DNA of 38,707 bases. It comes from a virus. Below, in pieces: positions 1 to 38,707 of the stretch. The stretch spans positions 1-38,707 of the IMG/VR virus record IMGVR_UViG_3300035698_034554. One strand, written 5' to 3'. Below the pieces are notes generated by a model, which saw nothing but the letters and a program-made list of their open reading frames with translations, ran no database searches and had not been told where the DNA came from. A program made the translations under genes and the position numbers. Numbering within the stretch: position 1 is the stretch's first letter; each line of letters opens with the position of its first letter.

Positions 1-3000
1 TCGATGTACTCCATACCAAATTGCCATCCTCATCAATTGCCCTAATAGTATCCTCCCCTGGTGTAAAACACCCCACCACATATGCCCATGGAGCATGAGC
101 ATATCTACACGTATCACAATCTACATACGAAGCACCAGGTTCTATTACGGTTTGAGCATCTAATATTTCGGGATCTCCAGAAACATAATAACATGAATCT
201 CTATAAAAAACAGATCCACTACTATTAGTTGTATACAAACCAGTTAAATCAGTATGCCCACAAAGATAAAGAGGATATACATATCCACTACAAACTTGAG
301 CATAAATTTTTAATAGGTTAACACCAGCCCTATAATCAGTTTGACCTTCTAACTTGCTAAAAGATACTTGCAATATAATCGTATGTATTGATCCCGCAGC
401 AGGTAAACTATCCCCACACAAATCTTCCATCATATTATATATTGCTATTTTATTCGCTGTCAAAGGTGTCCACTGTGTTGTTGTTAAAGCATAACCACCT
501 ATCCCACAAGTCTCAAACCAATATGGTTCTGAATCAAGAAGCGTTCCAGAAGGTGGTCCAGCCGCACCAACACCACCTTGATCATTAAATGGTCCATCAG
601 TCGCATCAACCGTTCCTCCGGTTGCAGTACTAAATGTAGACAACACAATTCTATAAATATCATTTAAAACATATGCAGTACCATCATGATAAGCACACTT
701 ATATACTAAAAGACCTGTCCAATTATCATCTAATGCACCTGGAACCTCTCCACCTGTTTCCCAAGCTCTAAGCTGAAGATCCCCTGCATCGCCGCCGCAA
801 CAGATATATTCTGCACACCATTCATAAGTAGAACAAAGTGAAGTTACAGTATAAAGAGAATTACAAACAGGACTACAAACCTCAAATTCAACAGCACATT
901 GATCAAACCGAGATCCTGTTCCTATTTTATTCCATAATATTTCTGGTAAACCAGGAACTCTCTCTGCTAAGAAGAACTGGCAATCACCTATGCCGCAAAG
1001 ATTATCATTAACTTCACCTTTAGCACCAACTATTTGATATTTATCTCCCATCTTCTCATGCCAAGTGATCATTCTTGTTGTATTCATCGCTGTAGCTACA
1101 GATGGCATCAAACTATCTTTTTCTGTTCCTGTAATTCTTGTATCGAACCTAAAAGGCATTGTTTTAGGAGAATTATTAGAATAGAATATATCCCAATAAT
1201 TATGTCTATTAGATTGCCAAGCAATATGTATATCGTTACATATAAATCCCATGTCGATATCTATTGACTTATTAATACCTTCAAAAGTAAGTGGCATTTC
1301 TGGAAAAGTTAAATTTTCCAAATCCATATTAATAAGATCATAACGCCCAATATAATCAGCAGTAATAAGCTCATCAGAACCTGAACTTGGAACTGTCATA
1401 ACTCCTAATTGTCTATGAAAATTATCTAATGTAACAATATTGCTATTTAACTCTAAATTAGGTGCTCCAATAATAACATTAGAGAATCTCCAATTAACAT
1501 TTTTATATTCAAAAATAGCAGATTCATATGGTTTAAAATCATTAGATATAAATTGTCCCTTAGCAGGGAACCCCAAGGCAAGTTCAAAAGTTCTATGTTG
1601 ATCTGTCAGGTCTACCAAAAATGATTCAGAAAACTTTATTTCATCATTTACTGCTATATTTAAACTAGTCAAAAAGCGATATTGATTCGCTTCTGAATTA
1701 GGATTGTTACCAAACCAAATATTATTATCTTCATTAAACATCTTACGATAATGGAGATAAAATTTAAAACCTACACTTTGTGATAACGAGAATGGAGACC
1801 CTATTTCCCTAGATATAGAAAACTGTTTTCTATCTCCACTGTTCAAATATTTACCTTGAGCATTCATAATAACAACAAGTTTATATCTACCTGTATAAAC
1901 AATAGATGTTTCACCTGGTGAATAAACATCTTCAGCATCAGCTAATGCTCTATTAATATTATCAGCAAAATCTACAAATGATCTAATATTAGTAGATTCG
2001 AATCTAACTTTCTCTGGCATCAGACCTATCATAAAATGTCTAAGTGTTGCATTAGAATCACTTGCTATAGCAACAAATTCATTATTTGTAGATTCTATAC
2101 ACCTGGAAAACAAATCTTCTAATTCTGTATTTTTATATGAACCACAAAGTGGTATAAATCTATCAAAATACCTATCTTTCATACCTATAGTAAATTCATT
2201 TCCATGACTATCTATATATTTATTAGCATTATCAAAATACTCATCATATACTGGAACATAACTAGATTTAAATCCATTAAATAAATATTCTATATCATTA
2301 TCTTCTAGAACTGCTTCTGATTCTTTATTAGATAGATTAAAAGATAATTCAAAACTACGTTGATCAAAATTCCCATCAAACTCAACATTGTTTGTATCTT
2401 TATCTAAACTTGTAAAAGCCATTGCTTCATCTGTAGCAGGATTACCCTCTATATCAATAGTATAATTATCAACAACATCTACATCACCTGTTGTTCCATA
2501 TTTTAACCAAACAGTATTTCCACCATAAGGATCAACATTTGCTGGACAAGTATGATCTATTGCAACCTCTGTTGAGTCACCTACCCAATTAACAATAGGA
2601 TCTGTTGTATAACTAAGTGGCTTATCTGTTTGACTAAACAACTGGGCTTGTTTATCTATAGAAGATGACAAAGTAGAATTCATCAAAGATGGACCACTTG
2701 GTCCAAGTGAACTATAATATACTTGAGTTAAACCTGATCTGTCACTCTCCCAAAATATATGTAAATTATTAGCTTCATCGATTATAGCTTTAGGATTCTT
2801 ATTTTCACCATTAAAAGTTAATTGTTTCCAACCATAAGTAGTAGAAGCAGAACTTTCAGAACAGGATGAATCTACTGTAGTTTTCCAACAATAGAAGAAC
2901 AATTGACTTACAGTACCGACAACAGCTTCTGCAATAAGATAGATATATATAAAAGAATCAGGATCTATATAATTTCTATTTGCTGCAACAGCAACGTTAA

Positions 3001-4303
3001 TAGCATTTAAAGATGTACCATTCGCATCTGTAACATAAGGAAAAGTATAATCTGCTGGACCACTATTATTAAGTTTTGGTTCACAAACACTACTATCTTT
3101 TTCTATTAGAACATATGGAACGCATAAAAGAAATTCACTAACAGGTTCTGCATCTAAAATAAGTTTATTAGCTGTTTCATATTCTGTTGCTTCTTCTTTA
3201 TCTAATATTTCATAAGATTGATAATTTAAATCAGAATGATATATAACAATTTCCCAACCTATTTCCGCTTTATCAAATATTTCTTCTTCTACCAACAATT
3301 CAAAAGGACTTGTATCTGAAGGGATAGCACCAAAACGTATTGGGAAAACCCTATCTTTTAATGAACTAACATCTGATCTACCAAAAACTCTACCCAAATC
3401 ATTTGTTGTATCTGTTGCATCTTTCCCAACATAAGTTGTAAAAATCATACTATTAGGTAAAAGAGATATCGAAGTATCATTAACTCTACAGACTTTACCT
3501 GTAGATACTATTTGTTGATCTTCGCAAACACTAGTTGTCTCTTCAACATCAAAACCAGTAATAGGAAAATTAACAAAACGATCAGGCATACTTGTTTGCA
3601 GACTTGGGGGTAATAAACTAGCTTGGTTTATAGCCTGCTCGGTAGGATCAGACGGGGAATCGCAACTGGCAAAAGTTTCAATAGCTGACGGGAAGACATG
3701 TATATATGAACCTGTAAACTTTTCTTTTTTATAATTATCATCTGGTAAAGATACATTAACAGGTAATTTTTGTACAACTCTAACAGTAGTATCATCTAAA
3801 ACATCTTCACCGAGAAAAGAAAAACTACCAGATCCTTTTTCTGTTGTTAAAATATTAAATCTTTTATCATTTATTGTAATGACATACTTCTCATTTGGTT
3901 CTCCTGTAATCCGTATTTGAGAAGCTTCAGATTTACCCAAAAAAGAAGGTACAACAATTACATCTATACTATCTGGATCTTTTTCTGTCTGAATAAAATA
4001 AACAGAAGATAACATTTCTACTATTTCATAAGTACTATTATCTTTTTCTTTTTCTAATGTAACATATAAAGAGATAGCAGACTGTGATGATTGTACAGGA
4101 ATCCCCAAATCAATTGTAGCAGATATCTCATTTTCACCAAATAATTCTTTATAAGGTTTATCATCTATTAAGATAGGAGACCGATGTGTAGCATTTTCAA
4201 TAGATATACGATCAATGTTATCAGGTATATCTGTAATCTTAAAAGAAACAGATTTTGACTGTTCTAATGTCCCGGCACTTAGATCTATAGTAAATTTAGA
4301 CAT
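1..4303 (-). CDS. Giant virion-type protein, C-terminus cut by the window edge
   Basis: Reading the minus strand from the ATG at 4303, the frame stays open to base 1 with no stop: 1434 codons, so the gene is 3'-partial. The start ATGTCTAA overlaps the stop of the upstream glycosyltransferase by 8 bases. The product begins MSKFTIDLSAGTLEQ and is rich in beta-prone Ser/Thr/Asp/Asn segments. Two propeller-blade-like stretches can be seen, LHIFWESDRSGLTQVYYS near residue 515 and IHIAWQSNRHNYWDIFYS near residue 1027, resembling PD40/TolB-type blades. From about residue 1100 on it is cysteine-rich (about 18 Cys in 330 residues, including CSPVC, ICCGG and CDTC). Size, composition and its place at the end of the tail operon suggest a tail fibre or baseplate-periphery protein; that role is inferred. 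No catalytic domain was recognised. Confidence 0.88.
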   Translation of the reverse strand, partial: MSKFTIDLSAGTLEQSKSVSFKITDIPDNIDRISIENATHRSPILIDDKPYKELFGENEISATIDLGIPVQSSQSAISLYVTLEKEKDNSTYEIVEMLSSVYFIQTEKDPDSIDVIVVPSFLGKSEASQIRITGEPNEKYVITINDKRFNILTTEKGSGSFSFLGEDVLDDTTVRVVQKLPVNVSLPDDNYKKEKFTGSYIHVFPSAIETFASCDSPSDPTEQAINQASLLPPSLQTSMPDRFVNFPITGFDVEETTSVCEDQQIVSTGKVCRVNDTSISLLPNSMIFTTYVGKDATDTTNDLGRVFGRSDVSSLKDRVFPIRFGAIPSDTSPFELLVEEEIFDKAEIGWEIVIYHSDLNYQSYEILDKEEATEYETANKLILDAEPVSEFLLCVPYVLIEKDSSVCEPKLNNSGPADYTFPYVTDANGTSLNAINVAVAANRNYIDPDSFIYIYLIAEAVVGTVSQLFFYCWKTTVDSSCSESSASTTYGWKQLTFNGENKNPKAIIDEANNLHIFWESDRSGLTQVYYSSLGPSGPSLMNSTLSSSIDKQAQLFSQTDKPLSYTTDPIVNWVGDSTEVAIDHTCPANVDPYGGNTVWLKYGTTGDVDVVDNYTIDIEGNPATDEAMAFTSLDKDTNNVEFDGNFDQRSFELSFNLSNKESEAVLEDNDIEYLFNGFKSSYVPVYDEYFDNANKYIDSHGNEFTIGMKDRYFDRFIPLCGSYKNTELEDLFSRCIESTNNEFVAIASDSNATLRHFMIGLMPEKVRFESTNIRSFVDFADNINRALADAEDVYSPGETSIVYTGRYKLVVIMNAQGKYLNSGDRKQFSISREIGSPFSLSQSVGFKFYLHYRKMFNEDNNIWFGNNPNSEANQYRFLTSLNIAVNDEIKFSESFLVDLTDQHRTFELALGFPAKGQFISNDFKPYESAIFEYKNVNWRFSNVIIGAPNLELNSNIVTLDNFHRQLGVMTVPSSGSDELITADYIGRYDLINMDLENLTFPEMPLTFEGINKSIDIDMGFICNDIHIAWQSNRHNYWDIFYSNNSPKTMPFRFDTRITGTEKDSLMPSVATAMNTTRMITWHEKMGDKYQIVGAKGEVNDNLCGIGDCQFFLAERVPGLPEILWNKIGTGSRFDQCAVEFEVCSPVCNSLYTVTSLCSTYEWCAEYICCGGDAGDLQLRAWETGGEVPGALDDNWTGLLVYKCAYHDGTAYVLNDIYRIVLSTFSTATGGTVDATDGPFNDQGGVGAAGPPSGTLLDSEPYWFETCGIGGYALTTTQWTPLTANKIAIYNMMEDLCGDSLPAAGSIHTIILQVSFSKLEGQTDYRAGVNLLKIYAQVCSGYVYPLYLCGHTDLTGLYTTNSSGSVFYRDSCYYVSGDPEILDAQTVIEPGASYVDCDTCRYAHAPWAYVVGCFTPGEDTIRAIDEDGNLVWSTS

Positions 4304-5408
4304 AAAATACTTCTTTAATCATATTCCTGAATTTAGAAGCTGTAGCAGTATAGTTAAACTCATTACTAACAACTTGTTGACCATGTTGAGCTTTATTTGT
4401 TACTTTGTCATAATCATCCAATACTCTTCTCATAGCTGAACGCACAGAATCAACAGTAATAAATGGCCATTTTTTATTCTTAAATTGGGGTAAATTATCC
4501 ATACAAGGATATAACCTAAAAGCACTAACTTTTATAAGTGTAGCTGTATCTTCTTTAGCATAGTCTTGACAACCAGAAAAATCAGTAATTATGACAGGAA
4601 CTCCTAAAGCCATGCTCTGCAACCCTGGTAAACAAAATCCTTCGCCAAACGTAGGCGACACTAAACAATTAAAAGATTTAATAAAACTTGGTAATTCTTC
4701 TTCGTCGAATATATTATTTTCAAACAAAATAGGGGCGATATCCTTCTTTTGTAAATTTAAGTCTTTTTTTACCTTATCAATGTATGTTTTAGCTCTCTGT
4801 GCTTTATCTGTTTTTATAACAAGCTGAACACCATCTTTAGAAGAAAACTCTCTTAACCAAGATTCTATTAGAACCTCATAACCTTTTCTTACTCTCCAAG
4901 CACCAAAAAACAAAAAAGAAAATTTATCATATTCTTTTAATGGTTTTACATTAGGATTAAAAAGATTAATATCATAACAATGTGGTATTTGATATAGTGG
5001 TCTTTTTATATTTTCATGAGCAAAAATATTATAATTAAAGGAAGAAGGAACCATAATAGCATCATTATTATTAAGAATTGATATCCAATTCATATAGCCC
5101 GTATTAGGAGGCTGGAATGTCTCAAAAGTTGCAACTCCAATTGTTTTATTTGTTTTTTTCACATTTTTTTGTGTTGTAGGAATACAATGATAAATTTGTA
5201 TTGCATCATTATTTTTTTCTTTATCCATGAATGAAGCAAAAAGCTTATTTCTTTTTTCACTCATCCCCTCTCTTGGTATATTCCTTTTATAAAGGAATTC
5301 AACTCTTATATCATATTCTCCTGTTTCATTAAGAGCTAAAACCATATCCTGAGCAGCTTGAGAATACCCTGAATGATTCCCAAACATAACCCAATTAAGC
5401 TTAATCAT
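4296..5408 (-). CDS. Glycosyltransferase, GT-B fold, GT4-like
   Basis: A 370-aa protein. The ATG at 5408 is chosen because GGAGAG lies 7 bases upstream; an in-frame TTG at 5423 overlaps that site and is less likely. The N-terminal half starts MIKLNWVMFGNHSGYSQAAQ, like the acceptor-binding half of GT-B enzymes. The C-terminal half has FLFFGAWRVRKGYEVL (residues 165-180) and SPTFGEGFCLPGLQ (251-264), the nucleotide-sugar site of group 1 transferases. In the family's EX7E motif the first Glu is present (E256) but the second is Gln (Q264). It probably transfers a sugar from a nucleotide donor in the cytoplasm. Its place between an 1160-aa fibre-like gene and the giant left-end gene suggests a virion protein as substrate, though host surface glycan is possible. 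Confidence 0.85.
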   Translation of the reverse strand: MIKLNWVMFGNHSGYSQAAQDMVLALNETGEYDIRVEFLYKRNIPREGMSEKRNKLFASFMDKEKNNDAIQIYHCIPTTQKNVKKTNKTIGVATFETFQPPNTGYMNWISILNNNDAIMVPSSFNYNIFAHENIKRPLYQIPHCYDINLFNPNVKPLKEYDKFSFLFFGAWRVRKGYEVLIESWLREFSSKDGVQLVIKTDKAQRAKTYIDKVKKDLNLQKKDIAPILFENNIFDEEELPSFIKSFNCLVSPTFGEGFCLPGLQSMALGVPVIITDFSGCQDYAKEDTATLIKVSAFRLYPCMDNLPQFKNKKWPFITVDSVRSAMRRVLDDYDKVTNKAQHGQQVVSNEFNYTATASKFRNMIKEVFYV

Positions 5409-5452
5409 CGCATATCTCTCCAACTATATTTCGACAGAAAGTCTTGATAATA

Positions 5453-8400
5453 TCAAAGACTTACGAGTACATTCCCGTTAGATATGCTCTTGGCATCATT
5501 AATTTTACTAAAACTACCATTACCGACCATCCAAACAATATTCCCATAAGAATCAATCTTAATAATACGCCCAGTTGCATCCTGAAAACTAGATTCTGCT
5601 ACAACAAGATTTCCACTAGAATCTATATCTATATCTGAAGCATATAACCCATCTGGCGAAACATATTCAAATGTTTTTTTACCCAAATTCTTATCAACAA
5701 TAACAACTGTTCCTCTATAACCAGCTAAAGCCGCAACAGCACGTGTATGCAAAGTAGAAGAATCATCAGCTTCAATAATTATTACTTCTGTTGAAAAAAC
5801 GGGATCAGCACCAGCAGTACTCACAATTCTCCAAGCTACAGTATAAGATACTCCTATTTCACCACGAAAAGTATATTCATATCTACCTACAGACGGATGA
5901 CTTGGAGTTGTAAAATTAGCGACTACAGATGCATCTGTATCATTTCTCTTAATGCCATAAGAACCATCTTGAGAAGAAAGTAATACAGAAAAAGCATCTG
6001 TTAAATTACTATTAGTGTCTTGATATTCAATATATACTGTTTTTTCTACTTCGTCACTAGTCCCACTATCCTGAGTAACAGGAGGAAGAGCAGATGTTGT
6101 AGCATAAATACCAGCAATAGCTAATTTATTTTCTCCGTATTCAGCAATAGATCCTAAAGAAAAATCAGAAAAAACAATATCATCAAAACTAAAAACAGGT
6201 ATATCTGGCGTATCTGGATCAAATTCGATCATAGAAGGAACATTTTCATTATTACTTATACTTGTTGAACTATCTACGATAGAAGCATTGGCTACAACCC
6301 AATTCTCATTTTCTAAAATATTAACAAATACAGGATGGTTAATGTTATCAATAAACATAAAATCTCCAACAAAAACTTCTATACCACCAGGCCCAAACAA
6401 ACTTAGGGCATTATCACCTAAAATTATTTCATCAGCAAATGCTCCACTTGTAAAATTAACTGTTATACCTGTTGTCCTTCCAGATAATTGAGTAATCTTG
6501 TCAGTAGATAGTTTTATCTCTAATACTTTGTTACTTTTATTTCCATTTAAAACACTATCAGTTGAACCTAATTGTATTTCTGTCGATCCAATAAAAAGTG
6601 AAATTTTTGTTAAATCTACAGAACCTTTATCTATATTTTTAGTTGTAGTTATAGACAAAACACCTGTACTAGGATTATAAACAGAAGTTAATGGATAAAA
6701 AGTATTATCAATAGCATTAGATGAACCAAATCCTTTTATTAAATTTCCTACTTCATCTATTAATAAAACCCTATCATTTCTTCTATCCGCTATTAAATAT
6801 TCTTTATTAAATCTTCTAACAACAGAAACAGAATCTTCAAACTTCTTATAATTATTAAGCCAATCTATTGCTTGATTAGGAGCTATTGGCATACGGTTCC
6901 CAGCAAACCCAAATACCCCAACATTTTGATCATCAATTTCTCTAATAGCATCTACAAAACTAAATGATATGCCATCAACATTAACAGGTGACTTTAATTC
7001 TAAATATGCATTAGAAGATCCTGTTATAGATATATTTTCAGTTGTACCTAAATTCCATTCTGATCTTTCATTAATATTAAACCCATTATAATCAGCACTA
7101 ACCAATAATCTTAATCTAACAGAATTAAGAGTTGGACTAACAGATGTATCACTAGTTGTTAAGATGACTTCAATCTCTGCATCAGTACCAGATAAAGCAA
7201 AAACAGTTCCAGAATTTAATGGTAACGTATAAGTAGATCTTGGCAACAAACTAGACCCATCTGCTGATTTAACTCTTACACTAACACCTGTATTATCAGG
7301 TTTGTCTATATCGTAAAATATTGAATAAAAAGTAAGTTGTGTTCCGCCTGAATACCTAAAAACGATAGAACCCTGAGGATGGAACAAAGCTGTATTACGA
7401 ACAAAAATATCATCTATAAAAAACTCAAAATTGCTTTGAGTATCATCCGTAAAGATAACAAACTTAGTAACAGTATCTCTTGTTTGCCCACTTATATCGT
7501 AAATTCTTTGTTCAAAATCTTCCTGACCAGAATCAGGATTATTTGTTATTTCGTCATCAACTAATATCAAAAACAAATCAGAAGCTTTTTCTAAACCAGC
7601 AGAATCTATATAATTAAAATAAGCATATACACTTCCATGACTTTCATCAATCGTTTTAACTTTTAATATAAGCTCATTAAAATTGGTCCAATCTTTTGTA
7701 CTTGTAAAAGTTTTAGTAAAAACAGCACGATAATCTCTTGTAGAAGAGAACTTTCCGCTATAAAAACCCTCTACATGTAATGTATCTGCGTTTTCAGCAG
7801 TAATTGACAAACGATCTGATGTTATAACAGTAGCTTTACTAAAACCAGGGATATTAGCACCAGCAGCAGGAACGTTCTCAAAACTTTCTACTACATCAAT
7901 AGCTTCAGCATCCATTAATAAAGTTACAGTATCTCCTATAACCTGTACATTTGTTTTACTATAAGCGTTTGTCAAAGCAGTATTATTATCCCAAGTAACA
8001 GATACAAGTTCACCTGTTTTAGGAGGAACACCAGAAATACATTGATCTACCAAATCAATATGTGCTGTACTAGAATCAAAATCAATAAAACGATTAGGAG
8101 ATATTCCAGGTATAATAGCTAATTCATTAATAAAATGTTCATCTACATCTGGATATCTATACTTCAAAAACAATATATGTTTTAAAAGGTTAACAGATGC
8201 TACCTCTCCCAACAACTCTTTATTGTTTCCAGATAATGTTTGGACAAAAGAATCTAATTGAGCATGTGTGAGAATGCCATTATTTTCTAAATCATTATGA
8301 TCTATTAATGGAATTCTATTAATATCAAAACGACCAGAAGTAACCTTAGACACATCAAAACCAGATAACTTAGAACCTGGTAACTGATTTTTTGTTTCAG

Positions 8401-8935
8401 ATTGAAGGTCTATTTTTGTAGGAGTGCCCCTGTGTTTATGTAAATTAATTTCTTCTTGTATAATACTTCTAAATCCAATTAAATCTTTAACCGTATTATC
8501 TATAGATATAACAGAAGAAGGTCCAGTTACAACACGTGCGATTCTTATAGAATAATCAGTAGGTACAACTAAACTATCAACAAACGACACACGACGGTCA
8601 CCAGGCGTAGTATTACCAATAATGGTATAAATATCTACAGTAGAATTGGGAGACAAATTATTAATTTGTTCAGGGAATGTAGTCTCCGAAGCAACATATC
8701 TAATAATACCAATACCTGGACTAATATTAACAGATATACCATTAACTGGACTATAGCCATTATCCTCAACTGTCCAACCACTAATTACTCCATTCCCAAA
8801 AACTGAATATAAACCATATAGTTGTTTATCTATTAAAACAAATCTATCTATTTCTTTTTGGACATTGACAGGATCATCTAATTCATCACCAAAATCAAAA
8901 AAGAACAAATTAAAATATTGAGTTTGACCAGCCAT
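5453..8935 (-). CDS. 1160-aa fibre/baseplate-like virion protein with NHL-like repeats
   Basis: Start ATG preceded by AAGGAATAAAAT. The N-terminus (MAGQTQYFNLFFFDFGDELD, then FVLIDKQLYGLYSVFGNGVI) looks like a conserved attachment domain. The middle is long, Ser/Thr/Asp-rich and beta-prone. Near residues 703-730 the segment EYLIADRRNDRVLLIDEVGN resembles an NHL blade, and residues about 1075-1160 hold similar blades (SDIDIDSSGNLVVAESSF, GRIIKIDSYGNIVWMVGNG), so the C-terminus may form or complete a beta-propeller. It lies two genes downstream of the hub-like protein. A fibre or receptor-binding role is inferred from position and repeat type; no enzymatic motif was found. The stop is TGA. Confidence 0.85.
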   Translation of the reverse strand: MAGQTQYFNLFFFDFGDELDDPVNVQKEIDRFVLIDKQLYGLYSVFGNGVISGWTVEDNGYSPVNGISVNISPGIGIIRYVASETTFPEQINNLSPNSTVDIYTIIGNTTPGDRRVSFVDSLVVPTDYSIRIARVVTGPSSVISIDNTVKDLIGFRSIIQEEINLHKHRGTPTKIDLQSETKNQLPGSKLSGFDVSKVTSGRFDINRIPLIDHNDLENNGILTHAQLDSFVQTLSGNNKELLGEVASVNLLKHILFLKYRYPDVDEHFINELAIIPGISPNRFIDFDSSTAHIDLVDQCISGVPPKTGELVSVTWDNNTALTNAYSKTNVQVIGDTVTLLMDAEAIDVVESFENVPAAGANIPGFSKATVITSDRLSITAENADTLHVEGFYSGKFSSTRDYRAVFTKTFTSTKDWTNFNELILKVKTIDESHGSVYAYFNYIDSAGLEKASDLFLILVDDEITNNPDSGQEDFEQRIYDISGQTRDTVTKFVIFTDDTQSNFEFFIDDIFVRNTALFHPQGSIVFRYSGGTQLTFYSIFYDIDKPDNTGVSVRVKSADGSSLLPRSTYTLPLNSGTVFALSGTDAEIEVILTTSDTSVSPTLNSVRLRLLVSADYNGFNINERSEWNLGTTENISITGSSNAYLELKSPVNVDGISFSFVDAIREIDDQNVGVFGFAGNRMPIAPNQAIDWLNNYKKFEDSVSVVRRFNKEYLIADRRNDRVLLIDEVGNLIKGFGSSNAIDNTFYPLTSVYNPSTGVLSITTTKNIDKGSVDLTKISLFIGSTEIQLGSTDSVLNGNKSNKVLEIKLSTDKITQLSGRTTGITVNFTSGAFADEIILGDNALSLFGPGGIEVFVGDFMFIDNINHPVFVNILENENWVVANASIVDSSTSISNNENVPSMIEFDPDTPDIPVFSFDDIVFSDFSLGSIAEYGENKLAIAGIYATTSALPPVTQDSGTSDEVEKTVYIEYQDTNSNLTDAFSVLLSSQDGSYGIKRNDTDASVVANFTTPSHPSVGRYEYTFRGEIGVSYTVAWRIVSTAGADPVFSTEVIIIEADDSSTLHTRAVAALAGYRGTVVIVDKNLGKKTFEYVSPDGLYASDIDIDSSGNLVVAESSFQDATGRIIKIDSYGNIVWMVGNGSFSKINDAKSISNGNVLVSL

Positions 8936-8945
8936 ATTTTATTCC

Positions 8946-9173
8946 TTATGGACCAACAGGACCGCTACCGCTAAGTCCTAATGTAAAATAAATATTATTA
9001 TTACCAGAAAGACCTCTTAACTGATAAGCCCCATAACGGTTTCTTGTATTTAACAAAACAGATTCACTATGATTATAATTAACCGCAGCATTCATATTTT
9101 TTTGCACCATAGCAACAGTTTTTCTAGCTAATGCTTTCTTTTTATTTTGAAACACAACTGATTCATAACTCAT
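8946..9173 (-). CDS. 75-aa protein of unknown function in the tail cluster
   Basis: The ATG at 9173 shares one base with the upstream TAA (TAATG), with GGAG about 9 bases before it, so translation is probably coupled to the hub-like gene. A longer in-frame reading to 9239 runs inside that gene and is rejected. The product begins MSYESVVFQNKKKALARK, has a basic N-terminal third and a Gly-rich end (LSGSGPVGP). No family recognised. Genes this size next to baseplate genes often encode small structural or assembly proteins, which is only a guess here. Confidence 0.72.
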   Translation of the reverse strand: MSYESVVFQNKKKALARKTVAMVQKNMNAAVNYNHSESVLLNTRNRYGAYQLRGLSGNNNIYFTLGLSGSGPVGP

Positions 9174-12100
9174 TATGTAGGCACTCCATCTGTAGTATCT
9201 ATTGGATAAAACCATTCGCACTGGAAATCTTGCCACCACAAGTTTTTAGATGCATCTATGTTACTGCTAACATTCATAACCCTCAATAATCTATTGTTAA
9301 CTTGCACAACATCTAAAGCACGAACCGGCTGACCATATGTTTGAAAAGTAGCTTCTAAAGGAGGAACTTGTGTTGTTTGATAATATTCTAGAGTTTTTCT
9401 AGCCGATTCTAAAGAACCGAACATACCCTCTACTTGATATATAGACTTTAAATATCCTATAAACCCTACAGAATCAGGATTATAAATAGACGACCATTGA
9501 ACATTATCTGCTATAATAGGAGTAAAATTAGGGGTATTCGTCAAAAGTTTAACATGGGTATAAGTGTCTTTAACATTTCTTGAACTAACAAGTGTATTAA
9601 ATATCAATTGCCCCAAAAAGAAATTATGATTTGTTGTAAAGTGGAATAATGGAGTAGGTTCAGCAGTCCCTTGTATAGCGGCGATTACTTGATCTAAATA
9701 ATTATCATAATGAGCTATACCATAACTATCAAAAAAGAAAACCTTACCTGCTCTTTTACAAATTTGACTAATAGCTTCTGACAACTTACTACCATCTTTA
9801 AACTTAAAATAAGGATTTTGTATACGAGCATATGCACTTGGTAAAATATAATTGCTCATTTCAGATAATCTTCCATCAGGAAAATCAACTTTACGCCTAC
9901 TGTTACTAATTGTTTCACCAGCAACTTTCTTTAAAACAGTAAGTGGATCATGTTTGTCTTTAGTTGCAAAACCTGTCAACCTTAATATATCATAAACAGC
10001 ATTAATATCTACTACACCATCATAAAAAGCAGAGTTAAAGAAAAGATGTCCATCTAAAACAGTTGAATAATCTACCATTTTAGATTCCATTATAGTTTTA
10101 CCATATTCGTAGTTAATAGACCCACCTTCACAAAAACCGGTAAATAATTTAAACATATATGGCAAACGAGCATAAGTAGATACAGCATCAGTATTTATTT
10201 GTCCTGGATATAATGAACTATGACTAAGAGCACAAGATGTTGGTTCATAACCAGCCCACACTTCTATAAAAAAGTTCCTATTTATAAGTTTTCGAAGTTC
10301 ATTAGACCTGTTTGTCGTTTCTGTATCTGCTGGATTTAAAAGAAATTTTATCGTACCACTATGTTCAATACGAGTATAATCGTTTGCCGACCATGTGTCA
10401 TTAAATGAGAGTACATTATTGCTACATTCAAAAGCAATATTCTCTGTATCCCACCTTTGTATCGGGAGAGGTTCAGATACAAGTCTCATCATAGAAAAAA
10501 CAGGCGTTTTGCATCTAGATAACTGCCAGAAAAAACCATCATGATCTTCATCTTCAAATGTATGTCTACCAGCAGTTAGTGTCAATTTTGCAATAAAAAT
10601 ATCAGACTGACTTTTAGGATCAGATCCTTGATCTAAAAAAGGATAAACATAAATACTAGATAAAATACCATCCGTTTCTTCACCCAAAGACCCACCAGCC
10701 CACATATCAAATTCTTTTAATGCACGTCTTTTATGAAAAGTACCTCTTTTCCTTACAACGTATTTCTCATAATTATCACCACCTGGTACAGGAGCATCAG
10801 CAACATTCCTTTTGCTAGGATCAATATCATGACCTTCAAACCAAACAAATTTTTGAGCGTCCTGTACAAAAAAATCATCTATATTCCCACTGCCACCACC
10901 AGATTCTCTATCTGTTTCATCCCAAACTTCATCACTTGTAGCCGTTAATAATATTTTATGAACACTATTTACTGGCAATTGAAAAAGATTAATACCAGAC
11001 CATCCTGCATTAGTAGATCTCTCATAAACAAGTCCCTCATAACCAGAAATAGGAGGTAAAAGAATAGAAACACCATCACCTTTTCCTGGCTGTTTGTATT
11101 GTAAAGGACCAAACAGAAAACCACATACTGAATTCCCTCCAGAAATAGTCATAGTACCTCTTGGAACTACCATCATCTTCTCTTCCAAAACAGGAAATCC
11201 GTTTTTAAAAGCCAAATCAAATCTTGTTATTACCCAAGGTGATGACTTAATACCTGGTCCTGTAAATGTGACAGCTAACTTACCCAAATGATTTCTTATA
11301 CTCATATTAAACCGACCAGCATCGATTAAAGACTTACCAGATATTCCAGTACCTTTAACTCTACCTTCAGGATCTAAATTCTCACTTTCTAAATCACTTA
11401 AAGGCCAACAAGTATAACGTGGACCTAAAGGGCTATTTACAGATTCTTTACGTAAACAACGAATTGGTCCGTTTTCGCAAATCAAAAACAAATAATTATG
11501 ATCTTTATCTCCACACCCAACTTCTATAACATAATAAACTTGTGTAGTAAAATCAAATCTACTTTTATTAATTGGTTTCTTATCTGCATCATAATCTACA
11601 ACACCTAAATTAACTGGAACAAGATTTCCAAGAAAAGCAGAATTTTGTTCTGGTACAAACTCTCGATAACTTTCTACATTCAATCCTTCATATTCTGGTA
11701 ATTTCCAACTAAAAATATCAGGATTATCTTTCTTTGCAGTTTCTACAATAGCTGGAATATCGTGGGACCGGGATGTAGTTGTTATCTCAACAAAAAAATC
11801 TTCACCTTCAAACAAAGGTGTTCTTTTTTTTACTCTCCAATGAACACCAGCACCTTGACATTGTGCTGTAGCACACTGTATTGGCATTAAAATAGCATGT
11901 TCATTAGTATCTGAGATATCTATTTGAGACTTTATCTCTGTTTGATATAACCAAACAGGCATAGCTACACATTCAGAAGTTATACCTTGAATTACAGCCT
12001 TACCAGCACTGTAACTGGAAGGAGGCATCAATTCTTCTCTAAAAAAACTTTTATCCATTAAAAACATTTGATGATCTTTATAAACAGGTGTTCCTGATTC

Positions 12101-12610
12101 AAAAGCAGTTAATGGAATATCTGGTTCATCATATAATATAGAACCAGATAACAAAGGATTAGTTGTTTGAGGTTCAATAAGAGGCTGACTAGTATCCGGA
12201 GTTGTTTCAGCAGGAGTTGTTTCACTAGTATCTTCTTGATAAGCAATAAAAGTATGTCTATAATTTATTTCCGGAATCAAAAAAACACCGTCTTCACCCG
12301 GTATCCCCGCAATTTGACTTTTTATATAATCTGGAAAATTTTTAATAGATTCATTATTGAATATCAAAACATCATTAAAATAAGCAGCTTTTGTAAAAGG
12401 ACAAACCCTATTAATCCAACAACAAATACGCACCTTACCAATATTAACACCAGGCCGAAACCTTACAGCACCACCATCAACTATGCCAACAGGAGTACGC
12501 TGAAGCATAGGAGGTTTTTTATCTAGAGGTATATCATGAACGTTTTCTCTAGCTCGCTCGCTAATATTAACTTCACATGTTTCCATATTTATAGGAACAG
12601 TATCAGACAT
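9173..12610 (-). CDS. Baseplate hub-like / tail-associated protein, 1145 aa
   Basis: The ATG at 12610 is used because GAGAG sits 6 bases upstream; the TTG at 12616 abuts that site. It overlaps the previous gene's TGA by no bases (2-base gap). Residues about 125-155 form a Thr/Glu/Pro-rich linker (SETTPAETTPDTSQP). Residues about 740-1000 look like the domain found in hub proteins of many phage tails (gp27/gp44-like): an aGY-type strand (FFIEVWAGYEPTS), FKLFTGFCEGGS, then LSEAISQICKRAGKVFFFDS followed by YGIAHYD. The last 60 residues (ALDVVQVNNRLLRVMNVSS, then WWQDFQCEWFYP) fit the end of that family. The hub would cap the tube beneath the tape measure. Hub assignment is inference from pattern and gene order. 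Confidence 0.85.
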   Translation of the reverse strand: MSDTVPINMETCEVNISERARENVHDIPLDKKPPMLQRTPVGIVDGGAVRFRPGVNIGKVRICCWINRVCPFTKAAYFNDVLIFNNESIKNFPDYIKSQIAGIPGEDGVFLIPEINYRHTFIAYQEDTSETTPAETTPDTSQPLIEPQTTNPLLSGSILYDEPDIPLTAFESGTPVYKDHQMFLMDKSFFREELMPPSSYSAGKAVIQGITSECVAMPVWLYQTEIKSQIDISDTNEHAILMPIQCATAQCQGAGVHWRVKKRTPLFEGEDFFVEITTTSRSHDIPAIVETAKKDNPDIFSWKLPEYEGLNVESYREFVPEQNSAFLGNLVPVNLGVVDYDADKKPINKSRFDFTTQVYYVIEVGCGDKDHNYLFLICENGPIRCLRKESVNSPLGPRYTCWPLSDLESENLDPEGRVKGTGISGKSLIDAGRFNMSIRNHLGKLAVTFTGPGIKSSPWVITRFDLAFKNGFPVLEEKMMVVPRGTMTISGGNSVCGFLFGPLQYKQPGKGDGVSILLPPISGYEGLVYERSTNAGWSGINLFQLPVNSVHKILLTATSDEVWDETDRESGGGSGNIDDFFVQDAQKFVWFEGHDIDPSKRNVADAPVPGGDNYEKYVVRKRGTFHKRRALKEFDMWAGGSLGEETDGILSSIYVYPFLDQGSDPKSQSDIFIAKLTLTAGRHTFEDEDHDGFFWQLSRCKTPVFSMMRLVSEPLPIQRWDTENIAFECSNNVLSFNDTWSANDYTRIEHSGTIKFLLNPADTETTNRSNELRKLINRNFFIEVWAGYEPTSCALSHSSLYPGQINTDAVSTYARLPYMFKLFTGFCEGGSINYEYGKTIMESKMVDYSTVLDGHLFFNSAFYDGVVDINAVYDILRLTGFATKDKHDPLTVLKKVAGETISNSRRKVDFPDGRLSEMSNYILPSAYARIQNPYFKFKDGSKLSEAISQICKRAGKVFFFDSYGIAHYDNYLDQVIAAIQGTAEPTPLFHFTTNHNFFLGQLIFNTLVSSRNVKDTYTHVKLLTNTPNFTPIIADNVQWSSIYNPDSVGFIGYLKSIYQVEGMFGSLESARKTLEYYQTTQVPPLEATFQTYGQPVRALDVVQVNNRLLRVMNVSSNIDASKNLWWQDFQCEWFYPIDTTDGVPT

Positions 12611-12612
12611 TA

Positions 12613-15600
12613 TCAACTCTCTTGTGGTATATATTCTGTTTGAACATCTAAAACAGGTTCATTACCACCAACCAAACCAATCCCGTGTATACGTTCATTC
12701 TCGTCTTTATATATTATTCTCATTAAACCATTATCAAGAAAATAGCCAGCAGGTTGTGTACTTGTAGACAATAAAAAACGATCCGATGTAAATTGCTCTC
12801 TAAGATTTTCAGGGTACTTAACACGCACAACTAAATCAGGATCTTCACTCTTAACTGAATTAACAACTTCTTGAGACAAAAATCCAACTAAAAACAAAGG
12901 ATACGTCGATTTGCCTTCTGCCGATATAGAGAGATATTCTTTTATATTATTCGAAGAAAACTCAGATCCCCCTTCCCCTTCAATTAACTTACTACCTATT
13001 TGAACAGGTGTAAGAAAATTATCATCAAATGATCTCATATATAACCCACCATTATAAAAATATGTAATATAAACAATATTATTATGTTCATTATAAATAA
13101 CTGCCGGATTATCTATGTCTAAATTTAGTTGATCAACAACACTATCTGTTAAAAAATCTTTATGAAAAATCAAATTTCTAACATCATATGACCATTCTAC
13201 CCTATTAGAACTTCTTTTAATATATAATTTCCCATTTATAGTATATATAAGTCTAAATGTATTCCTGTTATTCATATAAACACAATATCTAGCTTCAGCA
13301 AAAGACTCTTTCATATCATCTCTATCCCCAGCAAACAGGAACCTAAAAGAAAACAATTTTGGATTAAGAGATCTCTTTAATGTTATATCTAACTCTGTAT
13401 CAAAAAAAGAATCAGTACTATCCCCAGCTACAAAATAACTTTTTTGTTTTCTTAATGCTTTACCTTTCTTCCCATATGCCTCTAAACCTAAATCATCCGG
13501 CGATTCCTTATCAAACTTATCAGGAGGAACATAAGATCTATATTGATCATTACATTCTAAAAGAGCAGGATCAATATTTATATACATTAGAAAAGAATTG
13601 TTTAACCTATAAAATAAGTAAATGTTATCTCTAATTGTATCTCTCATAACATATGGTAAATCTGCTGTTTCACCCTTAACAAGTCTAATAATATCTCTAT
13701 TAAGAAACCAACTATTTCCTCTATCTCCAGAAAAAATAACAGATATATTCTGAGATATTTCGTCAAAGAAAAATATAATAAAATTCCCATATTTGTCTAT
13801 TACACAAGATGACTGATATCCATCAATAAAATATTGGTTAATTGCAGTATTAGTAGTTACAATAGCTTTAACTTTATTAATTTTTATTTGTTTTAATATA
13901 TCTCCCTGAATTTTCAAAGGAGATCCGCCATAAAACTTACAGTCAACATGTATTCTGCCGGCAGTTGGAGACAAAGCTATATTATCAATAACATAATTTT
14001 TATCAACAAACAAAAAAGATATAAAATCATCATTTATCCCTATAGCATCTTTCATATCTTGAGACATTAAACTAGGAAACTTATTACCATTTTTTTTAAT
14101 CCAAATTGCTAAAGCTGAACCAGGTAAAGGTTCATATTCAATCCAAATATCTCTAATTAAATATTCATTAATAGGTATTTCTAAAATACCATTATCTTGA
14201 ACCAAACCAGTAGCAGGAAATAAATCAACTTTTTGATATACTTCACTCCAAGGTCTTAATCCATAACAGATAAAACCAAATTCATTAGATGTTATTTGAC
14301 CTTCGCTATACGACGGGACACCACCAAATAATCTATTATATCCAATAATACGAAATTTATTATGATCAAAATCTTCATAACTATGATCTGATAAAATATT
14401 TTGAGATAAAGTTTGATAACTATACTCTACAATACTATTTCTTAATAAATTAAAACTCAATCGTTCATTATCAATATTCTCTGTAGCTACAATTACATCT
14501 GATGTTAAAGGAATAGTATCTAAACCGATCTGTGATTCATTATATGGAGTAGTATTTACAAAAATAGCACTGTATCCCCTCGTATGAGAATCAACACTAT
14601 CAGAAACATATCTTTCCATATATATTCTTGCATTACGACCGAAACGACCTGAAAAGAATGGAGTTCTTAACAACCAATCCATTTCTATATCACCAGATTT
14701 AGCTGGTATTAAACTTAAAGGTTGTCTCTTATTTAAGGGATCATCAGGACTATAATAGGTACTTAATTCATGACTTAAAGAATGTTGAGCATTTGTAGTA
14801 GCTTCTGGTGTAGGGGGAGGAATGCAAGCCCCTCCAGAATAAGAACTAGGGAGGTACGAGGACATTCCGCTTGGTTTAAAAACAGAATATGACAAATCAT
14901 ATCTATCTAAATGTTGATTTTCAAATGCATCTTGTCCCTGTGACAAAATAGAGTCTAAAAAGCTAATACCAATTCCACTATTATTTATTAATTCATTATA
15001 TTTAGATACATTTTGTAATACTAAAGCAAATGGCCTGAAATATGGAGTTTTATGATTATCAGCATAAAAACTATTAACAAATTCATTTAAATCAAATAAA
15101 GCCCCAGAAAAATTACCTGTAGAAGACTGTAATTGATCAATAGTTTTATCTTCTAATCCGTTATCTTTAAGATATTTATTAAACCAATCCTGATCTCTAA
15201 TATCTTCTTTCTTTAAAAGAACATTAAAAGAATGATCTTTTGTATCAAATACTCCTATTCCTCTATAATCTGCTGCAAAAATTTTATCAGGAACTTCATC
15301 TATAATCTCAGATATTCTCCAACCCTCTACAGTATCATTTGGATTGTCCTCATCATTACCGTACCAATATTTATCAATCCAAAAATCATCTACATTTTTT
15401 GAAACTTGCCATTTTACTATTTGAAAATTCCAAGCTCTAATCCTAACACCAACATTATAAATTTCACCAATCTTAACACCGTGTCCTCCTGACTCATAAA
15501 GAGTACCACGATGTGTTAAACATTGTCTAATAATTCTTTTTGAAGCAATAGTTGCTGTAATGTATAATTTGTCACCTTCTTTCATATCCGTTCCGCCAAC

Positions 15601-16482
15601 TGTTACCACATCTAATTGAGGAGTTGTTAAATCTTTCTTTTCTATATTCTCTGTCCTAATTTTTATTTTTTTACTAGTAACATCATTATATAAATTACCA
15701 TTAGTTTGAAACGCATATGGAATATTGCTATAAATATTATTATCAGCCCTTAATCTTTTTATTCTTTCATCATATATAATCTTCTCAAAACGATTTATAT
15801 AATCTAAACCTGTATAATAGGTACTTTCATGAGGCTTAAATATATCCCCTTGAAACTGTCCATTTATATCTGTAGAACCTGCTATCCCTCCATAAGAAAA
15901 ACGAGGTAAACTAGATCCTAATGTTAATTTTTGTTCATCTGTTAAATCTAATGGCACATCAGCAACAGCTAAAACAGATAAAACATAACCATCAAGTATA
16001 ACCTCACCAGTTTCAAGTATTTCTTTAGTAACAGTAATAGTTTTATCAATTACTGTTTTTGATTCACATATATGATAAGTAAATTCAGTTTGTCCAAATG
16101 ATATACCACCTAAAAATATATTATTTGCTAATAAAAGTCCCAAAGATCCAGTACCAGCACCTGCACCAGCAAATGCCCCACTTAATCCAGATCCTCCAGT
16201 TGTCTCACCAAACGATAAAAGACTTTCGTTCTGTCCTTGTTGTGTCGTCCTAAATCTTATTTCCATACTAAGTAATTTAGCTGGTAATTGAAATCTTCTT
16301 TCTTCCCAAATACCATCACTTCGTTGAGAAAATCTTTGTCCAGGTTGTAGATTAGATAACTGAGAATCTGTTGGTTCTTCATTTTCTAATAATTCACGAA
16401 CAAGAATTGGATCAATAAAACCATCCGGAACCAAGTCACGCGTGTTATATGCAATAAAACCAAATGGTTTACAAATAGGCAA
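12613..16482 (-). CDS. 1289-aa tail tip/baseplate-type protein with an Asp-box
   Basis: Starts with TTG at 16482; CGGAGATAA precedes it at good spacing, and the next in-frame ATG is 72 codons in. The N-terminus is MPICKPFGFIAYNTRDLVPD. Residues about 95-130 form a Gly/Ala-rich hydrophobic stretch (GGSGLSGAFAGAGAGTGSLG). Near residue 914 is FSGDRGNSWF, an Asp-box (SxDxGxxW) typical of sialidase-type propeller blades, with blade-like strands after it (NIYLFYRLNNSFLMYI, NIVYITYFYNGGLYMRSF). It lies directly after the tape measure, where siphoviruses carry distal-tail/tail-tip genes, so a virion tip role is likely. Glycan binding is possible but no catalytic residues can be assigned. Confidence 0.85.
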   Translation of the reverse strand: MPICKPFGFIAYNTRDLVPDGFIDPILVRELLENEEPTDSQLSNLQPGQRFSQRSDGIWEERRFQLPAKLLSMEIRFRTTQQGQNESLLSFGETTGGSGLSGAFAGAGAGTGSLGLLLANNIFLGGISFGQTEFTYHICESKTVIDKTITVTKEILETGEVILDGYVLSVLAVADVPLDLTDEQKLTLGSSLPRFSYGGIAGSTDINGQFQGDIFKPHESTYYTGLDYINRFEKIIYDERIKRLRADNNIYSNIPYAFQTNGNLYNDVTSKKIKIRTENIEKKDLTTPQLDVVTVGGTDMKEGDKLYITATIASKRIIRQCLTHRGTLYESGGHGVKIGEIYNVGVRIRAWNFQIVKWQVSKNVDDFWIDKYWYGNDEDNPNDTVEGWRISEIIDEVPDKIFAADYRGIGVFDTKDHSFNVLLKKEDIRDQDWFNKYLKDNGLEDKTIDQLQSSTGNFSGALFDLNEFVNSFYADNHKTPYFRPFALVLQNVSKYNELINNSGIGISFLDSILSQGQDAFENQHLDRYDLSYSVFKPSGMSSYLPSSYSGGACIPPPTPEATTNAQHSLSHELSTYYSPDDPLNKRQPLSLIPAKSGDIEMDWLLRTPFFSGRFGRNARIYMERYVSDSVDSHTRGYSAIFVNTTPYNESQIGLDTIPLTSDVIVATENIDNERLSFNLLRNSIVEYSYQTLSQNILSDHSYEDFDHNKFRIIGYNRLFGGVPSYSEGQITSNEFGFICYGLRPWSEVYQKVDLFPATGLVQDNGILEIPINEYLIRDIWIEYEPLPGSALAIWIKKNGNKFPSLMSQDMKDAIGINDDFISFLFVDKNYVIDNIALSPTAGRIHVDCKFYGGSPLKIQGDILKQIKINKVKAIVTTNTAINQYFIDGYQSSCVIDKYGNFIIFFFDEISQNISVIFSGDRGNSWFLNRDIIRLVKGETADLPYVMRDTIRDNIYLFYRLNNSFLMYINIDPALLECNDQYRSYVPPDKFDKESPDDLGLEAYGKKGKALRKQKSYFVAGDSTDSFFDTELDITLKRSLNPKLFSFRFLFAGDRDDMKESFAEARYCVYMNNRNTFRLIYTINGKLYIKRSSNRVEWSYDVRNLIFHKDFLTDSVVDQLNLDIDNPAVIYNEHNNIVYITYFYNGGLYMRSFDDNFLTPVQIGSKLIEGEGGSEFSSNNIKEYLSISAEGKSTYPLFLVGFLSQEVVNSVKSEDPDLVVRVKYPENLREQFTSDRFLLSTSTQPAGYFLDNGLMRIIYKDENERIHGIGLVGGNEPVLDVQTEYIPQES

Positions 16483-16513
16483 AAATTATCTCCGATGAAA
16501 TGAATTTATTTCT

Positions 16514-19500
16514 TTATGAACTGTTATCCATAGCATCTAATAAAGCCTCTAAATCAGCAGAACTCTTTGTCTGTGCTATTTTCATAAGAGTAATCATTTG
16601 ACTCAAAAACGAATTAGACCGATCAGACATATCTACTTTAAGAGTGATCTCCTTTTTAGAAACTGTTCCAGATCCGCCTCCAGTTGTAGCATCCAACATT
16701 GCCCCAACTCCATGTTGTCCAGGAGTAAATCCTTGTGCTGCTCCGCCCGCTGCTTGACCTGTTAATTTAGACAAAACAGAAGCGACTCCGCCCATTAAAC
16801 CACCTCTCATTTGCGAATCTAAATTAGCTAATGATGGAGATACAAAAGGAACATTAAAAGCAGAACCCTTCCTTTCTCCTGGTGCTCCGGTATACTTGCT
16901 CCATTTTTGTCCTACTTGATATCCACCCAAACCAGCCTTACCAACTGTCCAAGCTGCCATACTCCCTAATTGAGATTGGGCGGCTGAAACACCCTCTGTT
17001 TGAGAAACCATAATTTTTGTAAATGTTCCTGCACCAGTATTCATTGCAGAAAGAGCAGAAATCCAACCATCCCTAAGAGCCTTAACCATATTAGCTTGTT
17101 GTACTTGTTTACCTAAAATTTCACCTTCTATCTCTCTTTGTTTAGCACGAATATTAATAAGTTTTTCTCCTGTTCCTCTAAGTCTTTCTTGTAATTGCCA
17201 TTCATCACGCAATATATTTATTTCTTTGCTTATAGCATTAACTGCTGCTCCACGAAGATTCGCAGAAGCTCCAACACCCATTGCATAACTATCGGCTAGT
17301 TGTACTAATTGATTAGCTATACCAACATTAGCTCTAGCTAAACGCAATTGTTGAGAATATGCTTGTGTTGTACCTTCTACAAGCTGACCAATATTCTTCT
17401 CTTTATCTAAAATTTCTTTTTTAAAATCATACGTTCTTTTCTGAAGTTCTTCTATAGATAAAGCTTTCTTATATTTATCACCAAGTGCATCTTTTTCTTC
17501 TTTACTTAATCCAGCCGTTACTGACTCAAAAGTTGCCTCTGGAGTCATCAAGGTTAAAAATTTCTTTCTTGCACTAATTTCTCTATTCCACAAATTTACT
17601 TGTTCTTTTACACCAGCAACAATTTTATCTTGATCAACTTCACCAAGATAACTCTGCTGTGTAATCATTGAATTTAAATAACCGAGTTGTGCTTGGCGAT
17701 GTCGAGTTATAAATTCTACTTTTTTCTCTTCTTTATCAATAATTAGTAATTGTTTATCCAACCTATCTCCCATTTTCTGTAATTCTAAATTACCTTCTTT
17801 AAAAAGATTAACACCCTCTTTCTGTAAAACAACAACTGCCTTATGAGCCTCCATAAGCTTATCATATCCTGCACTTGTAGGATCTGACTGGTATTTACCT
17901 AATGATGCTTCTTTTTCTTTAGCTCTTTTTAAAGCAATTTCATGCATTTTAGCTGGATCAAATTTTCCCTCTGATTTAATATCTTTTATAACCCAAGCAG
18001 GAAGATTTCTTCTGGCATCTGCTAAACGAACATTTTCAGGTATAGCTGGACCAGTAGAAGGATGTTCACCTTCACCCTCACCTTTATCCTTACCACCTTC
18101 AACTAATGTTTGTATATCTCCAATAATATTTCTAAACTCCATAACTCCACCAGCCAAACCCCCAATAACTCCACCAACCGCTGTACCTATACCTGGAAAT
18201 ACCAGAGAACCAATCATAGCTCCAGTGCCAGCCAAAGCAGCAATCGATCCAGCAGAACCAACTAAGCCAGCACCAGCACCACTTCTATGATGCCCGCTTT
18301 GTACAAGTGCTTGTTTAGTCACTTTCCCACCAATAGCCAACAAAGTTCCGGCGCCAGCTAATGGACCTCCAAATCTCAACGCACCCAAACCTCCAACAGA
18401 AGCAGACCCACCAGCAACAACACTAGCCACAGCGGCTCGTTTAGCAGCAGCAACACCCAATAAAGCACCCGCGCCCTTCACAACACCAGGAATAGCCAAA
18501 AGCTTTGTACCCAACCACAAAGTACCAATAGTATATAATATCTTCTTTAAACTATCTAATTTACTCAACAACCCAGTTACTACTTCTCCAAAATGGGAAG
18601 CTCCAGTTTCTAACCAACTGAAAAATTTATTAACATCTTCTCTATGTTCTTCAAGCCATTTAGTAAAAGCTCTTATAACTGGCATCAAAGATTCAGCAAA
18701 TTTGATTTTTAGATTTTCTACATGCCTGCCAAACTCTTGAAAAGTTTGCATATTTTGTCTTGTTCTGGCATCAAGATCTGAACCCAAAGTAAGATCCATT
18801 AATCTCTTATAATCTGCTGTACTGGTTATTAGTCCAGCCATCTTCATCTGTTGTATTTCTAAAGCCATCGTCCTACGATCTTCGACTGTTTTTAACCTCG
18901 TTATTCGTTCTTCTAAATCTGGCAACATTTGAGTATATTTTTGAATTAAACTCATCATATCGCCAATAGCTTGTTCATTAGGACCAACTAACTTCTCAAT
19001 ACCTGCTATAGTCCCAGCAAAATCTGGTAAGGAAAAACTTCTAAATCCTTTTTCATATTGTTGCATTAATTTATTAGTTGCTTGCAACGTAAGGCGGGTA
19101 GAACGACTAACACCTTCAAGGGTTCCCTTAAGACCCTTCATATTCATTCCATACTTCGTTACCATAGACGAAGTAACAGAAAGTGTTTTATTATAATCTT
19201 CTAAATATTTAAGAGATGATCGTATACCTGCCAAACCCAAAAAACCCAAACCAATTTTTGCTACTTTTACAGCAGCACCAGCTAAAAGATTATATCCTTT
19301 AATAACTTTTTGAATTGTTTCTTTCTGTTTATTTAATGATTTTTCAGCAGCTTGCCCTTGACCTTTAAATGCAGCTATAGACATATTAACTGTTTTAAAC
19401 AGTTGTTTATTATTTTTTACTAATTTAGGGTATGCTTTAACTAGATCATCAAAATGTTTTCTAACAGCAGCTATTTCAGCAGCAGTTGCTTTAGCCCCTG

Positions 19501-19552
19501 TTGTTTTTAGAGCTATATCAATAGCTGTATGAGGATTAGTTGTTTTAGCCAC
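16514..19552 (-). CDS. Tail tape measure protein
   Basis: 1012 aa, starting with GTG (AGGG 8 bases upstream). The layout is typical of tape measures: charged helical N-terminus, a hydrophobic Ala/Gly patch at residues 83-112, helical region to about 330, a long Gly/Ala/Val-rich hydrophobic block at 335-472 (for example VFPGIGTAVGGVIGGLAGG), then long Lys/Glu/Gln-rich helices. It sits downstream of the tail tube and chaperone genes, the standard place. Tape measures set tail length and leave the tail during DNA ejection. By the rule of about 0.15 nm per residue, the tail would be near 150 nm. No peptidase or lysozyme motif was seen. Confidence 0.93.
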   Translation of the reverse strand: MAKTTNPHTAIDIALKTTGAKATAAEIAAVRKHFDDLVKAYPKLVKNNKQLFKTVNMSIAAFKGQGQAAEKSLNKQKETIQKVIKGYNLLAGAAVKVAKIGLGFLGLAGIRSSLKYLEDYNKTLSVTSSMVTKYGMNMKGLKGTLEGVSRSTRLTLQATNKLMQQYEKGFRSFSLPDFAGTIAGIEKLVGPNEQAIGDMMSLIQKYTQMLPDLEERITRLKTVEDRRTMALEIQQMKMAGLITSTADYKRLMDLTLGSDLDARTRQNMQTFQEFGRHVENLKIKFAESLMPVIRAFTKWLEEHREDVNKFFSWLETGASHFGEVVTGLLSKLDSLKKILYTIGTLWLGTKLLAIPGVVKGAGALLGVAAAKRAAVASVVAGGSASVGGLGALRFGGPLAGAGTLLAIGGKVTKQALVQSGHHRSGAGAGLVGSAGSIAALAGTGAMIGSLVFPGIGTAVGGVIGGLAGGVMEFRNIIGDIQTLVEGGKDKGEGEGEHPSTGPAIPENVRLADARRNLPAWVIKDIKSEGKFDPAKMHEIALKRAKEKEASLGKYQSDPTSAGYDKLMEAHKAVVVLQKEGVNLFKEGNLELQKMGDRLDKQLLIIDKEEKKVEFITRHRQAQLGYLNSMITQQSYLGEVDQDKIVAGVKEQVNLWNREISARKKFLTLMTPEATFESVTAGLSKEEKDALGDKYKKALSIEELQKRTYDFKKEILDKEKNIGQLVEGTTQAYSQQLRLARANVGIANQLVQLADSYAMGVGASANLRGAAVNAISKEINILRDEWQLQERLRGTGEKLINIRAKQREIEGEILGKQVQQANMVKALRDGWISALSAMNTGAGTFTKIMVSQTEGVSAAQSQLGSMAAWTVGKAGLGGYQVGQKWSKYTGAPGERKGSAFNVPFVSPSLANLDSQMRGGLMGGVASVLSKLTGQAAGGAAQGFTPGQHGVGAMLDATTGGGSGTVSKKEITLKVDMSDRSNSFLSQMITLMKIAQTKSSADLEALLDAMDNSS

Positions 19553-19583
19553 TATTTAGGCCCTAAGTAAATGTAATATCTAT

Positions 19584-19597
19584 AAATAATATTATTT
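19584..19597. repeat. 14-bp perfect AT palindrome
   Basis: AAATAATATTATTT reads the same on both strands. It lies in the 71-base gap between the 136-aa chaperone-like gene and the tape measure start, one of the few real gaps in this operon. It could be a processing or regulatory site, or chance in AT-rich DNA. Confidence 0.3.
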
Positions 19598-19623
19598 TTA
19601 TATACAGAAATACCTTCTATCAA

Positions 19624-20034
19624 TTATATTCCACCAAGTGCCTCTTCTAATTGTAAACCAATAGCATTTCCTAAAATCGGATTTAATGCTTTAATATTTT
19701 CTTCTGTAATAGGTATTTCTTTATTTTCAGAATCTATAAAAGACCATCTTTTTGCTAGAATAATAAACCTAGCTAAACGAATTGCCCAAGGATTAAAATC
19801 GATACTAACACCATCTGTATTAAATGTATTTTCATTAATTTTAACATAATCTCCAAAAGTAGGTCTTTTAAATACAACTTCATGACTTTCTATAGTTTCT
19901 TTTAATAATTTTTCTCCAACATTTAAATCTAAATCTTTAACATTTTCACCGGCGACAATTGCACCATTAGTTGTTTTAGCAATTTCTACTTTAATTAGTA
20001 TTTCATCTTCAACTGTAACAAATAAATCTTTCAT
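19624..20034 (-). CDS. 136-aa tail assembly chaperone-like protein
   Basis: The ATG at 20034 has AGGAG about 9 bases upstream. The acidic protein lies between the frameshifting chaperone gene and the tape measure. Its C-terminal half (residues about 90-134: RFIILAKRWSFIDS, KEIPITEENIKAL, then LGNAIGLQLEEAL) lines up with the C-terminal part of the upstream 151-aa protein (RIKSLMTDWDLTR, KEPVSAEAIDALP), sharing the pattern R..L...W, then KE-P-(T/S)-E-x-I-x-AL. A second chaperone or a duplicated chaperone domain that binds the tape measure is the likely role. This rests on position and pattern. Confidence 0.75.
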   Translation of the reverse strand: MKDLFVTVEDEILIKVEIAKTTNGAIVAGENVKDLDLNVGEKLLKETIESHEVVFKRPTFGDYVKINENTFNTDGVSIDFNPWAIRLARFIILAKRWSFIDSENKEIPITEENIKALNPILGNAIGLQLEEALGGI

Positions 20035-20050
20035 TCACTTTTCTCCTAAA

Positions 20051-20703
20051 TTATTTCAATTGATTAGCATTATTAATTTTAATAGCTACATTTAACATTT
20101 CTGTCATCATATCATGATCTGTATTACCCAAATCTCGAATATATTCTAAAGACCATCCAAATTCACGAGCCATAAGAAACTCTTCAACATAATGATTAAT
20201 GGGCAGTTCCGCGTTTCTACCTTGTAATATATCAGAAACCGCCCTAATTATTTTTCCCTTTCTTCACTCCCAACCTGTGTTGCAGTTTCATATCTATCAG
20301 ATAAACCTAACACTATTTCTGCTGGTAATGCGTCAATAGCTTCAGCCGAGACAGGTTCTTTCTGTCCTCCTCTAGTCAAATCCCAATCTGTCATAAGAGA
20401 TTTTATTCTTAAATCCCTATATTTATTCCAATCTACTTCTGGCAAGCCACTCATAGTATTCTCTCTCATACACTGAGCTAAAATATTATTTTGTACTTTC
20501 CAACTTACTTGTTTCCATTTTGTATTTAAAACTTTTACTTTTTCTTTTGTTTCTTCATCTTCCATCTTTTCTTTTGCTTTTTCATCTTCAAGAATAATAA
20601 TTCTTTTAATACCATATTTCTTATCTGGATTAATTTCAAAATATATTGGAATATTTATAACATCATCACTACTAGGTAACAAGATATCTCCCACATCAGC
20701 CAT
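20051..20703 (-). CDS. Tail assembly chaperone, -1 frameshift fusion product
   Basis: The 151-aa zero-frame protein (20703 to 20248) can be extended by a -1 shift near its stop. Beyond the TAA, the -1 frame is open for 66 more codons (ATA ATT AGG GCG ...) to TAA at 20051, with a protein-like sequence (RNAELPINHYVEEFLMAREF, then GWSLEYIRDLGN) and no ribosome site or start codon of its own near the junction. The frames overlap only from a -1 TGA to the zero-frame TAA, across AAAGGGAAAAATAA. This mirrors lambda G/GT and most siphovirus chaperones: the short form is abundant and the long form recruits tube subunits to the tape measure. The fusion would be about 217 aa. Confidence 0.75.
20247..20261 (-). 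promoter_or_regulatory. Putative -1 ribosomal frameshift site
   Basis: The coding strand reads AGG GAA AAA TAA in frame. Slipping back one base lets tRNA-Lys on AAA re-pair with AAA and continue into ATA ATT AGG. It is not a perfect X-XXY-YYZ heptamer, since GAA would shift to GGA, so it looks like an A-AAA slip helped by the stop codon waiting in the A site. Location at the tail chaperone makes a functional site likely. Confidence 0.6.
20248..20703 (-). CDS. Tail assembly chaperone, short form
   Basis: 151 aa. The ATG at 20703 is preceded by AGGAG with a 6-base spacer; the TTG at 20709 overlaps that region and is rejected. The product begins MADVGDILLPSSDDVINIP, has a Lys/Glu-rich middle, and ends DWNKYRDLRIKSLMTDWDLT, EPVSAEAIDALPAEIVLGLS, then EEREK. 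The W-x-L plus pro-x-x-E-aliphatic pattern near the C-terminus and the location just after the tail tube fit gpG-type chaperones. The protein would act in the cytoplasm during tail assembly and be absent from the finished virion. About 115 bases separate it from the tail tube gene. Confidence 0.8.
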   Translation of the reverse strand: MADVGDILLPSSDDVINIPIYFEINPDKKYGIKRIIILEDEKAKEKMEDEETKEKVKVLNTKWKQVSWKVQNNILAQCMRENTMSGLPEVDWNKYRDLRIKSLMTDWDLTRGGQKEPVSAEAIDALPAEIVLGLSDRYETATQVGSEEREK

Positions 20704-20817
20704 AACCAACTCCTAATTTAAAAAGGAATAACACTAGAATAGATATCGACAAAAACTACTAACCCACAAGACAGTTAATGCCAAAATTTTAATATTAATA
20801 TAAAGATTTAAACAATA

Positions 20818-21777
20818 TTAAGAAGCTGTAGTTAAGTATGCAGACCCCTCAAGATCGTTATCATCTGGCAATACATGCCAATTAACAGTTGTCTCAAAAA
20901 TATCATTTGACAACTGCATTTCTTCAATCTCAAATATTGTATTTGGATAAGTAACTAAAAATGTACTATTACATTCTGTTCTTGATAATTGATATCCAAA
21001 ATTGATTTGAGATACTTCATAACATCTATCTTGATTTGTATAAGCCTGCTCAGCCAATTGGGGGTGTCTTCCTAATAATACGATACTGCCATCAATATCT
21101 CTCTTACGAGCAGCAATATCTTGTGGAGCTAAAAGTCCATTAAAAGTATAAAAACGTTCAGCATCATTATTAACTGTTGCTTCAAAAGTTCTAACATACT
21201 CGCTTGAAACAGTTACAGCACCGGTAATCCCAACTGTAACATCATTCCATGTAACAATTCTTGCATTAATAGGGAAACCAGACGAAGAAGTTGTTAATGG
21301 AGTATTAGCAGCTTGTTCACGATCTCTACCTAATAAACCAACATTAATAGTAACTATACCGGATTGCTCAGCCTTAAAACTCCATGTATTTACTATACAT
21401 TGATTATATTTAAAATTAGCAAATTGAGTTGTATACATTACTTCTGTATCAAATATATAAGTAGATTTTAATCTACCTGCTCTGGCTCCAATACCAACAT
21501 CTCTACCTATTGCAGCCCGATAAAGCTGTGCAGTAGGATCGGTTCGACCTGATCTTTCCATGATCGCCGGATATTCAACTGACCCTTCTACAATTTGTGG
21601 TCCCAACTGATAAACTGTCTTATCAAACCTGCCATCAATTACATCAGGTTTGGTGATATCTTGAGAGAGCCTTAAATCAGCACTTGTGGCTCTAATGATT
21701 ACATCATTAACTGATGGGAACTTAAAACGAACGTAGCCCATAAATCCCATATATGCGGGAGGTGTTCCAAATGCCAT
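20818..21777 (-). CDS. Major tail tube protein
   Basis: 319 aa, ATG with GGAG upstream. The sequence is beta-rich with features of siphovirus/myovirus-type tube subunits: a mid-protein VEGSVEYPAI segment, FDTEVMYTTQFANFKYNQC, and TFEATVNNDAERFYTFNG followed by APQDI. It lies between the terminator-like region and the chaperone/tape measure genes, the invariant place of the tube gene. Hundreds of copies would stack around the tape measure. No separate Ig-like C-terminal domain was seen. A sheath gene is not present beside it, which argues for a non-contractile tail. Confidence 0.82.
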   Translation of the reverse strand: MAFGTPPAYMGFMGYVRFKFPSVNDVIIRATSADLRLSQDITKPDVIDGRFDKTVYQLGPQIVEGSVEYPAIMERSGRTDPTAQLYRAAIGRDVGIGARAGRLKSTYIFDTEVMYTTQFANFKYNQCIVNTWSFKAEQSGIVTINVGLLGRDREQAANTPLTTSSSGFPINARIVTWNDVTVGITGAVTVSSEYVRTFEATVNNDAERFYTFNGLLAPQDIAARKRDIDGSIVLLGRHPQLAEQAYTNQDRCYEVSQINFGYQLSRTECNSTFLVTYPNTIFEIEEMQLSNDIFETTVNWHVLPDDNDLEGSAYLTTAS

Positions 21778-21808
21778 TTATTTTACTCCATGCCTATTCT
21801 ATATTGCA

Positions 21809-22177
21809 TTACTCTATATTACTTGCTGCTATAGAATATCCAGCATCATTAGACAAATCAGCCCAAGCTTGAGGAACCTGGATACCGTTGCCTGCCAAAT
21901 ATGCATCTATAGTCGTATAAGTAGTGTTTTTAAGTACGTGAGCATTTAATGCCCTAACTGCTGATAACTGTAAAACATCAGATATTAACACATCAGTATT
22001 TACCAAATATGAATCCCAAAACACATTTAAAAGATCCACTTCAGGAGTTATAGCATTCAACATAACTATTTCATAAACAGCATCAAATAAAAATTCTTTT
22101 GCTCCGACAACTTGATCACGTGCATTACCATAAAAGGTCGCAATGTCTAAATAATCAGCGGCTGAGATAACCGACAT
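21809..22177 (-). CDS. 122-aa conserved-type structural protein, function unknown
   Basis: ATG with AGGAGAT eight bases upstream. The short acidic protein (MSVISAADYLDIATFYGNAR, ending YSIAASNIE) is predicted mostly helical and has no Cys, signal peptide or membrane span. It sits 31 bases upstream of the tail tube gene, so a tail or neck assembly part is plausible. I did not recognise a family. Confidence 0.78.
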   Translation of the reverse strand: MSVISAADYLDIATFYGNARDQVVGAKEFLFDAVYEIVMLNAITPEVDLLNVFWDSYLVNTDVLISDVLQLSAVRALNAHVLKNTTYTTIDAYLAGNGIQVPQAWADLSNDAGYSIAASNIE

Positions 22178-22242
22178 AATTTCATATCTCCTATACGCCC
22201 GAAAGCGGTTTATTTAATCTTTGTATTCTATAAAACAAATTT

Positions 22243-23439
22243 CTATCCTTCTTTTCCATTGACAATATCAACAAACAATGTTTTGTCTTTACTCTTCATA
22301 ATACGTTTTACTACTTCTTCAATCCTCTTTGTAAAAACCAAAGAAGAAAAATTACTTATCACATTAATACATTTCTTGCTTATTTTGTTAAAATCCTCTT
22401 TATCTTCCTTCCAAATTCTATAAAAATATAATATCTTTTTTACCAAATCAAAAGGATCACATATTTTACTTCCATTTCCATCTTCATCTAACCATTCTAC
22501 ACAATTAATTATATGTTTTTTTGGATCATCCAATAACTTAACAATAGTTCCCATAGCACCAGATCCTGTTGTAATAGGCACACAACCGCATTTCATAGCT
22601 TCTAATAAAGAAATAGATGTTATTGACTTAGTAGATGTATCAACAAACACAGTAGATTCAAGATATTTCTTTTTTAACTGTGTATCTGTTATCCCTTCTT
22701 TTATTGATATAAAATTATCAGGTAATTTAACATTAAAAGCATTAAAATAATTTATAGAAGATTTTATATCATAAAAACCATCATCATATATATTTGTATG
22801 CAAATAAATATCTATATCCGGCAACAGAGATGCAGATTTAATAAAAGCATTAATATTAGATGATTTTTTATTACGCAAAAGAGCCATAACAGTAAATTTT
22901 TTCCTATTTTTAAAACTAGTTTTAAATACAGGATCAGGACCAAACGGGATATACGAACAATTAAAAGATGTTTTCAATAAATTATATCCATCTTCAGACG
23001 TAGTGATAACAGCATCAGCAGATTCAAAATAATCTAAAATATTTTTATTAATAGGGTTATATCCAGATAGAAGTATAGATAACCACCGAAAAGAATCAGG
23101 GTATCTCATTTTCAACATATGAATAAAATTTGTATTAACATAATCACCAATGGATATAATTAAATCAGGATTATCTTTCAAAATAATTTGTTTAGTTTTT
23201 TCGCACATTTTATCAGGAGAGACAGAATCTGATAAATGTAATTTACATAAAGTTCTCCCGTTCTCTTCATATAAATAATTATGAGTAAACTCATTAGTCA
23301 TAAAATAATTTCTATCATGATTCCAAACCAAAGATGATACAACATGTCCTTGATTAACAAAATATTTAATAATAGAAGAATTAATTCTAGATTGACTTGT
23401 AAACAAATACGGGCTTTCACCAATAGTCAGTATTTTCAA
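22243..23439 (-). CDS. Glycosyltransferase, GT-B fold, group 1-like
   Basis: 398 aa, starting with TTG at 23439; GAGG overlaps the stop of the preceding gene 6-7 bases upstream. The N-terminus MKILTIGESPYLFTSQSRIN is the first Rossmann half, with PDLIISIGDY and ADAVITTSEDGYNLL typical of GT-B. The C-terminal half has KFTVMALLRNKKSSNINAFI (about 181-200) and ISLLEAMKCGCVPITTGSGA (275-294). In the EX7E motif E280 is kept while the upstream Glu is Ser272, so it is a degenerate version. Lys- and Ile-rich, AT-biased codons differ somewhat from its tail-gene neighbours and suggest later acquisition. It interrupts the terminator-to-tube gene order. The stop is TAG. Confidence 0.85.
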   Translation of the reverse strand: MKILTIGESPYLFTSQSRINSSIIKYFVNQGHVVSSLVWNHDRNYFMTNEFTHNYLYEENGRTLCKLHLSDSVSPDKMCEKTKQIILKDNPDLIISIGDYVNTNFIHMLKMRYPDSFRWLSILLSGYNPINKNILDYFESADAVITTSEDGYNLLKTSFNCSYIPFGPDPVFKTSFKNRKKFTVMALLRNKKSSNINAFIKSASLLPDIDIYLHTNIYDDGFYDIKSSINYFNAFNVKLPDNFISIKEGITDTQLKKKYLESTVFVDTSTKSITSISLLEAMKCGCVPITTGSGAMGTIVKLLDDPKKHIINCVEWLDEDGNGSKICDPFDLVKKILYFYRIWKEDKEDFNKISKKCINVISNFSSLVFTKRIEEVVKRIMKSKDKTLFVDIVNGKEG

Positions 23440-23443
23440 AGTT

Positions 23444-24382
23444 TTACCTCAGATGTGTTTCTGTGTTCCTGAAATTTCGAGGCTCTTCTTCTTCAGCGAA
23501 CCACCTTATAACAGCACTTTGTAAAAGCATTCCACTTTTAGATGATTTACCTAAATCAGTTGTATGTGGCCATGTATTAAAAATAAACCTATGAGGAGCA
23601 ATAATAACCGCATTATCCGCAATATTAAAACTAGAACAAGCCATAGGGCTAATCGTAACGGTTGTTTCATCAATTATCTCTTGAACTCTTGTTTCCTCAC
23701 TTTTCCATTTATCTTCTAAAATAGCCCTTGCATCACTTTCTCTTGGATAATCAGATGTAGTATCTGTAAGCGGAGTATTAAAAACACTAGAATCAGTTAC
23801 CTTAATAAACTCATCACCACCTGCTACATTGGCTGTTAAAGAAGTTAAATCATAATCATTAACAAGAGGATAAAAATTACGTTTTAAACCTTCTCTGATT
23901 GTTTTTGCCATTCTAAGTATAAAACGATAACCATCTTCATATGTAGATTGTTCTACAAATATACCTAATTCTATTTCATATCTTTCTTTTGTACTATCTA
24001 AAGTCATCCATTCAGAATCTACAGTTGTACCATTAATAACAATAGCTGGATATCTTGGAATAACATCAGGATCACCAATGTATATTCCTTCTATAAACAT
24101 ACCATTAATTAATTTACGCAAAGTAGGGCTTTCACCAACACCCCAATTATTAGCAACAGGTGTTGCAAGAGAAATATGAGTATCATCAACAATTGTATCT
24201 ACAACTAAATTAGGTTCTCCTTCTAGTGGTCCTTCAATCATAACTGAATCACCAGTAAGAAAACGAGATGTCGTATTAACTGTTAAAAGAGTATCTCCAG
24301 CACTAACAGATGCAGTTATAGGAGTAACGGTTTCTACCCATCTACCAACAATTCTCCTCAATGCATCTAAAATATCTTCCAA
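23444..24382 (-). CDS. Tail terminator/completion-like protein
   Basis: 312 aa, starting with TTG at 24382 (AGGA 7 bases upstream, inside the end of the previous gene). The central part (RYPAIVING, RYEIELGIFVEQ, GYRFILRMAKTIREGLKR; residues 110-168) resembles tail terminator/completion proteins that cap the tube at the neck. Two flanking segments are related to each other: residues 22-88 (ITASVSAGDTLLTVN ... TGDSVMIEG ... THISLATPV) and 181-264 (LTANVAGGDEFIKVT ... TTVTISPMA ... NAVIIAP). They look like inserted small beta domains. Position between the connector and the tube gene supports a neck role. Family call is inference. Confidence 0.78.
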   Translation of the reverse strand: MEDILDALRRIVGRWVETVTPITASVSAGDTLLTVNTTSRFLTGDSVMIEGPLEGEPNLVVDTIVDDTHISLATPVANNWGVGESPTLRKLINGMFIEGIYIGDPDVIPRYPAIVINGTTVDSEWMTLDSTKERYEIELGIFVEQSTYEDGYRFILRMAKTIREGLKRNFYPLVNDYDLTSLTANVAGGDEFIKVTDSSVFNTPLTDTTSDYPRESDARAILEDKWKSEETRVQEIIDETTVTISPMACSSFNIADNAVIIAPHRFIFNTWPHTTDLGKSSKSGMLLQSAVIRWFAEEEEPRNFRNTETHLR

Positions 24383-24385
24383 TTT

Positions 24386-24676
24386 TTATCCTATTATATC
24401 TTTTAAAAATATATCTTGAATAATATGAGCACGTATCTTATTCATCATTTCATCATCTAAATCTGCTGGGTTTATATCTTTACCATCCATCATATCAGTA
24501 TATATTTCATAAGACTCAGCTTCTTCACTTGTATCACTCAAATGTATTCCTGTTCTTTGATTTCTATGTAATCCTTTAGATGGACCTATCCTCTCACCAT
24601 CCTTAATAATTATTTCATTATTTTCAGAATCAAGTCTTTGCAAATTTTTTATTATTTTATCAAAAATACTATCCAT
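24386..24676 (-). CDS. 96-aa acidic protein of the neck region
   Basis: ATG at 24676, two bases after the connector gene stop; no strong ribosome site, so translation is probably coupled. The product (MDSIFDKIIKNLQRLDSENN, later DDEMMNKIRAHIIQDIF) is acidic and helical. It lies between the head-tail connector and the terminator-like gene, where small neck or head-closure genes are usual. Not recognised beyond that. Confidence 0.72.
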   Translation of the reverse strand: MDSIFDKIIKNLQRLDSENNEIIIKDGERIGPSKGLHRNQRTGIHLSDTSEEAESYEIYTDMMDGKDINPADLDDEMMNKIRAHIIQDIFLKDIIG

Positions 24677-24678
24677 AA

Positions 24679-25401
24679 TTAAGCTATCTTATCTATATCT
24701 TTTGAAGAACCAGAAGATGGTCCATTTGGCAAGCCATATTGATCGTTAATAGTAGGATCATAAAGTCTACGCCCGATACGATGGATACCATGCAAAATAG
24801 CTCTTCCATTTAATATATCGTTTAATTTTTGTCTTGCTTGTTCTCTTAAAAGATTACCATAATTAGTATTTTCTGGCGATACCTGTGCAGCAAGATATTT
24901 CTCATATATATTAGCAGCACTAAGTCTAGCACATATCCAAGGCAACGGATCAGGATATTTAACTCTTATTAACCTAGAACCATCTGGAAAAGCGAATTGT
25001 ATTGGATCTACAGTACTAAAGATATTTTCAGCAACAACTGTATCAATAACATGTCTTTCTTCATAATTACCATAAAGCAGAATAATATTATCACCAGGAG
25101 TAAGAGGACATGCTTTCTCTATAACTATATAACTATTATACTCTGTAATATCAGCATAAGTAGTTGTTTCAAAATCAGCCAATTCACAAGCTGGCATTTT
25201 ATATAATTCACTAAGAGTAGCATCAATTTCAGTGCCACCCCATAATATATATTGATTAACAACATCATCAGAAATAACATTCTTATCTCTAACAGAACCT
25301 ATTTCTAATAGATTTCTCCTAGCTTGAGATTGAGCGTTAGTAGCACTAGTTAAAGATTGAGCCAAAACATTTTCAACTTCCGTTATTGAACAATAACCCA
25401 T
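24679..25401 (-). CDS. Head-tail connector-like protein (DUF1320/gp36-like)
   Basis: 240 aa, ATG at 25401. The N-terminus MGYCSITEVENVLAQSLTSA, then SDDVVNQYILWGGTEIDATL and LSELYKMP, matches the layout of DUF1320 (Mu gp36-like) and gp6-type connector proteins: a YxSxxEv start, a helix with E-I-D, then a YxxP element. Later residues LPWICARLSAANIYEKYLAA continue the helical bundle. An insertion around residues 80-145 (ITEYNSYIVIEKA ... NIILLYGNYEE) is beta-rich. Such proteins form the ring under the portal. The portal itself is not seen upstream. Confidence 0.72.
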   Translation of the reverse strand: MGYCSITEVENVLAQSLTSATNAQSQARRNLLEIGSVRDKNVISDDVVNQYILWGGTEIDATLSELYKMPACELADFETTTYADITEYNSYIVIEKACPLTPGDNIILLYGNYEERHVIDTVVAENIFSTVDPIQFAFPDGSRLIRVKYPDPLPWICARLSAANIYEKYLAAQVSPENTNYGNLLREQARQKLNDILNGRAILHGIHRIGRRLYDPTINDQYGLPNGPSSGSSKDIDKIA

Positions 25402-25405
25402 TTAT

Positions 25406-26482
25406 TTACCCCAATGCTGACTCTATAGAGTCCGGATCTCCTTTTAACATCTTTCTTTGTGTTGCTATAGCTTGTGTTAAACAACCCCTTACAACAGATT
25501 CTCTAGGATTTTTTGCATGCCGAACACCTTTTATTTCAAACGGCAAATCGAGTCCTCTTATAACTTCACTTATTTTATTACAAAATCCTTGAGGGACAGA
25601 AGTTCCTCCTGCTACAACAATTTCTAATGGAGCTTCAAATTGACTTTTTACCTCATTAAATTTAATACTAAATTTAGAAAATACAAATTTTATCATTTCA
25701 CTATAATATGCATCTAAAGCAAAAATAATATCATCATCATAATCTATATTATTAAAATCAAGTTCTAATTCTTTTTTTCTTGTTACCTGTCCTATAGGCT
25801 CACCAGTGGCATCAGATACCTTCTTATCAATATAATCACCACCCCTAGCCACACTCATCCCTACAATGGATAGTCCCTTATATGCTAACACACAGTTCGT
25901 TCGCCCAGCTCCACAACTTAATCCAAAACCGCTATATGGTGATTCAGAACCATCAGGTTCCTGCATTACAGGTCTCTCAGCTAAAATAACAGCAAGTCCC
26001 TCTTCAATAATCTTTACATTCCATTTAAGGTTTTTAAACATACCCATTAATCTGGCTTTATGAAAAGCATTATCAACTGAACCATCAACAGATTCTGAAG
26101 ATACACAAGCACATACAACAGAATTTTTACTTGGAGATTCTCCAATAGATGTTTCTAATAACTTAGCAAGAACCAACATCTTCTTTGCTTCGTTTTTATT
26201 AAGAACACCATCTTGAAGTGGTCTTCTTAACTCAACCTTGCCTGGAAACATATTTGCAACTCTTAAGCTGTCTTCACCAATAATATAATATTTATTCCCA
26301 TCTTGTATATATTGCCAGTCGTTCCTTTCCAATATTTCATCTACATCTTCTGAAGCATCTAACTCAACAAAAGCATTTCTTGTAGTTTTTACTTTAAAAG
26401 AATTTTCATCTTCATCTAGTTCGGCTACTTGAAAAAACATTGTACCCATATCTACGCCATAAATTTTATCTTCTTTATCCAT
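25406..26482 (-). CDS. Actin/Hsp70-superfamily ATPase (MreB/ParM-like)
   Basis: 358 aa, ATG with GGGAG upstream. Superfamily motifs appear in order: phosphate-1 GVDMGTMFFQVAEL (9-22), a connect segment NVKIIEEGLAVILAE (155-169), phosphate-2 GLSCGAGRTNCVLAYKG (187-203), GGDYIDKKV (214-222, like GGD-x-hD in MreB/DnaK) and adenosine motif EIVVAGGTSVPQGF (287-300). In phosphate-2 the usual Asp of D-x-G-x-G-T is Ser, so hydrolysis may be slow or altered. Length suits a bare actin-like core. It lies between a 673-aa unknown protein and the head-tail connector in one operon, unlike segregation-type actin genes, which sit with a DNA-binding partner and centromere. A scaffold, filament or regulatory role in assembly is speculation. 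Confidence 0.85.
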   Translation of the reverse strand: MDKEDKIYGVDMGTMFFQVAELDEDENSFKVKTTRNAFVELDASEDVDEILERNDWQYIQDGNKYYIIGEDSLRVANMFPGKVELRRPLQDGVLNKNEAKKMLVLAKLLETSIGESPSKNSVVCACVSSESVDGSVDNAFHKARLMGMFKNLKWNVKIIEEGLAVILAERPVMQEPDGSESPYSGFGLSCGAGRTNCVLAYKGLSIVGMSVARGGDYIDKKVSDATGEPIGQVTRKKELELDFNNIDYDDDIIFALDAYYSEMIKFVFSKFSIKFNEVKSQFEAPLEIVVAGGTSVPQGFCNKISEVIRGLDLPFEIKGVRHAKNPRESVVRGCLTQAIATQRKMLKGDPDSIESALG

Positions 26483-26545
26483 ACCATAACTCCCATAGCC
26501 CTATATTGAGCTATGTATATATTCGTTTTTTAACTAAAATAATCT

Positions 26546-28567
26546 TCAAAATTGAGTAAATAGATAAGATTCTCTATTTGTGATATTAGCTATAATATTA
26601 TCTATATGCGTTGTAGATGCGTTTATAGACTTTAATTTCTTGCGTAACCTAAAAGCATCAGATAATAATGCCTCTAATCTATTACATTCGGAATAAACAA
26701 GAAATCTTTTGTCATTTATACCATTAGAATTGTTTACACTCGCTGTCCTGGATATATCACCTTCCTCAGCAGATTGTCCTCTTAATTTATCTAAGAAATC
26801 TACAGATAATTTCTTACCACCATTTAATTTATTTAAAACAGACTCACCCCAACCAGCCCCTTCTCTCAAATATTTATGTTTTGTAATTAAACTTAAAATA
26901 ACTTCTGTAGGATCTATACCCATTTCTTGATATCTTTTGACAATACTTGGTTTATCTTCTGTCTCTTCTGTCATCAATTGGCGTATTTTAATTGCCGCTT
27001 GATGAGACAACTCTTGTTTAAGCTCACCAGGATATTGAGCCATTAACTCAAAATATTCTGGCAAATCAATATTCTTATAATATTTTCCACCAAATCTCTT
27101 TTTAGGATAAACACCAAAAGCATCAATTTGATCAAAAATCTGCTGTACTTTTACAGGATCTAGTCCTGTTCTTTGAGATATAACATCAGGTGATAACCCT
27201 TGGTTTTTGAGATCAGAAACCGCTCTTTTTTCTGAAGCCATCTCTTCTAAATAAGGTCTTAAAAAAGATGTTCCAACATCAACAACAAAATCACCTGGTT
27301 TGTCCTCCGTAGGCATAGCAAACCCAAGTTTAGACCCAGATGGTCCTTTCCATAAAAGACCTGAATTATTTATTTTATCTAATTTTTGTCGCAATCTTGA
27401 AGTTTTCTGATCAAATTCATTTTCATCAATAAGTCCACTATTGAACTTACTTTCAAGTCGATGCATAGATTTTAATATTTTTTGTGATTCTGACTCATTA
27501 GCCTGGTAATTCTCAGCAGTAACAATTGTTTGAGCTTGATCATTTAATGCCTTAAAATATGCATCTAACATGTCTGGAGTTTTTAAAGAAACCCTAATAC
27601 GATCATTAATAGGATTCCCACCACGAATATAATCAGCAATTTCACTCCATTTTTCTCTACCAAGAGATACAACATCTCCCATAAAAGGATTAACCATATT
27701 TAATACATTACCAAATATTTCATTAAATTGAGTTCCATATTGCTCTCTTTCTACATCTGTTTCTGACTGCAAACCCTGTACATCTGTCTTGCCAGAATCT
27801 GGTAATGTATCACCAAATTCTCCTGGATTATCTCCCCTACCAGGACTACTAAGTATTGGAGCTTCATGTTGTCTTTGTTTCTGCTCTTGTGTTCTTTGTG
27901 TTTTTACAAAACTCCATATTTGATATGACAAATAAGCTTGCAAATCTTCATTTCCACTTGCAGCCAAAATCATTAATTTAGTTAATAGACCATCTTCAGC
28001 CCCTGGTTGACTATCATTTAATATACTAGATAAAGAATCCATTATCCCGGATTTTTCTTGTGTTCTACCTTTAATAGCAGATAAAGATGAAAAATCGCCT
28101 TGTAAACCACCCAAAACCCCATTAACCCTATTCTTTAATGCACCATCGTTTAGATATTGAGGATATTTCATAAAGAAATTAATTCTTGAGTCTTGACTAC
28201 CAGCTTCTGGCTCACCAAAAACTCTCATAATAGAATCATTAAATGCTGTATAAACAAAATCTTCTTGATTTCTATATTGATTGAGTAAACTATTGATTGT
28301 TCTTTGTTGCCATTCCTGATTTTTTTCATTAGATAGAAAAGCACTGGCTATATCCATACCAGAAACGTTCTGTGTTGGAGCTATAACGGTCTGTGTGCCT
28401 TCCTCTCCAGTTAACCCCTCTGTAGTATCATCCATTTCTGTAAAGCCATAGGGGACATCCTCTTCTGGTGTATCAGTCTCATAAAAAGAATTTTCTTCAT
28501 CTTCATTATCAGATTTAATAGTTTTAAAAATGCCAGCTTTTTTAATAATTCTTTTAAGTATATTCAT
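26546..28567 (-). CDS. 673-aa protein sharing a domain with the 614-aa protein upstream
   Basis: The ATG at 28567 is preferred (GGGA 9 bases upstream); a TTG at 28582 has no ribosome site. The N-terminus is basic (MNILKRIIKKAGIFKTIK), then acidic and low-complexity to about residue 65. Residues about 109-227 match the 614-aa protein: RINFFMKYPQYLNDGA here against RFNFFTRYPEYLTDEA there, followed by an EDGL(L/I)xK helix and a similar C-terminal helix. Later comes LSPDVISQRTGLDPVKVQQI, which looks like a helix-turn-helix. No portal, protease or capsid signature was recognised, though the operon position would suit a head-associated protein. Function unknown. Confidence 0.8.
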   Translation of the reverse strand: MNILKRIIKKAGIFKTIKSDNEDEENSFYETDTPEEDVPYGFTEMDDTTEGLTGEEGTQTVIAPTQNVSGMDIASAFLSNEKNQEWQQRTINSLLNQYRNQEDFVYTAFNDSIMRVFGEPEAGSQDSRINFFMKYPQYLNDGALKNRVNGVLGGLQGDFSSLSAIKGRTQEKSGIMDSLSSILNDSQPGAEDGLLTKLMILAASGNEDLQAYLSYQIWSFVKTQRTQEQKQRQHEAPILSSPGRGDNPGEFGDTLPDSGKTDVQGLQSETDVEREQYGTQFNEIFGNVLNMVNPFMGDVVSLGREKWSEIADYIRGGNPINDRIRVSLKTPDMLDAYFKALNDQAQTIVTAENYQANESESQKILKSMHRLESKFNSGLIDENEFDQKTSRLRQKLDKINNSGLLWKGPSGSKLGFAMPTEDKPGDFVVDVGTSFLRPYLEEMASEKRAVSDLKNQGLSPDVISQRTGLDPVKVQQIFDQIDAFGVYPKKRFGGKYYKNIDLPEYFELMAQYPGELKQELSHQAAIKIRQLMTEETEDKPSIVKRYQEMGIDPTEVILSLITKHKYLREGAGWGESVLNKLNGGKKLSVDFLDKLRGQSAEEGDISRTASVNNSNGINDKRFLVYSECNRLEALLSDAFRLRKKLKSINASTTHIDNIIANITNRESYLFTQF

Positions 28568-28625
28568 AAATATTTTTCCCAATTTATAATAAAGAAATAC
28601 TGCTTATATTGTTTTTATCCTCTTA

Positions 28626-29189
28626 TTATATTAAACCTTCTAATTCATCGGCTCGTTGACCGATAGAATCTGTCATATTCTTTTCACTATAATTTATTTT
28701 ACTACTAACATCCTTAATTGCTTTTTTAACATGTTTAGCATGAATATCTGCTAATGTTGATTCATCTATATCATCTTCCTCAGAAATGTTTTTTATTGTT
28801 TCAGAAGTAATATTTTTTGAAACCACACCTTTTTCTAATAAAGAAGTTAATTGTTGAAGAACTGAAATTAACTCTTTATCTTGTTTGGGTGCTTCATTTT
28901 TGTTTGACATTTCATTTTTTATTTCTTCTCTTATAGTCTTTTTAATATCATCTATATGATCAGTTTTATTAGTAATATTAGTAATATTTTGAACATTTTT
29001 ATTTTGTTTTGCAGAATCTCTTCTAACCTGTATAATACCAGATTTAATAGCTTGTTTAAGATTAATAGAAGAATCAATATCTGATCTTTTTTTAATCTTT
29101 TCTAGATCTATGGCTTTTTTAGGTCCAAGAGCAAAGTTTAAATCAGATATAATAACTTCATGTTTTTTCGTATTTACTATAAAATACAT
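28626..29189 (-). CDS. 187-aa helical, Lys/Glu-rich protein
   Basis: ATG at 29189, two bases after the zinc-ribbon gene. The first 55 residues are compact (MYFIVNTKKHEVIISDLNFA, then GPKKAIDLEKIKKRS and LKQAIKSGIIQV), a short domain of the type 'L-x-x-G-x-x-iDLe'. The rest is charged and helical (DIKKTIREEIKNEMSNK, KELISVLQQLTSLLEKG), probably coiled coil. It looks like an assembly or scaffold-type protein. No family assigned. Confidence 0.78.
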   Translation of the reverse strand: MYFIVNTKKHEVIISDLNFALGPKKAIDLEKIKKRSDIDSSINLKQAIKSGIIQVRRDSAKQNKNVQNITNITNKTDHIDDIKKTIREEIKNEMSNKNEAPKQDKELISVLQQLTSLLEKGVVSKNITSETIKNISEEDDIDESTLADIHAKHVKKAIKDVSSKINYSEKNMTDSIGQRADELEGLI

Positions 29190-29191
29190 AG

Positions 29192-29389
29192 TTATAACCT
29201 ACCCGCTTTAATACGAGGTAAAGGCTTAGCTTCTTGTTTAAGTGTTATTTTGCTATCTTGCCCACATTTAGGACAAACAAAAACAACTTCAGATGTATAA
29301 AAATTAAACTCTAAGACAGGATCATCTGTGGAATGACGACATTTGGCATTACCACAAACCACGCGTATAGATGGTATATTAATATTCAC
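29192..29389 (-). CDS. 65-aa zinc-ribbon protein
   Basis: Starts with GTG at 29389; GAAGGG lies 6 bases upstream. The four cysteines CGNAKC (12-17) and CPKC (39-42) form a treble-clef/zinc-ribbon pattern, followed by a basic end (PLPRIKAGRL). A small metal-stabilised domain that binds protein or nucleic acid is likely. It is placed between two virion-cluster genes of unknown role. Confidence 0.75.
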   Translation of the reverse strand: MNINIPSIRVVCGNAKCRHSTDDPVLEFNFYTSEVVFVCPKCGQDSKITLKQEAKPLPRIKAGRL

Positions 29390-29429
29390 AATAGGCCCTT
29401 CTTACTTAATATTCGACCTATTGTCTATT

Positions 29430-31274
29430 TCAACCTTTATGTCTTTTCCGTCTAGTGTTTATTCTCCACTCAACCCATTCTGAAACATGTGCAGGCATAT
29501 CTACTTCAACTATATTATAAATTGCACGAACATTTTCAGGTTTAGTTTTATTCCTAACATTATATTTGTTTTTCCCATTATTTGTAGGGTCTTTGATACC
29601 TCCATGAATACCAAATAAACTAAAAAAGTCCCTACGAGTACTAACAGGATACCGAGACATTATATCAGAAAGTCCAGCATCCAATAATTTAGACCACTGC
29701 CAACCAATAAAACTTTTTATTTTACCAACATCACATCCATCTATTTGTTTATAAAAAGATGCTAATTTTTTATCAGCTAAAGTAACATTAACAAATTCTA
29801 TAGTTACATCTAACTCTTGAGCAATTTGATTAACAGTAAAACCATCTCTATCATATTTACATATATTAGATTTAAGTTTACCAATATATCTTAATTCCTC
29901 AGCTAATATCTCATTATTAATCAATCTTCTAAAATCTCGCTCTCCATACAAATTCCCAGGCTTTAAATCACAATCTAATGGTCGAATAACAATTTTAGAC
30001 CGTTCTTTAATTAAAGACAATCTTCTTTCATCAGTAAGTTTTCTCAAAGCATTTAATTTTTTCGTAGAAATCAAGAAATCAAGTTCATCAAAAAGTTTTT
30101 CAACCTGAACAGTCGAAAGTGATAAAATTGATTCCATTAAATCAGCTAACGATATCCGCATACTCTTAAAACCAACATTGATAAAAGGATTACCAACTTG
30201 ATTACGAATAAGAGATATAACTTCAATACCAAGTTCCTGTAAAGATGAAACCTGATCTCTAGTATAGCCCTTTAAACATTCCGCTTGCTGACGACGACGT
30301 TCATAAGTTTCGTCTTGTTGAGCTATACGTAAAAACCGGACATTACCAGGAATAATATCAGCCAAAACCATATCTTTATCTATTTTAGCAAAAATATCTA
30401 CCGTACCTGGAATTTTACCAGCAGCAACTGCTTTATCCCTCATACATTTTGTTTGTGTTAAACCTTTAACTCGTTGATCCATATGGTAAGCAATATGATT
30501 AAAAATATGAGAACAATTATTATTAATTAATTCTCTAAATTTCGCAATCAAACCGTCTTCGTCTTGAGATAATAACGAGAGAAGTATAGGTTTGCTTTTT
30601 TTAGAAGAAATTGCTGTATCAAAATCAATCTTTCCTTCTAATCCACCAGAATCCACCCATAATTCACACTCTATATCATCTACAACATTATCCATATCTA
30701 CAAAGTTTTCATTAAGTATAGAAATAGCTTCATCAGTTAAATATTCAGGATATCTAGTAAAGAAATTAAATCTTTCATCCTGCAAACTAACTTTTTCTGG
30801 TTTAGTTAAAGACCTAAGTAAGCCATCCATAACAGCATTATGAACAAGCTGAGGATCAAGTGGTCCATATCTTCTTTGCAAAAGACCATTCATACCAGGA
30901 ATTAACTTAGGCTGTTTTTCTATAGCTACCTTAACAAATTCAAAATCAACAGGATCTTTTTCACTAATATCCTCTTGACCTTGTTCATCCCATGGTTTGT
31001 CTAAATCATAAACAAATTCACCAAAATGAGCAAAAACATTATTTTTCATCCAACGATCAGCTTCATACTCGCCCAAAATGGCTGTAGATAATTCACCAAA
31101 ATATCCCCTTAATAGAATGTCATTCCATTCACTGGGAAATGGTTGTTGTTCATCCTGATCAAAATTTTCTTCAATATACCGTACCATCTGCCAAGCTTGA
31201 TCTTCCGATATGCCTTCTAAGGGTTGAAGAGGTAAGGATTCAGAAATGTGATTAGATGTGTTTTGCTTCGTCAT
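29430..31274 (-). CDS. 614-aa protein with a domain duplicated in the 673-aa protein
   Basis: ATG with AAGGA 6 bases upstream. Residues about 145-275 are related to residues 109-227 of the 673-aa protein (VHNAVMDGLLRSLTKPEK, RFNFFTRYPEYLTDEA, DEDGLIAKFRELI). Near residue 475 the segment GFTVNQIAQELDVTIEFVNV reads as a helix-turn-helix, and the C-terminus is strongly basic (NTRRKRHKG). It follows phoH-like and precedes the zinc-ribbon gene. A DNA- or RNA-binding or packaging-associated role is possible, but no known family was recognised. Confidence 0.8.
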   Translation of the reverse strand: MTKQNTSNHISESLPLQPLEGISEDQAWQMVRYIEENFDQDEQQPFPSEWNDILLRGYFGELSTAILGEYEADRWMKNNVFAHFGEFVYDLDKPWDEQGQEDISEKDPVDFEFVKVAIEKQPKLIPGMNGLLQRRYGPLDPQLVHNAVMDGLLRSLTKPEKVSLQDERFNFFTRYPEYLTDEAISILNENFVDMDNVVDDIECELWVDSGGLEGKIDFDTAISSKKSKPILLSLLSQDEDGLIAKFRELINNNCSHIFNHIAYHMDQRVKGLTQTKCMRDKAVAAGKIPGTVDIFAKIDKDMVLADIIPGNVRFLRIAQQDETYERRRQQAECLKGYTRDQVSSLQELGIEVISLIRNQVGNPFINVGFKSMRISLADLMESILSLSTVQVEKLFDELDFLISTKKLNALRKLTDERRLSLIKERSKIVIRPLDCDLKPGNLYGERDFRRLINNEILAEELRYIGKLKSNICKYDRDGFTVNQIAQELDVTIEFVNVTLADKKLASFYKQIDGCDVGKIKSFIGWQWSKLLDAGLSDIMSRYPVSTRRDFFSLFGIHGGIKDPTNNGKNKYNVRNKTKPENVRAIYNIVEVDMPAHVSEWVEWRINTRRKRHKG

Positions 31275-31340
31275 GGTCCATCCTTGTTCTAGAAGCTGTC
31301 ATCACAAATATTCAGTTTTTTCTATCTCCGGAAAGAAAAA

Positions 31341-32021
31341 TTACTCATCAGCCAAATACCTAGCATCTATGTCTCTCACTATATCACTTCTGACAATATC
31401 GATACTTTCCATCTCTGTAAACCCAATATTACCAACACCTTGCAGTCTTTCTACCGCATCAGATAATCCGTTTTGTCCCCTGATGTCGCTTTGCCCCAGG
31501 TCACCCGCCAAAACCATTTTACAGTTTTTTCCAATCCTTGTCAACACAAGCCTAACTTGTTGCGGGGAAGCGTTTTGCATTTCGTCAGCTACAACAAAAG
31601 CATCGTTAAATGTGACTCCTCGTTGAAACGCTAATGGCAAAGTATCGATAGTCCCTTCATCCATCATGCGATTCATATAGGTTTTATCTAGGTATTGACT
31701 TAAAATACCAAAAACAGGAATCATATATGGAGATATTTTGTGATAAAAATCGCCAGGAAGAAACCCAAGATTTTCACCATATGCTTCTACACATGGACGA
31801 GTAAACACTAACTTAGAACATTCCCCTTTAATTAAAGATTCCAAACCCAAACAAACAGATATATGTGTTTTACCTGTACCTGGAGGACCAGATACAAAAG
31901 TAATTACATTGTCTTTAATTGTTTTTATTAATAATTTTTGATTTTTACTCTTACCTGTTAAAATAAGTGTTTTTGATAAAATATTATTTAAACCTATCGA
32001 GGTACATTTTTTTTTATTCAT
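31341..32021 (-). CDS. phoH-like: PhoH-like P-loop ATPase
   Basis: 226 aa. Walker A GPPGTGKT at residues 45-52, VFTRPCVEA (72-80), Walker B VVADEMQNASP (143-153) and LAGDLGQSD (171-179), with IRGQNGLSDA after it, are the signature of PhoH/YlaK proteins. Length is typical for phage copies, which carry only the ATPase core. GAGGAG lies 12 bases upstream of the ATG, a long spacer. PhoH-like proteins are common in phages; a role in RNA metabolism with RNase or YbeY partners is proposed for cellular ones, but the phage role is not settled. The gene leads into the 614-aa gene. Confidence 0.93.
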   Translation of the reverse strand: MNKKKCTSIGLNNILSKTLILTGKSKNQKLLIKTIKDNVITFVSGPPGTGKTHISVCLGLESLIKGECSKLVFTRPCVEAYGENLGFLPGDFYHKISPYMIPVFGILSQYLDKTYMNRMMDEGTIDTLPLAFQRGVTFNDAFVVADEMQNASPQQVRLVLTRIGKNCKMVLAGDLGQSDIRGQNGLSDAVERLQGVGNIGFTEMESIDIVRSDIVRDIDARYLADE

Positions 32022-32030
32022 ATGAACAAA

Positions 32031-32456
32031 TTACTCCTCATCATCACAACGGAGCAAAACAACAACATTTTTATTGCCTTTAGCTTCTACTCCTTTAACC
32101 CCATATAACATATAATTTGTATGCTTTATATCAAAACTTTCTGTTTTTTCTACAATATAATCCCACATTTGTTTAGGAATATAAACACTTTTACCTGATA
32201 GAACTTTACATCTAAGTTCTACAATATTATATCCAAAACGTTTTTTAATATTATCAATAATAGAATCTATTGTATCTCGCATAAATAAATCTTCCCAACC
32301 ACCAAAGCGATATGATTTTTCTATTCTATTTTTTTCTTCAACAGGTAAACTTTTAACTAATATATCTCTCTGAGATGTATTTAAATATTTAACGAAATGC
32401 CAATACTCAAGAAAATCTTCAAATATATTTTTTGTTTCTTCACTTACACTTGACAT
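32031..32456 (-). CDS. 141-aa hypothetical protein
   Basis: ATG at 32456 after AGGTTATC, nine bases upstream of PhoH. The product is charged and helical at the start (MSSVSEETKNIFEDFLEYWH), with FGGWEDLFMRDTIDSIIDNI in the middle and a beta-prone end (NVVVLLRCDDEE). No motif recognised. Probably co-transcribed with phoH-like. Confidence 0.72.
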   Translation of the reverse strand: MSSVSEETKNIFEDFLEYWHFVKYLNTSQRDILVKSLPVEEKNRIEKSYRFGGWEDLFMRDTIDSIIDNIKKRFGYNIVELRCKVLSGKSVYIPKQMWDYIVEKTESFDIKHTNYMLYGVKGVEAKGNKNVVVLLRCDDEE

Positions 32457-32512
32457 GATAACCTACACTCCAAGGTACTAAACAAACTTTCAATAAAAGA
32501 TATTATCTTCCT

Positions 32513-32815
32513 CTAATCATTTGGATTAAGAATAGTTATATCAACAAAGCAATGCGTTACCATAACAAGACATTTAATATCATTACGTTCAAGAAGTCCT
32601 GCTATATTGTCTTCAACTCTTTTTACTTCTCTGTTTAATGAATCAACATCCCAAGATGGATTACCTACTCTAACATGTAAAAATTTTCCATCTAAAGATT
32701 TAAACAAATCTTTATCAATAATATCTTTAATATCTTTATCAATAATATCTTCTTTTTGTATAGATATTTTCTTTTTTGTTGATTTTACAGTTTTTTTATT
32801 TTCATTTTTTATCAT
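32513..32815 (-). CDS. 100-aa Lys-rich hypothetical protein
   Basis: Three ATGs follow each other at 32821, 32818 and 32815; GGAG touches the first, so the third (6-base spacer) is the likely start. It overlaps the end of the upstream gene by 14 bases. A short tandem repeat encodes DIIDKDIKDIIDKD (residues about 23-36). The second half looks folded (HVRVGNPSWDVDSLNREVKR, IKCLVMVTHCFVDITIL). No family recognised. The stop is TAG. Confidence 0.68.
   Translation of the reverse strand: MIKNENKKTVKSTKKKISIQKEDIIDKDIKDIIDKDLFKSLDGKFLHVRVGNPSWDVDSLNREVKRVEDNIAGLLERNDIKCLVMVTHCFVDITILNPND
32709..32751 (-). repeat. Two 19-bp direct repeats, 24 bp apart
   Basis: TCTTTATCAATAATATCTT occurs at 32709-32727 and again at 32733-32751, inside the 100-aa gene. 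The unit length is a multiple of three, so it only duplicates the peptide IIDKDIKD-type stretch. Probably replication slippage. Confidence 0.7.
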
Positions 32816-33188
32816 CATCATCTCCAGAAACCTTAAAATTACCTGTGCCCAATATACGTATCTCAGAATTGTTTAACATAAACGCATTCTTAAGATCTAA
32901 TTTACCTTCTATCCAGTCCACAATCATTTTGTTAGATATAATAACTCCTCTACCTTCTAGTATAGGCAAACGAATGTTACTAGCTAAATCTTTTAATAAT
33001 GGAGATTCACCTTTAACTATCATTTCTTTTAATTGTTGTGATGGAACAATAAAAAATATAATATCATCATATTTTAATTTTTCTCTTAACTCTTTAATTT
33101 GATTTTGTGATAATGCAGGTCGCCCTGACGGACCAGGTTTAGCAACAAAAACTTCCTTTTTTTTATTTGATTTATCAGGTATAAGCAT
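32802..33188 (-). CDS. 128-aa hypothetical protein
   Basis: ATG with GGAG 7 bases upstream. Basic N-terminus with GPSGRPALSQNQIKELREKL, central KYDDIIFFIVPSQQLKEMI, and an acidic tail (GDDDDKK). This is the first minus-strand gene after the divergent spacer 33189-33254, so a promoter for the phoH-like operon may lie there. No family recognised. Confidence 0.7.
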   Translation of the reverse strand: MLIPDKSNKKKEVFVAKPGPSGRPALSQNQIKELREKLKYDDIIFFIVPSQQLKEMIVKGESPLLKDLASNIRLPILEGRGVIISNKMIVDWIEGKLDLKNAFMLNNSEIRILGTGNFKVSGDDDDKK

Positions 33189-33201
33189 AGTGTTTCTCCA
33201 A

Positions 33202-33211
33202 GATTATAATC
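33202..33211 (-). promoter_or_regulatory. Possible -10 element in a divergent spacer
   Basis: GATTATAATC is a palindrome containing TATAAT on the minus strand, about 10-15 bases before the ribosome site of the 128-aa gene. The spacer 33189-33254 separates divergent genes, where a promoter is expected. No good -35 box at 16-18 bases was found, so support is weak. Confidence 0.25.
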
Positions 33212-33254
33212 GACACGAAAAGGATTACTACTAAAAACAATAGAAATCTTTTTT

Positions 33255-33533
33255 ATGAACTGGTATAAAACCAACCAGACACAGCAAATAGAACATGTAG
33301 AGCCTTTCTTAAAAAGCTTAAGAGATAACATCCATTTATGGATGAAATATAAACACAGAATAAAAAAAGTACCAGTTAATCTAGAATTAGCTAGAACAAA
33401 AACAAAACAATGGATAATTTTTGTAACAGATGGAGATGAAAAAACTATTTTTGTTGCTAATGAACCAAACGAAGAAATGGCTATCGAACGAGCACTTCAA
33501 AATCTAACAGTCTTAGCTAACAAACACCGTTAA
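33255..33533 (+). CDS. 92-aa plus-strand hypothetical protein
   Basis: A plus-strand frame diverging from the 128-aa gene and ending one base before the stop of the convergent 69-aa gene, so it fits exactly between its neighbours. The product has protein-like composition (QWIIFVTDGDEKTIFVANEP, then EEMAIERALQNLTVLANK). No clear ribosome site precedes the ATG, which lowers confidence. No family recognised. Confidence 0.6.
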   Translation: MNWYKTNQTQQIEHVEPFLKSLRDNIHLWMKYKHRIKKVPVNLELARTKTKQWIIFVTDGDEKTIFVANEPNEEMAIERALQNLTVLANKHR

Positions 33534-33534
33534 T

Positions 33535-33744
33535 TTATACCTTATTTATTTTTTTAGTTAATGCAATTTTAGGATTTTGCATTCTAGAAATAAGATCTAT
33601 TGACTCTCTTACACCATGCCTGACAGAAGAATCAATAGTTTTATTCTTTAAAGAATTTAGTTTTTTTAAAATCCTTTTACGCTCATGATCCCTAATCTCC
33701 ATTTCAGAACTAGGGATTCTTCCAAAAACCCAATTAATTAACAT
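33535..33744 (-). CDS. 69-aa basic hypothetical protein
   Basis: The ATG at 33744 is chosen because AGGAATATT precedes it; an upstream TTG reading to 33783 lies inside the previous gene. Product MLINWVFGRIPSSEMEIRDH followed by a Lys/Arg-rich helix (ERKRILKKLNSLKNK). Overlaps the stop of the Cys-rich gene by 7 bases. Confidence 0.62.
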   Translation of the reverse strand: MLINWVFGRIPSSEMEIRDHERKRILKKLNSLKNKTIDSSVRHGVRESIDLISRMQNPKIALTKKINKV

Positions 33745-33923
33745 AATATTCCTATCCCATCTAAATAACTTTGTAAGATACAAACCCTACCTCTCGCAAT
33801 TAATCGAGACAACTTAACTGAAATATCTATATAATGTTTACAAGACGTACTTAAACAAGCAAAACAACAAGCCCTAGCATCAAAACATAAAGTAAATTTT
33901 TTGCAAACAGGACATTTCTTCAT
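33738..33923 (-). CDS. 61-aa Cys-rich putative zinc-binding protein
   Basis: The ATG at 33923 shares a base with the stop of the upstream 32-aa gene (TGATG), so it is likely translated by coupling. The N-terminal MKKCPVCKKFTLCFDARACC, then FACLSTSCKHY, offers at least two CxxC-type pairs for metal binding. Function unknown. Confidence 0.6.
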   Translation of the reverse strand: MKKCPVCKKFTLCFDARACCFACLSTSCKHYIDISVKLSRLIARGRVCILQSYLDGIGILC

Positions 33924-34021
33924 CAAAGTTTATCTTCACCTTTTTTAAGTAATTTCGAAATCAACGGATTCCCAACATAACCTAATGCAATTCCAACAAT
34001 AACACATAAAATGTAACCCAT
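33923..34021 (-). CDS. 32-aa membrane micro-protein
   Basis: A very short but well-signalled gene: AAAGGAG sits 8 bases before the ATG at 34021, and the TGA overlaps the next ATG (TGATG). The product MGYILCVIVGIALGYVGNPL is a single hydrophobic helix, followed by a basic tail (SKLLKKGEDKL). It would insert in the inner membrane. Similar small phage membrane proteins can modulate lysis or host functions; no function can be assigned here. Confidence 0.6.
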   Translation of the reverse strand: MGYILCVIVGIALGYVGNPLISKLLKKGEDKL

Positions 34022-34065
34022 ATCTAATGCTCCTTTAACCCAAATACTAGGCTAATTATACTGTT

Positions 34066-34488
34066 TTAATTATAGCTTTCCTTCATTTCTAATATTTTAG
34101 TTAAAATCATCGGTCCTGCAATTGACCAATCAACCACAGGTCTACCACTAGCTTTTTTAGAAGGTTTTAATGGACATCCTACACCAGCATCATCTAAATA
34201 TATATGACAAAATATCTTTGGAGAAGTTGTCCATTTGTGCTGCGTAGGGTTTTCATTAACCCCATATAAATCGATACCGTTTTTTTTTAAATATTTAACA
34301 GCATCATCTAGTGTATTACCACTTTTTTTTGTATCTGATCTCATGGTAATTAATATAATTTTAGCACCTTCTTTTATAAAACGCTTCATCCAAGGAATAG
34401 CACCATCTGCTGGATCACCAATATCTGGATATTCATGTTCAACAATAGTCCCATCAAAATCAATTCCAATCAAAGGTTCAAAAGCCAT
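34066..34488 (-). CDS. HAD-superfamily hydrolase/phosphatase
   Basis: 140 aa. The ATG at 34488 follows AGGAGATAAG, one base after the stop of the sialidase-like gene; the longer reading to 34554 is rejected. HAD motif I IGIDFDGTIVEH (8-19, nucleophile Asp10 and Asp12), motif II LITMRSD (46-52), a Lys in TSPK (89-92) and motif III IYLDDAG (97-103) are present. The compact size without a large cap suits phage HAD phosphatases acting on nucleotides or polynucleotide ends; substrate unknown. Confidence 0.85.
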   Translation of the reverse strand: MAFEPLIGIDFDGTIVEHEYPDIGDPADGAIPWMKRFIKEGAKIILITMRSDTKKSGNTLDDAVKYLKKNGIDLYGVNENPTQHKWTTSPKIFCHIYLDDAGVGCPLKPSKKASGRPVVDWSIAGPMILTKILEMKESYN

Positions 34489-34489
34489 C

Positions 34490-35511
34490 TTATCTCCTAG
34501 AAAAATCACTTTCTTTAATTCTATACCATCTAATATATGGTTTCGGTGCATCATCAGTAATATAATTAACTATATATATGTCTCCATTAGATAATTGTAT
34601 CCATCCAGTATAACCAGAATCAGGTTTATCACTAGAATCATGATCTATTGGCAATAAAATAGCATCATCAAATTGCTTAAATTCTTGACCAGGCTCTATA
34701 AGAACAGCAACAGTATTTCTTGCCCAGCATCTCTTGTTACTTAAAAATATTTGATGTCTATATGTGACTAAAAATTTACCAGACTTTAATCTACCGAGTG
34801 TTGGTCTGTGACAACCAAAAAATCTTGTGGGTCTAGGTATAGTCCAAACATCACCATTATAAGAAGAAGATATATAAGCAGGAAATCCTAAAGAAGAATT
34901 TTCCCTCATTAAACAAAAAAGTTTGTTATTTATCTTATCTTCACAAATAGAACCCTCACAAAGATTATATGGAGACCCGTATAATGCTACTTCTTTCTTC
35001 GCCCATAAATTTTCTTTTATATCATTACTAATCCAAACAGATTGAGTTAATTTTCCGTTCTGTATACAATGAGTTGCTGTAATATATCTACCATCAATAA
35101 AATTTAATCTGTCTGGAACAATACCACAAATATTTACCCTATAATTAAACCAAGCATCACCATTACTTGTTTCCCAAATATATGTTATCATATTAGATAA
35201 ATCAAGTTCTTGAGAAGAAAAATCTTGATCTGGTTTATTTAATAAAAAATCACAAATCAAAAATAAACTATTATTAATAACACTTAATCTAGGACAATTG
35301 TATCTCCCATCTTCCTGGCTTATCGCAACAGTATTGGGTTTAGAAAAAATTATGCCATCATCAGAAGAAACTATTTTAATAGAAGTATGACTTACACTTT
35401 GTGCTTTTCGGATTCCCTATATACAACATATATTTTATCATTAAAAAAAGCGACATCAGGATGTCCTTGCCAAACATGATCATTGCGAACAACTGTACCG
35501 ATAGACAACAT
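34490..35511 (-). CDS. Sialidase/BNR-like protein, interrupted by a -1 frameshift
   Basis: The gene starts at ATG 35511 (AAGGA 7 bases upstream) and encodes MLSIGTVVRNDHVWQGHPDV, AFFNDKIYVVYRESEK, then hits TAA at 35392. The next frame continues the same protein fold (AQSVSHTSIKIVSSDDG, later CHRPTLGRLKSGKFLVTYRH) to TAA at 34490. One extra base at the A4 run 35405-35408 joins the two into 340 aa. SSDDGIIF is an Asp-box, and the VYRES...H and HRPTL...VTYR pattern matches sialidase-like propellers. Either a deletion in the A-run, a sequencing error, or -1 slippage at A-AAG. The downstream part alone could start at internal ATGs but would lack the first blade. Confidence 0.72.
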
Positions 35512-35597
35512 TATTTATTCCTTAGTTATTTTTAATCATATCAAAAAAACAAACACAAATTAAAGGAAACAAGTATTATTAATTTAATTATATATTT

Positions 35598-36326
35598 ATG
35601 AAGCCAAAAATATATAAAATTACAAATGATATTAATAAAAAAATCTATGTTGGTCAAACATGGAAATCAGTTAAGGAAAGATTTCAAAGGCATTGCCAAG
35701 AAGCTAGGTGGAAAAACACAAAAAAAATGCCTATCATAATGGCTATTAAAAAATATGGTGAAAAACATTTTAAAATTACAATATTAGAAGAATTGCCCTG
35801 CAATTGTCATCAACATCAAGTAGATAAAAAAGAAGTTTTCTGGTCCAAAAAGCTTAACTCTCTATGCCCTACCGGCTACAACTTAAAAGTGGGAGGAGCT
35901 TATGGGCTAATGGCTGAGTCAGTAAAAAAGAAAATCTCTATAGCTAATACAGGTAAAAAAGCTACAAAAGAAACTCGTGAAAAATTAAGAATTAGCCATT
36001 TGGGACACACACTTTCAGAATCAACTAAAAAAAAGCTATCTAAAATAAACAAAGGTAAAAAGTTATCAGAAGAACATAAACAAAAAATATCTAAATCTAA
36101 TTCTGGTAAAAAAATTAGTTACGTTTCTAAAGAAAAAATGAGAAAAAAGAAATTAAAATTTCAATATACCATACTATCTCCAAATAAAGAGTTGTTTACA
36201 ACGAACAACTTAGAATCTTTTTCTATAGAAAATAAACTAAACAGGGGACATATGTGGAGTGTTGCAAATGGTAAGTATAAACACTATAAACAATGGAGGG
36301 TATTAGAAAAAAACCCATTTTATTAA
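35598..36326 (+). CDS. GIY-YIG homing endonuclease with NUMOD3 repeats
   Basis: 242 aa on the strand opposite to its neighbours. The GIY-YIG domain is at residues 4-98: KIYKITNDINKKIYVGQTWK, catalytic-type Arg28 in KERFQRH, ILEEL (62-66), and PTGYNLKVGG (91-100). Four NUMOD3-type repeats follow (about 105-175: KKKISIANTGKKAT, EKLRISHLGHTLS, KKLSKINKGKKLS, QKISKSNSGKKIS). The C-terminus (LESFSIENKLNRGHMWSVAN) looks like the helix-turn-helix of I-TevI-type enzymes. It is free-standing, not in an intron, and very Lys-rich and AT-rich, consistent with a mobile gene. It would cut an intron-less or allele-lacking relative's DNA. Confidence 0.92.
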   Translation: MKPKIYKITNDINKKIYVGQTWKSVKERFQRHCQEARWKNTKKMPIIMAIKKYGEKHFKITILEELPCNCHQHQVDKKEVFWSKKLNSLCPTGYNLKVGGAYGLMAESVKKKISIANTGKKATKETREKLRISHLGHTLSESTKKKLSKINKGKKLSEEHKQKISKSNSGKKISYVSKEKMRKKKLKFQYTILSPNKELFTTNNLESFSIENKLNRGHMWSVANGKYKHYKQWRVLEKNPFY

Positions 36327-36484
36327 TCCTTAATAGCAGCTTCCGCTTCTTCTAAAACAGATACAGCCCTGAATATCCCTTCATCAATAGTACCTGATGG
36401 ATCAACCACACCATTAGAAGCACATTCAGGAAGATCTGTTTCGTGCTTAATAAGATTAAGAAGATTATTAATAATTCTCTTCAA
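36323..36484 (-). CDS. Possible 53-aa protein behind an amber stop
   Basis: The frame downstream of the TAG that ends the 187-aa gene stays open for 61 codons (CLKEQNEELKRIINNLLNL, then DLPECASNGVVDPSGTIDEG, ending EAEAAIKD) to TAA at 36323. The only start-like codon is TTG at 36484, without a visible ribosome site. The peptide looks real. It may be a TTG-started gene, or the tail of the upstream protein reached by amber read-through or cut off by mutation. It overlaps the end of the convergent endonuclease gene by 4 bases. Confidence 0.45.
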   Translation of the reverse strand: MKRIINNLLNLIKHETDLPECASNGVVDPSGTIDEGIFRAVSVLEEAEAAIKD

Positions 36485-36508
36485 TTCTTCATTTTGTTCT
36501 TTAAGACA

Positions 36509-37072
36509 CTATAATTTAATTTCTTCTACATTAATTGCATGATGCGTAACTATCGTTAAACTAGGATCATTAATAACAGCAACCAACTGTTTCATAACAT
36601 CTTGAATATCTTCATCTATAGATGGTCTGTCATCAGTTCCAACTTTAATAAAAACTATTCTATCATTACCAGAAAAAGGTATTTCTATAGCCCTACTTTC
36701 ATCACCATTTTCTGGTAAAATCTTAATACTTTTTATCTCATCTGCTTTTTCATGTGTCTGTTCAAAAATATCTGGTTTACAAGGATATCTTTCTCCCTGT
36801 ACACCTGTAATAATAAAATCACCAGGACAAACAATATGACCACCTTCAAGTGTGTCAATCCAACCATGCTCATGCATAGTTTTACCGCATTTCTCACATT
36901 CGCGATTACCAGAATCGTCAGGACGACGATAATATCGAACTACTTTTCCCTCACTTATAACTTTACAACCATCAGCAGTTGATTCATAATTACATTTATC
37001 TTCAGAATAATCTCCGTTTTTAAACCACTGTTCAGCATCTTGTACCACTGGCTTCTTCCTATATCTAGCCAT
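36509..37072 (-). CDS. 187-aa phage protein of the YRKKP / PGDxI...CKPDIF type
   Basis: ATG with a very strong AAGGAG. Starts MARYRKKPVVQDAEQWFKNG and contains CEKCGKTMHEHGWIDTLEGG, CPGDFIITGVQGERYPCKPD and IFEQTHE, a pattern found in many small prophage/phage proteins of unknown role. Here a CxxC...H...C cluster is inserted in the middle and could bind zinc. The C-terminal extension (ENGDESRAIEIPFSGNDRIV, PSLTIVTHHAINVEEI) is an additional domain. The stop is TAG, followed in frame by 61 open codons. Confidence 0.8.
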   Translation of the reverse strand: MARYRKKPVVQDAEQWFKNGDYSEDKCNYESTADGCKVISEGKVVRYYRRPDDSGNRECEKCGKTMHEHGWIDTLEGGHIVCPGDFIITGVQGERYPCKPDIFEQTHEKADEIKSIKILPENGDESRAIEIPFSGNDRIVFIKVGTDDRPSIDEDIQDVMKQLVAVINDPSLTIVTHHAINVEEIKL

Positions 37073-37145
37073 ATTGAATCTCCTTTTTTCTCATTTTATT
37101 GCAAAACCATACACATCGTGTAAAAACTCTCTATATCATACAAGT

Positions 37146-37298
37146 ATGAAAGAAACACTAAAAATAGCATTACCGACACACATCCTTGTAGTATTCAGTC
37201 CAGAGATAGCTAGTCTTATGTTAGAATATACTACAAAAAACAAAATAACCTATAATGAGCTTATCCAAAAATCTATAGAAGAATTCTTAGTCAACTAA
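37146..37298 (+). CDS. 50-aa plus-strand protein, ribbon-helix-helix-like
   Basis: The ATG at 37146 is preferred over a TTG at 37074. The product (MKETLKIALPTHILVVFSPE, then ITYNELIQKSIEEFLVN) has a short strand followed by helices like small RHH regulators. It is divergent from the 187-aa gene and overlaps the convergent 70-aa gene by 12 bases. No clear ribosome site, so confidence is moderate. Confidence 0.45.
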   Translation: MKETLKIALPTHILVVFSPEIASLMLEYTTKNKITYNELIQKSIEEFLVN

Positions 37299-37499
37299 AG
37301 ATTGCCAATCTAGATATGCCTCACGTTGTTCTTCTGTAATATCTGGATCACAAGGAGATAATTCTATAAATTTTTCTGCTGCAACCATACGAGCATGTGT
37401 TCGTTTGCATTTAATAGAAAGTTTATCAATCAACTCCCCAAAACATAAATCACATTTATTCTTTTGTCCTGAAGATACAGGTTTGTTCTCAGTACACAT
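37287..37499 (-). CDS. 70-aa Cys-containing hypothetical protein
   Basis: ATG at 37499 after GGGAAG, two bases past the preceding stop. MCTENKPVSSGQKNKCDLCF carries a CxxC, with further Cys in LSIKCKR and SPCDPD, so metal binding is possible. Ends ITEEQREAYLDWQSLVD. No family recognised. Confidence 0.65.
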   Translation of the reverse strand: MCTENKPVSSGQKNKCDLCFGELIDKLSIKCKRTHARMVAAEKFIELSPCDPDITEEQREAYLDWQSLVD

Positions 37500-37501
37500 T
37501 A

Positions 37502-37801
37502 TTACTTCCCTTCATCAAAATCTAATTCTAAATTTTCTTCTAAATCTAAACTGGAGTAAACTATTACTTTTGTTCCGAAAATAAAAGCTGGAACGTGAGT
37601 AGTTGTATGATCAAGGTCATCGTCACCAAAATAATCTATTTGAATACCGCTTCGTGAAAAAACTTTTAAAGTTAAATTACTCATTTCAATTCTATTAACC
37701 AACACATCATCTTTTTCTTCATTATACCTATGAATCAAAAGAACCTTATTATCTTTCTTTATAATACAAGCTGTACCTGTCCTAACAATATCATTTTTCA
37801 T
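37502..37801 (-). CDS. 99-aa hypothetical protein with NUDIX-like start
   Basis: ATG overlaps the previous TGA (ATGA). The N-terminus VRTGTACIIKKDNKVLLIHR looks like the first strands of a Nudix domain, but the Nudix box GX5EX7REUXEEXGU is absent and the rest is acidic (LDLEENLELDFDEGK). It may be a degenerate or unrelated fold. Function unknown. Confidence 0.65.
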   Translation of the reverse strand: MKNDIVRTGTACIIKKDNKVLLIHRYNEEKDDVLVNRIEMSNLTLKVFSRSGIQIDYFGDDDLDHTTTHVPAFIFGTKVIVYSSLDLEENLELDFDEGK

Positions 37802-38040
37802 GTTCGTTGCTCGTTTTTGATATTTGCTCTTAATATTTTAGATATATAATTCCCTGACTCGTAATCCATGCATTTTAATACAATATCAACAAATTTTTTA
37901 AAGTAATCAGGATGAACATCATAAACATCATAGTCTACTTCGTGTTCTATTCCATTAGAAGACATCCCTGTTGGAATACGAACACGAATACTAGTCGGTT
38001 TCCCGGTGAAATCGCAAATATACTTTTCTGGATTATCCAT
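37798..38040 (-). CDS. 80-aa hypothetical protein
   Basis: ATG at 38040 with AAGGG upstream, overlapping the preceding gene by 8 bases. MDNPEKYICDFTGKPTSIRV, then DYDVYDVHPDYFKKFVDIVL. CDFTGKP recalls small zinc-type elements but only one Cys is present there. No family recognised. Confidence 0.65.
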   Translation of the reverse strand: MDNPEKYICDFTGKPTSIRVRIPTGMSSNGIEHEVDYDVYDVHPDYFKKFVDIVLKCMDYESGNYISKILRANIKNEQRT

Positions 38041-38461
38041 CTTTTTTCCCTTTAAAATGAACAGTTATAGGAGCACCTTTTAATAAATTATTAGATTCAT
38101 ATCCCATAGATCCATCCCAAGCTCTTGCAATAGCTTCTCCTATCAAATTCAAACCGTCGATTGCCACGGATTCACCTATACAAGAACTAACCAACTCTCC
38201 GTCACGAGGAATATAAATCTCACAAATACAGATACCATGACAAAGTTTTATATGAACAACCAAACCCTTTATATATAATTCATTCAACAGTTTTGTTGCC
38301 CAACACAAATCAGTACAATAATGTGGAGGTTCTGGAAGAGAACCCTCACCTATACTCTGGTTAGACCAATATTCGCTTCCATGACAATGACTGCATCTCC
38401 AACCTTTTTTTTTAGCAATACTCTCATTCACTTCACGAACTGTCTTTTGGTTTTTTTTCAT
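38033..38461 (-). CDS. 142-aa phage protein, possible ABA-sandwich type
   Basis: ATG at 38461. The N-terminus carries WRCSHCHGSEYW (CxxCxG, a zinc-knuckle-like pair). The middle PPHYCTDLCWATKLLNELYI and the later VAIDGLNLIGEAIARAW recall the small phage ABA-sandwich family (DUF2591-like), in which 'P-Y-C-T-D' and a final A-x-x-R-A-helix are typical. That family link is tentative. Overlaps the upstream gene by 29 bases. Confidence 0.68.
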   Translation of the reverse strand: MKKNQKTVREVNESIAKKKGWRCSHCHGSEYWSNQSIGEGSLPEPPHYCTDLCWATKLLNELYIKGLVVHIKLCHGICICEIYIPRDGELVSSCIGESVAIDGLNLIGEAIARAWDGSMGYESNNLLKGAPITVHFKGKKDG

Positions 38462-38705
38462 TTTTTATCTTTTCCCAATGCCCACGAAAACGTTGTGCAG
38501 AAAAACAATAGTCCTGTTCTAGATGAACAGCTAAAGCCTCTACTACTTCTTGGACAACAATATCTTCACTAAACCAATATGCAGTATTACCTATTTCTGA
38601 TGCAATTTCTCTCCTAGTTAAATCTCTAATTCGACCAGCATAAACTTCTCTACTCTTAACAATATAATGTCCTACCATATAAACACATGAAATAAATAGT
38701 ACCAC
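38433..38705 (-). CDS. Hypothetical protein at the right edge, start uncertain
   Basis: The frame is open to the window edge; an ATG at 38678 (MVGHYIVKSREVYAGRIRDL) and a GTG at 38705 are both possible, and the true start may lie outside. The protein is helical (TRREIASEIGNTAYWFSEDI, VVQEVVEALAVHLEQDYCF) and basic at the end (HWEKIKNEKKPKDSS). No family recognised. Confidence 0.6.
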   Translation of the reverse strand: MVLFISCVYMVGHYIVKSREVYAGRIRDLTRREIASEIGNTAYWFSEDIVVQEVVEALAVHLEQDYCFSAQRFRGHWEKIKNEKKPKDSS

Positions 38706-38707
38706 CA

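Follow-up and report, generated by a model that had tools for sequence, protein, structure and literature searches.

The open reading frame at positions 25406-26482 of the window (one virus contig of 38,707 bases, analyzed as a whole) encodes, on the minus strand and from an ATG start, a 358-aa protein that is, by its sequence and its modelled structure, a Volactin-family actin of a huge tailed phage. Conserved volactins were found in single copy in at least three groups of huge phages and are tied to virion-assembly genes, which suggests a different, virion-serving kind of phage cytoskeleton. We put at about even the chance that the protein is a late, polymerizing phage actin coupled to neck and virion assembly and to virion placement, a function proposed by analogy and from gene context. 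Phage cytoskeletons are known mainly as the PhuZ tubulins of nucleus-forming jumbo phages and the ParM-like segregation actins of prophages, and none of the open-access papers searched, including a 2026 jumbo-phage review, a huge-phage survey, and another large survey, was found to report a phage actin of the volactin type.

Fold, family, and distribution

An earlier note on this DNA had placed the protein in the actin/Hsp70 superfamily at large, on the basis of five motifs in order. The motifs are present, and profile search, AlphaFold2, and Foldseek agree on the actin fold; the assignment can now be narrowed to a defined family, Volactin (PF25216), which was matched with 208 bits (cut-off, 35; E = 3.3e-61) by residues 8 to 338, aligned to positions 3 to 321 of the 321 in the profile. 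The structure prediction and comparison that the note had proposed were run, and from an input of 37 sequences AlphaFold2 predicted an actin fold (mean pLDDT, 93.1; pTM, 0.91) for which Mbl/MreB, MamK, BeeR, and actins were the top Foldseek matches in the PDB (E of about 1e-14 to 1e-11; TM, 0.57 to 0.72). Because of these scores and matches, we regard the fold as secure. Weak matches to MreB and MamK were also obtained when the PDB was searched with phmmer, and no family in PHROGs matched the protein.

Three groups of phage volactins were distinguished, each of which formed a clade in a maximum-likelihood tree: group a, the window type (26 IMG/VR loci with 53 to 70% identity, on contigs of up to 548 kb); group b, that of LR745208 (30 IMG/VR loci, the contigs reaching 529 kb); and group c, the largest, that of LR756511 (at least 108 loci on contigs to 533 kb, LR756511 itself being 595 kb). 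A single origin of all phage volactins was rejected (AU test, P = 0.019), as was a grouping of b with c (P = 0.003); a grouping of a with c, i.e., of the window type with LR756511, was not (P = 0.17). Exactly one volactin copy was present in all 14 long phage records. Tubulin (PF00091) was found in none of these 14, and phiKZ PhuZ was recovered as the positive control; the absence of tubulin is provisional, because for most of the records completeness of the genome is not established. Two contigs filed under an Actinomycetota and an uncultured-bacterium metagenome-assembled genome (MAG) (L138 and L148) were syntenic with the huge phage LR745208 and, judged by that synteny, are probably misbinned phage DNA. 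Apparent stop-codon recoding in these two contigs proved to be an artefact of an open-ended reading frame, there being no internal stops.

Cellular relatives, to which the window actin is about 25 to 36% identical, were found in Halobacteria, Archaeoglobaceae, Thermoplasmata, Planctomycetota, Omnitrophota, and Magnetococcales, and the family, known from archaeal cell shape, is thus widened to include bacteria and viruses. Several of the cellular loci have neighborhoods of their own. One volactin gene lies within a gas-vesicle cluster (L088, JAUYAT010000034.1, 971-14837) with GvpL/F, a GvpF-DnaJ fusion, CDC48, and an ArsA-like ATPase, together with FtsZ. Omnitrophota MAGs that are probably magnetotactic (L100, L101, L103, L106, and others) carry two neighboring volactin paralogues of about 330 and about 480 aa, which in L100 adjoin a ParA/MinD-like ATPase and a coiled-coil protein. 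The Magnetococcales gene (L151, 5455-11147) adjoins FtsH-like, SpoIIE-like, and AsmA-like genes, and the Archaeoglobaceae gene (L093, 7239-10119) lies 3 bp downstream of the gene for a DUF7139 protein and adjoins, on its other side, that for a PRS2-type AAA ATPase.

Nucleotide site

The residues of the predicted nucleotide site were placed as follows.

25406-26482, minus: Volactin-family actin, with D11, E161, S189-x-G-x-G-x-x-N196, G215-D216-x-I-D219, and A291-G-G-T294

In MreB the phosphate-2 motif carries Asp (D-x-G-x-G-T). The earlier note was right that this Asp is Ser in the window actin (S189), though the change is common to the whole Volactin family: when 132 members from viruses and cells were aligned together, the phosphate-2 position was Ser and the E161 position Glu in every sequence. 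Ser was also found in all of 24 archaeal Volactin loci, mostly from the family of a Haloquadratum MAG, and in each of another 50 phage loci, in which D11, G191, G193, N196, D216, and D219 were invariant as well. E161, the catalytic Glu, is kept in the window actin, as are D11, the first Asp, and both glycines. In a control search, the H. volcanii genome had a match over the cut-off, one of three matches passing it; the haloarchaeal Ser was counted on other members of the family. Since Ser is family-wide and the filaments of Haloferax volcanii volactin are dynamic in vivo (PMC10869688), Ser is no evidence of slowed or lost hydrolysis. The suggestion that it may slow hydrolysis in the window actin was accordingly dropped, and on the same family-wide count we rejected the reading of Ser as the mark of an ATPase that is dead or slow in this one gene. 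By its sequence, S-x-G-x-G-x-x-N at phosphate-2 is a hallmark of the Volactin family.

Three group b genes were interrupted by inteins, which, read by eye from the translations, were of two kinds: an HNH-like one in the phosphate-2 motif and a LAGLIDADG-like one in the GGDWID motif.

L250, 3998-6211: intein-interrupted phage volactin gene
L254, 4004-6088: intein-interrupted phage volactin gene
L255, 3965-6088: intein-interrupted phage volactin gene

Active-site inteins are typical of essential nucleotide-binding proteins, and their occurrence at two active-site motifs in group b is consistent with such a protein.

Gene neighborhood and the candidate partner

In the window, the actin lies in a cluster that reads, in order of transcription, from a PhoH-like ATPase to the tape measure protein.

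31341-32021, minus: PhoH-like ATPase (PF02562, E = 7.6e-63)
29430-31274, minus: 614-aa protein, in whose place relatives have a protein of 870 to 1002 aa (synteny)
29192-29389, minus: small zinc-ribbon-like protein of 65 aa, conserved in the cluster
28626-29189, minus: candidate actin partner of 187 aa, with an N-terminal domain, a linker with a predicted coiled coil, and a conserved C-terminal peptide
26546-28582, minus: 678-aa protein between partner and actin, a paralogue of the 614-aa protein (blastp, 22%, E = 2.6e-9)
25406-26482, minus: the actin
24679-25401, minus: 240-aa head-tail adaptor (connector) of the Mu gp36 type, 4 bp downstream of the actin (PF07030 in homologues, synteny)
24386-24676, minus: small protein of 96 aa between the adaptor and a tail-completion-like gene
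23444-24382, minus: conserved neck/tail protein of 312 aa with a weak match to a tail assembly protein (phrog_1082, E = 2e-4; synteny)
22243-23439, minus: glycosyltransferase-like protein within the tail module, kept in most relatives (PF00534, E = 1e-5)
21809-22177, minus: conserved tail-module protein of 122 aa (synteny)
20818-21777, minus: tail tube protein (PF18906, E = 6e-15)
20248-20709, minus: probable tail assembly chaperone 1 (phrog_9046, E = 1.2e-5; between tube and tape measure)
19624-20034, minus: probable tail assembly chaperone 2 (phrog_9046, E = 1e-3)
16514-19552, minus: tape measure protein (phrog_794 and phrog_1272, E of about 1e-5)

At the position of the 96-aa protein, two relatives (L002 and L003) have reading frames of similar size (105 and 88 aa, respectively), with no sequence match found. 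The 678-aa protein is missing between partner and actin in most relatives. It and its 614-aa paralogue both have, by eye, helix-turn-helix-like stretches, and relatives have one longer protein. Two endonuclease genes were also seen, a GIY-YIG homing endonuclease with NUMOD3 in the window (35598-36326, plus strand, opposite to the cluster) and an HNH endonuclease just upstream of the actin in L003.

That the actin lies immediately upstream of a head-tail connector, as the earlier note had stated, was borne out: the adaptor gene begins 4 bp past the actin stop, and seven of eight members of its family match PF07030 (best E = 4.9e-5), a Mu gp36 family annotated as a protein of the head-to-tail connector complex, the window copy itself giving no match. 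The AlphaFold2 model of the window adaptor was poor (pLDDT, 54), and the Foldseek matches to it were therefore set aside. The note had also proposed looking for the same gene beside connector genes in other phages, and the order of actin and adaptor was found in all eight relatives first examined. In the set of 26 loci, the adaptor starts -1 to 126 bp from the actin stop in 24; of the other two, one is at a contig end and one is broken, and on the contig of the former (L285) the adaptor lies about 2.6 kb further on. With the adaptor alone as query, ten loci were found, all with the actin upstream. The linkage to virion-assembly genes that had been noted for the window thus extends, with an adaptor downstream, to nearly all of the 26 loci. 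Neither shallow nor deeper profiles linked the neck proteins of the window directly to their counterparts in the other two groups, and no portal or terminase was found with two models in the 147- and 350-kb relatives of the window phage. In group c, the actin is flanked by glycosyltransferase-like and other proteins, with no recognized adaptor, and terminase and portal come after it within about 20 kb. Two glycosyltransferase-like genes, recognized by motif only, precede the group c actin in L004 (16472-17302 and 18745-19749), and the tail region of the window has glycosyltransferases also.

The actin is better conserved than its neighbors. Among window-type relatives, its identity was 58 to 70%, versus 44 to 51% for the adaptor, 37 to 45% for the 312-aa protein, 40 to 45% for the tail tube, and 44 to 53% for PhoH, and it also exceeded that of the tape measure. 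In group c, median actin identity over 82 loci was 63%, versus 31 to 50% for most neighbors and 49% for terminase. Conservation above that of terminase and PhoH is as expected for a filament subunit, the surfaces of which would be fixed by self-assembly. The same figures bear on a host-directed role, in which a late filament or an interfering actin would reshape the cell or block host MreB or volactin. Volactin controls the cell shape of Haloferax (PMC10869688), and some jumbo phages turn the host cell spheroidal (PMC13282480). However, one would not expect takeover genes to be fixed within a neck module and better conserved than it, and the identity to cellular relatives is low (the 25 to 36% given above); we consider this role quite improbable.

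Upstream of the actin, a member of the 187-aa protein family was found in 25 of the 26 loci, mostly adjacent to the actin gene and in several overlapping or touching it, the window being an exception in that one gene (678 aa) separates the two. In group b, 28 of the 30 loci have a protein of 181 to 262 aa in the same place or at a distance of one or two genes. The two families were related in hhalign over 54 N-terminal columns (probability, 95%; E = 4.6e-8), and in an early comparison with shallow profiles the group b protein had ranked first among the reading frames of L005, with a 150-fold lead over the second. In both families the linker varies and the C terminus is conserved, and the group b linker resembles coiled coils. 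From gene order and the shared domain, the 187-aa protein is likely the partner of the actin, and one partner family would then be common to two of the three groups. Most group c loci have, ahead of the actin, a 76-aa protein whose C-terminal W-A-I-P-D-F motif is conserved; this protein was not accepted as a similar partner, its similarity to the others being nonsignificant (E = 0.02 to 0.1). For the partner protein, nothing significant was found in the PDB or PHROGs, and no DNA-binding domain was recognized. When it was sought in phages without the actin, tblastn gave no match to it in 50,697 phage records, and a scan of IMG/VR, which reached close relatives only, found it in actin-bearing loci only.

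These findings bear on a ParM- or AlpC-like motor for DNA segregation, with the upstream protein as its DNA-binding adaptor. In AlpA-AlpC, too, the adaptor gene precedes that of the motor (PMC4446434). Against such a motor stand the lack of a recognizable DNA-binding domain in the partner, the position in a probably late virion cluster and not a replication region, membership in Volactin and not ParM/Alp, and the lack, at the locus, of any array of iterons or centromere-like repeats (none between 24000 and 30000; the window as a whole has short tandem repeats only), on which count a ParR/centromere module at the window actin was ruled out. We rate the segregation motor as very unlikely. The earlier statement that the gene has neither a DNA-binding partner nor centromere repeats holds locally, but it had missed the conserved candidate partner, which is not obviously DNA binding.

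Proposed function and comparison with known systems

In the reading that we favor, the actin would be made late, probably from the cluster that also encodes the neck and tail proteins, and would polymerize into ATP-driven filaments like Haloferax volactin. The 187-aa protein would act as an adaptor, with one end on the filament and the other on a virion part, and the filament would gather, move, or position capsids, necks, or tails while very large particles assemble. This suggests that huge phages build or position new particles with an actin of their own. That the protein acts in assembly or in placing virions, which the earlier note had raised, is retained as an idea supported by the linkage to virion genes, and gene neighborhood is no proof of it. 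A more specific proposal, that huge phages acquired volactins at least twice and that, with a dedicated adaptor, these organize virion assembly as a late cytoskeleton docked to the head-tail neck, is put forward tentatively, as somewhat short of even.

Some actin-fold proteins, such as Hsp70h and FGGY kinases, do not polymerize. The strongest rival to a filament is a virion-assembly ATPase like Hsp70h of closteroviruses, i.e., a nonpolymerizing assembly factor or virion component that, upon ATP binding, would fold or hold the adaptor or neck. Closterovirus HSP70h was among the fold neighbors of the window actin when viral models were searched with Foldseek, the actin has a fixed position between partner and head-tail adaptor, and Hsp70h is integral to the closterovirus virion and required for tail assembly (PMC3622897). 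However, the C-terminal substrate-binding domain of Hsp70 is absent from the 358-aa window actin, which in the AlphaFold2 model has only a short helix after the actin core; the nearest structures are the filament-forming MreB, MamK, and BeeR, not Hsp70; and the one Volactin member studied forms filaments (PMC10869688). Chaperone, filament, and structural component are not separable by sequence; we favor a filament over a chaperone because of these nearest folds, the studied member, the missing substrate-binding domain, and the high conservation, and consider the assembly factor unlikely.

Among known systems, closterovirus Hsp70h resembles the phage protein as an actin/Hsp70-fold ATPase tied to virion tail assembly and differs in being a member of the Hsp70 family, from an RNA plant virus, and part of the virion. 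MreB and MamK are the closest solved folds, and the window actin is set apart from them by a score of 26.6 with the MreB_Mbl profile (PF06723), below its cut-off of 27, and by Ser in place of the MreB Asp. AlpC-AlpA of Corynebacterium prophage CGP3 is likewise a phage-encoded actin with an upstream adaptor gene; AlpC, however, is of the ParM kind and transports phage DNA by way of AlpA on alpS sites, whereas the window actin belongs to another family, lacks repeats, and has a virion context.

PhuZ tubulin gives nucleus-forming jumbo phages capsid traffic. The likeness to the volactin phages would lie in a phage cytoskeleton for very large virions, made of tubulin in the former and of actin in the latter, in whose 14 long records PhuZ-type tubulin was not found. 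If the proposed function is true, volactin would be an actin-based counterpart of PhuZ-driven capsid traffic in phages without tubulin. Closest of all is Volactin (VolA, HVO_2015) of H. volcanii, of the same family by the full-length PF25216 match and with the same catalytic Glu and first Asp, the S-x-G-x-G-x-x-N phosphate-2 motif being common to haloarchaeal members and the phage actin. The phage gene differs in lying in a neck/tail cluster, in its identity of about 30%, in its own partner gene and downstream adaptor, and in that its filament is only predicted. We thus rate the PF25216 family as already known and, as new, a phage cytoskeletal-type protein from another actin family, in a virion-assembly context and with a partner of its own.
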